In this document: positions 1-64,000 of the stretch, in pieces
How the letters are laid out: every line of letters starts with the position of its first letter
Numbering within the stretch: the stretch's first letter is position 1
Position numbers and translations under genes: made by a program
The notes under the pieces: generated by a model
What the model was told of the DNA's origin: nothing
Seen by the model: only the letters and a program-made list of their open reading frames with translations
Databases searched by the model: none
DNA from: Chloroflexota bacterium
GTDB taxonomy: Bacteria > Chloroflexota > Dormibacteria > Dormibacterales > Dormibacteraceae
Direction: 5' to 3'
DNA: 64,000 nucleotides
Assembly (NCBI GenBank): GCA_005882115.1
Contig: VBEG01000038.1
Location: 1 to 64,000 of the forward strand

Positions 1-7
1 GTCGCCA

Positions 8-418
8 TTGATCTCCGACTATGAGCGCGCCGACCGGTTCCTCAACGTCGATCTGGGGCCGTCGCTGGTCGAGACGAATCAAGCCCTGCCCGGGGTCACC
101 TCGAAGTGCACCTCGAGCCTGCCGCCCCCCTGCAAGGACGCTCTGATCGTGCTCAACAAGGCGATGATCGACGTGGACAGTGCGATCCAGAACAACCAGC
201 GCGACATTCCAGTGTGCATCGGACGTCCCGTCCAGCAGTTCAAGGACGACTGGACCGGGATGGAGCAAGGCGTCTCGCAGGCGATCAGCGGCTTCAACGA
301 GAGCAACAGGACGCTGATCATCGAGGGGCTGCAGCATTTCGTGGCGATTGCCAAGTACATGAAGCCAGACGTCGATCGCATCAACAAGGCCCAGCAGACC
401 TGCGCCAAAACGGTCTGA
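8..418 (+). CDS. hypothetical protein, possibly 5'-truncated by the window edge
   Basis: ORF in the track, coding-like composition, frame open to the window start; no family recognised. Confidence 0.5.
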   Translation: MISDYERADRFLNVDLGPSLVETNQALPGVTSKCTSSLPPPCKDALIVLNKAMIDVDSAIQNNQRDIPVCIGRPVQQFKDDWTGMEQGVSQAISGFNESNRTLIIEGLQHFVAIAKYMKPDVDRINKAQQTCAKTV

Positions 419-486
419 ACCACAAGCGCTAGATCCGGCCAGGGGCCAACACACAAAATCTAGCCCCGCAACGCGACGAGAGCCGA

Positions 487-492
487 TATAAT
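487..492 (+). promoter_or_regulatory. perfect TATAAT -10 box upstream of ftsA
   Basis: TATAAT in the intergenic region about 55 nt upstream of the ftsA TTG start; no convincing -35. Confidence 0.4.
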
Positions 493-545
493 CCCGGCAA
501 CCCGCCCTAACATCCCCACGTTCCAGGAGGCGTTTCAGCACAGTT

Positions 546-1778
546 TTGTCGCGGCGGAAGAAAACCGTCGGTCTCGACCTTGGCACCAGCCGGGTCGCGG
601 TGGTCATCGCGGAATCTGACGAGCCGGGGGCTCCCGTAAGCATCCTCGGCGTGGGCGAGAGTCCGTCCGACGGCCTGCGCAAAGGCGTGGTCGTCAACCT
701 CGAGAAAACCATTGCCTCGATCCTGGCTGCGACCGTGGCCGCGGAGCGCATGGCCGGGCAGCGGATCGAGTCGGTCGTCGTGAACGTCGGCGGCACCAAC
801 CTCTGGAGCCAGAACTCGACGGGCGTTGTCGCCGTCGCGCATCCCGACCACGAGATCGGCGAAGACGACGTCCACCGCGTGGTCGAGGCGAGTCGCGCCG
901 TCAGCATCGCGTCGGACCGCCAGGTCATCCACGTCATCCCCCGCGCCTACACCGTTGACGGGCAGGACGGCGTGAGGGACGCGGTCGGCATGACTGGTCA
1001 CCGGCTCGAGGTCGAGACCAACATCATCACCGGCGCCCAGACGGCGATCCAGAACGTCATCAAATGCGTCCATGGCGCCGGGTTCGACGTCGAAGACGTG
1101 GTGTGCGCGGGCCTCGCTGCCGGCGAGGGTGTGCTGACTCCGCAGGAGATCGAGCTCGGCGTATGTCTCGTCGAGATCGGTGCGGGGACCACCAACGTGG
1201 TCGTCTACAACGAAGGATCGGCCCGTCACGTCGCGGTGCTGCCGGTCGGCGGCAACCACGTGACAAGCGACATCGCGATCGGTCTGCGGACGACGCTCGA
1301 CGAGGCGGAGAACCTCAAGCTCAACTACGGTCACGCCCTGCCGGAGGTGATCGACCATGCAGAGAAGGTCGAGGTTCGCCAGGTCGGCGGCGATCGCATC
1401 CAGGCGCTGCCCCGCCGATTCCTGGCGGAGATCATCGGACCCCGGATGGTGGAGATCTTCCAGATGGCGCGCGAGGAAGTGCGCAAGACCGGGTTCGACC
1501 AGCTCCTGCCGGCGGGCGTCGTTGTCGCGGGAGGCGGCTCGAGATTGATGGGCACCATGGACGCGGCGCAGATGGTCTTCAACACCTCGGCGCGTCTCGG
1601 ACAGCCAATCGGTCTCGCCGGGCTCGCCGACAAAGCACATGGACCGTCGTTCGCCGTCTCGGGTGGGCTGGTCAAGTGGGGAGCGCACGCGCGCGCCCCC
1701 TACGGCACCGCGCGCCAGCCGGCCACTTTCGGCAACACGTATCAAAAAACAGTGAGGTGGCTGCGCGATTTTTTCTAG
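546..1778 (+). CDS. ftsA: cell division protein FtsA (actin-like ATPase), TTG start
   Basis: VGLDLGTSRVAVVI phosphate motif, LVEIGAGTTNVVVY, VVAGGGSRLMG; directly upstream of ftsZ. Confidence 0.9.
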   Translation: MSRRKKTVGLDLGTSRVAVVIAESDEPGAPVSILGVGESPSDGLRKGVVVNLEKTIASILAATVAAERMAGQRIESVVVNVGGTNLWSQNSTGVVAVAHPDHEIGEDDVHRVVEASRAVSIASDRQVIHVIPRAYTVDGQDGVRDAVGMTGHRLEVETNIITGAQTAIQNVIKCVHGAGFDVEDVVCAGLAAGEGVLTPQEIELGVCLVEIGAGTTNVVVYNEGSARHVAVLPVGGNHVTSDIAIGLRTTLDEAENLKLNYGHALPEVIDHAEKVEVRQVGGDRIQALPRRFLAEIIGPRMVEIFQMAREEVRKTGFDQLLPAGVVVAGGGSRLMGTMDAAQMVFNTSARLGQPIGLAGLADKAHGPSFAVSGGLVKWGAHARAPYGTARQPATFGNTYQKTVRWLRDFF

Positions 1779-1809
1779 AGAACACACCAAAAACCAGCTT
1801 GAGCTCGCC

Positions 1810-2913
1810 ATGGCAAAAGCAAATTCGAAGGAGGATCACCTGATCGTCATGACGAAAGAAAGCGAGTTGCACGAGGGGCGAGCGCGGATCAAAGTCGTCG
1901 GCTGCGGTGGCGGCGGCGGCAATGCCGTCAATCGCATGATCTCAAAGGCGCTGAAGGTCCAGTTCATCGCGGTCAACACGGACAAGCAGGCGCTCGAGCG
2001 CTGCCAGGCCGATGTCAAAGTTCAGATCGGCAACAAGGTCACACGCGGCCTCGGCGCCGGCGGTGACTGGACGCGCGGCCGCGACGCCGCGGACGAGAGC
2101 CGAACGGAACTGGGTGCGGTCGTCCAGGACTCCGATATGGTGTTCATCACCGCGGGCATGGGCGGTGGCACGGGCACCGGGTCGGCTTCCATCGTGGCCG
2201 AGATGGCCAAGGAAGCGGGCGCGCTGACCATCGGCGTGGTCACGCGGCCGTTCGGATTCGAGGGCCGCATCCGCAACGACACCGCCGAGGAGGGCATCAA
2301 GGCCCTGCGCGGCCAGGTCGATGCGCTGATCGTCATCCCCAACGACAGGCTGGCGCAGGTCGCCAGCTCGAAGACCACGCTCGAGGAAGCCTTCCGGATG
2401 GCCGACGATGTGCTGCGCCAGGGCGTGCAGGGCATCTCCGACCTGGTCACCCAGCCCGGCGTGATCAACCTCGACTTCGCCGACGTGAAGGCGATCATGG
2501 AGAACGCGGGTGAGGCGCTGATGGGCATCGGCCACGGGGCCGGCGACTCGCGCGCCGAGGACGCCGCGAAGCAGGCGGTTTCCAGCCCGTTGCTCGAGAC
2601 GTCCATCGACGGCGCCAAGGGCATCCTGTTCAACATCACAGCCGGCAAAGACATCACGCTGCAGGAAGTCCAGAAGGCGGCGGAGATCGTCCGCGCGGCG
2701 GCCGACCCCGGCGCCAACATCATCTTCGGCGTCGTCCGCGACGACACCATGGCGGGCGAGATCAAGATCACCGTCATCGCCACCGGCTTCGGCGGCAAGA
2801 CCCAGCAGGAAGCAAGGCAGGAGACGGCGCGTCGTACGATCGATCGGCCCGAGCTTGGTCTCGAAGAGCTCGGCGACATCAACATCCCCGCGTTTTTGCG
2901 GAACCGGATGTAG
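1810..2913 (+). CDS. ftsZ: cell division protein FtsZ
   Basis: GMGGGTGTGSA tubulin signature, IKVVGCGGGGGNAVNRM N-terminus, conserved C-terminal tail PAFLRNRM. Confidence 0.97.
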   Translation: MAKANSKEDHLIVMTKESELHEGRARIKVVGCGGGGGNAVNRMISKALKVQFIAVNTDKQALERCQADVKVQIGNKVTRGLGAGGDWTRGRDAADESRTELGAVVQDSDMVFITAGMGGGTGTGSASIVAEMAKEAGALTIGVVTRPFGFEGRIRNDTAEEGIKALRGQVDALIVIPNDRLAQVASSKTTLEEAFRMADDVLRQGVQGISDLVTQPGVINLDFADVKAIMENAGEALMGIGHGAGDSRAEDAAKQAVSSPLLETSIDGAKGILFNITAGKDITLQEVQKAAEIVRAAADPGANIIFGVVRDDTMAGEIKITVIATGFGGKTQQEARQETARRTIDRPELGLEELGDINIPAFLRNRM

Positions 2914-2931
2914 TCACCCAAGGAGATTTGG

Positions 2932-3393
2932 TTGCGCTGTCCGTACTGCGGTCACCACGACCTGAAGGTGGTCGACTCCCGCGACTCGGAGGTCGGGGAG
3001 GCGATTCGCCGGAGGCGCGAGTGCCTGCAGTGTGGGCAGCGCTTCACCACTTACGAGCGGATTGAGACCGTCCCGTTCTTCGTCACGAAGAAGGACGGGC
3101 GGCGGGAGGACTTCGACCCCCAGAAGCTTTTCACGGGCCTGAAGAAGGCGACAGAGAAGCGAGACATCTCGCCGGAGCGTCTGCGCGCCATCGTCGACGA
3201 CATCGAAGCGGAATTGCGACGCTCGGGCCGGGTCGAGATCCCGAGCGGCGAGATCGGCGAGATGGTGATGGTGCGGCTTCGCGACCTGGACGAGGTCGCC
3301 TATATCCGCTTCGCCTCTGTTTACCGTGAATTCATGGACCTCCAGCAGGTCAAACGAGAGATCGAACAGGTACTCAGCTCCAGACGTTCGTAA
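2932..3393 (+). CDS. nrdR: transcriptional repressor NrdR, TTG start
   Basis: MRCPYCGHHDLKVVDSR zinc ribbon and ATP-cone domain. Confidence 0.95.
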   Translation: MRCPYCGHHDLKVVDSRDSEVGEAIRRRRECLQCGQRFTTYERIETVPFFVTKKDGRREDFDPQKLFTGLKKATEKRDISPERLRAIVDDIEAELRRSGRVEIPSGEIGEMVMVRLRDLDEVAYIRFASVYREFMDLQQVKREIEQVLSSRRS

Positions 3394-3403
3394 CCTTCAC
3401 AGC

Positions 3404-4111
3404 GTGAAGACGATCCCGGCGGCCCTTCATGTGCCCGAGCTTGCCGACGAACCGGGCCTCATCCACGGCTTCTCGACCACGCTCCTGGGATCGGTTGGCC
3501 TGACACATGCGGCTGACAAGGAGCCGGTGCTGGCAGCGCGCCGGACCTTCATGCAGGTCATGCAGGTCGAAGATCGAGCCCTGACCACCGCCGGCGCCGT
3601 CCATGGCAAGGCGGTCGCGCGGATCGAGGACCCCCGATCAATCGTCAACGGCGTCGATGCGATGGTCACCGACCGCCGCAACGTCGTGCTGTTCACCACG
3701 CACGCTGATTGCTACCCGATCGTGCTCTGGGACCTCGACAAGAAGGCGGCGGGACTGGTCCACGCCGGTTGGCGCGGAACACAGGCCGGCGTCGCGACCG
3801 CGGCGGTCGAATGCATGCGCGACGCGTACGGCTGCGAGCACATAGTCGCTGGGATCGGACCCGGTATCTGCGCCCGCTGCTATGAGGTCGGTCCGGAGTT
3901 CGAGTCGAGGTTCGAGTCGCGATTCTTGCGGCAGGGCGCAGGCGACAGGCTGCTCCTGGACCTCGTGGCGGCGAACCGTGCTCAGCTCGAAGACGCCGGC
4001 GTCGGGGCGGTTTACCACATCGGTATCTGCACGAAAGAGAGCTACCTGTTTCCCTCGCACCGCCGCCACCCCGACGGCAAGCGATTCGGTGCGATCGTCG
4101 CTTTGCGGTGA
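3404..4111 (+). CDS. pgeF: peptidoglycan editing factor PgeF / laccase-domain protein
   Basis: TTHADCYPIVLWD, VHAGWRGTQAGV, GIGPGICARCYEVG; GTG start chosen after the nrdR stop. Confidence 0.85.
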   Translation: MKTIPAALHVPELADEPGLIHGFSTTLLGSVGLTHAADKEPVLAARRTFMQVMQVEDRALTTAGAVHGKAVARIEDPRSIVNGVDAMVTDRRNVVLFTTHADCYPIVLWDLDKKAAGLVHAGWRGTQAGVATAAVECMRDAYGCEHIVAGIGPGICARCYEVGPEFESRFESRFLRQGAGDRLLLDLVAANRAQLEDAGVGAVYHIGICTKESYLFPSHRRHPDGKRFGAIVALR

Positions 4112-4749
4112 CGATCGAAGAGAATCTCCGGACGGTCCGCCAGCGTATCGAGCGCGCGGGCGGTAACCCCAGCGAGATCAAGATCGTCGCCGTGACCAAG
4201 GGCTTTGGTCCCGAGGTTTGCCGTCAGGCCATCGCAACCGGCCTGAAGACCCTTGGTGAGAACCGCGTTCAAGAGGCGCTTCAGAAGATGGATGCCGTTG
4301 ACGGCGCGGAGTGGCATCTCCTCGGCCACCTCCAGACCAACAAAGTGCGCCACGCCGCGGGCCGGTTCACATTGATCCAGTCGGTCGACTCGAGCCGCAT
4401 CGCCGAGGCGATCGCGGCCATCGACGCGGCGCAGCCCGTGCTGGTCGAGGTCAACGTCGCGCACGAGACCCAGAAGACAGGGGTGGATCCCACCAGGGCG
4501 GCTTCCATGATCGACGAGGTGGCGGAGATGCTCGACCTGAGGGGGCTCATGGCGATGGGCCCGACCAGCGGAGATCCAACGACGGCGTTTACGGAGCTGC
4601 GCACCTTGCGTGACGACGCTGAGCAGCGCCTGGGAAAGGCGCTCCCTATCCTTTCTATGGGTATGAGCGGAGACTTCGAGGCAGCGGTGAAGGCGGGCAG
4701 CACGATGTTGCGGCTTGGTGAAGCCCTTTTCGGTCCGCGGCCGGCCTGA
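4108..4749 (+). CDS. yggS: YggS/PLPBP family pyridoxal phosphate homeostasis protein
   Basis: KIVAVTKGF PLP lysine, LGENRVQEAL, WHLLGHLQTNKVR; GTGA overlap with upstream gene. Confidence 0.9.
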   Translation: MTIEENLRTVRQRIERAGGNPSEIKIVAVTKGFGPEVCRQAIATGLKTLGENRVQEALQKMDAVDGAEWHLLGHLQTNKVRHAAGRFTLIQSVDSSRIAEAIAAIDAAQPVLVEVNVAHETQKTGVDPTRAASMIDEVAEMLDLRGLMAMGPTSGDPTTAFTELRTLRDDAEQRLGKALPILSMGMSGDFEAAVKAGSTMLRLGEALFGPRPA

Positions 4750-5000
4750 TGGGCATTGTCGCGGCGCTCCTGATCAACCTGCTCTACGCGTTCATCATCG
4801 TGATGTTCGTGCGGATCATCTTTTCGTGGATCAGCCCTTACCCGACCAACGCCGTCACACGCCTTGCGTATCGGCTTACCGAGCCGGTCCTGGCTCCCAT
4901 CCGGCGGTGGCTGCCGCCGATGTCGGGCTTCGACTTCTCGCCCATGGTCGTCATGCTCGGCGCCTACCTTCTGATCTCGATCCTGAGAAACATCGCCTGA
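4749..5000 (+). CDS. YggT family membrane protein
   Basis: Two hydrophobic segments; RIIFSWISPYPTN and PVLAPIRRWLPP. Confidence 0.85.
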   Translation: MGIVAALLINLLYAFIIVMFVRIIFSWISPYPTNAVTRLAYRLTEPVLAPIRRWLPPMSGFDFSPMVVMLGAYLLISILRNIA

Positions 5001-5004
5001 CCTG

Positions 5005-7845
5005 ATGTTCGAAAAGGTCGAGCAAAGGGTCAGCTTCCCTGACCTGGAAAAACAGCTAATGGCGCGCTGGAAGGAGGAAGAGACCTTCCAGAGATCGCTC
5101 GACATGAGGCAGGGCCAAAAGCGGTTCGTCTTCTACGAGGGCCCGCCGACGGCCAACGGAAAACCGGCCACCCACCACATCCTCGCGCGTGCGTTCAAAG
5201 ACCTCTTCGGCCGCTACAAGACGATGAAGGGCTTCTACGTGGAACGCAAGGCGGGATGGGACACACACGGCCTACCCGTCGAGATCGAGGTCGAGAAGAA
5301 GCTGAATATCTCGGGCAAGTTCGAGATCGAGAACGAAATCGGAGTCGAGAAGTTCAACGAGCTCTGCCGGCAGAGCGTCTACGAGTACGTCGAGGACTGG
5401 AGGGTCTTCAGCGAGCGGATGGCGTTCTGGCAGGACTACGACAACGCCTACTGGACGCTCACGTCCGACTACATCCAGTCGGTCTGGTGGGCGCTCAGCG
5501 AGATGTGGAAGCAGGAGCTGATCTACAAGGGCTTTCGGGTGGCGCCCTACTGCACGCGCTGCGCCACGCCGCTTTCGAGCCACGAGCTTGCGCAGGGCTA
5601 CCGCGACAACGTGCCCGATCCGAGCGTCTACATCCGGTTCCGCTTGAAAAAGGATCCCAGCACCTCGATCCTTGCCTGGACGACGACCCCGTGGACGCTC
5701 CCCGGCAACGTCGCGCTCGCGGTCGACAACGACATCGACTACATCAAGGTCAAAGAAGGCGACGAGTACCTGATCGTGGCCGAGGCTCTGTTGACCTTGC
5801 TCAAGGAGTCGCCCGAGGTCGTCGAGCGGATGAAGGGTCGGGACCTGGTCGGCCTCGAGTACGAGCCTCTCTACCCATACTCAGTACCCGAAGAAGGACG
5901 CGCCCACTACGTGGTCGACGCGGACTTCGTCTCGACGGACGAAGGAACCGGGGTCGTGCACACATCGGCCCTCTATGGCGTCGACGACTTGCGCCTCTGC
6001 CAGGAAAAGGGCATCCCGTTCAAGCACACCGTCGGCCTCGATGGGAAGTTCCTGCCTTACGTCGAGAAGTTCGCCGGTCTTCACGTCAAGGAAGCCGACC
6101 CGCTCATCACCGACGACCTCAAGGAGCGAGGGCTCCTCTACAAGGCGGAGACCATCCTGCACACCTATCCGTTCTGCTGGCGCTGTGGCACTCCACTGAT
6201 CTACTACGCGCTGGATGCTTGGTACATCCGGACTACCGCGCGGCGCGAGGAACTGATCGCCAACAACAACGCGACCAACTGGGTGCCCGAGCACATCAAG
6301 ACGGGTCGCATGGGTGACTGGCTCAAGAACAACATCGACTGGCAGTTCTCCCGCAGCCGCTTCTGGGGCACGCCGGTGCCGATCTGGATTTGCGAAGGCT
6401 GCGATGCCCAGCGCATCGTCAGCTCCGCCGCGGAGCTTGGCCTGAAGGAAGACGCCGACCTCCACCGACCGTACATCGACGCGGTCACCCTTCCTTGCGA
6501 CAAATGCGGCGGCGTGATGCGCCGTGTGCCGGAAGTCGTGGATACCTGGTTCGACTCGGGCTCGATGCCGTTCGCCCAGCGCGGCTATCCACGCGATGGC
6601 AAGGAGCTCTTCGAGGAAACGTTCCCGGCCGACTTCATCTCCGAGGCAGTCGACCAGACGCGCGGGTGGTTCTACACGTTGCTGGCGATCTCTACGCTGC
6701 TGTTCAAGCAGAACTCCTACCGCAACGTGATCTGTCTTGGCCACGTCGTCGACCCGAAGGGCAAGAAGGCTTCGAAATCGCGCGGCAACGTGCTCGACCC
6801 GAACTACCTCTTCGACACCTTTGGCTCGGACGCGGTGCGCTGGTACTTCTACACGTCGACGCAGGTGGGCGAGAACTACCGCACCGGCGACGCAGCGCTG
6901 CGCGAAACGGTGCAGCAGTTCTTCATCCCGCTGTGGAACTGCTACTCGTTCTTCGTCACCTACGCGCGGCTGGATGACTTCGACCCGGGAAAGCAACCGG
7001 TTCCGATCGGGGAGCGCCACGTGCTCGACCGCTGGCTGCTGTCGAAGCTCAGCGGTCTCGTGGCGGACGTCAACGTGGGCCTCGATGCATACGACGCCGT
7101 CGAGCCCGCGCGCCGCATCCAGCGCTTCGTCGACGACCTCTCGAACTGGTACATCCGACGGTCGCGGCGGCGGTTCTGGAAGTCGCAATCCGACCGCGAC
7201 AAGCTCTCCGCGTACCAGACGCTCTACGAAGCGCTGCGCACGGTGTCCGCGTTGATGGCGCCGTTCGCGCCGTTCGTGGCGGACGCGATCTACCGCAACC
7301 TGTCGTCGGACAGGTCGGTGCACCTGGTGGATTTTCCTCAGCTGGCCACGGCGCCCGACGCCCAGGTCGAGGCGGATATGTTGCGGGCTAGGCAGGCAGT
7401 CGAGGCCGGCCTTGCGGCGCGGGACGCCACGCGATTAAAGGTTCGGCAACCGCTCGCAGGGATCGCCCTGCCGGGCGACGATCTGCCGGAGGACATCGCT
7501 GGCATCGTCCGCGACGAGCTGAACGTGAAGCGCGTGACGTTTGGCGCGCCGCAGGTCGAGTTGGACACCGTGGTCACTGAGGAACTCAAGCTAGAGGGCC
7601 TTGCTCGTGAAGTGGTGCGGGTCATCCAGGATCGGCGGAAGAAGCTCGGTCTCAACGTCGAGGATCGCATCGAAACGCGCTACGACGCCGATGGAATGCT
7701 CGCTCGCGCGCTGCAGCGCCACGCCGACTACGTCAAGACAGAGACGCTGTCCGTCACACTCTCGCAAGGGCGCGACGACGGATTCGACGGCCAGCAGATG
7801 ATGATCGAGGGAGAACAGATCTGGATCGGACTCAAACGAAGCTGA
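5005..7845 (+). CDS. ileS: isoleucyl-tRNA synthetase, type 2-like
   Basis: YEGPPTANGKPATHHILAR, GWDTHGLPVEIEVEKKL, KKASKSRGN. Confidence 0.95.
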   Translation: MFEKVEQRVSFPDLEKQLMARWKEEETFQRSLDMRQGQKRFVFYEGPPTANGKPATHHILARAFKDLFGRYKTMKGFYVERKAGWDTHGLPVEIEVEKKLNISGKFEIENEIGVEKFNELCRQSVYEYVEDWRVFSERMAFWQDYDNAYWTLTSDYIQSVWWALSEMWKQELIYKGFRVAPYCTRCATPLSSHELAQGYRDNVPDPSVYIRFRLKKDPSTSILAWTTTPWTLPGNVALAVDNDIDYIKVKEGDEYLIVAEALLTLLKESPEVVERMKGRDLVGLEYEPLYPYSVPEEGRAHYVVDADFVSTDEGTGVVHTSALYGVDDLRLCQEKGIPFKHTVGLDGKFLPYVEKFAGLHVKEADPLITDDLKERGLLYKAETILHTYPFCWRCGTPLIYYALDAWYIRTTARREELIANNNATNWVPEHIKTGRMGDWLKNNIDWQFSRSRFWGTPVPIWICEGCDAQRIVSSAAELGLKEDADLHRPYIDAVTLPCDKCGGVMRRVPEVVDTWFDSGSMPFAQRGYPRDGKELFEETFPADFISEAVDQTRGWFYTLLAISTLLFKQNSYRNVICLGHVVDPKGKKASKSRGNVLDPNYLFDTFGSDAVRWYFYTSTQVGENYRTGDAALRETVQQFFIPLWNCYSFFVTYARLDDFDPGKQPVPIGERHVLDRWLLSKLSGLVADVNVGLDAYDAVEPARRIQRFVDDLSNWYIRRSRRRFWKSQSDRDKLSAYQTLYEALRTVSALMAPFAPFVADAIYRNLSSDRSVHLVDFPQLATAPDAQVEADMLRARQAVEAGLAARDATRLKVRQPLAGIALPGDDLPEDIAGIVRDELNVKRVTFGAPQVELDTVVTEELKLEGLAREVVRVIQDRRKKLGLNVEDRIETRYDADGMLARALQRHADYVKTETLSVTLSQGRDDGFDGQQMMIEGEQIWIGLKRS

Positions 7846-8294
7846 CCACCGCGCGGATCGTCTTCGTGCTCGTGACGGCCGCTGTCTTCATCGTGGATCG
7901 GGTGACCAAGAACCTGGTCGCGTCGCAGATCGAATACGGCAGCGAGGTCGCGATAGTCGACCATCTCGTCGGCATCACCAACCTTCGCAACTCAGGCGCG
8001 GCGTTCGGTTTCGCGCCGGCAGGCGCGGGCCTGTTTCTCATCGCATCGGTTCTCGTCGCCATCGGCCTTGCGGTCTACGTCCTACGCAATCCGGGCGACC
8101 AGTGGAGCTTCGGCGTGCTCGGGCTCATCATGGGCGGCACCGTCGGCAACGGGTTCGACCGCATCGTGCACGGCACGGTGACCGACTTCATCAACTTCCA
8201 CTTCTGGCCTGTCTTCAATCTCGCGGACTCGGCGATCACGGTCGGCGTCGTGCTGCTGATCGCCAGCTATCTGATACGAAGACCCACCAGCTGA
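7842..8294 (+). CDS. lspA: lipoprotein signal peptidase LspA; possible CTG start at 7842 overlapping the ileS stop, track GTG start at 7866
   Basis: VDRVTK, NSGAAFGF, GNGFDRIVHGTVTDFINFHFWPVFNLADSAI catalytic Asp motifs. Confidence 0.88.
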   Translation: MTTARIVFVLVTAAVFIVDRVTKNLVASQIEYGSEVAIVDHLVGITNLRNSGAAFGFAPAGAGLFLIASVLVAIGLAVYVLRNPGDQWSFGVLGLIMGGTVGNGFDRIVHGTVTDFINFHFWPVFNLADSAITVGVVLLIASYLIRRPTS

Positions 8295-9169
8295 TCGCTG
8301 CCAGCGCGGCGCCAAGGCTCGATCGATTCCTTGCCGAGCACGCTCCCGAGCTGAGCCGTTCGGCGGCGGCGCGGTTGATCAAGGGTCACCTCGCCTTGTT
8401 GAACGGCCATCCCGCCGACCCGGCGGACCGCGTGGCTGTGGGAGACGTCGTCGATTTCGAGATACCTGAGGCGTACGCGGCGGAGCCAGGGGCGGAGGAG
8501 ATCCCGCTCGTCATCATCTATGAGGACGAAGACATGGCCGTCATTGACAAGCCCGCGGGGATGGTCGTCCACCCGGCGCCTGGGCACTACAGCGGGACCC
8601 TGGTCCATGCACTTCTGGGCAGGGGCGGCGCGTGGTCGGCGGTCGGCGGCGCCGCACGGCCCGGCGTCGTGCATCGTCTCGACAAGGGAACCTCCGGGCT
8701 AATCGTTGTCGCCCGAAATGACAGCAGTCACCGGGCGCTGTCGGCGCAGCTGAGCGATCGCACTCTAAGCCGGGCCTATCTCGCGATCGTGCGCGGCCGC
8801 GTGCGAGACGAGGCCGGAGAGCTCGAGGGGCCGATCGGCCGTCATCCTCGCGAGCGCAAGCGCATGGCCGTGGTCGCGGGCGGTAGGTTTGCTCGCACCC
8901 GCTACCAGGTCGTCGACAGGAAGCGAAGCCATACGCTGTTGCGCTGTGACCTCGACACCGGTCGCACGCACCAGATCCGCGTCCATCTCGCCACGCTCGG
9001 CTATCCCGTCGCGGGCGACGCCGAGTACGGTGGCAGCGAGCGGGGCGCGGGGCGTCCGATGCTTCACGCCTGGCGTCTGCATCTCCGCCACCCGCGCACA
9101 GGCCGCGAGATGACATTCGAAGCTCCTCCGCCGGTCGACTTCGCCGCCTTCTGGTCCTCCATTCCGTGA
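8291..9169 (+). CDS. rluD: RluD-family pseudouridine synthase (S4 plus catalytic domain); start inferred as CTG at 8291
   Basis: S4 domain RLDRFLAEHAPELSRSAAARLIK, catalytic HRLDKGTSGL, RTHQIRVH; no ATG/GTG/TTG near the domain start. Confidence 0.88.
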   Translation: MIAASAAPRLDRFLAEHAPELSRSAAARLIKGHLALLNGHPADPADRVAVGDVVDFEIPEAYAAEPGAEEIPLVIIYEDEDMAVIDKPAGMVVHPAPGHYSGTLVHALLGRGGAWSAVGGAARPGVVHRLDKGTSGLIVVARNDSSHRALSAQLSDRTLSRAYLAIVRGRVRDEAGELEGPIGRHPRERKRMAVVAGGRFARTRYQVVDRKRSHTLLRCDLDTGRTHQIRVHLATLGYPVAGDAEYGGSERGAGRPMLHAWRLHLRHPRTGREMTFEAPPPVDFAAFWSSIP

Positions 9170-9735
9170 AGCGCGGCCAGCTGATCGTGATCTCCGGACC
9201 TTCGGGCGTGGGCAAGGACACCTTGATCCGGCGGCTGCTCGAGCTGGATCGCAGTCTTGTCTATTCCGTGTCGGGGACGACGCGGCAGCCCAGACCGGGC
9301 GAGAAGCCAGACCAGAACTACACCTTCCTCACCCGTGGGCAGTTCGAAGACCTCGTCGCGAAGGGCGCATTCCTCGAGCACGCCACCTACAACGGCAATC
9401 TTTACGGCACCTTCCGCGATCGTGTCGAGCGTGCGCTGACAGGCGGCCGCGACCTCGTGCTCAAGATCGACGTGCAAGGCGCTGAACAGGTCCGCGGGCT
9501 GCTGCCCGACGCGATCTTCATCTTCGTGGTCGCGCCGTCCGAGCAAGAGCTGGAACGCCGCCAGGTCGAACGTGGAAGCGAGTCGGACCAGGAGCTTGCG
9601 TCGCGCCGCCAGATCGCGCATCGCGAGATGACATACGCCGCCGAGTACCAGCACGTGGTGACGAACGACGACGTCGAGACCGCGGTCAAGGAGATCCTCG
9701 AAATCATCCAGCGCGCGCGAGAGCGGCAAACTTAG
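9166..9735 (+). CDS. gmk: guanylate kinase
   Basis: ISGPSGVGKDTLI P-loop, SVSGTTRQPRPGE. Confidence 0.95.
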   Translation: MKRGQLIVISGPSGVGKDTLIRRLLELDRSLVYSVSGTTRQPRPGEKPDQNYTFLTRGQFEDLVAKGAFLEHATYNGNLYGTFRDRVERALTGGRDLVLKIDVQGAEQVRGLLPDAIFIFVVAPSEQELERRQVERGSESDQELASRRQIAHREMTYAAEYQHVVTNDDVETAVKEILEIIQRARERQT

Positions 9736-9738
9736 CCC

Positions 9739-10968
9739 GTGCCTCTAGATCCGACCCCCGTCCCCGATGAGCTGCGCGGTCTTCGCATCGCACTGCTGAT
9801 CTCGGGCGGGATCGCGGCGTACAAGGTGGTCGACCTCGCGTCAGCCCTCGTCCAGGCGGGCAGCGAGGTGCGCGTGGCGATGACGTCCTCGGCGACACGC
9901 TTTGTCGGACCTCCGACATTTGAGGGGGTCACAGGCAGCCGGGTCCAGACGGGACTGTGGAGTGGAGGGACTTCGCCGGAACCGCATGTGTTTCTCGGCG
10001 ACTGGGCGCAGCTGATCCTCGTCGCGCCGGCGACTGCCAATGTCGTCGGACGGATAGCGGCTGGCCGCTCCGACGACATCGTCACGGCGACCTTGCTGGC
10101 CGCGCGATGCCCGGTCGTGATCGCTCCCGCGATGAACGACGCGATGTGGGCGAAGGAGGCTGTGCAGGAAAACGTGACGACGCTGCGCCGTCGCGGGGTC
10201 ACCATCGTCGAGCCGGAATCTGGACACCTGGCCAGCGGGCACGTCGGAACGGGGCGACTGGCGAGCTCGCAGACGATCTTCAATGCGATGGCGCACGCCG
10301 TGCGCTCCCGGTACGACTTCGCGGGGCGACGTGTCGTGGTGACCGCAGGAGGCACCCGCGAGCCGATCGATCCGGTGCGATTCATCAGCAACTACTCGAG
10401 CGGCAAGATGGGTTTCGCGCTCGCGGCGGCCGCCGCTGACCGTGGTGCGAAAGTCACGCTCGTCAGCGCGGCGGCGCATGTGGCGCATCACGGCGTCGAG
10501 ATCCAGCATGTCGACACCGCCGAGGAGATGCTCGCCGAGCTGCGCTCGCAGCTGCGTGGCGCGGATCTTCTCTTGATGGCCGCGGCGGTGGGCGATTTCC
10601 GACCCTCGAGGGCCGCGAAGCGCAAGATCCGGCGAGAGGAGACGCCAAGCCTGAACCTGGAGCTCGAGCCCATCCCGGACCTGGTCGCGTCTCTTGCCGG
10701 CGACGAAGCGCTCGCGGGCGTGTTTCGGGTTGGCTTCGCCGCGGAAGACTCGGACCTCGACGCGAAAGGCGTCGAAAAGATGAAACGAAAGGGTTTGCAA
10801 GCGATCATCGCGAACGACATCTCGCGTCGGGACATAGGTTTCGGCAGCGAATACAACGCGGGCGTCCTCCTCTTCTCGGACGGCACGCGCCACGACCTGG
10901 AGAAGTCGACCAAGCGCGAGATGTCGGATCGCATCCTGGACCTGGTCCTACCGAAGCTGAAGAGGTAG
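9739..10968 (+). CDS. coaBC: bifunctional phosphopantothenoylcysteine decarboxylase / phosphopantothenate-cysteine ligase
   Basis: LISGGIAAYKVVDLAS, PAMNDAMW, VTAGGTREPIDPVRFISNYSSGKMG. Confidence 0.95.
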   Translation: MPLDPTPVPDELRGLRIALLISGGIAAYKVVDLASALVQAGSEVRVAMTSSATRFVGPPTFEGVTGSRVQTGLWSGGTSPEPHVFLGDWAQLILVAPATANVVGRIAAGRSDDIVTATLLAARCPVVIAPAMNDAMWAKEAVQENVTTLRRRGVTIVEPESGHLASGHVGTGRLASSQTIFNAMAHAVRSRYDFAGRRVVVTAGGTREPIDPVRFISNYSSGKMGFALAAAAADRGAKVTLVSAAAHVAHHGVEIQHVDTAEEMLAELRSQLRGADLLLMAAAVGDFRPSRAAKRKIRREETPSLNLELEPIPDLVASLAGDEALAGVFRVGFAAEDSDLDAKGVEKMKRKGLQAIIANDISRRDIGFGSEYNAGVLLFSDGTRHDLEKSTKREMSDRILDLVLPKLKR

Positions 10969-10969
10969 G

Positions 10970-12888
10970 TTGGCCCTCTACGCGGAAGTGGCGGTGGAAG
11001 CCGCCCGCGGGATATCCCGCGAGACCTATACATACGGGGTACCGGAGGGAATCGACCTCGTTCCCGGCCATCGGGTGACGGTGCCATTTGGGCGTCGCAG
11101 CACGTACGGCTTCGTCGTTTCGCTGAGCACCGAGGAGCCCGACGTCGACACCAAGCCGATCGAAGCCGCCGGGGCCGATCCGCTGCTGCTGCCTCACCAG
11201 GTGGCCCTGGCGCGCCTGGTCGCGGACCACTACTGGGTACCGCTGATCGAGTGCATCCGCGCCATGCTTCCGCCGCGGGTCCGCGGTACCGGCTCCACCG
11301 GATCGGAGGCTTCAACCCGGCAGCGCCGTCATACGCGGCTGCTCGAGCTGGCGACGGGCCCAGCCCCCGCGGCGCACCACGTCGAGCTCACAGCGGAGCA
11401 GCAAGGCGCGCTCGAGGTCATCGCGTCCAACCCTGTGACCCTCCTTCACGGCGTGATCGCCAGCGGCAAGACGGAGATCTACCTGGCGGCCGCTGAGCGC
11501 GCCCTGGCCGATGGGCTGCGCGTCCTGCTGCTCGTGCCCGAGATCTCGCTCACGCCCCAGCTCGTGCAGCGCGTGCGGGCTCGCCTGAACGCCCCGATCG
11601 CCGTCTTGCAAACGCAGCTGACCGAGCTCGAGCGCGCGCAGCAGTGGTGGCGAACGCGCCGAGGCGAGGCACAGGTGGTGCTCGGCACGCCGCGTACAAG
11701 CAGGATCGGACTCCGCGCTACGAAACCGGCTGGGTCGCCCGGCGCCTCGCGTCGATCACCGGGGCGCGCCTGGTAGCCGGGTCGGCGACTCCAAGCGTCG
11801 CCACCTACTTCGAGGCGGTGAACGGCGGGATTGCCCTGGCTCGACTGACCGAGCGAGTGCGCGGCCGTGACGCCCACGTTGAGCTCGTCGACATGCGTGA
11901 CGAGGCTGCCGAAGGCAACCGCCAGCCGCTTTCGCGGCGCCTGGTCGAGGTCGTCTCCCGCACGCTCGAGCGCGAGGAGCAGACCATCATCTATCTGAAC
12001 CGGCGGGGCATGGCAACCTTTGTCATGTGCCGCGACTGCGGACGGTCGGTCCAGTGCCTCGGGTGCTCGGTGGCGCTCGTGCAACACGCCGAAATCGAGG
12101 GACTGGTGTGTCACTACTGCGGCTATTCACGCGCCATGCCGTCGGTCTGCGACTTCTGCGGCAGCCGCAACATACGCGGGCTGGGGGTGGGTACGCAGCG
12201 ACTCGAAGGGATGGTCAAGAAGCTATGGCCATCGGCGCGCGTGCTGCGCCTCGACAGCGACGTGGCGCGTGGGCCCGACTCGTACTTCAACGTCTGGGAG
12301 ACGTTCAGCGAGCAGCGAGCTGACATCCTGGTGGGCACTCAGCTGGTGACCCGCGGGCTCGACCTGCCGGCTGTCACCTGCGTCGGTGTCGTCGATGCCG
12401 ACCTGCCGCTGCACTTTCCCGACTACCGCTCGGCCGAATCGACTTTCTCCCTGGTCGCCCAGGTCGCGGGACGGGCGGGCCGGGACGGGCGGTCATCGCG
12501 CGTGGTCGTTCAGACGAGCAACCCCGAGCATTACGCGCTCCAATGCGCGGCCGAAGGTGACTACCAGGGCTTCTACGAAGCGGAGCGGCCTGCGCGGAAA
12601 GCCTTCGTGTTTCCCCCATTCGCGGACCTCGCGGTGCTGACGCGAACAGACCGCGACGACACGAAGGCGGCTTCCTCAGCACGGGAGGCGGCGGAAGCGA
12701 TTGCCACAGGGCTGCTCCGGGAAGGGATCGAGGGCATTCGGGTGATGGGTCCTTCGCCGGCCTTCATTCACAAGCTGCGCGGCGAGTACCGTTGGCAGGT
12801 CACGCTCAAAGGCGATGGGCTCGAGCGCGCCCGCCACCTCGCGCCTCGCGGCAAGGATTGGAGCTTTGATGTCGACCCGGTCACCTAA
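10970..12888 (+). pseudogene. priA: primosomal helicase PriA, frameshifted; N-terminal half in the 10970 frame, C-terminal half in the 11644 frame, junction about 11685-11691
   Basis: Frame 1: HGVIASGKTEIYLAA Walker A to GEAQVVLGT; frame 2: HAAYKQDRTPRYETG, the Cys-rich zinc-binding region and helicase motifs. The segment between GT and H (DEAH box) is absent. Confidence 0.85.
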
Positions 12889-13326
12889 GTGAGGGACACC
12901 CCAACCCGCAAAGCCGACGTTCTGGCCGCTTTGGAGAAGCAAGGCCAGGTCTGGCTGGCCACCGCCGAAGTCGGCGGCCGGCCGCACGTGATCGCGGTCT
13001 CCGCCTGGTGGGACGGCGCGGATCTCGTGGTCACGACCTCCGGTTCGAGCAAGACGGCTCGGAACATAGCCATGAATCCGCTGGTCACGCTCGCCGGTGG
13101 CGATCCGGCGGACGCGATCGTGATCCAGGCCCAGATGCTCGACAGCAGCCCGGCCGAGGACTCGCCCGAGCTCGCCACCGGATTTTCCAACGCGATGGGA
13201 TGGGATCCTCGCGAGATGGACGGATGGATGTTCTTTCGACTTCGGCCGACGCGAATCCAGGCGTTCCGCGGCTATGAAGAGATCGAAGGACGCGACGTGA
13301 TGATCAGGTCGCGCTGGCTGGCTTAG
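12889..13326 (+). CDS. PPOX-class (possibly F420-dependent) oxidoreductase
   Basis: GQVWLATAEVGGRPHVIAVSAWWDGADLVVTTSGSSKTARNI; pyridoxamine oxidase-like split barrel. Confidence 0.75.
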   Translation: MRDTPTRKADVLAALEKQGQVWLATAEVGGRPHVIAVSAWWDGADLVVTTSGSSKTARNIAMNPLVTLAGGDPADAIVIQAQMLDSSPAEDSPELATGFSNAMGWDPREMDGWMFFRLRPTRIQAFRGYEEIEGRDVMIRSRWLA

Positions 13327-13342
13327 TGCCCGTCTAGGCGGG

Positions 13343-13377
13343 TTGGGTTTTCACACCCCGCGGGTAGAATCGAGTTC
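13343..13377 (+). promoter_or_regulatory. putative sigma70-type promoter of def (TTGGGT-N16-TAGAAT), predicted leaderless transcript
   Basis: TAGAAT at 13365-13370, GTG start 7 nt downstream at 13378. Confidence 0.45.
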
Positions 13378-13890
13378 GTGGTCCGGCCGATCCTCAGCTT
13401 CGAACAGCCAGTCCTGCGCGAAAAGGCGAAGAAAGTCACGCGTATCGACGCGTCCATCCAGCGCCTCCTCGACGATTTGACCGAGACCATGCTCGATGCC
13501 CCCGGGGCCGGGCTCGCGGCCAACCAGATCGGCGTGCCTCTGCGCGTGTGCGTCGTCAAGGGTGACGACAAGCAGATCTGGGGCCTGGTCAATCCCGAGG
13601 TTGTCAAGAAGGAAGGAGTCCAGGTCGGTTACGAGGGCTGCCTGAGCTACCCAGGCTGGGTGGGCGAGGTGGAGCGCGCCGAGACGGTGGTCGTCAAGGG
13701 CCGCAACCGCCACGGCAAGGAGATCCGCATCAAGTCGAACGGCTTCACGGCTCGTGCGTTCCAGCACGAGCTCGACCACCTCGACGGCGTCCTTTTCACT
13801 GACCGGCTGACCAGCCTCGACACGCTGCGTCGCGTGGAAGAGCTCGCCGGCGAGGAAAAGGAAGAGGCCGTCGCCGCGGCTTCGGGGTAA
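13378..13890 (+). CDS. def: peptide deformylase
   Basis: GAGLAANQIG, EGCLS, QHELDHLDG motifs. Confidence 0.95.
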   Translation: MVRPILSFEQPVLREKAKKVTRIDASIQRLLDDLTETMLDAPGAGLAANQIGVPLRVCVVKGDDKQIWGLVNPEVVKKEGVQVGYEGCLSYPGWVGEVERAETVVVKGRNRHGKEIRIKSNGFTARAFQHELDHLDGVLFTDRLTSLDTLRRVEELAGEEKEEAVAAASG

Positions 13891-13894
13891 GGCG

Positions 13895-14719
13895 ACCTTC
13901 AAGATCGTCTTTGCCGGCACGGCCCGGTTTGCCGTGCCTTCGCTGCGAGCACTGCGCCGCGCGGGGCACGAGATCTTGCTCGTGATCACTCAGCCGGACC
14001 GGCCGGGTAACCGTATGCGGGTAAAACCATCGGCGATCAAGCTCGCCGCGATCGAGCTCGGCCTGCCCGTCTACCAGCCCGAGCGGATCCGTGACCCGGA
14101 GTCGGTCGAACGGTTGCGGGAGCTGGCTCCAGATTTCCTGGTCGTGGTGGCGTACGGGCAGATCCTTCCTCGTTCTGTGCTCGCCATACCGAGGCTCGGC
14201 GCGATCAACGTGCATGCCTCATTGCTGCCGAGACACCGCGGCGCCGCGCCAGTCGCGCGTGCGATCCTCGCGGGAGACCATGAAACTGGCGTGACGATCA
14301 TGAAGATGGACGAGCAGCTGGACCACGGGCCGATCCTCGGCGTCAGGGCGACACCGATCGGCGAGCGGGAGGACGCCGCGGCCCTGACCGCGCGCCTCGC
14401 TGAGATGGGCGCCGAGCTGCTGGTCGAGACTCTTGAGCATTTCGAGGATCTCCGTGTGGTGGGCCAGGATCACCCGCGGGCGACGGTCGCGGCAAAGCTG
14501 CGCAAAGAAGAAGGAGAGCTGGAGTGGGCGATGGGGGCGCCGGAGATCGATAGGCGCGTGCGCGCCCTGCAACCGTGGCCTGGCGCGACACTCCCCACCA
14601 ACCGCGGCCGCGTGAAAGTGCTGAGCGGCCACGTCGAGGGCGACCGCTACGTGCCAGACGTTGTCCAGCTCCCTGGCAAGAAGCCGGCGCCCGCCAAGCA
14701 GGTGCTGGGCGATGCCTGA
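13895..14719 (+). CDS. fmt: methionyl-tRNA formyltransferase; start codon unresolved (track start 13934 is too short)
   Basis: FKIVFAGTARFAVPSL begins about 13898; ITQPDRP, INVHASLLPRHRGAAPVARAI. Confidence 0.88.
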   Translation, partial: TFKIVFAGTARFAVPSLRALRRAGHEILLVITQPDRPGNRMRVKPSAIKLAAIELGLPVYQPERIRDPESVERLRELAPDFLVVVAYGQILPRSVLAIPRLGAINVHASLLPRHRGAAPVARAILAGDHETGVTIMKMDEQLDHGPILGVRATPIGEREDAAALTARLAEMGAELLVETLEHFEDLRVVGQDHPRATVAAKLRKEEGELEWAMGAPEIDRRVRALQPWPGATLPTNRGRVKVLSGHVEGDRYVPDVVQLPGKKPAPAKQVLGDA

Positions 14720-15170
14720 CGACAAGGAGCGGGACGTCGCGGTCAACCGGCGCGCGTACCACGACTACTTCATCGACGACAAGTACGAGGCGGGAGTGAT
14801 GCTCACCGGGACCGAGGTGAAGTCGATCCGCAACGGACGGGCCAATCTTCGGGATGGCTTCGTGAGGATCGACAACGGTGAGGCGTGGCTCGAGAACGTC
14901 CACATCTCGCCGTACGCGCAGGCGAATCTCATGAACCACGAACCCATGCGCCCCCGCAAGCTGCTGCTGCATCGCAAGGAGATCTCGAGCCTGATCGGCA
15001 AGGTGAAGCAAAAGGGATACACGCTGATCCCCCTGCGCCTCTATTTCACGCGCAACCACGCCAAGGTCGAGGTGGGCCTCGCCCGTGGCAAGCGGCAGTA
15101 CGACAAGCGCGAGGCGATCGCGGAGCGGGAGGCGAAACGAGAGATCGCCCGCGCGACAAGGAGGGGATAG
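14712..15170 (+). CDS. smpB: SsrA-binding protein SmpB
   Basis: VAVNRRAYHDYFIDDKYEAGVMLTGTEVKSIRNGRANL, basic C-terminal tail. Confidence 0.95.
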   Translation: MPDDKERDVAVNRRAYHDYFIDDKYEAGVMLTGTEVKSIRNGRANLRDGFVRIDNGEAWLENVHISPYAQANLMNHEPMRPRKLLLHRKEISSLIGKVKQKGYTLIPLRLYFTRNHAKVEVGLARGKRQYDKREAIAEREAKREIARATRRG

Positions 15171-15216
15171 GAAGCCCGAGTAGCATCCGGGGTTTTTATC
15201 AGGGCACCCGTGCCTT

Positions 15217-16137
15217 TCACGCCGCCAGGTTGATGCCGATGGCCCGCAGCCTCTTGTTGAGGGAGTCGAAGGCGAATTGCACGATCTCGCTTTCGGTGTG
15301 TCCGTATTCGGTGATGAACCGAGGGTCGGGTGGGTCGAGCGTCCCCGTGATCAGCGGAAGGCACTCCACGAGCGTCTTCTGGATCAGCGGCGCGTAGCGC
15401 TTGGGGTCCTCGCGCACCGCTTCCTGCAGGACCTTGATGCCGAAGCTCACGTGGCGCGATTCGTCGCGCGCGATCGCCGTGAACCCGCGGTAGAAACCTC
15501 GGTCGGTTAGCTGCTGCTCGCGCATCGCCTCCAGCTCGAAGCGCTGGCCTGTGAGGGCGATCGTGGCCTCAATGACGATGTGGTAGAGCGTGACGCCCTC
15601 GACGAAAGCGTCGAAATCGCGCGGGTTGCTGGCCAGGCGCTGCGCGGTCGCCGGCAGGCGCTCGTAAAACAGGGTGTTGTAGCCCTCGTTGGCCTCGGGA
15701 CGAATCTCGGCCAGCAGCTCTGTCATGTCTTTGGCATCAGTGCCACACACCTCTCGCCACCACCTCTCAAAAAAGACGGTGTGGCGAGCCTCGTCCACCA
15801 TCTGGGTGGAGAGGAAGACCTCGATCTCTGGCGTCGGTGCCGCCCAGACGAATGGCGCCAGGGTTGCTGTCACGCGCTCCTCACCGTTGAAGAAGAGGCG
15901 ATGCGACCACAGGGTCGCCTTCCTGTCGAGGTCGGTCGCCTCCAGCCAGTCCTGCCGGTCGAGGCTGAAGTCGATGTCGGCGACCGCCCACTGTTGCGCC
16001 TCCCACCTGCGGTAGAGGTCCATGTGGCTGGGCATGTTTTCGATGCCACGATCGATGAAGGAGAGGACGTCATCGATCCGGATGTCGCCGAGCTCCTTGA
16101 GGCTTGCGCGGCCGATGCGGTCGAGGTCGACGGCCAT
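15217..16137 (-). CDS. R2-like ligand-binding oxidase (R2lox)-like ferritin-family protein
   Basis: ADIDFSLDRQDW, NGEERVT, VDEARHTVFF, YHIVIEATIALTGQ, RDESRHVSFG: two E...ExxH diiron ligand sets. Confidence 0.75.
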   Translation of the reverse strand: MAVDLDRIGRASLKELGDIRIDDVLSFIDRGIENMPSHMDLYRRWEAQQWAVADIDFSLDRQDWLEATDLDRKATLWSHRLFFNGEERVTATLAPFVWAAPTPEIEVFLSTQMVDEARHTVFFERWWREVCGTDAKDMTELLAEIRPEANEGYNTLFYERLPATAQRLASNPRDFDAFVEGVTLYHIVIEATIALTGQRFELEAMREQQLTDRGFYRGFTAIARDESRHVSFGIKVLQEAVREDPKRYAPLIQKTLVECLPLITGTLDPPDPRFITEYGHTESEIVQFAFDSLNKRLRAIGINLAA

Positions 16138-16171
16138 TTCGGGATCCAGTGTAGGCGCGGGGTCTGATGGG

Positions 16172-16177
16172 TAGAAT
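16172..16177 (+). promoter_or_regulatory. TAGAAT -10 box of ssrA
   Basis: Same TAGAAT hexamer as upstream of def; predicted TSS about 16184, 20 nt before mature tmRNA. Confidence 0.45.
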
Positions 16178-16185
16178 CAGAGCGC

Positions 16186-16595
16186 AACCAGGTTCGGCTT
16201 CGTGGGGGCGTCCGGTCTCGACGGGGCAGTTGAGCTTCGGGATTGCGAGCCGAGAGCCGCGAGCGTTACAGCGCAGCGTTTACAAACGCCAACAAGAACA
16301 CCGCTTTCGCCCTCGCTGCGTAAGCAGTAGAGACTAAAGCCCCGGGACATTGATCCCGGGCGCCGCCCACGGTCAATCCGGCGGACCGAGGAACGGTGTC
16401 ACATAGACCGGATCGCTACCGCGGGGGCGCCACGGCCCTGAGGTAGGACAGTCACCGCGGCTGGCAGAAGCGGATCCCGTCGAGAGGAGCCGCCAAGCGA
16501 GGACCAAAATCTCGGACACGCTCGTAGAGATCCCGGGGGAAGCTGCTTCGGACGCGGGTTCAACTCCCGCCGCCTCCACCAGGCCGAACCTGGTT
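16186..16595. repeat. 13-bp perfect inverted repeat flanking tmRNA (AACCAGGTTCGGC at 16186-16198, GCCGAACCTGGTT at 16583-16595)
   Basis: Exact reverse complements immediately outside the mature ends. Confidence 0.85.
16204..16581 (+). ncRNA. ssrA: transfer-messenger RNA (tmRNA), including encoded CCA
   Basis: 5' GGGGGCG pairs with 3' CGCCTCC-A-CCA; GGTCTCGACGGGG near the 5' end; T-arm GGGTTCAACTCCC; tag ORF at 16288-16323 reads ANKNTAFALAA stop. Confidence 0.93.
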
Positions 16596-16628
16596 TAGCG
16601 GCCCGAGTTTCGCCCAAAGGTGGCACGT

Positions 16629-17135
16629 TCAACCAAGAGGCTCACCCGTCGACTCAGCCGAGGCCAAGTCCCCCCCTACCCGGTCGCCGAGTTCGAGTTT
16701 GGCGCGAGCAGCGCTGCGACTGCGAGAGATTCGCGAGTAGACCGTGCCACCCGGTATGCGAAGGCGGAGGCTGATCTCCCGCCCGCTCAGGCCGAGGACA
16801 GATAACACGAGGGCAGGGTCGAGGGCTGGCAACAGGCGCAGCTGGTGGCGAGCGAGGGCTTGGCTCTCGACATCTAGGGCAGCTCGGTGCACTCGATCCT
16901 TCAACTGATCGGTCGGCCGTCGAGCTTTCCCGTCAAGGTAGAGGCGGCGCGCGATCATGTGCAGCCACGCTGCCATCCGCTGACCCTTGAACTGAGTGCG
17001 CCTGGATAGGGCACGGCAGTTGGTCTCCTGAACCAGATCATCGGCGTCGGCCGGCTGGCTGGTCAGGCCCGAGGCGTAGCGACGAAGGCCAGGCTGCTCG
17101 GCGAGCAGCGCTGCCGCGAAGGGGATGGCATGCAA
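16629..17135 (-). CDS. RNA polymerase sigma-70 family (ECF-like) factor
   Basis: DADDLVQETNCRAL region 2 and AAWLHMIARRLYLDGKAR; C-terminal HTH-like segment with GREISLRLRIPGGTVYSRISRSR. Confidence 0.7.
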   Translation of the reverse strand: MHAIPFAAALLAEQPGLRRYASGLTSQPADADDLVQETNCRALSRRTQFKGQRMAAWLHMIARRLYLDGKARRPTDQLKDRVHRAALDVESQALARHQLRLLPALDPALVLSVLGLSGREISLRLRIPGGTVYSRISRSRSAARAKLELGDRVGGDLASAESTGEPLG

Positions 17136-17770
17136 GCTTTCAACTCCTCACGAGGGATCGCTTCTCAACCCGGCCACGCAAGCTGCGGACCATGGCACTC
17201 AGCGCCCCCCTCTCGTCGAGGTAGTGGGCGTCGGTGGCCGGTGATGATACCCCACCGACCGGACGTGCGCCGTACAGGGGCTACCCGGTCGCGCCACTCG
17301 ATTTCCTCCTCTCGGTCGGCGTCGCGTGGACGCCGCCTCGAACCTGGGCCGTGCCAGCGCCGGCGGTCGCGGGTTTCAGAGGCGATTCAAGCCCGTGAGT
17401 GCCGGCAGTCGCGGCAAATTTCGCCTGAGCTGGCACCATGGGGTTAGCTGTTCGCCGTTCCCGCCCTTGCCGGCGGCTTGATGGGTTATCTCTGGAGGCG
17501 ACCCACCCGACGGAGGTAGAACAGGCAGGGTGGCTGGGCTAGGGTGCGGGTTGTCCAGAGAGCCGAAGCTCCGAGGCAGTCTGAGCCAGCGGTCGTGGAG
17601 GTGCGTCGCTGCCCAGGTTGGCGCCGTCTTGCCCATGACGAAGAGCTGCCTTGCGGCAACTCTCGCAGCACCACGCGGTTTTGCCTGCGCGCGCAGTTAA
17701 GGCAAATCGATTCAGTATCCCCACCGACTTTGTCCAACGTCGGCAAGGCCCAAAACCGTCGAGTTCTGGA

Positions 17771-17807
17771 TGGGACATTTGCCCATGGGCACGGGACATC
17801 TGCCCAT
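17771..17807. repeat. two copies of a 21-bp-period repeat (GGGACATYTGCCCAT)
   Basis: TGGGACATTTGCCCAT at 17771 and CGGGACATCTGCCCAT at 17792. Confidence 0.6.
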
Positions 17808-17845
17808 ACCCGTTCCGTGGCCGGATCGTCCCCATCGCTTCCACG

Positions 17846-17907
17846 ACAAACTGTGCCGAAACGCGCCCCAAAACGCCGTCGGCAAGCCACCTTTCGGCAC
17901 AGTTTTG
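17846..17907. repeat. inverted repeat ACAAACTGTGCCGAAA / TTTCGGCACAGTTTTGT with about 30-nt spacer
   Basis: Arms at 17846-17861 and 17892-17907, one indel between arms. Confidence 0.65.
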
Positions 17908-18159
17908 TGCCCGGCTTAGCGGCGGTCGGTCCTCGAGTGGACGAACCAGTGGTCCTTGCGGTCGGTCTGGCCGTGCGAAAATCCTGGGCGCGAGTCGGCC
18001 CCGAAAAGGCCCATCAGGACGCACGCCAGAATCAGAATCGCGAAAGCCAGCGGCTGTGCCCAGGCGCCCATGTCTCGAGCCTAGACCTCTCCACTCATTA
18101 AGTCGAGCTTGTTGGCTCCGCGGGCGCCTGCTTCAGGCGCTCCGTCACGACGGCCGTCA

Positions 18160-18380
18160 ATGCCCAGAAGCTGACTTCAACATCCAGGTCAACAGCGGCT
18201 ACCACGGCCCGGGTGAATACCCGGTCTCGGAAGCATCCTCGACGCCGGCAGCAACTTGGGCTCTAGGTGGGGTCGTTCGTGGCTTCCTCGACAACCGGCG
18301 GCGGCACGCTGGCCGTGAACAAGGACCGGAAATCGGGGACTCTTGACTCCGACCTCAGTGGCGGCGAGCACGTGAAATGA
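18160..18380 (+). pseudogene. probable decayed 3' end of a small secreted/lipoprotein-type gene, frameshifted
   Basis: ADFNIQVNSGYHGPGEYPVSEASSTPAATW in one frame continues as SFVASSTTGGGTLAVNKDRKSGTLDSDLSGGEHVK-stop in another. Confidence 0.35.
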
Positions 18381-18432
18381 ACATTCAGCTGCGACCAGGT
18401 CAAAGACCGAATAGATCGTTGCGAGCGCGGGT

Positions 18433-18870
18433 ATGAACTCGGGTATGAGCAGCAGCTTTCTCGATTTCAACCGCAACCTGATCAAGGATCTGCGCGCCCA
18501 CGGCGGCAAGGCCACCGACGGCCCGTTCCAGGGCCGCGACGTGCTGATCCTGACGACCAAAGGCGCTAGGTCCGGCGAGGATCGCGAGAACCCGCTGGTT
18601 TACACGCGCGACAACGAGCATCACGTGATCGTCGCGTCGAAGGGCGGCGGGCCCACGAACCCCTCCTGGTACCACAACCTCAAGACCCACCCGATCGTGA
18701 CGGTCGAGGCGCGCGGCGAGAAGTTCAACGCCCGCGCCAAGGTCATCGAGGGCGAGGACTACGAGCGTCTTTACAAGCAGCACGCCGACATCAATCCGGG
18801 CTTCTGGGACTACCGCAAGAAGACCAGCCGGAAGATCCCAGTGATCGTTCTGGAGCGGCTGGACTCCTAG
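18433..18870 (+). CDS. nitroreductase/deazaflavin (F420)-dependent family protein
   Basis: VLILTTKGARSGEDRENPLVY, KGGGPTNPSWYHNLKTHP, typical Ddn-like signature. Confidence 0.85.
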   Translation: MNSGMSSSFLDFNRNLIKDLRAHGGKATDGPFQGRDVLILTTKGARSGEDRENPLVYTRDNEHHVIVASKGGGPTNPSWYHNLKTHPIVTVEARGEKFNARAKVIEGEDYERLYKQHADINPGFWDYRKKTSRKIPVIVLERLDS

Positions 18871-18919
18871 TCGCGGTTAAGGTTCGCCACCCGGCGATCA
18901 AGGGAGTAACCTTCGCCGG

Positions 18920-19438
18920 GTGCCCGATCTGAGCCACCTCTGGCAGCGTTTTGTGCTCGCGTGCGCCCTCCTTTTTGGGCTCGTGCTCGGCGTTGGAGCG
19001 ACCGTCTTCGGCTACAGCAACACCGCCACGGTCAGCGTCGGCTGGTCGGTCTTCCACCTCAACGGCGTACCGCTGTGGACCGTGGCGCTCATCCCCCTGG
19101 CTGTGGTCCTGGTCGCGGGCACCGCCTACCACTGGCTCAACAGCCTTCACCACTTCAGCGAACACATGCGGCACCGCCACCGGGTCCGTGAGCTGGAGGT
19201 CGAGGTCGCCTCGCTCAAGGCTCACCTCGACGAGCTGCTCGGCATGCCCGACCACTCGACCGCTAAGGTCGTTCCTGATGCGACTGAAATCGAGCCGGAG
19301 TCTCCGGTCGCGACCGATGCCGAGCCGGCCTCTTCCAATGGCGACCTCAGCTCCGCCAAGGAGCCTGAAACTGCCGTCGTGGTGACCAACGGCGCCTCGG
19401 AGGTCAGGACTCCGAAACCGAAGACCACACGGGCCTGA
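18920..19438 (+). CDS. LapA (DUF1049)-domain membrane protein
   Basis: Two hydrophobic helices with intervening short segment, charged coiled-coil C-terminus. Confidence 0.6.
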   Translation: MPDLSHLWQRFVLACALLFGLVLGVGATVFGYSNTATVSVGWSVFHLNGVPLWTVALIPLAVVLVAGTAYHWLNSLHHFSEHMRHRHRVRELEVEVASLKAHLDELLGMPDHSTAKVVPDATEIEPESPVATDAEPASSNGDLSSAKEPETAVVVTNGASEVRTPKPKTTRA

Positions 19439-20232
19439 TGCACGAGTCGGGTCGCCGGGACAGCGCTGACCGCCGCCGCGCCGGTCGGCTGGTCGTCCCC
19501 AGCCAGCAGGCCCCCGCCGACCGTTCGCTGCTCGAGCGCAGCGCGATCGAGGAGCTCAGTCACCACGCCGACCCTTGGCGCGTGCTGCGCATCCTGTCGG
19601 AGTTCGTGGAGGGCTTTGACGCGCTCAACGAGGTCGGTCCAGCGGTGACCGTGTTCGGCTCCGCCCGGGCCAAGCACGACGACCCTTACTACAAGGCCGG
19701 TCGTTCCCTAGGTGCCGCGCTCGCGAATCGCGGGTTCGCTGTCATCACCGGTGGCGGGCCCGGAATCATGGAGGCCGTCAACCGCGGCTGCCATGAGGTC
19801 GGTGGGTTGTCGGTCGGCTGCAACATCGAGCTGCCCCACGAGCAGTCCCTCAACCGCTACGTCGATCTAGGCGTCGAGTTCCGCTACTTCTTCGTCCGCA
19901 AGAACATGTTCGTCAAGTACGCACGCGGCTTTGTCATCTTCCCGGGCGGCTTTGGCACGCTCGATGAGCTGTTCGAGTCGCTCACCCTCGCGCAGACGGG
20001 CAAGATCGAACATTTCCCGATCGTGCTTTTCGGCTCGCCCTACTGGCGCGGTCTGCTCGAGTGGCTTCAAGACCACGTCCTGGCGTCAGGCGCGATCGCA
20101 CCCGACGACCTGAAGCTGATGACGATCACCGACGACCCTGATGAAGCAGCCGAGATGGCCACCCGACCCCTACCCGTTCGGGTCGAGGAGCCTCGCGAGC
20201 AGACAGGCGAACCCAAGGCGGACGCGCAATAG
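19438..20232 (+). CDS. LOG family (TIGR00730-type) protein
   Basis: VFGSARAKHDDPYY, VITGGGPGIMEAVNRG, IFPGGFGTLDELFE. Confidence 0.92.
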   Translation: MHESGRRDSADRRRAGRLVVPSQQAPADRSLLERSAIEELSHHADPWRVLRILSEFVEGFDALNEVGPAVTVFGSARAKHDDPYYKAGRSLGAALANRGFAVITGGGPGIMEAVNRGCHEVGGLSVGCNIELPHEQSLNRYVDLGVEFRYFFVRKNMFVKYARGFVIFPGGFGTLDELFESLTLAQTGKIEHFPIVLFGSPYWRGLLEWLQDHVLASGAIAPDDLKLMTITDDPDEAAEMATRPLPVRVEEPREQTGEPKADAQ

Positions 20233-21296
20233 GTCCGCTCGACTTCTATTTCCTGAACGACGGCGGCCAGACCGCCGCCGTCGTCGCCCAGCGCGTCGGG
20301 TCTTTTCTCGACGGCGCGACAAAGACGCTCGACCTCGCCATGTACGACCTTCGTCTGGAGCAATCGCCGTCAGCGACGCTGCTCCACTCTTTCGAGGCGG
20401 CGGTCAAGCGAGGCGTCGCCGTACGGCTGATCTTCAACGAAGATCACGCCCAGACGATTCCTGTGCCCCCTCCGCCCGAGATTGACTGGGCGTTCGTCGA
20501 CCAGCTGAAATCAATCGGCGTTCAGGTGCGACCGGTTCCCGGTGTGCCGGATCTGATGCACCACAAGTACGTCGTCCGCGACGCAGCCTCGGTTTTGACG
20601 GGTTCGACCAACTGGACGAACGACTCCTGGAATCGCGAAGAGAACGTGTTGTTCACCGTCGACTCCGGCGAGGTGGCGGCCGCCTACGCGCAGAATTTCA
20701 ACGGGCTGTGGGACAAGCCAGTCGTGGCGGCTTCAGGCCGTTACTCGGTGCCGTGGCTATTGCTGTCCGACGCGACGCGTGTGCGGCCCTACTTCTGCCC
20801 CGGCCGCAGCCTGAAGCTTGTGCATGCCATGTCGCGGTCGATCGCTTCGGCTGAGAAGCGCGTCCGCGTGTGCTCTCCCGTGATCACGTCGGGCCCGATC
20901 CTCGGCACTCTCGCCGAGGCGTGCGAGCAGAGGAAGGTCGACATCGCCGGTGTGTACGATGCGACGCAGATGGACGACGTGCAGCGTCAGTGGTCGAGCC
21001 AGGGCGGCGCGGCCTGGAAGATAGGCGCGTTCCATACAGTCGTCTCTTCTGCCCGCTTTGGCGCGAAGCGCTCGACACCGTATGCGAAGGGAAGTGTGCA
21101 CGACTTCATGCACGCGAAGATCCTGGTGGCGGACGACTACGTGTACGCGGGCAGCTTCAACCTCTCGCACAGCGGCGAAAGCAACGCTGAGAACGTGATC
21201 CAGATCGAGAGCGCGGCGATCGCGCAGATGTGCGTCGCCTACATCGACCGGGTGGCGGCCAGGTACGGCAGCCCACCCGCGCACGTGATGCCCTGA
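20229..21296 (+). CDS. phospholipase D-domain protein (two HKD motifs); start unresolved, ATA at 20229 possible
   Basis: HHKYVVRDAASVLTGSTNWT and HAKILVADDYVYAGSFNLS; domain starts (DFYFLNDGGQT) upstream of track ATG at 20340. Confidence 0.85.
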   Translation: MGPLDFYFLNDGGQTAAVVAQRVGSFLDGATKTLDLAMYDLRLEQSPSATLLHSFEAAVKRGVAVRLIFNEDHAQTIPVPPPPEIDWAFVDQLKSIGVQVRPVPGVPDLMHHKYVVRDAASVLTGSTNWTNDSWNREENVLFTVDSGEVAAAYAQNFNGLWDKPVVAASGRYSVPWLLLSDATRVRPYFCPGRSLKLVHAMSRSIASAEKRVRVCSPVITSGPILGTLAEACEQRKVDIAGVYDATQMDDVQRQWSSQGGAAWKIGAFHTVVSSARFGAKRSTPYAKGSVHDFMHAKILVADDYVYAGSFNLSHSGESNAENVIQIESAAIAQMCVAYIDRVAARYGSPPAHVMP

Positions 21297-22687
21297 CCGG
21301 ACGAAGGATCTTGTGGATCGCGGTCGCTCTCACGGCGATCGTTTCCGTCGTGGTCCTGTGGGTCGCGCCTCGCCTGCAACCGACCACGGGGACGCTCGTC
21401 GTCGTTGCCGCGGGCCGCACGGCCACGACATTGCCTTCATCGACGCTCATGCTCCGTCAGGGGGACGGTTCATGGGTCACCGTCGGGAGCGTCGCCGGCA
21501 GCGTGCCCGCCGCACCCGACCAGACGCAGCTGATCGCGAGCGCGCTGCCGGTCGGCGTGTACGACCATGTGCGGCTTGGCGATGACACATACGCCGTCAC
21601 GGTCGACATCACCTCCGGCCGCGTGGCGCCGCTGTTGCTGGGCATCGATGGGGGAAGGCTCGTCGCCGGCGCCGTCTACGCCGGCAACGACGACGTGAAC
21701 CTCGGCCTCGGCGAGCTCTCCGGCAAGTTCGTTGCGATGCCGGCCTTCACCCTCGTCGACCAGGCGGGAGGCCCCTTCAGCCTGAAGGCGATCGCAGGAA
21801 AGGACGTCGTGATCGCCGCCTTCCACACGACCTGCCACGAGACGTGCCCGCTGTACACCGCGTTATACCTCCAGCTCGCCAAGCGTGTGCCCGCGACCGT
21901 GCAGCTGGTCGAAGTCACCACCGATCCAGCGACCGATACACCAGCGGTGCTATCGCAATACGCCAAGGGCGTCGGAGCCAGCTGGACCTTTGCGACCGGC
22001 ACGGCCGCCCAGGTGGCGAGCTTTTGGAAGCCATTTGGCGTGGACCTCGCGACCGGCGACACACATACCTCGACGCTGGCCCTCGTGGATCGTCACGGCT
22101 ACATCAGGCTCGTCTACCGCGGCGTCCCGAAAGTTGGCAACGATATCCCGCCGTCGCTTGTGACGTTGCTCAGCGCCCAGGGCCTGGCGCAGCTCGCGTC
22201 GGGAGGGGATGGTTGGGGCGCGCCCGATGTGCTCCAGGCGCTTACCACGATCGTCGGAGCAGACCAATCTCCGCCGACCGGCGGCGGCAAGGCGCCGGCC
22301 TTCACGCTGACCTCCACGGTCGGCGCGAACATGAGCCTGGCCGACTTCGCTGGCAAGCCGCTCGTGATCAACTTCTGGGCGACCTACTGCCCGCCGTGTA
22401 AGGCCGAGATGCCGCTGCTCAAGACGGCCGTGCCGCGCGCGGGGGCACGACTGCTGCTCATCAACGAGGGCGAAAGCAGCGCAGTGGCGAGCGGTTTTCT
22501 CGCCCAGATTGGCGTCGATCAGCCTTCGCTGCTGGACCCGAACCTCTCGGTTGGCCGTCAGTACGGCCTCTCCGCGCTGCCCATGACGATCTTCATCAAG
22601 CCGGACGGCACCATCGACAGAAGGCAGATCGGCCAGCTCGGCGATCGCGTGCTGGAGGCGGAGTTGTCGATTCTGGTCACTCAGTAG
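21293..22687 (+). CDS. membrane-anchored SCO1/SenC plus TlpA-like thioredoxin fusion; CTG (21293) or TTG (21311) start
   Basis: FHTTCHETCPLYTALYLQL (CxxxCP) with THTSTLALVD, then VINFWATYCPPCKAEMPLL (CPPC). Confidence 0.82.
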   Translation: MTGRRILWIAVALTAIVSVVVLWVAPRLQPTTGTLVVVAAGRTATTLPSSTLMLRQGDGSWVTVGSVAGSVPAAPDQTQLIASALPVGVYDHVRLGDDTYAVTVDITSGRVAPLLLGIDGGRLVAGAVYAGNDDVNLGLGELSGKFVAMPAFTLVDQAGGPFSLKAIAGKDVVIAAFHTTCHETCPLYTALYLQLAKRVPATVQLVEVTTDPATDTPAVLSQYAKGVGASWTFATGTAAQVASFWKPFGVDLATGDTHTSTLALVDRHGYIRLVYRGVPKVGNDIPPSLVTLLSAQGLAQLASGGDGWGAPDVLQALTTIVGADQSPPTGGGKAPAFTLTSTVGANMSLADFAGKPLVINFWATYCPPCKAEMPLLKTAVPRAGARLLLINEGESSAVASGFLAQIGVDQPSLLDPNLSVGRQYGLSALPMTIFIKPDGTIDRRQIGQLGDRVLEAELSILVTQ

Positions 22688-22699
22688 ACTGGCCAGCGG

Positions 22700-23611
22700 A
22701 TGCTCTCGGCCGCCACTTTCCGACGCCTTGCTTTCCTGACCGCATCTTTCGCCTACCTCCAGATCGCGCTTGGCGGCGTGGTACGCGTGACGGACTCAGG
22801 TCTCGGTTGCCCCGACTGGCCGCTGTGCCACGGGAGGCCCTATCCGGCGGCTGACATCCACTCGATCATCGAGTACTCGCATCGCACCGTGGGCACGATC
22901 ACGGGCGTGCTCCTCATCGTGACCGTCGTCACGGCATGGCTGGTCTTCCGGCGCACCCGGCCACTCGTCGCCTGGCTCGCGACCGCGTCTGTGCTCGCCA
23001 TCGCTGCAGAGGGTGCGCTCGGAGGAGTGGTCGTCGTGAACGAGCTCGCGTCGTGGCTCGTCGTCGTGCACCTGGCACTGGCCATGATCATCCTCGGCTT
23101 TCTGATCGCGACCGCGGTGGTGTCGTTGCCTTCAACGTCCGCGGTCGCCGACGCGTCGTTCCGGCGCCTCGCGGCGCTCGCCGCGGCCGCAACCTACGTC
23201 TTGCTGTTGACCGGCTCGACCGTGGTGGCCAGCTCGGCGGATGAAAGCTGTCGCGCGTGGCCGTTGTGTGGCAACGGCTTTGCGTTCGACTTCGCGGGCG
23301 CCAACGCACTCACGATGCTGCACCGCGGGGCGGTGCTGCTAATCGGAATCCTCCTCGTTTACGTGTTGCGGGCGGCCATTCGCCACCAGGCGACTCGGCG
23401 TGTCGCGGTGGCGACTGCGATCGTGTTCGCCCTCCAGGTCGCGGTGGGCGTGGGCAGCGCGTTGACCGACGCGGCGTTCTTCAACGGCCTGCACGTCGCG
23501 ATCGCCACGCTGGTCTGGTCGGGGATGCTGTCGATCGCGCTCCTGGCTCTTTCGCGAGGCGACCGCAGTCCCGCCCTGTCACGGCTCGCGGTGGACAAAC
23601 ACCCGGCATGA
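22700..23611 (+). CDS. ctaA: heme A synthase, CtaA/COX15 family
   Basis: GGVVRVTDSGLGCPDWPLCHGRPYP, YSHRTVGTITG, LHRGAVLLIG. Confidence 0.92.
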   Translation: MLSAATFRRLAFLTASFAYLQIALGGVVRVTDSGLGCPDWPLCHGRPYPAADIHSIIEYSHRTVGTITGVLLIVTVVTAWLVFRRTRPLVAWLATASVLAIAAEGALGGVVVVNELASWLVVVHLALAMIILGFLIATAVVSLPSTSAVADASFRRLAALAAAATYVLLLTGSTVVASSADESCRAWPLCGNGFAFDFAGANALTMLHRGAVLLIGILLVYVLRAAIRHQATRRVAVATAIVFALQVAVGVGSALTDAAFFNGLHVAIATLVWSGMLSIALLALSRGDRSPALSRLAVDKHPA

Positions 23612-24462
23612 GTATGGTGCGCGACTACCTGAGCCTTCTGAAGCTGCGGGTTGTCTTGCTGCTCGACGCCACCGCGGTAGGAGTGATGTTCCCCGCGGCC
23701 CATGGCAATCCGAAAGTCACCAGCGTGGTGGCGGTCCTCCTGGGCGGCACGTTGGCAGCCGGCGGAGCCCACGCGATCAACTGCTGGTTCGACCGCGACA
23801 TCGACGGCGAGATGTATCGCACCCGCCGCCGTCCTCTGCCGAACGGCCGCATCCCCGCCTGGCACGCCCTCGCGATCGGCATCGCGCTGAACATCCTCGC
23901 CTTCGGTGTCCTGTGGGTCGGGGCCAACCTGCTTGCGGCGTCGCTGGCGCTGGCGGGCTCGCTGATCTACGTCTTTGTGTACACCATGTGGCTCAAGCGC
24001 TCCACGCCGCACAACATCGTCATCGGCGGTGCCGCAGGCGCCGTTCCGCCGCTTGTCGGCTGGGCGGCGGCGACCGGTCGCGTCGACCTCACGGCGCTGG
24101 CCCTGTTTGGAGTGATCTTTTTCTGGACCCCGCCGCACTTCTGGGCGCTGGCCCAAATGATCAAGACCGACTACGCGCGCGCCCACGTGCCGATGCTGCC
24201 CGTAGTCGCGGGAGAGCAATCGGCCAAGCGGCAGAGCATGGTCTACGCAGTCCTGACGGCAGCGGTGAGCGTGGTGCCGTTCTTCACCGGCTCAGCCGGT
24301 CCCGTCTACCTCGCGGGCGCGATCGTGCTGGGTATCGGCCTGGTCGGCATCTCGATCCTCGACCTGGAAGGTCGCCGATGGACGAGGCGGCTGTGGACTT
24401 ATTCGATGGTCTACGTCGCTCTGCTGTTCGCTGTCTTCGCCGTGTCTCCCTTCATTCCCTGA
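23608..24462 (+). CDS. ctaB: protoheme IX farnesyltransferase (heme O synthase)
   Basis: NCWFDRDIDGEMYRTRRRPLPNGRI, YTMWLKRSTPHNIVIGGAAGAVPPLVGW. Confidence 0.95.
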   Translation: MSMVRDYLSLLKLRVVLLLDATAVGVMFPAAHGNPKVTSVVAVLLGGTLAAGGAHAINCWFDRDIDGEMYRTRRRPLPNGRIPAWHALAIGIALNILAFGVLWVGANLLAASLALAGSLIYVFVYTMWLKRSTPHNIVIGGAAGAVPPLVGWAAATGRVDLTALALFGVIFFWTPPHFWALAQMIKTDYARAHVPMLPVVAGEQSAKRQSMVYAVLTAAVSVVPFFTGSAGPVYLAGAIVLGIGLVGISILDLEGRRWTRRLWTYSMVYVALLFAVFAVSPFIP

Positions 24463-25118
24463 TGGAGATCGTCCGGCTCCACCTCGCGCGCATCGGGGCG
24501 TTGAACGACATCCCGGTCCACGGATTCGTGATCAAGCACCCTCGGGCCGGGGCCATCCTCGTCGACACCGGTATCGGATCCTCCGCGGAGCTGATCAAGG
24601 AGTGGAGGATCGTCAACCGAGAGGTGGCCGAGGCGCTGGCGGAGCACGATCTCAGCCCGGCGGACGTCAAAATCGTGATCAACAGCCACCTACATTTCGA
24701 CCACTGCGGACAGAACGCCGTGTTCAAGCACGCGCCGTTCTACGTGCAACGCTCGGAAGTGGACCGGGCTCGGGCGGAAGAGCCGACGGTGACGCAGTGG
24801 TTCGACTTTGCGGGCGCGCGCTACGAGCTCCTGGACGGCGATGCGGAGATCGTCGATGGCGTCCGTGTGGTGCGTACGCCGGGCCACACGGTCGGCCACC
24901 AGAGCGTATTCGTTGACACGGCCAATGGGGCTGCGGTGATGATCGGTGACGCGGCGTACACGTCCGATATCTATCGCGACGTGGAGAAGGCTGATCTCAC
25001 CCAGTGGCCGGGACAGCACGCCAACCGAGGCGACTGGGAGCGCTCGCTCGTCAAGGTCCAGGCGATGCGGCCCCACTCGGTGCATTTCTGTCACGACACG
25101 CGGGTGATCCATGCCTAA
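24462..25118 (+). CDS. metallo-beta-lactamase fold hydrolase (N-acyl homoserine lactonase-like)
   Basis: INSHLHFDHCG, TPGHTVGHQSV, IGDAAYTSD. Confidence 0.85.
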   Translation: MEIVRLHLARIGALNDIPVHGFVIKHPRAGAILVDTGIGSSAELIKEWRIVNREVAEALAEHDLSPADVKIVINSHLHFDHCGQNAVFKHAPFYVQRSEVDRARAEEPTVTQWFDFAGARYELLDGDAEIVDGVRVVRTPGHTVGHQSVFVDTANGAAVMIGDAAYTSDIYRDVEKADLTQWPGQHANRGDWERSLVKVQAMRPHSVHFCHDTRVIHA

Positions 25119-25937
25119 ATGAAGCGTTTCGGTCCGCTGGTCGACGCGGGCTGGCTGCACGAGCACGTCGACGACCACGACGTAAAGGTGATCGACTTTC
25201 GCTGGTACCTGAAGGGTCGGAACGGTCGCGACGAGTACGTTCGCGGCCACATCCCGGGCGCGGTGTTCGTGAACCTCGAGGACGTCACGGGACAAGAGGG
25301 AGGAGGTCGCCATCCGTTGCCCTCGGCCGTCCAGTTCCAGGAAGCTATGCGCGACGTCGGCTTGGGCCCCGAGACAAAGGTTGTCGCCTACGACGACTGC
25401 GGCGGCGCGGTGGCGGCGCGGCTGTGGTTTCTGCTCGGCTACTTTGGCCACGGCGCGCGGGCGGTACTCGACGGTGGGCTCCAGGCCTGGAGCGGGCCGC
25501 TGACGACAGACACGCCACGCGCAGAGCGCGGTTCGTTTCGCGTTCAACAAGCGGCCCGTGGTGCCGTGCTCGACTTCGACGACGTGCGGCTGCTGAGCGG
25601 CGTGCCGCTCATCGATGCACGCGCCGGCGAGCGATACCGCGGTGAAACGGAGTCGGTCGATCCCAAAGCCGGCCATATCCCGGGCGCGCTGAGCGCGCCG
25701 TTTACAGAAAACCTCGATGCCAATGGTCATTTCAAGTCGCCGGGTGAGCTGCGCGCGCGATACAAGCGCCTCGGGGCCTCGAACGGCGCGGTCTTTTATT
25801 GCGGATCAGGCGTCAATGCGACGCATCACCTGCTCGCCATGGAAATCGCGGGCATTCCCAACGCGCGAATTTACGCCGGGTCCTGGAGCGATTGGTCGCG
25901 CCGGGACGCTCCCGTCACCACCGGCGAACAACCTTAG
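25119..25937 (+). CDS. thiosulfate/3-mercaptopyruvate sulfurtransferase (two rhodanese domains)
   Basis: VVAYDDCGGAVAARLW, FYCGSGVNATHHLLAM active-site loop. Confidence 0.9.
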   Translation: MKRFGPLVDAGWLHEHVDDHDVKVIDFRWYLKGRNGRDEYVRGHIPGAVFVNLEDVTGQEGGGRHPLPSAVQFQEAMRDVGLGPETKVVAYDDCGGAVAARLWFLLGYFGHGARAVLDGGLQAWSGPLTTDTPRAERGSFRVQQAARGAVLDFDDVRLLSGVPLIDARAGERYRGETESVDPKAGHIPGALSAPFTENLDANGHFKSPGELRARYKRLGASNGAVFYCGSGVNATHHLLAMEIAGIPNARIYAGSWSDWSRRDAPVTTGEQP

Positions 25938-25946
25938 TATTCGGGC
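25935..25946 (+). promoter_or_regulatory. TAGTAT -10-like box 6 nt before fabI ATG (predicted leaderless)
   Basis: TAGTAT at 25935-25940 and ATG at 25947. Confidence 0.4.
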
Positions 25947-26735
25947 ATGATCCTCAAAGGAAAACGAATCCTGATCGCGGGGATGTCGGACCGGCGCAGC
26001 ATCGGTTTCTCGATCGCCCAGGAAGCCCAACGTGAAGGCGCCGAGATCCTGCTCACCAGCTTCGGCCGGATGATGAGCATCACACAGATGACTGCGAAAA
26101 AGCTCGACCCCGTGCCGGACATCCTCGAGATGGACGTGACCAAAGCGTCGGACATCGACGACGCCGCCAAAGCGACCGGGAAACGATGGGACCGCCTCGA
26201 CGGAATGGTGCACTCGGTCGCGTTCGCGCCGGCGGATGCGCTCGGCGGCCAGTTTCTGAACACGCCGTGGGAAAGCGTTGCCACAGCCTTGCAGGTGAGC
26301 GCGTTCTCGTTCAAGGAAATGGCCCGCGGATTTCTGCCGCTGATGAAGGAGCATGGCGGGTCGATGGTCACGCTCGACTTCGACAACTCGACGTACGCCT
26401 GGCCGAAGTACGACTGGATGGGTGTCTCCAAGGCCGCGCTCGAATCGGTGACGCGATATTTGGCCCGCGACCTCGGGCGCTACAAGATTCGCGTCAACGC
26501 GGTGTGCGCGGGACCTCTTGCAACACTCGCGGCGAGCGGGATTCCCGGCTTCAAGGACTTCGAGGAAGTGTGGGAGAAGCGGGCGCCGCTGGGCTGGAGC
26601 CTGCAGGACAAATCCCCGGTCGGCAGGGCCGTGTGCGTTCTCTTATCGGAGTTCCTGGACATGACCACGGGCGAGCTCGTGCATGTCGATGGCGGCTACC
26701 ACGCAATGGGGACTGAACTGCCTCCCGCTGAGTGA
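25947..26735 (+). CDS. fabI: enoyl-ACP reductase, InhA-like FabI
   Basis: GKRILIAGMSDRRSIGFSIAQ, MVTLDFDNSTYAWPKYDWMGVSKAALESV. Confidence 0.9.
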   Translation: MILKGKRILIAGMSDRRSIGFSIAQEAQREGAEILLTSFGRMMSITQMTAKKLDPVPDILEMDVTKASDIDDAAKATGKRWDRLDGMVHSVAFAPADALGGQFLNTPWESVATALQVSAFSFKEMARGFLPLMKEHGGSMVTLDFDNSTYAWPKYDWMGVSKAALESVTRYLARDLGRYKIRVNAVCAGPLATLAASGIPGFKDFEEVWEKRAPLGWSLQDKSPVGRAVCVLLSEFLDMTTGELVHVDGGYHAMGTELPPAE

Positions 26736-26846
26736 CCCAACATCTTGTATTGACCTGCGGACAAGCGCGCAACATCGTGTTAGGCTCTTCCGAAATCCGG
26801 GCCTGGCGGCCCCCCGCCGCGCCCGCCAAACGGGAGGGAATGCAGT

Positions 26847-27260
26847 TTGCGGGAGTGCCTGGTGATCTACGTAGATGCCGCGCTGGACAAGCATGGCCGG
26901 GCCGGGTGTGGCCTGGCCGTTTTTGTTAGAGGCCGGGCCGTCTACACCGAGTCGTTCGGCTTTTCGCATATGGGTGGCTCCGCCCAGCTGGAAGCGCACG
27001 TGTGCGCGGGCGCGCTCGATCTTGCCGCCGCGCGCTGGCCTTATCACCGTGTGATCGTGCGCACGGATTGCGCTCCAGTGGTGCGCAGTCGGATGCCGTC
27101 GAGCGACAGTTTTCGCGTCGCTGTGCACGAAGTTAGGGAACGATGCCGTCGCGGCTGGCGAGTCGTTCGTTACGTGAGCCGGAAGGCAAATCCCGCGCAC
27201 GAGCTCGCGCGAGAGGGATTGAAGAGTCTTTCCAAACAGCAACTTCTAGTCGCGGCGTAA
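26847..27260 (+). CDS. RNase H-like (reverse-transcriptase-like/RVT_3) domain protein, TTG start
   Basis: VIYVDAALDKHGRAGCGLAV, QLEAHV, IVRTDCAPVV, NPAHELAREGL. Confidence 0.7.
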   Translation: MRECLVIYVDAALDKHGRAGCGLAVFVRGRAVYTESFGFSHMGGSAQLEAHVCAGALDLAAARWPYHRVIVRTDCAPVVRSRMPSSDSFRVAVHEVRERCRRGWRVVRYVSRKANPAHELAREGLKSLSKQQLLVAA

Positions 27261-27280
27261 GTCTCCTCATATCGTATTTA

Positions 27281-27319
27281 TTGGGCGCAGTTAGAATTGC
27301 TGCGCCCAATTTCCTTTTA
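27281..27319 (+). terminator. rho-independent terminator downstream of the RNase H-like gene
   Basis: TTGGGCGCAG-N9-CTGCGCCCAA followed by TTTCCTTTT. Confidence 0.75.
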
Positions 27320-27333
27320 TTGCAGGAGACAAA

Positions 27334-27687
27334 ATGGCACCCGAGGAAGCACAGCAAAATGCACCACGGAGACGGGGACGTCCGCCGGGATCGAAAAATC
27401 GCACGCGTCGCAAGCGCGCTGAAGGTGGGGAGCTTGTCACGCGACTCAATACGATGGTCGCCAAGCTGATCAGCGAGAACCGAACGCTTCGCCGCCAGGT
27501 CGCGAAATTGGCCACCAAGGGCACGGGCACCGCGTCCAAAACAGTGGAGCGAGGCCTACGCACGATCTCGAAGCGGGTCGAGCGAGCCCTCGGCGGCAAG
27601 ACAACCCGCCGCCGTCGCACCACCGCGGCTCCGGCCAACGGACGCCGTCGCAAGGCGACCACCCGGAGACGGCGAGCTTCGTCCTAG
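27334..27687 (+). CDS. small basic DNA-binding protein: AT-hook, leucine zipper, Arg/Lys-rich tail
   Basis: RRRGRPPGSKNRTRRKR then VTRLNTMVAKLISENRTLRRQVAKL then RRRRTTAAPANGRRRKATTRRRR; AGGAG ribosome-binding site. Confidence 0.75.
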   Translation: MAPEEAQQNAPRRRGRPPGSKNRTRRKRAEGGELVTRLNTMVAKLISENRTLRRQVAKLATKGTGTASKTVERGLRTISKRVERALGGKTTRRRRTTAAPANGRRRKATTRRRRASS

Positions 27688-27691
27688 CGGA

Positions 27692-28066
27692 CTAAAACCC
27701 GCGCTGTTCCATCTGCTTGGCGGTGCGATACGCGTCCACGATGCTGAAGACCCACAGCGTTCCGCCGCCAAGCTCCATCGGCACACCAACCGCGGCACCG
27801 ATGACCGTCAGGTCGAGGTCGAACCCGAAGAACTGAAGGCCGCCGATACCCAGCAGGTACGCGAAGCCTTTCATATTGTGCCCGAGATAGAAGTGCCCCA
27901 GCCCGGGGATGATGGCCAGGGCCGCCGCGAGCGCGGGATTCTTGCGCGGCCGGACAGCGGCCGCGTAGTAACCGCCGCCTGACGCCGGAGAACCGCATCG
28001 CGGACATGGAGCGGACGGATTCGTGAGGAGCGCCCCGCAGCGCCCGCACAGGACCTCAGATGCCAT
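27692..28066 (-). CDS. zinc-ribbon plus multi-TM protein (TM2-like)
   Basis: CGRCGALL...CPRCGSP ribbon, IIPGLGHFYLGHNMKGFAYLL. Confidence 0.7.
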   Translation of the reverse strand: MASEVLCGRCGALLTNPSAPCPRCGSPASGGGYYAAAVRPRKNPALAAALAIIPGLGHFYLGHNMKGFAYLLGIGGLQFFGFDLDLTVIGAAVGVPMELGGGTLWVFSIVDAYRTAKQMEQRGF

Positions 28067-28106
28067 CCCTACTCTCAGTTTGCCCGTTTTTGCTACGTTC
28101 CGAACC

Positions 28107-29279
28107 ATGGATCTCGGATTCACGGCCGAGGAGGAAGCCTTCAGGCACGAGGTCCGAAGCTGGCTCGAAGCGAACCTTCCGAGCGAGTGGCGCCAGGGCG
28201 GCAAAGGGGGCTATCGGGACGAGGAGGACGCTGACCTTCAGCGGCAGTGGCAGCGGCGGCTCTACGAGGGCGGCTGGCTCAAGCTCGGGTGGCCCCGGGA
28301 AGCCGGAGGCAGCGGTGCGACGCCGGTCATGCAGGCGATCTACCAGGAGGAGCTTGCCCAGGCCGGCGCGCCAGGAATCCTGGGACGGCTCGGTGTCACG
28401 CTTCTCGCCCCGACCCTGGTCGCGCACGGCACTCCATGGCAGAAGGAGACCTACGTCGAGAAGATCCTGAGCGGCGAGCTGATCTTCTGCCAGGGCTTCA
28501 GCGAGCCGGACGCCGGCAGCGATCTCGCGGGCCTGCGCACGCGCGCGGAGCGGCGCGACGGGCAGTGGGTTCTGAACGGTCAGAAGACATGGTCGAGCGG
28601 GGCTCATTACTCGGACCGCAGCTTCCTGCTCGCTCGCACCGACACCGCGGCGGAGCCACACCGCGGCATCGGCTTCTTTCTGGTCGATATGAAGCAGCCT
28701 GCCGTCGAGGTGCGGCGGATCACGCAGATGACGGGTGGCGGCGAGTTCGGCGAGATCTTCCTCTCGGGAGCGCAGGTCGAAGACCGCGACCTGGTCGGCG
28801 AGCCTGGGGATGGCTGGAAGATCGCGATGACGGTGTTCGGGTTCGAACGCGGCGGACTGGCCCAGGCGGCGCGGTTCGAGCGCGCGGTGGCCGAGCTCGC
28901 CTCGCTCGCCCGTGACCGCGGCGCCGGCGCCGACGCCACCACGCGACAGAAGGTCGCCCAGGCGCAGATCGAGGCGCACGTATTCCGCCTGATCGGCATG
29001 CGCAATCTCACCCAGGCGCAGCACGGCCACGCGCCGGGCCCGGAGGCGAGCGTGGTCAAGCTCTACTGGAGCGAGATGGACAAAAGGCTCCAGGAAACCG
29101 CGATTGGCATCGAAGGCATGTACGGTGCGCTGGCGCCGGAATCGGCGCTCGCGATCGAAGGCGGCCGCTGGCAGTACGCATGGATGTGGGCGCAGGCGGA
29201 GACGATCTACGCCGGTTCCTCGGAGATCCAGCGCAACATCATCGCCGAGCGCGTGCTGGGTCTGCCGCGCGGCCGTTGA
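28107..29279 (+). CDS. acyl-CoA dehydrogenase
   Basis: CQGFSEPDAGSDLAGLRTRAER, QKTWSSGAHYSD, YAGSSEIQRNIIAERVLGLPR. Confidence 0.93.
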   Translation: MDLGFTAEEEAFRHEVRSWLEANLPSEWRQGGKGGYRDEEDADLQRQWQRRLYEGGWLKLGWPREAGGSGATPVMQAIYQEELAQAGAPGILGRLGVTLLAPTLVAHGTPWQKETYVEKILSGELIFCQGFSEPDAGSDLAGLRTRAERRDGQWVLNGQKTWSSGAHYSDRSFLLARTDTAAEPHRGIGFFLVDMKQPAVEVRRITQMTGGGEFGEIFLSGAQVEDRDLVGEPGDGWKIAMTVFGFERGGLAQAARFERAVAELASLARDRGAGADATTRQKVAQAQIEAHVFRLIGMRNLTQAQHGHAPGPEASVVKLYWSEMDKRLQETAIGIEGMYGALAPESALAIEGGRWQYAWMWAQAETIYAGSSEIQRNIIAERVLGLPRGR

Positions 29280-29695
29280 GCACGACCACACCGGTGATCG
29301 ACCGACTGCGAGCCCGAATCGGCGTCGACGGAGCACCCGTCACGGCGGCGGTCGAGGCCGGACACGTGAGCCGATTCGCGGCTGCGATCGGCGATCCCAA
29401 TCCGCGCTGGACAAAAGAGGCGCCGCCGACCTTTCTTGTTGCGTTGGCGCCAGTCGCTCTGCACCTCGCCGAGGCAGAGGAGTACGGCAAAGGCTGGCTG
29501 AACGGAGGCAACCGCTTCGAATATTTCACGCCCGTGTTGATCGGGGACCACATCACCGCGACCGGCCAGGTCGCCGACGTCTATGAGAAGAGTGGATCGA
29601 CCGGGAACCTGCTGTTCATCATCTTCGAGACTCGTTACGTCAACCAGGACGGGGTCGTGGTCGCGAAGCTGCGCGGGACGATGATCCGCCGATGA
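29276..29695 (+). CDS. MaoC-like / FAS1-like dehydratase N-terminal-type subunit, TTG start
   Basis: HVSRFAAAIGDPNPRW, NGGNRFEYFTPVLIGDHI; TTGA overlap. Confidence 0.8.
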   Translation: MSTTTPVIDRLRARIGVDGAPVTAAVEAGHVSRFAAAIGDPNPRWTKEAPPTFLVALAPVALHLAEAEEYGKGWLNGGNRFEYFTPVLIGDHITATGQVADVYEKSGSTGNLLFIIFETRYVNQDGVVVAKLRGTMIRR

Positions 29696-30081
29696 AGGTT
29701 GAGGTCGGCCACGAGATTCCGGCGCTGGTCAAGCACCCCACAACGCGACAGCTGGTCCAGTACGCGGGTGCGCAGGGCGACTTCTACGAGATCCACTACG
29801 ACCAGGCGTACGCGCAGAGCGTCGGCTTACCAGGCGTGATCCTGCACGGGCTGCTCAAGGCGGCGTTTCTCGGCCAGCTCGTGACCGACTGGCTCGGCGA
29901 TCGCGGCACGCTGAAGACTTTCGAGGTCAGTTATCGCGGCATCGACGTGCCAGCTCAACCGTACCGGTGCCGAGGTCGGGTCAAGCGGGTTGACGGTCCG
30001 GAGGTGGAGCTCGAGATCTGGGGCGAGAACGACGAGGGTCAGCGCACCACAGTCGGAACGGCTACTGTCGAGATCCGCTGA
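29692..30081 (+). CDS. MaoC-like (R)-specific hydratase
   Basis: QYAGAQGDFYEIHYDQAYAQSVGLPGVILHGLLKAAF hydratase 2 motif. Confidence 0.88.
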   Translation: MKVEVGHEIPALVKHPTTRQLVQYAGAQGDFYEIHYDQAYAQSVGLPGVILHGLLKAAFLGQLVTDWLGDRGTLKTFEVSYRGIDVPAQPYRCRGRVKRVDGPEVELEIWGENDEGQRTTVGTATVEIR

Positions 30082-30536
30082 TGTTCTCGCTGTATCTCGT
30101 GCTGAAGTTCATCCACATTCTGTCGGCGATCGTTGCCGTAGGCGCGAACATCACCTACGGCGTCTGGAACGTCCGCGGCGCCGGCGATCCCGCGCACCTG
30201 GGGTTTGCGCTCAAAGGCATCAAGTTCCTGGACGATCGCATCGCCAACCCGGCTTACGGGGTGCTCCTTCTGACCGGCTTGATCATGGTCTTCATGCAGT
30301 GGAGGATCACCGACCTCTGGATCATCCTCGCGCTGGTTCTCTTTGCTGCCGTGGTGGTGCTTGGCGTGGCGTTTTACTCGCCTCTGCTCAAGAATCAGAT
30401 CAAGCTGGTCGAGGAAGGGGCGACTGCTTCACCCGAGTATGCAAGGTTGTCCGCGATCGGCCGGCGCTTCGGTCCTGGCCTGGGCGTGATCGTGGTCGTG
30501 ATCCTCGTCCTGATGGTGTTCAAGCCCCACCTGTAG
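30081..30536 (+). CDS. four-TM integral membrane protein (DUF2269-like)
   Basis: LKFIHILSAIVAVGANITYG, four hydrophobic segments. Confidence 0.65.
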   Translation: MFSLYLVLKFIHILSAIVAVGANITYGVWNVRGAGDPAHLGFALKGIKFLDDRIANPAYGVLLLTGLIMVFMQWRITDLWIILALVLFAAVVVLGVAFYSPLLKNQIKLVEEGATASPEYARLSAIGRRFGPGLGVIVVVILVLMVFKPHL

Positions 30537-31213
30537 ATCGAGAACAGCAAAAGCACCGTCCCGTCGATGATGCAGTAGCCGGCCGCGATCACCGAGGGCG
30601 GGTTGCCTGACGGAATACCGGTCCAGGGGGCTGCGGGCAGCCAGTACCAGTTGCCGAGAGACGTACCGACGATCTCGAGCTCGCTCACGATGATGAAGAT
30701 CGCGGCGAACAGCGGCCACCGCGGTGAGCGCAGCAGGAAGTAGGCGAACACGGGAAAGCACATCGCTCCCTGAACGTCAATGCGACCGGTCACGACGGGC
30801 AGGACGGTGAGTCCGAGCACCGCCCATGCGCCGGCGACCGCGAGGATGGCGTACGCGAGCCGGCGACGGTACCGGGTCACGATCGGCGTCTGCGCAGCCA
30901 GCAAGCCGAAGAGATACACAAGTCCGTGGCCGGGCGGGACGAACAGCGGCACGTTGTGCAGCCGGTACGCGTAGATGCCCCAGATGAGGGAGCTGAAGAT
31001 TTCAAAGCCTGTCGCGACCGCAACGCAGACCCATACCTGCATCCGCTGCTCTTTAGGCGCCTTCAGCGCCGCGAGGTAAAGAGCGAGGAAGGTGAGCGCG
31101 CCAAGCAGGTACTGCTGCCACACCGCCGTGATGCAGCTGTCGGCGAAGAGGCCGACCGGGATGTAGAGGAGAAGGTAGGCCTGCAACCAGTAGGGTTGCA
31201 GGCCTTTAGCCAT
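30395..31213 (-). CDS. polytopic membrane protein, unknown function
   Basis: Seven or so hydrophobic segments; C-terminus overlaps the convergent gene. Confidence 0.55.
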   Translation of the reverse strand: MAKGLQPYWLQAYLLLYIPVGLFADSCITAVWQQYLLGALTFLALYLAALKAPKEQRMQVWVCVAVATGFEIFSSLIWGIYAYRLHNVPLFVPPGHGLVYLFGLLAAQTPIVTRYRRRLAYAILAVAGAWAVLGLTVLPVVTGRIDVQGAMCFPVFAYFLLRSPRWPLFAAIFIIVSELEIVGTSLGNWYWLPAAPWTGIPSGNPPSVIAAGYCIIDGTVLLLFSIYRWGLNTIRTRITTTITPRPGPKRRPIADNLAYSGEAVAPSSTSLI

Positions 31214-31221
31214 GACCCTGA

Positions 31222-32481
31222 CTACTTGATGGTGCCTCTCTCGTCGATGAGGGTGCCCTGGAGCTTCCAGCCGGTGCCGGTCCAGGTGATGACCTGCTCC
31301 TGCATGATCGGGAAGTGGTCACTCGAGGTGGTGGTGAGCTTGACCCCGGGCAGTAGGAAGGGGTTCGTTTCGTTCAGCTGGCTGCTGGCGATCTTCATGA
31401 CGTTTGCTCGCGTCAGAGTGGAGCCGGCCTGCTTGAGGACGTCCACCATCGTGTAGGCGACGGCGACACCATAGATGTTGAAGCCGTCATTCGGATCGCA
31501 CTTCGAACAATTCGCGATCACGGTCTTGTACAGCTTCATACCGTCGTCGCCGGCCCACTGAGAGTCCGTCGGGTCTTTGAGGTAGCTGACGCTGGTCACA
31601 TTCTGGTTCGCGGCACCGGCCTTGGCCGCCAGGCCCATGTAGACCTGGGGGTTGGACACTGAGTTGAGATAGATGGTCGGCTGCCAGTGCAGGAGCGTCA
31701 CGATGACGAGCGATTTGATCGTGAAACCAGGGGTCGAGAACAGGAAAAGCGTGTCCACACCCGCCGCCTTGAGCTTCGTGAGCTGAGCCGCAGTATTGGC
31801 GGCCGTGACGTCATAGCTCTCCTTGGCGACAATCATCGAAGCCTTAGCGCCAAGGCCGTCGGTCAGGCCCTTCAGATAGTCCTGGCCGTAGTCGTCGTTC
31901 TGGTAGAGGACGCCGATCTTCGCGCTCGAGTGCTTGGCCAGCACGTCCTTGGCGTAGATGTGGGATTCCCCCTGGTAGGGCGGCTGCCAGCTCATCGTCC
32001 ACTGGTTGGAGGCGAAGTCCTTGCCCCACGTGGTCGCGCCGGTGGCGACGAAGAGCTGTGGCACTTTCTTCGAGTTGAGATAGTCGCGGACCGAGGTTTG
32101 AGCTTGGGTACCCAGGCCGCTGAACATCGCGAATACCTGGTCCTGCTCGACCAGCTGCTTGGTCAGCGGCACGGTCTGAGCCGGGTTGTACGCGTCGTCG
32201 AGGATCTTGAAATTGATCTTCCGCCCGTTCACGCCGCCCTGGCTGTTGATGTACGTGAAGTAGGCGAGCTCGGCGTTCGCGATGGTGCCGTAGGCCGCGG
32301 CGGGCCCGGACTGGGCGATCGTGTTGCCGAGCAGGATCGAGTTGCTGGTGATGCCGACGTCGGTTTGTGACGTCGTGCCTGTGCCGCCGCCACAGGCGGC
32401 AAGGGTGACCATGAATACCGCGACCGCGGCCAATCGTGGTGCGATTCGTCCCATAGAAACTCCCTCCGCTTTGATGAACAT
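31222..32481 (-). CDS. ABC transporter substrate-binding lipoprotein, branched-chain amino acid type
   Basis: Lipobox LAACGGG; GNTIAQSGPAAAYG periplasmic ligand-binding fold. Confidence 0.9.
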   Translation of the reverse strand: MFIKAEGVSMGRIAPRLAAVAVFMVTLAACGGGTGTTSQTDVGITSNSILLGNTIAQSGPAAAYGTIANAELAYFTYINSQGGVNGRKINFKILDDAYNPAQTVPLTKQLVEQDQVFAMFSGLGTQAQTSVRDYLNSKKVPQLFVATGATTWGKDFASNQWTMSWQPPYQGESHIYAKDVLAKHSSAKIGVLYQNDDYGQDYLKGLTDGLGAKASMIVAKESYDVTAANTAAQLTKLKAAGVDTLFLFSTPGFTIKSLVIVTLLHWQPTIYLNSVSNPQVYMGLAAKAGAANQNVTSVSYLKDPTDSQWAGDDGMKLYKTVIANCSKCDPNDGFNIYGVAVAYTMVDVLKQAGSTLTRANVMKIASSQLNETNPFLLPGVKLTTTSSDHFPIMQEQVITWTGTGWKLQGTLIDERGTIK

Positions 32482-32484
32482 GTA

Positions 32485-33576
32485 TTAAACAGTCTGGGGG
32501 TCGGGAGGCAATTGTCCAGTCTCCCGATCCGTTGCGCCGCGCAAACGCCGGTAGAGCCAGTCATAGCCGGCCCGGATCAGGCCGACGATGCCGTTCGGGG
32601 CGAAGATCATGATCAGGATCAGCAGCACGCCGTAGGAAACCGCAGGCCCGGCGTTCTTGACGGTCGAAGCCACCTGGTCGGGGATCCAACTCTGGCTCGG
32701 CACCCACTGGTTGGCCTCGATCGGGAGAAAGTAGGCAAAGATCGCCCCGAGCAATGGGCCGGGGATGGAAGCCAGCCCTCCGACGACCGCACCCACCAGG
32801 AGCTGGATCGAAAGCGATACCGGGAACGTGTCCGGGCTGACGAAACCGGTGGCCAGACCAAAAAGCGATCCGGCGATGCCCGCGTAGAAGGCCGAGATCC
32901 CAAACGCGAGCGTCTTGAAGCCTGCGATGTTAACGCCGTACGCAGCGGCCGCGACTTCGCCGTCGCGCAACGCGCGCATGGCGCGCCCAGGCCGGTGCCG
33001 GACAAGGTTCCAGGCCACCCAGAAGAGGAGCAACGCGCAGAAGAGGGAGATGTAGTAGATCCATTGGTCGCTGGTCATCGCGGTCCCGGTGACCGCCGCA
33101 AACAGGTCGCTTGCGAACGGGGGTGGGTCGGGCTGGATGAGGATGATCCCCTGCACGCCGCCGGTCAGCCCCTCCGGTCGTTTGATCAGGCTTGGGGTGA
33201 CCACGGCCAGCGCGAATGTGGCCAAGGCGAGGTAAAGAGGCGAGAGACGCAGGGCGGGAAAGCCGAAAAGAAATCCAACCAGTCCCGTGAACAACGTGGC
33301 GATGGGGATCGTGAGGAGGTAGTCCATCTTGTAGCGGTGAGCCAGGATGGCAGACGTATAAGCGCCGAGTGCCATGAACGCGCCGTGGCCGAGTGAGAGC
33401 TGGCCGCTGTAGCCGACCAGGATGTTGAGGCCCATGACCGCGATTGCCAGGATCAAGGCCTGCGCCCACAGGCTGGACTGAAAGCTCGAGATCACGGTCG
33501 GAAAGCCGAGAAAGAAGACGACCGCGATCACGACCAGCCAGTAGCGCGGCGGGGCATTGCGCAGACGCGGCATCAT
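32485..33576 (-). CDS. livM: branched-chain amino acid ABC permease, LivM type
   Basis: GYSGQLSLGHGAFMALGAYTSAIL, GRAMRALRDGEVAAAAYGV. Confidence 0.92.
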   Translation of the reverse strand: MMPRLRNAPPRYWLVVIAVVFFLGFPTVISSFQSSLWAQALILAIAVMGLNILVGYSGQLSLGHGAFMALGAYTSAILAHRYKMDYLLTIPIATLFTGLVGFLFGFPALRLSPLYLALATFALAVVTPSLIKRPEGLTGGVQGIILIQPDPPPFASDLFAAVTGTAMTSDQWIYYISLFCALLLFWVAWNLVRHRPGRAMRALRDGEVAAAAYGVNIAGFKTLAFGISAFYAGIAGSLFGLATGFVSPDTFPVSLSIQLLVGAVVGGLASIPGPLLGAIFAYFLPIEANQWVPSQSWIPDQVASTVKNAGPAVSYGVLLILIMIFAPNGIVGLIRAGYDWLYRRLRGATDRETGQLPPDPQTV

Positions 33577-34460
33577 TAAACGCGACGGATCGCGGCGCGC
33601 CCGAACAATCCATTGGGCCTGGCGATGAGCACGGCGATGATGATCGCGAGTCCGACCGCCAGCTGAAGGTCACCACCGACGCCGGGTAGGTATGCCCCCG
33701 CGAGGTTGACCGTGACGCCGACGATCAATCCGCCGATGACCGCGCCGAGCGGGCTCTCGATGCCGCCCAGGACGGCCGCAGCGAAGGCGTAGATGATGAT
33801 CGACTGCATCATGTTCGGCTCCAGCAAGAGGATCGGCGCGACCATGATTCCCGACACTGCGCCGACCGCCGAAGCCAGGCCCCAACCAAGAGCGAGCATC
33901 CAGCTGACCTGCACGCCAAGGAGCCGACTGGCCTCCGGATGGTGGGCCGCCGCGCGCATCGTCAGCCCAACCGTCGTCCGCTGCAGCAGCAAATAGACGC
34001 CGAGCAGCACGAGGCCGGAGACTGCGATCACACCCATGTCTCGATAGCTGATGAAGACGCCGAACAGGTCTGCGCTGTCCGCCGAGAAAGGACTCGGAAA
34101 AGACCGCGGCACGTAGCCGAAGATGAAACCGGCGAAACCGTTGACCAGCGTCGCCAGGCCGAGCGTGATGATGACCAGGGTCAGGACGGGAGCTCGCTCG
34201 ACGGGCTTGATGACCAGGCGCTGGATGAGGATGCCCCCGCCGAACGCGAGGACGAGCGTGATGGGAAAAGCGATCCAGTAGCTCATCCCTCGGTTGATCA
34301 GCGCGTACGCGACGAACGTGGCGAACATGGCCATCTCGCCCTGCGCGAAGTTGACGAGGCCCATCGCGTTGTAGATCAGGACGAGGGCGAGGGCGAGGCT
34401 CGCGAAGATGCCGCCGATCGCGATCCCGCTCACGACCTGCTGGAAAAACTCTTGCATCAC
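33576..34460 (-). CDS. livH: branched-chain amino acid ABC permease, LivH type
   Basis: MGLVNFAQGEMAMFATFVAY, MRAAAHHPEASRLLGV. Confidence 0.92.
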   Translation of the reverse strand: MMQEFFQQVVSGIAIGGIFASLALALVLIYNAMGLVNFAQGEMAMFATFVAYALINRGMSYWIAFPITLVLAFGGGILIQRLVIKPVERAPVLTLVIITLGLATLVNGFAGFIFGYVPRSFPSPFSADSADLFGVFISYRDMGVIAVSGLVLLGVYLLLQRTTVGLTMRAAAHHPEASRLLGVQVSWMLALGWGLASAVGAVSGIMVAPILLLEPNMMQSIIIYAFAAAVLGGIESPLGAVIGGLIVGVTVNLAGAYLPGVGGDLQLAVGLAIIIAVLIARPNGLFGRAAIRRV

Positions 34461-35173
34461 TAGTAACCCAGGTAGGAGCGACGCACCGACTCGTTGTCCT
34501 TGAGGTCCGCGCTCGCCCCGGAAACAGCGACTCGACCCACCTCGAGGACGTAAGCGCTGCTGGAAAGTTCGAGCGCGATGCGCGCGTTCTGCTCGACAAG
34601 CAGCACCGCCACCCGACTCGCCTGGTTGATCGACTTGACGATCTGGAAGATCGCCCGCACGACCAGCGGTGCCAGCCCGAGGGAGGGTTCATCGAGCAGC
34701 ATGAGCTTCGGCTTCATGAGCAGCGCGCGCGCGAGCGCGAGCATCTGCTGCTCGCCCCCCGACAGCGTGCTGGCGGAAAGCTTGCGTCGTTCCTTGAGCA
34801 CGGGGAAGTATTCGAAGACGCGGTCGTAGTCCTTGCGCACCTCTGCGCCGTCGCGCCTTAGGTGCGAGCCGAGCTTCAGGTTCTCGTCGACGGTGAGCTC
34901 GGTGCAGATGCCGCGGCCTTCGGGGACGTGCGCGATTCCGGCGCGGACGATTTCCTCGGTCGCCAGTCGCCGCAGGGACCGGCCGCCGAATATGATGTCG
35001 CCGCTCCAGCGCACGCCGGCCGTGATCGCTCGCAAGGTCGTCGTCTTGCCCGCGCCATTGGCGCCGAGCAGGGAGACGATGCCTCCCTCGGGGACGGAAA
35101 GCGAGACCCCGTGCAGGACGGATCGCGGGCCGTAGCCCGCGTGAACTTCCTTCAGCTCGAGGAGGTTGGGCAC
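34460..35173 (-). CDS. livF: branched-chain amino acid ABC ATPase, LivF type
   Basis: LLGANGAGKTTTL Walker A, LSGGEQQMLALARAL, LLDEPSLGLAP. Confidence 0.94.
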   Translation of the reverse strand: MPNLLELKEVHAGYGPRSVLHGVSLSVPEGGIVSLLGANGAGKTTTLRAITAGVRWSGDIIFGGRSLRRLATEEIVRAGIAHVPEGRGICTELTVDENLKLGSHLRRDGAEVRKDYDRVFEYFPVLKERRKLSASTLSGGEQQMLALARALLMKPKLMLLDEPSLGLAPLVVRAIFQIVKSINQASRVAVLLVEQNARIALELSSSAYVLEVGRVAVSGASADLKDNESVRRSYLGY

Positions 35174-35938
35174 CTACGCGGCGCCGAGGTAGGCTTCGAT
35201 CACGGCTGGGTTGCGCTGGACCTCGGCCGGCGTGCCTTCGCCGATCTTCCTGCCGAAGTCGAGCACCACGACGTGGTCCGAGATCCCCATCACGAAGGCC
35301 ATGTGGTGCTCCACGAGCAACATCGTCACGCCGAGGTCGGTGTGCACGCGGCGAAGCAGGCGCGCCATGGCGTCCACCTCTTCATGGCTGATTCCGCCCG
35401 CGGGCTCATCCAGCAGGAGGAGGCGCGGGCGCGACACGAGCGCGCGGGCGAGTTCGACTCGCTTCTGCAGGCCGAAAGGCAGAGCCGCGACTGGATGGTC
35501 GGCCCGTGCGACGAGGCCGACGAAGTCGAGCATCTCGAGTGCCCGTTTCCGCGACTCCGATTCCGCCGCGAGCGCACCAGGCAAGGGCACGGAGGCTTGC
35601 AGCCAACCGCTCTTTGTCCGCGTGTGATCACCGACGATCACGTTGTCGAGGACGGTCATCGAGCGGAACAGAGCGACGTTCTGAAAGGTGCGGGCCAGTC
35701 CGTTACGGATGACGTGATGGGCGCGGATCGAAAGCACCGAACGCCCGTCGATGAGGACCGTCCCCGTGCTTGGTCGGTACACCCGTGTGATGACGTTGAA
35801 CAGCGTTGTCTTGCCGGCGCCGTTGGGGCCGATGAGGCCGACGACCTGCCCGGCGTCGACACCGAACGACACGCGATCCAGCGCGACGACTCCCCCGAAG
35901 CGCACGCTGAGGTCTCTGACCTCGAGTAGTGCAGCCAC
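35174..35938 (-). CDS. livG: branched-chain amino acid ABC ATPase, LivG type
   Basis: LIGPNGAGKTTLFNVI Walker A, LLLDEPAGGISHEEVD. Confidence 0.94.
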   Translation of the reverse strand: MAALLEVRDLSVRFGGVVALDRVSFGVDAGQVVGLIGPNGAGKTTLFNVITRVYRPSTGTVLIDGRSVLSIRAHHVIRNGLARTFQNVALFRSMTVLDNVIVGDHTRTKSGWLQASVPLPGALAAESESRKRALEMLDFVGLVARADHPVAALPFGLQKRVELARALVSRPRLLLLDEPAGGISHEEVDAMARLLRRVHTDLGVTMLLVEHHMAFVMGISDHVVVLDFGRKIGEGTPAEVQRNPAVIEAYLGAA

Positions 35939-35975
35939 TCCGCCGAAGTCTAAGTTCGGCTGGCGCGCCTTTCTA

Positions 35976-36941
35976 CTAATCCCCTGGCTGGGGCATCTCC
36001 GGCCAGTCGTCGTCCGGCCGCTTGGCGGTGGGTGGCGTCGGGTAGCCGCTGTCCGGCGTGCCCAGCCCCCACTCGACGACCGGCGGCTCGGGCTGCTGAA
36101 CCGCGGGCGGTGGCGTTTGAGGAGCCGCAGGCGGTGGTGCCTGCGCTCCGGGTGGCGGCATCGTCTCCGTCCACGCCGAGGACGGTGCCACGTCCGCCGG
36201 ACGGACAGGAGCGGTGCCGAAGGCGGCAGAGTAGTCCGGTCGCGTCGCCCGGTGGACCACCGCGGCGGACGGGAGCGGCGCCAGCCGGCGAGGTCGCCTG
36301 AGGACGCTGAACGCCCAGTACGCCAACGCCAGGAGGAGCGCGCCGACGCCGAAGATCGGCAGGAACACGAAGGGCGGCTTCGAGATCACGTCGAACCCAC
36401 TGAGCGTCGTGTTGACGCGCGCTGGTGTGGCGGCCTGTGGGGTCGGAGTCGGCTGATCTGTCGGCGATGGAGACGGCAATTCACTGGGCGTCGGCGAGGG
36501 TGGCGGCGACGCGACAGCCGCCTGGACGGTGAAGTTGGCGCACGGGTTCGGCTGGACGTTGGCGCATAGCTTGTGGACTCCCGGAGCGTCGTTCGCGCCC
36601 GGCTTCACGCGCGCGTTGAAGTTGCCGTTGGCGTCGGCCGTCGCCGTGCCCGCGACTTTGCTCGGCTGATCCCAGAAGAGCGTCATCTGCTCATTCGGCA
36701 GGAACTGGCCACCGATCACATTGATCACGGTCGTCACGCTGCCTGCTGTCACATCAAGCGACAGGAAGGCGTTGACCGGGATTGGGCTAGGGCTGGGGGA
36801 AGGCGAGGGTGAAGGAGAGCCGGCCGCCGACGGGGTGCTGGCGGCGCTGGGATTCGTGGTTGGACTCGGACTGGTATCGCTTTGGGCCGCTACCACCAAC
36901 AGCCAGACAGGGAGAAACACCAGGAGCCGGAGAAACCGCAT
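35976..36941 (-). CDS. secreted/membrane-anchored protein with Pro/Ser-rich linkers and one Ig-like domain
   Basis: Signal-like N-terminus, SPSPSPSPSPSP linker, single TM, Pro-rich C-terminus. Confidence 0.65.
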   Translation of the reverse strand: MRFLRLLVFLPVWLLVVAAQSDTSPSPTTNPSAASTPSAAGSPSPSPSPSPSPIPVNAFLSLDVTAGSVTTVINVIGGQFLPNEQMTLFWDQPSKVAGTATADANGNFNARVKPGANDAPGVHKLCANVQPNPCANFTVQAAVASPPPSPTPSELPSPSPTDQPTPTPQAATPARVNTTLSGFDVISKPPFVFLPIFGVGALLLALAYWAFSVLRRPRRLAPLPSAAVVHRATRPDYSAAFGTAPVRPADVAPSSAWTETMPPPGAQAPPPAAPQTPPPAVQQPEPPVVEWGLGTPDSGYPTPPTAKRPDDDWPEMPQPGD

Positions 36942-36973
36942 GAAGGCGGGCAACGATACCAGACGCTGGTTGG

Positions 36974-37705
36974 TTACACCGGGGGCCAAGGGATCGACCA
37001 GGCAGAGGTGGGCTCGGGAAAGCGCCATTTCGGATCGAGGACGCCGCGCAGGCGCCGTTTCAAGACACGGTTCTCGCCCGGGCTGAGCAATGTTCCAAGC
37101 CACCGACCGAGCGTTCCGCGCTCCGCCTCGATCAACGTTCGTTCGACGTCGCCGCAGACCTCCTGGGGCAGTTCGCGACCGGCAAAGTCCCAGATCACTG
37201 TCCGCAGCTTCTGATCCACGTGAAACGTGAGGCCATGGTCGATCACCCACACGTTGTCGTCCTTGTCGAACAGACAGTGCCCCGACTTGCGGTCGGCGTT
37301 GTTGGTGATCACGTCGAAGAGCGCGACCTGCATCCAGGTTTCCATCGGGGCCTGATTCGCGCCCAGGAAGTGGCGTCCGTCAGCTTCGATGAACAGCTGG
37401 ACCGCGCCGACCCCGTGGGGAGCTTTGCGGCGGGCCACCGTGGGCGGGATCCGCGGCCAGCCCAGGACCTTGCTCAGCTCGTACGCCGCGACTTCACGCT
37501 GGTACAGGGTCCCAGCGTCGAAGTCCCACAGCGGCGACTCCCCCTTGGCCGGTTTGTAGACGACGCGCAGCCTTGAAGGCCGATGAGGCCCGAGCTGGGC
37601 GAGAAAGGTGTAGTTCGAGGCGCCGTGAAGCAGGCCCAGGATCTTGAAGTCGGGAAGATCCCGGAGGAGCTGCTCGGTCTCCTCAGAAGATGGGCCTGGC
37701 ACCAT
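36974..37705 (-). CDS. SCO1664 family protein (PI3/4-kinase-like fold)
   Basis: VVYKPAKGESPLWDFDAGTLYQREVAAYELS, FDVITNNADRKSGHCLFD, VWVIDHGLTFH. Confidence 0.88.
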   Translation of the reverse strand: MVPGPSSEETEQLLRDLPDFKILGLLHGASNYTFLAQLGPHRPSRLRVVYKPAKGESPLWDFDAGTLYQREVAAYELSKVLGWPRIPPTVARRKAPHGVGAVQLFIEADGRHFLGANQAPMETWMQVALFDVITNNADRKSGHCLFDKDDNVWVIDHGLTFHVDQKLRTVIWDFAGRELPQEVCGDVERTLIEAERGTLGRWLGTLLSPGENRVLKRRLRGVLDPKWRFPEPTSAWSIPWPPV

Positions 37706-38207
37706 TCATGACCGGGCACGGGTGACCGGCAGCGTCCATGGGCAGCCCACAACGAGGGCAGAGTGGCCGCCCCGCGGAGAGCACCGACTCCGCCTGTTTC
37801 GAGAAAGCGATCACCTGGTCGTGGCTAAGCCAGAAGCGAATGCTCGGCGCGTCGTCGGCCGGCGGGGCTTCGGTCGCCTCGCCTGCTGCGACCTGGCTCG
37901 CGACCAGGACGAACATCCTGCGGGCGTCGTGGTAGCCGAGCCCCATCTCGCCGATCTGCCACTCGGGCTCGCCGGGCGCCGGCCCGGTCGGTGCCTCTTC
38001 CGAGGCGGCCTCTGCGGGGCTTTCAATCTGCTGAGCTTCCAGCATCTGGTGGAGGCGCACCACGAGAGCCTGGATCTGCCCTTTCTCGCAGCCGAGCGTC
38101 AAGGTGCGCCCGGAACCGGTGGCCTGGAGAAAGAAGCGGCGCTGGCCGGGCTCGCCCACGGCCGCGATGGCGATGCGGTCGACAGGGTCGAGCTCGTAGA
38201 TCGCCAT
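37683..38207 (-). CDS. DUF3090 family protein
   Basis: GEPGQRRFFLQATGSGRTLTLGCEKGQIQAL, LCPRCGLPMDAAGHPCP. Confidence 0.87.
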   Translation of the reverse strand: MAIYELDPVDRIAIAAVGEPGQRRFFLQATGSGRTLTLGCEKGQIQALVVRLHQMLEAQQIESPAEAASEEAPTGPAPGEPEWQIGEMGLGYHDARRMFVLVASQVAAGEATEAPPADDAPSIRFWLSHDQVIAFSKQAESVLSAGRPLCPRCGLPMDAAGHPCPVMNGARPIF

Positions 38208-38315
38208 CGGTACAAGACTAAGGGGCGGCTTGGTTTTGCCTCGGCGGATGCGGGGAAGAAGATCAAGGTATTCAATTTGGAATCAAATCCACCCCATCTG
38301 GAGGACAGCTGACAA

Positions 38316-40223
<1,908 letters not shown>

Positions 40224-40238
40224 CTAAAAACCACCTGA

Positions 40239-40271
40239 GGGCTGCGCTTCGTGGCGCAGCCCTTATTTTTT
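40239..40271 (+). terminator. rho-independent terminator of dnaK
   Basis: GGGCTGCG-N8-CGCAGCCC followed by TTATTTTTT. Confidence 0.85.
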
Positions 40272-40277
40272 GCCTGC

Positions 40278-41474
40278 GTGATTGGTTTCTTTCGTGCGCG
40301 GACCCGGCTGTGGGCGGTCGCGGGCCTGTGGACCGGCCTCCTGCTGACCGGGTTCAACGTCTATGCCGCGGCTGTCACGTATGTCCCGCAGTTTCGCGTC
40401 CGCAACGATTTCAGGCTGATCTACGGTGCGGCGCTGACCGCGTGGAGGCAGGGCTACAACCACCTCTACGACCTCGACGCGCAGAAGCGTGCGGTAGAAG
40501 AGCTAGGCGCCGGCACCTACTGGTCGCCATTCTTGAACCCACCTCCGCTGGCCTGGCTGGCCACTCCGTTCATCGCCTTGCCGTTTGAGGCTGCCATCTT
40601 CGTCTGGACACTGCTCGTGGTTGGCGCCGCGCTCTTCGCGTGGTGGCTGGTGGCTCCTGGCGGCCGGCTGGCCCGCTTGAGTCACCTCGCCCTGTTCCTC
40701 GGGCTGTTTCCAACCGCCTTCGGACTCATGGTCGGCCAGCCCGTGGCCCTCGTCGCGGCCGCCGTCGCGGGGTCATGGTGGCTGGCCGAGCGAAACAAGC
40801 CGGTGCTTGCGGGACTGGTCATGAGCCTGACCGCGATCAAACCGCAGGTCGCGCTGCTCATCCCGATCTGCCTCCTGGTTTCCGGCCATCGCCGGATGTT
40901 CGCCGCGTGGCTGGCGGCGACCGCGTTCATGGTGGCGGTGGCGCTGGTCCTCCTCGGCGGCGACGGGTTGCAGCGTTACCGCGACGTCCTGGCGCTCGCG
41001 TCGCAGTGGGAGCCGACAAGGCGGTACGCGATCTCTGGGCCGCTCGGCCTCGGCCCGCAGGTCTACGTCGTCGAGACCCTCGTGGTCGCCGTCGCGCTCG
41101 TCGCCGCGTGGCGGCAGCGCGGTGAAGGTGTTGCCCGGCCGATCGCCACCGGGGTTGTGGCCTCGCTTCTCTTCACGCCGTACGTCGGATTCCAGGACTT
41201 CGCGTTGCTGGTCGTCGCCGGCTGGCTGGTTGTGCGCTCGGGGGCCACCGTCGCCCAGACCGCGCTTCTGGTCGTGGGCTATGCATTGTTGGAGCTGGCT
41301 CTGGTCGTGCTTGCGATTCCGATCCTGGTCGCCGAGGCCGCGCTTCTGGTTTCGCTAGCCTGGCCGGCCGCTCAGGCGCCGGGCGATCTGCGCCGTGTGC
41401 GTGGCGTCATGCGCAGACATGTGGCGGATGATGCCGGCGATCGTGACCTTGCCGATCGGGCTCAGCGTGCCTGA
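40278..41474 (+). CDS. DUF2029/GT87-like polytopic membrane glycosyltransferase
   Basis: Many hydrophobic helices, RNDFRLIYGAALTAWRQGYNHLYD; GTG at 40278 preferred because track start 40251 lies in the terminator loop. Confidence 0.7.
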   Translation: MIGFFRARTRLWAVAGLWTGLLLTGFNVYAAAVTYVPQFRVRNDFRLIYGAALTAWRQGYNHLYDLDAQKRAVEELGAGTYWSPFLNPPPLAWLATPFIALPFEAAIFVWTLLVVGAALFAWWLVAPGGRLARLSHLALFLGLFPTAFGLMVGQPVALVAAAVAGSWWLAERNKPVLAGLVMSLTAIKPQVALLIPICLLVSGHRRMFAAWLAATAFMVAVALVLLGGDGLQRYRDVLALASQWEPTRRYAISGPLGLGPQVYVVETLVVAVALVAAWRQRGEGVARPIATGVVASLLFTPYVGFQDFALLVVAGWLVVRSGATVAQTALLVVGYALLELALVVLAIPILVAEAALLVSLAWPAAQAPGDLRRVRGVMRRHVADDAGDRDLADRAQRA

Positions 41475-41804
41475 CCGCCTCCATTCGCCCGGCTTCAGCG
41501 AGCGCAGAAGCCGGATGTGGCGCTGCCTGAGCTTGTAGAAGAGCTTCCAGGCCTGCAGTGCGGTCAGCCTGGTGACGTCGGCGTCAGGCATGACCTTCAT
41601 CTGCGGCTGACTCTCTGTGCGCAGCCGCCTCACGCGGGCGAAATATCTGCGCTCTGTATCGAGGAGGTGGTTGAGGATGTGGGCGATGCTCCAGGCGCCG
41701 GGGGTGTCGCCGACCTCCTCGCTTATGTCGCCGAGCAGGAGCGCGATGGTGTCGATGGTGGCCTCGGCGCTGGCGATCAGGTCGGCGGGCTCGTCATATG
41801 GCAT
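41355..41804 (-). CDS. DinB-like family protein
   Basis: WSIAHILNHLLDTERRYFARVRRL and IIRHMSAHDATHTAQIARRL: metal-ligand His pattern. Confidence 0.85.
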   Translation of the reverse strand: MPYDEPADLIASAEATIDTIALLLGDISEEVGDTPGAWSIAHILNHLLDTERRYFARVRRLRTESQPQMKVMPDADVTRLTALQAWKLFYKLRQRHIRLLRSLKPGEWRRSGTLSPIGKVTIAGIIRHMSAHDATHTAQIARRLSGRPG

Positions 41805-41927
41805 GTATCACGCGAGTGTGGCGAAAACGGGCATTTGACGCGGGCCGATAGCCCGCGGCTGGCCGGCTCGGCGAAGGGCCAAACCCCAGTTAGTCCGGAC
41901 GAACCGCATGCGAGCGCTTGGGACTCC

Positions 41928-41947
41928 CGGATAGTCCGGACTATCCG
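41928..41947. repeat. 20-bp perfect palindrome CGGATAGTCCGGACTATCCG
   Basis: Self-complementary; located 19 nt past the 3' end of tRNA-Thr. Confidence 0.7.
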
Positions 41948-41966
41948 AGTTGGGAGGCGGCGACGC

Positions 41967-42042
41967 TGGAGCCGACGGTGGGATTCGAACCCACGACCTG
42001 CCACTTACGAGGCGGCTGCTCTGCCAGCTGAGCTACGTCGGC
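41967..42042 (-). tRNA. tRNA-Thr (anticodon CGT), CCA encoded
   Basis: GCCGACG acceptor stem, AGCTCAGCTGGCAGAGC D-arm, CTCGTAA anticodon loop, GGTTCGAATCC T-arm, TCCA 3' end. Confidence 0.96.
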
Positions 42043-42121
42043 GATTTTCGGAAGCACGTCGCCATTTTTGACGACGAAATTTAGCGATGTCGCGAGGGCC
42101 TAGGCTAACATCGGGCCGGGG

Positions 42122-42610
42122 ATGCGAACTCTCGACGTGGAACGACTCGCGGCCGGCGATTATGCCTTGATCAAGCCCCTTCTTGTCGAGCTCCACCTTA
42201 GCGAACAGGTCCACTACATCGACCATCCGCAGCTGCCGCGCGAGGAGATCGAAAGGCACCTTGCCCAGATCCCCACCGCGTTCCGCGGCGAGAACCTCAT
42301 CTTTGTGGTCCGCGACGAGGTCGGTCAGGTCGTTGGTTTCTGCTGGATCGTCCTTTACGACCCGGGTACAGGACTGGAAGGCGAAGTCGCGGAGCTTTTC
42401 GTCGCCGAAGGCCACCGCGGCCGGGGCATCGGGGAGATGCTCGTTCGACAGGCGACCAGGCTGTTTGCAGAACGCCGGGTCACCCTCGCCTATGTCTGGA
42501 CGCGAGGTGACAACGAGGCCGCCGTGAGGCTTTACCGGGCGGCCGGTTTCGAGCCTAACCGCCAGCTCGTGATGACCTGGTATCCGGCCGACCCGTCGAA
42601 CCCCCAGTAG
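42122..42610 (+). CDS. GNAT family N-acetyltransferase
   Basis: ELFVAEGHRGRGIGEMLVRQATRLF, NEAAVRLYRAAGFEP. Confidence 0.9.
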   Translation: MRTLDVERLAAGDYALIKPLLVELHLSEQVHYIDHPQLPREEIERHLAQIPTAFRGENLIFVVRDEVGQVVGFCWIVLYDPGTGLEGEVAELFVAEGHRGRGIGEMLVRQATRLFAERRVTLAYVWTRGDNEAAVRLYRAAGFEPNRQLVMTWYPADPSNPQ

Positions 42611-42621
42611 GGCTACCTACC

Positions 42622-42633
42622 TAACATCACCTC
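42622..42633 (+). promoter_or_regulatory. TAACAT -10-like box 6 nt before the ATG of the HtrA-like gene
   Basis: TAACAT at 42622-42627 and ATG at 42634. Confidence 0.4.
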
Positions 42634-43701
42634 ATGCGCCCGGTCTTGGGTCGAATTGTGGCCATCACGGCCGGGCTCCTGGTGACTGCACTGGTCGCCG
42701 CCGGTGTCACCCTGGCTATCCTTCGCTTTGAGTCCCGGACGAACACCCAGCAGGTCAACCTGCGCACCGGGGTCACCATCCTCGAGGACTCGGCCATCGT
42801 CCAGGCCGCCGCCAAGGCGCGGCCCGCGGTGGTCAGCGTGGTCACCCAGCAGCTGCCGGGCGTCGTCCGCGGCTCTGGTTACCTGGCGACCACGGACGGC
42901 TACATCGTGACCAACATCAACGTGATCGCCGGCGCGAGCGGCATGACGGTCCTCATCCCGGGCGACGCGACGGCACACGAAGCACGCCTGGTCGACTACG
43001 ACTGCCAGACCGCCGTCGCCGTGATCAAGATCGACAAGGTCAACGGTCTGCCCACGTTGGCGTTCGCGGACCCGACCGCCCTGGTGCAGGGCCAGGTGGT
43101 CGTCGCGGTGGGCGGGCCGGTCGACGGCAACGCCATCAGCCCCGGCTACGTCAGCGCGATGCACCGGGTGACATCGGTCAGAGACCCCGTCAACTTGGGG
43201 CGCACCCTGCAGCTGAGTGACACGATCGTGACCGACGCCGTGATCGACGGCGGCACCTCCGGCGGACCCCTGTTGAATGTGGGCAGCCAGGTCGTCGGAA
43301 TCGCCATCGAGTCGCCTTCGACCGTTTCGGGTTTTGGCCTCAATGTCGCCGACATCCAGGACGATGTGCAACAAATCCTCACGACCGGCCAGGTGGTCGT
43401 CGCCTCGCTGGGCGCGACCACGAGCGACATGACACCGGAAAGCGCCGCCCTGAACAGCCTGCCTGAAGGTAGCCAGGTCGTCTCCGTCGACAGGGTCGGC
43501 GCCGCGGCGGCTGCCGGGCTGCGAGCCGGCGACGTGATCACCCAGATCGACGACGTCCGGATCGACCCCGCCCACCCGCTGTCCTTGCTGTTGCGGTCGC
43601 GGTTCCACCCGAACCAGCGGGTCACCGTCTCCTACACGCGCGCGGCGACCTCGACCCAGGCGGAGCTCACCCTGACCGGCCAGCACCCCAGCTGCTCTTG
43701 A
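42634..43701 (+). CDS. membrane-anchored HtrA-like (S1C) plus PDZ protein, predicted catalytically inactive
   Basis: GSGYLATTDGYIVTNINVI, DGGTSGGPLLN, PDZ GAAAAAGLRAGDVITQIDDVRI; His and Asp of the triad not conserved. Confidence 0.85.
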   Translation: MRPVLGRIVAITAGLLVTALVAAGVTLAILRFESRTNTQQVNLRTGVTILEDSAIVQAAAKARPAVVSVVTQQLPGVVRGSGYLATTDGYIVTNINVIAGASGMTVLIPGDATAHEARLVDYDCQTAVAVIKIDKVNGLPTLAFADPTALVQGQVVVAVGGPVDGNAISPGYVSAMHRVTSVRDPVNLGRTLQLSDTIVTDAVIDGGTSGGPLLNVGSQVVGIAIESPSTVSGFGLNVADIQDDVQQILTTGQVVVASLGATTSDMTPESAALNSLPEGSQVVSVDRVGAAAAAGLRAGDVITQIDDVRIDPAHPLSLLLRSRFHPNQRVTVSYTRAATSTQAELTLTGQHPSCS

Positions 43702-45347
43702 CGTCAGTGATGTCGGGCGGGGTGCGCGATCAGATCCAGCAGGCGCTGGTCGATGCGGTCCGAGGGCTCGGCGTCGAGGGCGATATCCCGGACCTCGAGC
43801 TGGGGCGGGCGAAGGTCGCCGGCCGTGGCGACTACGCGAGCTCGGCCGGCCTGAAGTTGGCCAGGCAGCTTCGCCAGGACCCCAAAGCGATCGCAGTCCG
43901 TGTTGCCGAGACGGTCACGGTTCCGGAGGGCGCTGCCAGCGCCCAAGCCGACAACGGTTACGTGAACTTCCGGCTCACCGACGGCTGGCTCCGCCGGCTC
44001 GTCGCCCACGTGGCGTCGGGTGCCGGCCGCTACGGCGCGCGCGACCTTGGTCGGGCCGAGCGGCTGCAGGTCGAGTTCGGCAGCGTCAATCCGACCGGGC
44101 CTCTTCATATCGGCCATGGCCGGGGCGTGACGCTAGGCGATTCGATCTGCCGGCTCCTCACATTCACCGGCCACCAGGTGCAGCGCGAGTACTACGTCAA
44201 CTCGGACAACACCCAGACCAGGCGCTTCGGGGCTTCGGTCTACGCCCGGCTCCATGGCGTCGAGCCGCCCGAGGGCGGTTACACCGGCGATTACGTCAAG
44301 GAGCTCGCCGAGATGGCGCGCCACGACCTGCCGGGGATCGGGGACCTTCCCGAGGAGGAGGCGGAGCCGAAGCTCCGCATGTACGCCATCGACAGGATGG
44401 TCGACCGCATCAAGGCCACTGTCGCACGAGTCAACGTCCGTTATGACGAGTGGTACTACGAGAACAGGCTGTGGGAGTCAGGCCTCCCGCAGGCGGCCAT
44501 CGACAGGCTCCGGGAGTCGGGCAATATCAAGGAACGCGAGGGGGCGCTCTGGTTCGGGGAACCTGACGATGAAGAAGAAGATCGCGTCGTGATCCGGGCC
44601 AACGGCCAGCCGACCTACTTTGCGTCCGACCTCGGTTATCTGCTGAACCGCTTCGAGCAGCGCGGCTTCAACCGCGTGGTCGAGGTCTGGGCCGCGGATC
44701 ACCACGGCTATGTGCCGCGCATGAAATCCGCGGTCGCTGCGCTCGGCTTCGACGAGCAGAAGCTGGTGGTCATCCTCCACCAGATGGTCAACCTCAAAGA
44801 GGGCAAGATGAGCAAGCGCGCAGGGCGCTTCGTCACTCTCGACGAGCTGATCGACCGCGTGGGATCAGACGCCGTTCGCTACTTCTATCTGTTGCGATCG
44901 CCTGACACCACGATCGAGTTCGACCTGGAGCTGGCTGTCACGCAGGGCAACGAGAACCCCGTCTATTACGCGCAGTACGCCCACGCGCGACTGACGAACG
45001 TGGAAGGCGCTGCGAAGGAGCGGCACTCGCAGCTCCCAGAAAATGCGAACGTCGGCCTGCTCACACAGCCGTGGGAGCTGGACGTTGCGCGCCAGCTTGC
45101 CTTCTGGCCGGACGTGATCGAGGACGCGACCCTCTTGCTGGAGCCGCACCGCATTCCTTATTACGTGCACGATCTGGCGACTGCGGTGCATCGCTTCTAC
45201 CACGCGGGCAATGCGCAGTCCGACCACCGGGTGGTCGTCGACGACGTCGCCTTAACAAGGGCGCGGCTGGAGCTCTGCCGGGCCGCGCGTCACACTTTGA
45301 AGACGGCGCTGGACCTGATGGGAGTCAGCGCACCAGAAAGGATGTAA
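43698..45347 (+). CDS. argS: arginyl-tRNA synthetase
   Basis: NPTGPLHIGHGRG, KMSKRAG, C-terminal anticodon-binding domain. Confidence 0.95.
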   Translation: MTSVMSGGVRDQIQQALVDAVRGLGVEGDIPDLELGRAKVAGRGDYASSAGLKLARQLRQDPKAIAVRVAETVTVPEGAASAQADNGYVNFRLTDGWLRRLVAHVASGAGRYGARDLGRAERLQVEFGSVNPTGPLHIGHGRGVTLGDSICRLLTFTGHQVQREYYVNSDNTQTRRFGASVYARLHGVEPPEGGYTGDYVKELAEMARHDLPGIGDLPEEEAEPKLRMYAIDRMVDRIKATVARVNVRYDEWYYENRLWESGLPQAAIDRLRESGNIKEREGALWFGEPDDEEEDRVVIRANGQPTYFASDLGYLLNRFEQRGFNRVVEVWAADHHGYVPRMKSAVAALGFDEQKLVVILHQMVNLKEGKMSKRAGRFVTLDELIDRVGSDAVRYFYLLRSPDTTIEFDLELAVTQGNENPVYYAQYAHARLTNVEGAAKERHSQLPENANVGLLTQPWELDVARQLAFWPDVIEDATLLLEPHRIPYYVHDLATAVHRFYHAGNAQSDHRVVVDDVALTRARLELCRAARHTLKTALDLMGVSAPERM

Positions 45348-45362
45348 GGAGAGAAGAAGCCA

Positions 45363-47718
<2,356 letters not shown>

Positions 47719-47723
47719 CGGAC

Positions 47724-48692
47724 ATGGAACAGCAGAGGAGCGGGATACCTTCATTCGAGGCGCGCGGCGAGGTTTCCTTCGAGCTCGTTCACGCCACCGA
47801 AGCCGCCGCGCTTGCATGCGCCGGTTTTCTGGGCAAAGGCGACGCGGAAGGCGTCAGCGATGCGGCGGGCGAGGCGATGCGGCGGGCGCTGGACCGCTCG
47901 GATATCGCCGGCACTGTCGTGCTCAGCCCGCGCCACAACGCCGCCGTGCCGCCCGGCGCGGTCATCGGCGCCGGCGACCGCAAGGTCGACCTCGGGGTTT
48001 ACCCCGTGGAAGGCGCGAGCCAGGTGGCGCGTGGTCACATCAACGCGGTGTCGCTTCTGGTAGCCGTCGAGCCCGGCGGTTTCGCGCATCTGCCGGCCGT
48101 TTCCCAGATGGAGAAGTTCGTCGCGGGCCCGGGCGCGCGCGGGGCGATCGACCTCGATGACCCGGTGGCGGACAACCTGCGCCGGATCGCGTTCGCGCGC
48201 GATGTGCGCGTCCAGGACCTCACGGTGGCGATCCTCGAAAGGCCGCGCCACCAGGAGCTGATCGCCGACGTGGCGGCCGCCGGGGCGCGCATCCGGACGC
48301 TGGAGGAGGGCGACTTCGCCAGCGCGGTGATGGCCGCGATCGCCGGGACAGGGATCGACGCCGCGATCGGCATCGGCGACCTCCACGCCACCCTGATCGC
48401 GGCGTGCGCCGTGCGCTGCCTGGGCGGCGAGTTCCTTGCCCGGCTGCTCCCACGCAACGACGAGGAGCGAGCCCTCGTCGGCGACGCCGTGTCACATGTC
48501 TATGGCATGGCGGAACTCGCCCGAGCGACGGACATCGCGGTAGCCATCACTGGCGTGACGGGCGGCTCGTTGCTGCCGGGGATTGTGTTCGGCAGCGGGT
48601 ACGCCGAGACATCGTCGTTGGTGATGTCCAGCCGGCACGCGACCGTGCGGCGCCTGACCACGCACCATCACCTGGCCGGAGGCGGCAGCTAG
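47724..48692 (+). CDS. glpX: class II fructose-1,6-bisphosphatase (GlpX family)
   Basis: FELVHATEAAALACAGFLGKGD, DLGVYPVEGASQVARG. Confidence 0.88.
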   Translation: MEQQRSGIPSFEARGEVSFELVHATEAAALACAGFLGKGDAEGVSDAAGEAMRRALDRSDIAGTVVLSPRHNAAVPPGAVIGAGDRKVDLGVYPVEGASQVARGHINAVSLLVAVEPGGFAHLPAVSQMEKFVAGPGARGAIDLDDPVADNLRRIAFARDVRVQDLTVAILERPRHQELIADVAAAGARIRTLEEGDFASAVMAAIAGTGIDAAIGIGDLHATLIAACAVRCLGGEFLARLLPRNDEERALVGDAVSHVYGMAELARATDIAVAITGVTGGSLLPGIVFGSGYAETSSLVMSSRHATVRRLTTHHHLAGGGS

Positions 48693-48699
48693 GCAATTT

Positions 48700-48754
48700 C
48701 CACTCCCCACCTTGCCGGGGAGGTCGGCGGCGAAGCCGCCGGGACGGGGTGCCG
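48700..48754 (+). repeat. REP-like hairpin repeat, copy A
   Basis: CACTCCCCACCTTGCCGGGGAGGTCGGCGGCGAAGCCGCCGGGACGGGG. Confidence 0.55.
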
Positions 48755-48799
48755 GGATTAGCACACGCCTCGAGGGGGTATCTAATAAGCGGAAATCCA

Positions 48800-49684
48800 T
48801 TGAGCCAGAACGACCCTTACACCCCGCCCCAGGGCGGCCAGTACATCCCCCCGCCACCTCCGTACCAGGCCACCTCGGACATTCCGCCCCAGTCGCCGCA
48901 CCACTACTCGCCCGCGCCGAGGAGCTCGAACACGAGCACCCTCGGCTGGCTGGGTTCAGCCGCGCTCGCCATCTGGGCGGTCGTGAAGTACGGCCTGGTT
49001 TTCGTCTTCAAGATTCCCGCCCTCGCCACCCTTTTCTCCGCGGTGGTCAGCTTTGGGGCCTACTCCCTTGTCTACGGGGGCTGGTTCGCCGTTGCGCTCG
49101 TGGTGATGATCCTCGTCCACGAGATGGGCCATGTTCTCGAGATCAGGCGGCAAGGCATGCAGGCGACGGCGCCCATCTTCATCCCCTTCCTCGGCGCCGC
49201 GATCTTCCAGCGTCAGCATCCAACCACGGCCCTCAAGCAGGCGCAAATCGGGATCGCGGGACCGATCGCCGGGACGATCGGCGCGACCGCGGCCTGGATC
49301 CTTTACGGGGCGACGCAGAACCCTGTGTTCTTGCTGGCGGCCTCGATCGGATTCTTTCTCAACCTCTTCAACCTGATCCCGGTCTGGCAGCTCGACGGGG
49401 CATGGATCCTGGCCCCCGTGTCGCCCTGGTTCCAGGTCGCGGGGCTGGGGATGATCGCGATCAGCGTCCTGGTGTTCCACTTCGCGAGCTTCTTTTTGAT
49501 CATCATCGCCCTGCTCGGAATCCAGACCATGCGGGCGGGGTTCAGGAACGCGAAGAACCCCTATTACACGGCCGTGCCCCCAAGCGCTCGGCTGGCTATC
49601 GGCGCCGCCTGGCTGGGGCTTGTTCTCTACCTAGGCGTGATGAGCTTCCAGGCGGAGAGTTTGTTCGTCTCGTTCGCTCGGTAA
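48800..49684 (+). CDS. site-2 protease-type (M50) membrane metalloprotease, TTG start
   Basis: ILVHEMGHVLEIRRQG (HExxH), NLFNLIPVWQLDGAWIL; Pro-rich N-terminus. Confidence 0.85.
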   Translation: MSQNDPYTPPQGGQYIPPPPPYQATSDIPPQSPHHYSPAPRSSNTSTLGWLGSAALAIWAVVKYGLVFVFKIPALATLFSAVVSFGAYSLVYGGWFAVALVVMILVHEMGHVLEIRRQGMQATAPIFIPFLGAAIFQRQHPTTALKQAQIGIAGPIAGTIGATAAWILYGATQNPVFLLAASIGFFLNLFNLIPVWQLDGAWILAPVSPWFQVAGLGMIAISVLVFHFASFFLIIIALLGIQTMRAGFRNAKNPYYTAVPPSARLAIGAAWLGLVLYLGVMSFQAESLFVSFAR

Positions 49685-49704
49685 ACTACCCCACGGAGTA
49701 AGAC

Positions 49705-49914
49705 TTGAAGACACAGATTCACCCCACCTTTTACGAAGACGCGGTCGTCACCTGCGCGTGCGGGAACACCTTCACGACCGGTTCCACGCGTAAGGAGCTG
49801 AAGACCGAGATCTGCTCCGTCTGCCATCCGTTCTTCACGGGTACGCAGCGGATCGTGGACACGGGCGGCCAGGTCGAGCGGTTCCGGAAGCGGGCTGCTA
49901 AGACCAGGGTATAG
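49705..49914 (+). CDS. rpmE: 50S ribosomal protein L31, zinc-binding type, TTG start
   Basis: [38 protein letters not shown]. Confidence 0.94.
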
Positions 49915-51021
49915 ATGCCGCAGCCGGAGTCGGCCGCGGCGGAATCGCTGAACCCAAACCCCCATCCGTCCGGGGTCGCTCCGCGACCCGGGTTCCCTTC
50001 CCCAGCGAGTGGGGAAGGAATGGCGGTCCCGGAGCAGACCGGGGCGGAGACGCTGAGCCCAAACCCCCATCCGACCGTGTCCGCTGCGCGAACAGGGTCA
50101 CCTTCCGCAGCTAGTGGGGAAGGGAAAAAGGAGCCGTTCTTTTACGGCGGGCAGGCCGTCATCGAAGGCGTGATGATGCGTGGCAAACGCCACTACGCGG
50201 TTGCCGTCCGGCTGCCCAACACGAAGGAGATCGTCGTCGACCGCGGCGAGCTCAAGGCGCCCATCTACACCAACCCGATCTGGAAGCTGCCGTTTGTGCG
50301 CGGCCTGGCCTTGATCGGCGAGCAGCTGCACCTCGGCATGAAGTCGCTGATCTGGTCGGCCAACATGAACGCCGGCAGCAACAACATCGAGATCGGCAAG
50401 AAAGAGATCACCGGGTCGGTGGCGATGGCGGGCGTGTTCGCCCTCGTCCTATTTATTGCCTTGCCGCTGTTCCTGGCTGGGCTGGCGATTCAACGGAGCG
50501 GCAGCTTCGCGTTCGTCCTGGTCGAGGGTGTGATCCGGGTTGGCCTGGTCCTCGGTTACCTCGCCGCGATCTCGCTTCTGCGCGACGTGCGTCGGGTGTT
50601 CCAGTACCACGGCGCCGAGCACAAGACGATCAACGCGTTCGAATCCGGCTGGGCGCTCGATGTGCCGTCGGTACGACGGGCCAGCACCCTTCATCCGCGG
50701 TGCGGCACGGGATTCTTGCTGGTGGTGCTGGTGGTCAGCGTCATCGTCTTCAGCATCGTGGCGCTGTTCCATCCGAACCTTTTCTGGCTGGTCGCGAGCC
50801 GCGTGCTCGCGATTCCTCTGATCGCCGGCACAGGCTTCGAGCTCATCCGCTTCATGGCCCGCCACCGCTACAACCCGATCGTCAAGATCGCGTTGCTTCC
50901 CGTGCTCGGCACGCAGAAGTTCACGACTCGTGAGCCCTCCGACGATATGCTCGAGGTCGCGATCTGCGCGTTCAACAGCGCACGCGAGGGTGAGGAGGAG
51001 ACGGCGGGAGCGGCGGCCTGA
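49915..51021 (+). CDS. DUF1385 family membrane protein with repeat-derived N-terminus
   Basis: YGGQAVIEGVMMRGKRHYAVAVR, YHGAEHKTINAFE, RASTLHPRCGTGFLL. Confidence 0.88.
   Translation: MPQPESAAAESLNPNPHPSGVAPRPGFPSPASGEGMAVPEQTGAETLSPNPHPTVSAARTGSPSAASGEGKKEPFFYGGQAVIEGVMMRGKRHYAVAVRLPNTKEIVVDRGELKAPIYTNPIWKLPFVRGLALIGEQLHLGMKSLIWSANMNAGSNNIEIGKKEITGSVAMAGVFALVLFIALPLFLAGLAIQRSGSFAFVLVEGVIRVGLVLGYLAAISLLRDVRRVFQYHGAEHKTINAFESGWALDVPSVRRASTLHPRCGTGFLLVVLVVSVIVFSIVALFHPNLFWLVASRVLAIPLIAGTGFELIRFMARHRYNPIVKIALLPVLGTQKFTTREPSDDMLEVAICAFNSAREGEEETAGAAA
49946..50125 (-). repeat. REP-like hairpin repeat, copies B (49946-50020) and C (50051-50125), 105 nt apart, in-frame in the DUF1385 ORF
   Basis: CGCTGARCCCAAACCCCCATCCG...CTTCC(C/G)CAGC(G/T)AGTGGGGAAGG in both copies. 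Confidence 0.75.
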
Positions 51022-52100
51022 TGATCGACCGACTCGAGTCGATCGCTCGTCGTTATCGAGAGATTGAGAATGAGATGGCGCGGCCGGACGTCGCGACCGA
51101 CCACGAGAAGCTCACCAAGCTCGCGCGTGAGCAGCGCACCCTGCGTGAGATCGTCGTGGCCTATGACGCATACCGCAAGGCGCGCAAGGAGATGGACTCC
51201 GCACGCGAGATGTTGCGTCACGAGAAGGATCCCGAGATGCAGGAGTACATGCGGGCGGAGGAACATCGGGCTTCCCAGCAGCTGGCCGAGCTGGAGGAGA
51301 AGCTCAAGGTCCTTCTTCTCCCCAAGGATCCGAACGACGACCGCGACGTCGTGGTCGAGATCCAGGGAGCCGAGGGTGGGGACGAGGCCGCGCTTTTCGC
51401 TTCGGACCTGTTCCGGATGTACACGCGCTGGGCGGAGAAGAAGGGATGGAAGGTCGAGGTCGTCGACGCCTCTCCAACCGGGATGGGTGGCTACGACAAG
51501 ATCGAGTTCGAGGTGCACGGCCACGGCGCGTACTCGCAGCTCAAGTACGAAGGCGGGGTGCATCGCGTGCAGCGCGTGCCCAAGACGGAAGCACAGGGAC
51601 GCATCCACACCTCCGCGGCGACCGTCTCCGTGTTGCCGGAGGCCGATCCTGTCGAGGTGGAGCTGAAGCCGGAAGATCTGGAAATCAAGGCTTCGACCTC
51701 GACAGGTCCGGGCGGTCAGAGCGTGAACACGACTTACTCCGCGATCCGCATCACCCACAAGCCGACCGGCCTGGTGGTCAGCATCCAGGACGAGAAGTCG
51801 CAGCTCCAGAACAAGGAGAAGGCGATGCGGGTGCTTCGCGCACGCCTGTACGAGATGAAGCTCGCCGAGCAGCAGGAATCGATCAGGGCGCAGCAGCGCG
51901 GAATGGTGCGCAGCGGCAACCGGTCCGAGAAGATTCGCACCTACAACTTCAAGGACAACCGGGTGACCGACCACCGGATCAACCTCACCTTGCACAAGCT
52001 CGACCGGGTGATGGCCGGCGACCTCGATGAGCTGGTCTCCGCGGCCATCGCCGCCGAGCGCGCTGCTCAGCTCAACGGCGGCGCCGATACGCAGGCGTGA
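51021..52100 (+). CDS. prfA: peptide chain release factor 1
   Basis: STGPGGQSVNTTYSAIRITH (GGQ), VHRVQRVPKTEAQGRIHTSAATVSV. Confidence 0.96.
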   Translation: MIDRLESIARRYREIENEMARPDVATDHEKLTKLAREQRTLREIVVAYDAYRKARKEMDSAREMLRHEKDPEMQEYMRAEEHRASQQLAELEEKLKVLLLPKDPNDDRDVVVEIQGAEGGDEAALFASDLFRMYTRWAEKKGWKVEVVDASPTGMGGYDKIEFEVHGHGAYSQLKYEGGVHRVQRVPKTEAQGRIHTSAATVSVLPEADPVEVELKPEDLEIKASTSTGPGGQSVNTTYSAIRITHKPTGLVVSIQDEKSQLQNKEKAMRVLRARLYEMKLAEQQESIRAQQRGMVRSGNRSEKIRTYNFKDNRVTDHRINLTLHKLDRVMAGDLDELVSAAIAAERAAQLNGGADTQA

Positions 52101-52933
52101 CGATCGTTGAGGTTCTGAAGCTCTCCGCCGACTACCTCCGGAAGCATGGGTCGGACTCGTCTCGCCTCGACGCCGAGTTGTTGCTCGCCCATGCTCTGAA
52201 GCTGCGGCGCCTGGACCTGTATCTCAAGTTCGACCATCCCCTGAACGAAAGCGAGCTGACCGCCTACCGCGGCCTGGTCGCCCGTAGGGCAAAGGGCGAG
52301 CCAGTCGCGTACCTCGTCGGCCACAAGGAGTTCATGGGCCTGGATTTCGAGGTCACACCTGACGTGCTGGTGCCGAATCCAGATACAGAGGTGCTCGTGC
52401 AGCGCGCGGTGGAGCTGGCGCGTGACTCGCAGGTGCCGCTGCGCGTCGCCGACGTGGGCACGGGGAGTGGCTGCATCGCGGTCTCGATCGCGCACTATGC
52501 TCCTGCCACCGAGGTGTGGGCTTCAGACGTGAGCCGCGAGGCGCTCGAGGTCACGGCACGGAACGTCTCCCGGCATCGCGTGGCCGAGCGCGTCCACCTC
52601 GAGTGCGGTGACCTCCTGGAGCCGCTTCCCGGACAGTTCGACCTCATCTGCGCCAACCTTCCATACATAGATGTGGCGGCGGACCATAACCTGGCGGCGG
52701 AGGTCGTTGCCCAGCCTGCGCGCGCTCTCTACGCCGAGCAGGGCGGCGTTGAGCTTGTGAACAGGCTCCTGGAGGAGGCGCCCGCGCGGCTCAAACCCGG
52801 GGGCCGGATCCTTGCCGAGGTGGATCCATCCATCCTTGCGGCGGCCGTTGAGGCGGCCTCGCGCGGGTTCGCCGGCAATCGGCTGCACCGCGACGCAGGC
52901 GGCCACGAGCGCGTTCTCGAAGTATGGTCCTGA
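52097..52933 (+). CDS. prmC: release factor glutamine methyltransferase
   Basis: YLVGHKEFMGLDFEVTPDVLVPNPDTEVLV, DVGTGSGCIAVSIA, CANLPYI. Confidence 0.94.
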   Translation: MTIVEVLKLSADYLRKHGSDSSRLDAELLLAHALKLRRLDLYLKFDHPLNESELTAYRGLVARRAKGEPVAYLVGHKEFMGLDFEVTPDVLVPNPDTEVLVQRAVELARDSQVPLRVADVGTGSGCIAVSIAHYAPATEVWASDVSREALEVTARNVSRHRVAERVHLECGDLLEPLPGQFDLICANLPYIDVAADHNLAAEVVAQPARALYAEQGGVELVNRLLEEAPARLKPGGRILAEVDPSILAAAVEAASRGFAGNRLHRDAGGHERVLEVWS

Positions 52934-53505
52934 AGCCGACGCAAGCGGGACTGCAGAGGGCCGCCCAGCTCCTGCGCAGCGGCGCCGTGATCGCCTTTCC
53001 GACCGACACCGTCTACGGCTTGGGGGCGAGCGTCGACGACGAGCTCGCGCAAAAGCGGATCTATCAGATCAAAGGCCGGCCCGCGGGCATGCCGCTGATC
53101 CTGATGGTCGCGGCGGAATCACAGCTGGAAGGCCTCGTCCACGTCGATTCGAGGGCCGAGGCGATGATGCGCAAGTGGTGGCCGGGCCCACTCACCCTGA
53201 TCCTGCACTCGCTGCGCGGAGGGACACTCGGGGTACGGATTCCCAAACACAAAGTCGCCCTTGACCTGCTCCGGCACGCAGGTCCGCTGATGACGACGAG
53301 CGCAAACCTGCACGGCGGCGAACCCGCGATGGATGCGGACGAGGCCGGCTCGCTGTCGGGCGTGATGGCGGTGGTTGACGGCGGTGCGGCGCCCGGAGGC
53401 ACCGCATCGACGGTGCTGGACCTGACCGGACCCGAGCCGCACGTGCTGCGCGAGGGCGCGATCCCGACGCCCGAGCTGCTGGCCCCTCCGCCCCGCGCGG
53501 GTTAG
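52924..53505 (+). CDS. tsaC: threonylcarbamoyl-AMP synthase (TsaC/Sua5/YrdC)
   Basis: GAVIAFPTDTVYGLGASV, KGRPAGMPLILM, MTTSANLHG. Confidence 0.92.
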   Translation: MVLKPTQAGLQRAAQLLRSGAVIAFPTDTVYGLGASVDDELAQKRIYQIKGRPAGMPLILMVAAESQLEGLVHVDSRAEAMMRKWWPGPLTLILHSLRGGTLGVRIPKHKVALDLLRHAGPLMTTSANLHGGEPAMDADEAGSLSGVMAVVDGGAAPGGTASTVLDLTGPEPHVLREGAIPTPELLAPPPRAG

Positions 53506-53510
53506 CCTCA

Positions 53511-53562
53511 ACGCTCCCTCCGCCCCGCGGAGCGGGACGGCCCCCGTCAAGTGGGGAGGCTT
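53511..53562 (-). repeat. REP-like hairpin repeat, copy D
   Basis: Reverse complement CCTCCCCACTTGACGGGGGCCGTCCCGCTCCGCGGGGCGGAGGGAG resembles copies A-C. Confidence 0.5.
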
Positions 53563-53574
53563 TAGGATCAGTTC

Positions 53575-54849
53575 GTGACGGCGAACATCACCACGATGTC
53601 GTTTCGCGCCCTCGACCAGGTCGATCCAGACGTCGCTCAGCTCATTCGCAACGAGTTCAGGCGCCAGTCCGACACCCTGGAGCTCATCGCCTCTGAGAAC
53701 CTGACCAGCCCGGCGATCCTCGAAGCGCTCGGGACGCTGCTGACCAACAAGTACGCCGAGGGCTACCCGGGCCGGCGCTACTACGGCGGCACGGGTGAGG
53801 TGATCGACAAGATCGAGACGCTCGCGGTGGAGCGCGCCAAGCAGCTTTTCGGCGCCGACTACGTCAACGTGCAGCCTCATTCCGGGTCGCAGGCCAACGC
53901 GGCCGTCTACATGGCGGTGTGCCAGCCGGGCGATCGAGTGATGGGCATGGACCTTTCCGCCGGCGGGCATCTCACGCACGGGAGTCCGGCGAACTTCAGC
54001 GGCAAGCTCTACGAGATCCACTCCTACGGGGTCGACCGTGAGACCGAGCGGATCGACTACGACTCCGTACAGAAGTTGGCCGAAGAGGTGCGGCCGAAGA
54101 TGCTGCTCGCGGGATTCTCGGCGTATTCGCGGGTGGTCGACTGGGCGCGCATGCGTGAGATCGCAGACTCGGTGGGCGCCGTTCTCTTCGTCGACATGGC
54201 GCATGTCGCGGGCCTTGTCGCCGGGGGCGTGTATCCCTCGCCGATTCCTCACGCCGCGATCACATCGACGACGACACAGAAGACTCTGCGTGGAGCCTGG
54301 GGCGCGATCATCCTGTGCACGAACGACTGGCAGAAGCCGATCGACTCGGCGGTTTTTCCGGGTACGCAAGGCGGACCGTTGATGCACGCGATCGCGGCCA
54401 AAGCCGTTTGCTTCGGCGAGGCCCTGAAGCCGGCGTTCAAGGATTACGCAAAGCAGGTCGTCGTCAACGCGAAGGCCATGGCGAATCGACTTACCGAACG
54501 AGGGCTTCGTCTCGTCAGCGGCGGAACCGACAACCACCTCATGCTCGTCGACCTGCGGCCCCAGAAACGCACGGGCAAGCAGGTGCAGGACATCGCCGAC
54601 ACCGTGGGCATCACGCTCAACCGCAACTCGATCCCGTTCGACGACGCGTCAAAGTTCAACCCGAGCGGGGTGCGCGTCGGCACGCCCCTGGTGACGACCC
54701 GCGGCATGCGCGAGCCGGAGATGGTCATCATCGCGGACTGCATCGCCGACGTGGTCGAGCGCATCGACGACCCGGCGACTCTGGATTCGGTCCACGAGCG
54801 GGCGCTGGAGTTGTGCCGGAAGTTCCCGATCCCCTACGCGTTTGACTAG
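53575..54849 (+). CDS. glyA: serine hydroxymethyltransferase
   Basis: [43 protein letters not shown]. Confidence 0.97.
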
Positions 54850-55960
54850 CGGCGACTTCTTCAGCGAGACCGCGCTGAACAACCTGACGGAGCACCTCCT
54901 GCCCGGCCTGTGGCCGTTTCTGATCGCCTTGATCGTGACCGCGATCGCCGTCCCCTTCGGCATCGTCCTGTCGCGCAGGTACCACGTTGTCGCCGAACCC
55001 GGCGGCCGCCACGCACACGCGAACCCGACACCAATGCTGGGCGGGCTCGCGATGTGGATCGGCTTTGCGATCACGATGGCCGTCTTCGCACCGCGCAACC
55101 TCCAGACGTTGGGTCTGCTGGTTGTGTCAGGTCTCGCGACCGGGCTGCTGATCATCGATGACCGCTGGTCGATGCGACCATTCGCGAAGCTTGCGGTCCA
55201 GGTCGCGCTGGCGCTGCTGGCGGTTGTGGTTTTCAACTACCAGATCCGCTTCGTCGGCCTCCCAGGGGGTCATACCATCGAATTCGCGCTCCCTGTCGCG
55301 GTGGCGGTGAGCGTGTTCTGGCTGGTCGGACTGCAGAACACGGTCAACTTCTTGGACGGCGCGGATGGTCTTGCCGCCGGCGTGGTCGCCATCGTGGCGA
55401 TGGTCCTGCTGCTGGCCGCCGGCCAGCAAAAGCAGCTGAACGTCGTGCAGCTGAGTGGGGCGCTGGCCGGATGCTGCGTCGGGTTTCTGCTCTTTAACTT
55501 CCCGCCCGCCCGCGTCTTCATGGGCGACTCCGGGGCCCACTTTCTTGGGGTGGCGCTCGGCATGATCTCCATCCTCGGGGTGGCGAAGGTGGCCGTCGGA
55601 TTCGCCCTGGCCGCGCCCGTGATTGCGCTCGCTGTGCCGATCGCCGACACCGGCTGGGCGATCCTGCGCCGCGGGCGCATTGGAGCTTCGGTGGCGACGC
55701 CCGACCGGTTGCACCTGCATCATCGCCTCCAGTCGTTTGGGCTCGACCCTCGACAAACGTGCTACGTGTTCTACGCGGCGAGCGCCCTGCTGGGCGCCCT
55801 CGGGCTCACCCTCTTCGGCCACGGCCGGATCCTCGCCGTCGTTGTTGTGGCAGCGGCCGTGCTCACGTCGACTGTCGTGGCGGACCTTCTTCTGCACACC
55901 GGTTGGCGTGTGCCCGCACCGTGGCTGCGTCGCCTGCTGAACGCACCCGGCTCCCGGTAG
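54842..55960 (+). CDS. MraY/WecA-type undecaprenyl-phosphate sugar-1-phosphate transferase
   Basis: [52 protein letters not shown]. Confidence 0.9.
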
Positions 55961-55974
55961 GATTTACCGCGGGT

Positions 55975-56187
55975 ATGGCGTCCAGCCGGAGCCCAGGGCC
56001 GACCGGCGCCGAGCTGATGGGACTCGGTGCTCTCCTGGCCGGCGCTGTCGTGGCGCCGATCTTGCTGGGCATCGTCCTCGACGGAGCCCTTCACACCTCG
56101 CCACTCTTCCTCTTCGCGGGCCTGGTGGTCGGGATCCTCGCCTCAGTCGGAGTCGTGTACGTGAGGTACGTCAAGCGCTACTGGTGA
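55975..56187 (+). CDS. AtpZ/AtpI-like small membrane protein
   Basis: Two TM helices, first gene of the atp cluster. Confidence 0.7.
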   Translation: MASSRSPGPTGAELMGLGALLAGAVVAPILLGIVLDGALHTSPLFLFAGLVVGILASVGVVYVRYVKRYW

Positions 56188-56525
56188 GACTGCAAGGGGT
56201 GACCGGCCGCGTCGTGATTGGCTGCCTCGTCGCGGCGGTCGTCGTGTTTGCGGCTCTCTCCCTCATGGGTTACACCCGCGCCGGAATTGCGGTCGGGCTT
56301 GGGCTGTTGCTCGGTTCCATCAACGGCGCTCTGGCCGAACGCGCCCTCGGGGCCGGCGTCAGCGTGCGGTTGTCGAGCCTTTCGAGGCTGGCGGTGCTGA
56401 CGGGGGCGGCCATCGGCGGCGGGCTGCTTCTCGGCGCCGATTACGCGTGGTTGGTAATCCTCGGCGTGGCCGGAGCGCAGGCGGTGCTCGTCGCCGTCGC
56501 CGCGAGGTCATTGCTGCACAGATGA
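56184..56525 (+). CDS. ATP synthase subunit I-like membrane protein
   Basis: Four hydrophobic helices, between AtpZ-like gene and atpB. Confidence 0.65.
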   Translation: MRLQGVTGRVVIGCLVAAVVVFAALSLMGYTRAGIAVGLGLLLGSINGALAERALGAGVSVRLSSLSRLAVLTGAAIGGGLLLGADYAWLVILGVAGAQAVLVAVAARSLLHR

Positions 56526-57280
56526 GATTCGTATTTGACGAGCAGCCGCCCGTCACGCATCCGACGGTCGACCTGGGGTGCGGAACCTGGTGCACGATCA
56601 ACTACGACAGCATCTTCTCCAGCGTGTTGGCGATCGTGGTCACGGTGGTGGCGGCCGTCCTGATCGCCAGATCGATGAACAGCGAGCGTCCCAACCGCGT
56701 GCAGGCCCTTGCCGAGTGGGCGTTTTCCTACGTCAGGTCGACGAGCAAAGAGAACGCGCCTGACGCATCGAGCTTCGTCGTCCCGCTGGCGGCGACCATC
56801 GGTTTCTACATCCTCGTCGCCAACTACCTCGACTTCCTGCCGATCACGCTCATCCCGAACTTGCATCCCGCGAACACCGACGTCAACCAGACCGCGGCAA
56901 TGGCGATCGTCGTCTTCGTGCTCCTGCACTGGTACAACATCAGGCTGCGCGGATTCAAGGGCTACTTGCTCTACTACACGCGACCGCACGAGCTGCCGGT
57001 TTGGGCGCGCGCGATCTTCACTCCCCTGAATGTGATCGAAGAGATCGTCAAGCCGGTGACGCTGGCGCTGCGACTTTTCGGCAACCTCCTCGCCGGACTT
57101 CTCATGCTCTACGTGATCGGGCTCCTGCTGCCGCCCTTTCTAGCGACCCCAGTGGTCGCGATCTGGAAGCTATTCGACGTGTTGTTCATCGGTCTGATCC
57201 AGGCATTCATCTTCATGTTGCTGACGCTGGTCTACTTCGGTCTCGCCCGCGAGGGCTTCGAACAAGAGCATTCACACTAA
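56522..57280 (+). CDS. atpB: F0F1 ATP synthase subunit a
   Basis: [39 protein letters not shown]. Confidence 0.95.
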
Positions 57281-57290
57281 GGAGGGAGTC

Positions 57291-57530
57291 ATGGACCACC
57301 TGGGAGCTGCAATGATCGCCTTCGGGCTGGCGCTTGGAGGAGGCGCGATCGGCGCCGCCATCGGCGACGGTCTCGTGGGCAACGCAACCATCAATGGCGT
57401 AGCCCGGCAGCCTGAGGCGCGCGGTCAGCTGCAGGGCATCATGTTCATCATCATCGGACTGGTCGAGGGGATGTACTTCATCAACCTCGCCTTCGGTGCC
57501 CTGTTCGTGTTCTCGCTGGGGGCTAAGTGA
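57291..57530 (+). CDS. atpE: F0F1 ATP synthase subunit c
   Basis: [44 protein letters not shown]. Confidence 0.96.
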
Positions 57531-58099
57531 CGCACAGCTCTGTCTACCTCGAATCCGGGGTCTTGACCTTCAACGGGACTTTTATTGTCGAGACCGTCGG
57601 CTTCCTGCTCATGCTGTTGTTTCTGGCCAGGGTTCCCTTGCCGTTCCTCGGTATCCCCAAGCCCGTGTTCCCGTGGATCATCGACATCGCGGAGGCACGG
57701 CAGCGCCAGATCACCGCCAAGCTCCAGGAAGCGGAGCAAGCTCGAGCTGAGGCTGAGGCCAGGCTGAAGGAGGCCGACAGCAAGCTCGTCGAGGCGCGCA
57801 AGACCGCCGACGCCGTGATCGAAGGCGCGAATCGCTCGGGGGAACAGCTGCGCGCCGACCTGCGGCAGAAAGCCGACCTTGAATACCAACGGATCGTGGA
57901 CAGCGCCAGCCGCGACATCGAGGTCGAGCGCGAGCGCGCCCTGCAGGGAGCGCGCGACCAGGTCGCCGGGCTCGTCGTCGCGGCCACGGAGAAGGTGATC
58001 CGCGAGACTCTGGACGAACCCAAGCACCGCCGCCTGATCGACCGAGCTATCGAGGAGGTTGCGCGTGGCGACGACCGCCGCGGGCGGAGTGGCTCGTGA
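57527..58099 (+). CDS. atpF: F0F1 ATP synthase subunit b
   Basis: N-terminal TM then long charged helix; position in operon. Confidence 0.9.
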
Positions 58100-58130
58100 C
58101 GGCACCGGGAGATTGGGGGACGAAGATCCG

Positions 58131-58667
58131 GTGACGGGCGCGAGCCGCTCCGCCAGGCGCTACGCGAGGGCCATCTTCGAGCTGGCGCTGCAAGATGGCG
58201 AGGTCGACCAGTGGTCGCGCCGTCTGGTTAAAATCCGCGAGCTGTTCGCCGACCCTCAGGTGGCGGCGGTCTTGAGCAATCCCACGATCGCCACCGAACA
58301 TCGGGAGGCGCTGGTCGCGACCGCCCCGCACCTCATCGATGAAGAGGCGACGAACCTGGCGCGGCTCCTCATCGAGTCTGGCCGCATCGACGAGGTGCAA
58401 GATATCGACGACGAGTTTCAGCGCCTGGCCGACGAGGCCGCGGGGCGTGTACGCGCGACCGTGACGACCGCGATCGAGCTCGAAGCAGCCGATCGCGACC
58501 GGGTCACCCGCGAGCTGTCAAAACGCCTGGACAAGGACGTACGCCTGAGCCTCGTCGTCGATCCGCGGATCCTCGGCGGGATGAAATTGCAATACGGCGA
58601 CCGGATCGTCGACGCCAGCGTCGCCACTCGATTGGAGCAGCTGCGCCGCCGGCTGGCGGCCTCTTAG
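58131..58667 (+). CDS. atpH: F0F1 ATP synthase subunit delta (start 58131 GTG or upstream)
   Basis: [54 protein letters not shown]. Confidence 0.93.
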
Positions 58668-58677
58668 GAGTGAAAGA

Positions 58678-62626
<3,949 letters not shown>

Positions 62627-63031
62627 GTGCCGTTCTCTCTGCGCGTGGTCAGCGTCGAGCGGAGCCTGTTCGAGGGCGACGTCGATTTCGTCGTCGCGAA
62701 CGGAGCGGACGGAGAGCTGGGCATCCTGCCCCGACACGCGCCACTGATGACGATCCTGAAGCCAGGCGCCCTGAAGATCCGACACGGCGGCAACGAGGAG
62801 CTGCTCTTCGTGGGCGGCGGGTTCCTCGAGGTCCTTCCGGATCGAGTCACCGTCCTCGCCGACGTCGCCGAGCACGCCGACGAGATATCGGTCCAGCAGG
62901 CCGAGGAGGCACGGCGCCGCGCGCAGGAGAAGCTTGCGGGAACCTTGACGGCTTCTGAGGAGACCGAGTTCCAGAACGCTCTCGCCATGGCGGAGGCCCG
63001 GTTGCGCCTCGCCCGAACGCGTCGGGGATAG
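62627..63031 (+). CDS. atpC: F0F1 ATP synthase subunit epsilon
   Basis: VVSVERSLFEGDVDFVVANGADGELGILPRHAPLMT. Confidence 0.95.
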   Translation: MPFSLRVVSVERSLFEGDVDFVVANGADGELGILPRHAPLMTILKPGALKIRHGGNEELLFVGGGFLEVLPDRVTVLADVAEHADEISVQQAEEARRRAQEKLAGTLTASEETEFQNALAMAEARLRLARTRRG

Positions 63032-63058
63032 AGCTTTCCACCTAGTCTTAGGCGCTCG

Positions 63059-64000
63059 ATGAAGGGATCCATGGGTGGCCGCGACCGGGCGCTGCACATC
63101 ACAGGCGGCGAGCAGCTGGCGGGCAAGATCTGCGTGAGCGGCTCCAAGAACGCCGCGCTTCCCGAGATGGCCGCCGCGCTGCTCACTACCGAGCCGGTGA
63201 CTCTGCAAAACGTGCCGCGGGTGACCGACACAGTGCTGATGGGCGAGATCATCTCGCTGCTCGGCGGCCATACCTCAGGTGAGGGCACTGTCGTCATCGA
63301 CGCGGGTGCTGCCGGCAAGACTGACGTGCCCGATGACCTCGGCCGCCGCATGCGGGCGACGATCGTCCTGCTCGGAGCCCTCGTCGCGCGCTTCGGCCAC
63401 GCGAGGGTGCCCCGGCCAGGCGGCGACGACATCGGGGCGCGTCGGGTCGAGCAGCACCTCCGAGCCTTGCGCCAGATGGGCGCCCACATCAACGAGACGC
63501 ACAATGAGATCGTCGCCACCGCGGACCGGCTGCGCGGCGGTCGCATCGTGTTCGACCTCCCGACGGTGACCGGGACGGAAAACATCCTCCTGGCCGCGGT
63601 GACCGCGGACGGCCAGACCGAGATCTTCAATGCCGCCCGGGAGCCACACGTGCAGGACCTGTGCCGTCTCCTGACCAAGATGGGCGCCCAGATCGATGGC
63701 ATCGGCACCGAGCGGTTGATCGTGGACGGGACGATCGACCTCAGCGGCGCCGAGCACACGGTGATCTCGGACTACCTGGAGGCGGGGACGTACGCCATCG
63801 CGACAGCGGCCGCCGGCGGCGAGCTGCTGATCGAGTGCACACGGGCGGAGGACCTGGAGCTCTTGTTGCTCAAGCTCGAGCAGGCCGGTGCCCGCGTCCA
63901 GACGGGCGACGGATGGTTTCGCATCGCGCGGGACAGGCAGACGCCGCTGCAACCGATCGACATGTCGACCTGGACGTTTCCCGGTTTTCCGACCGACCTC
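63059..64000 (+). CDS. murA: UDP-N-acetylglucosamine 1-carboxyvinyltransferase, truncated by the window end
   Basis: ISGSKNAALP-type CVSGSKNAALPEMAAALLT, VPRPGGDDIGARRVEQHL; open frame to 64000. Confidence 0.93.
   Translation, partial: MKGSMGGRDRALHITGGEQLAGKICVSGSKNAALPEMAAALLTTEPVTLQNVPRVTDTVLMGEIISLLGGHTSGEGTVVIDAGAAGKTDVPDDLGRRMRATIVLLGALVARFGHARVPRPGGDDIGARRVEQHLRALRQMGAHINETHNEIVATADRLRGGRIVFDLPTVTGTENILLAAVTADGQTEIFNAAREPHVQDLCRLLTKMGAQIDGIGTERLIVDGTIDLSGAEHTVISDYLEAGTYAIATAAAGGELLIECTRAEDLELLLLKLEQAGARVQTGDGWFRIARDRQTPLQPIDMSTWTFPGFPTDL

Follow-up and report, generated by a model that had tools for sequence, protein, structure and literature searches.

HU is among the most widespread chromosomal proteins of bacteria. 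The described systems closest to the protein studied here, which we call the zipper protein, share a common layout with it, not ancestry. HbhA of M. tuberculosis is a nucleoid-associated protein that loops and bends DNA and requires its tail for DNA binding (PMC10665949). Like the zipper protein, which it matches in composition and architecture, it joins a helical coiled-coil region to a basic tail at the C-terminus; its tail is, however, rich in Lys, Pro and Ala, no AT-hook is known for it, and its host additionally possesses HU (HupB) and Lsr2. The likeness is one of layout, and homology is not claimed. PhaF and AlgP of Pseudomonas also combine a helical part with an H1-like DNA-binding tail (PMC9239181), but they carry KPAA repeats, have a longer helical N-terminal domain and serve in granule positioning. 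The bridging proteins H-NS, Lsr2, MvaT and Rok join a dimerisation module (a coiled coil in MvaT) to an AT-hook-like element for the minor groove (PMC6936261). Unlike these, the zipper protein has no folded C-terminal DNA-binding domain: no match to a domain with the (Q/R)GR motif of H-NS and Lsr2 was found, and its C-terminus is predicted to be unstructured. AT-hooks with an RGRP core occur in HMGA and in CarD of M. xanthus, whose RNA polymerase-binding domain was not detected in the zipper protein. To HU itself the zipper protein is unrelated in fold and sequence and lacks the PF00216 domain; what the two would have in common is the cellular role proposed below and a complementary phyletic distribution.

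The gene was found in a stretch of 64,000 nucleotides, referred to here as the window, from a family of uncultivated soil Chloroflexi. Our main reading, to which we assign a probability of roughly 0.55, is that the zipper protein is a lineage-specific, zipper-dimerised nucleoid-associated protein in the place of HU. The features of the locus are collected in Table 1.

Table 1. Features of the zipper-protein locus (positions in the window)
Feature	Position	Strand	Basis or remark
Gene for RNase H-fold-like protein, 137 aa	26847..27260	+	Directly 5' of the zipper gene; conserved neighbour
Hairpin of 12 bp with a T-rich run after it	27280..27310	+	Between the RNase H-like and zipper genes; terminator-like; genus g1
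Shine-Dalgarno-like GGAGAC	27325..27330	+	5' of the zipper-protein ATG
Zipper-protein gene, 117 aa	27334..27687	+	Stop codon included; ORF translation, orthologues
N-terminal AT-hook RRRGRPPGSKNRTRRKR, residues 12-28	27367..27417	+	RGRP cores tallied from aligned or listed orthologues
Leucine zipper, residues 35-59	27436..27510	+	Alignment, family profile against PDB, predicted helix 30-62
Second conserved amphipathic helix, residues 67-86	27532..27591	+	Alignment, AlphaFold2, hydrophobic moment
Arg/Thr/Ala-rich basic tail, residues 88-117	27595..27684	+	Predicted without secondary structure

A sequence-only reading of the window had described an open reading frame with an AT-hook, a leucine zipper and a basic tail, and re-translation agreed with it in residues and nucleotide span. 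The frame is a real gene, since it is preceded by a Shine-Dalgarno-like sequence and intact orthologues (43-76% identical, no internal stops) are present in 36 of the 42 genomes from the taxonomic family to which the window belongs. As is usual for nucleoid-associated proteins, its product is small and very basic, with a pI of 12 and 36 Arg and Lys residues versus 7 Asp and Glu. The window protein matched no Pfam family at E ≤ 1, no NCBIfam entry and, in a single-sequence search, no PDB entry. Weak Pfam matches of other members (SlyX, ZapB, HALZ, H-kinase_dim and others) were coiled-coil matches that disagreed with one another, and no assignment was based on them. PHROG matches were weak as well and resembled generic coiled-coil matches; an origin from a phage or plasmid was rejected, the protein being unmatched in phage and plasmid records and in viral contigs. 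AlphaFold2, run on a shallow alignment of three sequences (the window protein, L031 and L032), predicted helices at residues 30-62 and 67-85 and coil elsewhere, with a monomer pTM of 0.29. The mean pLDDT of successive blocks of the first helix was 86, 90 and 78, with about 90 in the middle. A Foldseek search with this model gave no meaningful match (best E = 4.5).

The zipper carries the heptads exactly as they had been read from the window, with V35, V42, N49 and V56 in the a positions and L38, L45, L52 and L59 in the d positions. Had homologues failed to conserve these residues, the zipper would have been in doubt; L38, L45, N49 and L52 are invariant in all 30 aligned orthologues, as are M1, G31, N39, I46, R76, R81, V82 and A85. 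The hydrophobic a/d register was better than that of permuted column orders even when the best of seven registers was allowed (p = 0.005). The ungapped likeness to the GCN4 zipper, with 9 of 26 residues identical in the best stretch, exceeded both plain shuffles (p = 0.0005) and shuffles preserving the heptad pattern (p = 0.0025). When the family profile was compared with 177,635 PDB sequences, a cortexillin/GCN4 hybrid and GCN4 came first (E = 0.008, 0.017 and 0.05). On the evidence of this conservation and of GCN4 leading the profile search, the zipper is genuine, and the GCN4 register proposed earlier is borne out by strong purifying selection and by the predicted helix. The two zippers have the heptad register, the a-position Asn and a hydrophobic e residue in common. 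The profile matches are a structural analogy of the coiled coil and no evidence of descent from GCN4. With its central a-position Asn, the GCN4-register zipper fixed in these genera would be a clear instance of convergence towards the same dimer-specifying solution.

Outside the zipper the two proteins differ: the zipper protein has no counterpart of GCN4's basic helix before its zipper, and after it another conserved helix and then the basic tail. The basic stretch in front of the zipper is not continuous with it as a helix: it contains GRPPG, part of the Pro-containing AT-hook, and the invariant Gly31 (usually as GG), and coil is predicted up to residue 29. The N-x7-R signature of bZIP proteins is absent from the sequence preceding the zipper. 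Matches to the Pfam family bZIP_1 were weak and limited to 5 of 30 members (best E = 8.8e-4). A leucine zipper with hydrophobic a/d residues is thus present, with the d-position Leu 38, 45 and 52 and the a-position Asn49 invariant, but the invariant Gly31 and the missing signature rule out a genuine bZIP protein with a DNA-reading helix. What stands is a bZIP-like dimerisation element, not bZIP membership.

The AT-hook was confirmed at the residues given for it, and its RGRP core has the basic flanks of HMGA-type hooks (RRRGRPPGSKNR); we take its RGRPPGSKN to be close to the HMGA-type RGRPKGSKN. Unlike HMGA proper, with several hooks and an acidic tail, the zipper protein has one dispensable hook and a basic tail. 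The hook does not define the family either. Of the 36 orthologues, 25 have an RGRP core; the other 11 (G015, G018, G021-G025, G031, G033, G034 and G038) do without it and all keep the zipper, the second helix and the basic tail. Judged from these sequences, the core unit of the family is therefore zipper, second helix and tail, with the hook as an accessory.

In the second helix V71, L75, I78, V82 and A85 share one face, R76 and R81 are invariant and R73 and R80 nearly so. The helix is strongly amphipathic (hydrophobic moment, permutation p = 0.0002), and its conservation equals that of the first helix. The sequence-only reading had noted neither this helix, nor the conserved gene upstream, nor that HU is absent. 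The tail had been likened to histone H1. Its charge and predicted disorder agree with this comparison, but its composition does not: it is made of Arg, Thr and Ala and not of Lys, Pro and Ala, Lys being minor and KPAA or AKKA repeats absent.

Orthologues of the zipper protein are confined to the window's family. None was found in the 68 genomes of three sister families of the class, and a profile of the core alone gave the same distribution, with matches in sister families no better than E = 0.027. Among 399 genomes of the phylum, for each of which 11 candidates were scored, the protein was again found in this family only.

HU shows the complementary pattern. Of the 110 genomes of the class 65 contain HU (PF00216): 64 of the 68 from sister families, but only one of the 42 from the window's family. 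As HU might have been present but below detection, the 42 genomes were searched at E ≤ 1 with a profile made from 15 of the class's HU proteins, some of them very divergent, and every candidate was scored. Genome G021 alone matched well (1.7e-30); the next-best matches reached E = 0.002 and contained internal stops, so an overlooked HU was rejected. The match in G021 (L101) lies on a 4-kb contig (C184) with genes for an orotate phosphoribosyltransferase-like protein, HU and pyrF. Since the same assembly contains a separate, native pyrF of the relatives' kind, 44% identical to the one beside HU, this contig is probably contamination. Lsr2, actinobacterial IHF and archaeal-type histones were absent from all 110 class genomes, in searches whose positive controls worked. 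The complementarity of HU and the zipper protein is suggestive and has no independent replication: the loss of HU and the gain of the gene both map to one clade and may represent a single event or coincidence. Genus g12 (G027, 96% completeness, and G036) has neither protein, and parts of the family thus manage without them. As a separate observation, sister family f3 contains an HU variant: very divergent HU-like proteins (L102-L104, L113 and L114; PF00216 E about 1e-8) whose conserved C-terminal stretch reads KPRWSFPK(A/S)V.

The zipper protein may thus be a substitute for HU in a family without it. What the data show is the gene with its conservation, zipper register and charge, two predicted helices and a phyletic distribution complementary to that of HU; that the protein dimerises, binds and bridges DNA and has replaced HU is inferred. 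The earlier suggestion of a bZIP-like dimeric nucleoid or regulatory protein gains in its dimeric nucleoid half from the absence of HU and loses the bZIP mode of DNA reading. In the proposed mechanism, two subunits would dimerise via the zipper (residues 33-60), and the second helix would either fold back, making the bundle thicker, or turn a basic face towards the DNA. DNA would be contacted by the disordered, Arg-rich tails and, in most lineages, also by the N-terminal AT-hooks; this binding would be largely non-specific in sequence, with the hooks raising the affinity where the minor groove is AT-rich. Because each dimer would carry two to four such DNA-binding arms, it could bridge or loop DNA, and the protein would perform the general chromosome compaction that HU performs in related bacteria.

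In a bolder version, which seems to us doubtful, the whole lineage has lost HU and its chromosome is organised mainly by this zipper-dimerised HMGA/H1-like protein; AT-hook, GCN4-type zipper and basic tail would then make up a convergent, eukaryote-like chromatin recipe in bacteria. A clade without HU and the other common architectural proteins searched for here raises the question of what minimal chemistry a nucleoid needs, and the candidate replacement, which belongs to no Pfam or NCBIfam family and occurs in one uncultivated soil lineage, is directly testable in vitro. In a literature search of incomplete coverage, we found no paper joining AT-hook, leucine zipper and nucleoid-associated protein in bacteria, and none on HU-less members of this lineage.

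Codon usage was assessed against a reference of ribosomal-protein and elongation-factor genes from the window's own genome. The codon adaptation index of the zipper gene was 0.447 versus 0.70 for the ribosomal set, below that of most open reading frames in the window and below the expectation for its amino acids from window-average codons (z = -2.7). The relatives' genes mostly gave values of 0.41-0.57, and one of 0.62, with this genome's ribosomal reference. Such poor codon adaptation argues against great abundance, although the index is an indirect measure of it and performs poorly for short, Arg-rich genes.

A further point against a nucleoid role is the basic tail, which might just as well bind RNA, as Arg-rich disordered tails also do. 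This leads to the main rival, which we consider rather unlikely: the zipper protein would bind RNA or RNA:DNA hybrids and work with the RNase H-fold protein whose gene lies upstream, dimerising through its zipper and holding RNA or R-loops with its tails, while the neighbour cuts or senses the RNA:DNA hybrid. The RNase H-like gene lies directly 5' of the zipper gene and on the same strand at 20 of 20 loci from 11 genera, and like the zipper gene it is confined to the one family. Across the family its products share 76-98% identity; FabI, encoded nearby, is less conserved. At six divergent loci (L061, L064, L068, L069, L071 and L072) the other neighbours have moved and the pair has been kept, and it is this persistence that keeps an RNA:DNA-hybrid role in play. 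The RNase H assignment itself comes from a low-confidence model with RNase H topology and from sub-threshold Pfam matches. By our reading, the conserved D10, E49 and D74 are placed as in RNase HI, and His118 occupies the position of the fourth catalytic Asp. In a Foldseek search with the model, entries of the RNase H superfamily dominated (best E = 0.0035, TM about 0.34-0.41). The window's 137-aa protein has no Pfam assignment, and one divergent member matched PF00075 (E = 0.06) and PF13456 (E = 0.15). Adjacency as an argument is weakened by the surroundings of the zipper gene, a wide and broadly syntenic conserved block, and by genus g12, which retains the RNase H-like gene without the zipper gene; in both its genomes the next gene of the block follows directly (L083 in G027, L084 in G036). 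Moreover, a terminator-like hairpin in genus g1, or a putative promoter in other genera, separates the two genes, so they need not be co-transcribed.

The same leader bears on a further rival, that the zipper protein is a sequence-specific or AT-tract-targeted regulator, either resembling a xenogeneic silencer or acting as an autoregulator on the inverted repeat 5' of its own gene. The hairpin has a loop with -10-like sequences (TAGAAT/TAATAT) and is kept in 14 sequences of genus g1, in which one pair alternates between T-A and C-G and another occurs as G-C, A-T and G-T. Its arms and loop are more conserved in sequence than a plain terminator requires. This conserved repeat, the dimeric zipper and an AT-hook close to the RGRPxGSKN type would suit a regulator. 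The repeat is, however, missing in other genera, most of which have extended -10 sequences like GGTTATACTGC in its place, and it resembles an intrinsic terminator; moreover, the AT-hook is not universal, and the zipper protein has neither a folded DNA-reading domain nor the bZIP basic signature. We regard a regulator as quite unlikely. Most simply, the leader would end transcription of the upstream gene with a terminator and provide the zipper gene with an independent promoter; a promoter scan of the leader gave no full sigma-70-type match, and an Rfam search no match. Sequestration of the Shine-Dalgarno sequence by the leader was strong in the window but not consistently stronger than in shuffled controls in 14 relatives, and is therefore not claimed.

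Improbable, too, is a granule or partition linker in the manner of PhaF and AlgP, in which the helices would sit on a storage granule or a complex that the basic tail tethers to the nucleoid. The layout of helical module and H1-like tail would fit (PMC9239181). Genes for FabI and an acyl-CoA dehydrogenase are found among the neighbours. Another neighbour we take to be MaoC-like. These are, however, ordinary genes of fatty-acid metabolism in the wide conserved block, none of the 30 members had a phasin domain in its list of families, and the tail is Arg/Thr-rich without KPAA repeats. Least probable of all is a helical-hairpin (four-helix-bundle) dimer with a non-architectural adaptor role in place of a GCN4-type parallel zipper: a turn of four residues between the two predicted helices, hydrophobic e/g residues (L34, M41 and I46) conserved besides the a/d positions and weak matches of ten members to the histidine-kinase dimerisation hairpin PF02895 speak for it, but GCN4-type coils are the best PDB relatives, the central a-position Asn is invariant, and the residue of GCN4 that corresponds to I46 is likewise a hydrophobic e residue.

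The zipper protein also has divergent paralogues. Two of them, L088 on contig C98 of genome G029 and L089 on contig C56 of genome G020, have tails sharing a terminal TDPQLLERRRQAL(V/A)KARE(A/V)RAA motif, and G029 contains several extra copies of the zipper protein (also on contigs C84, C238 and C259).
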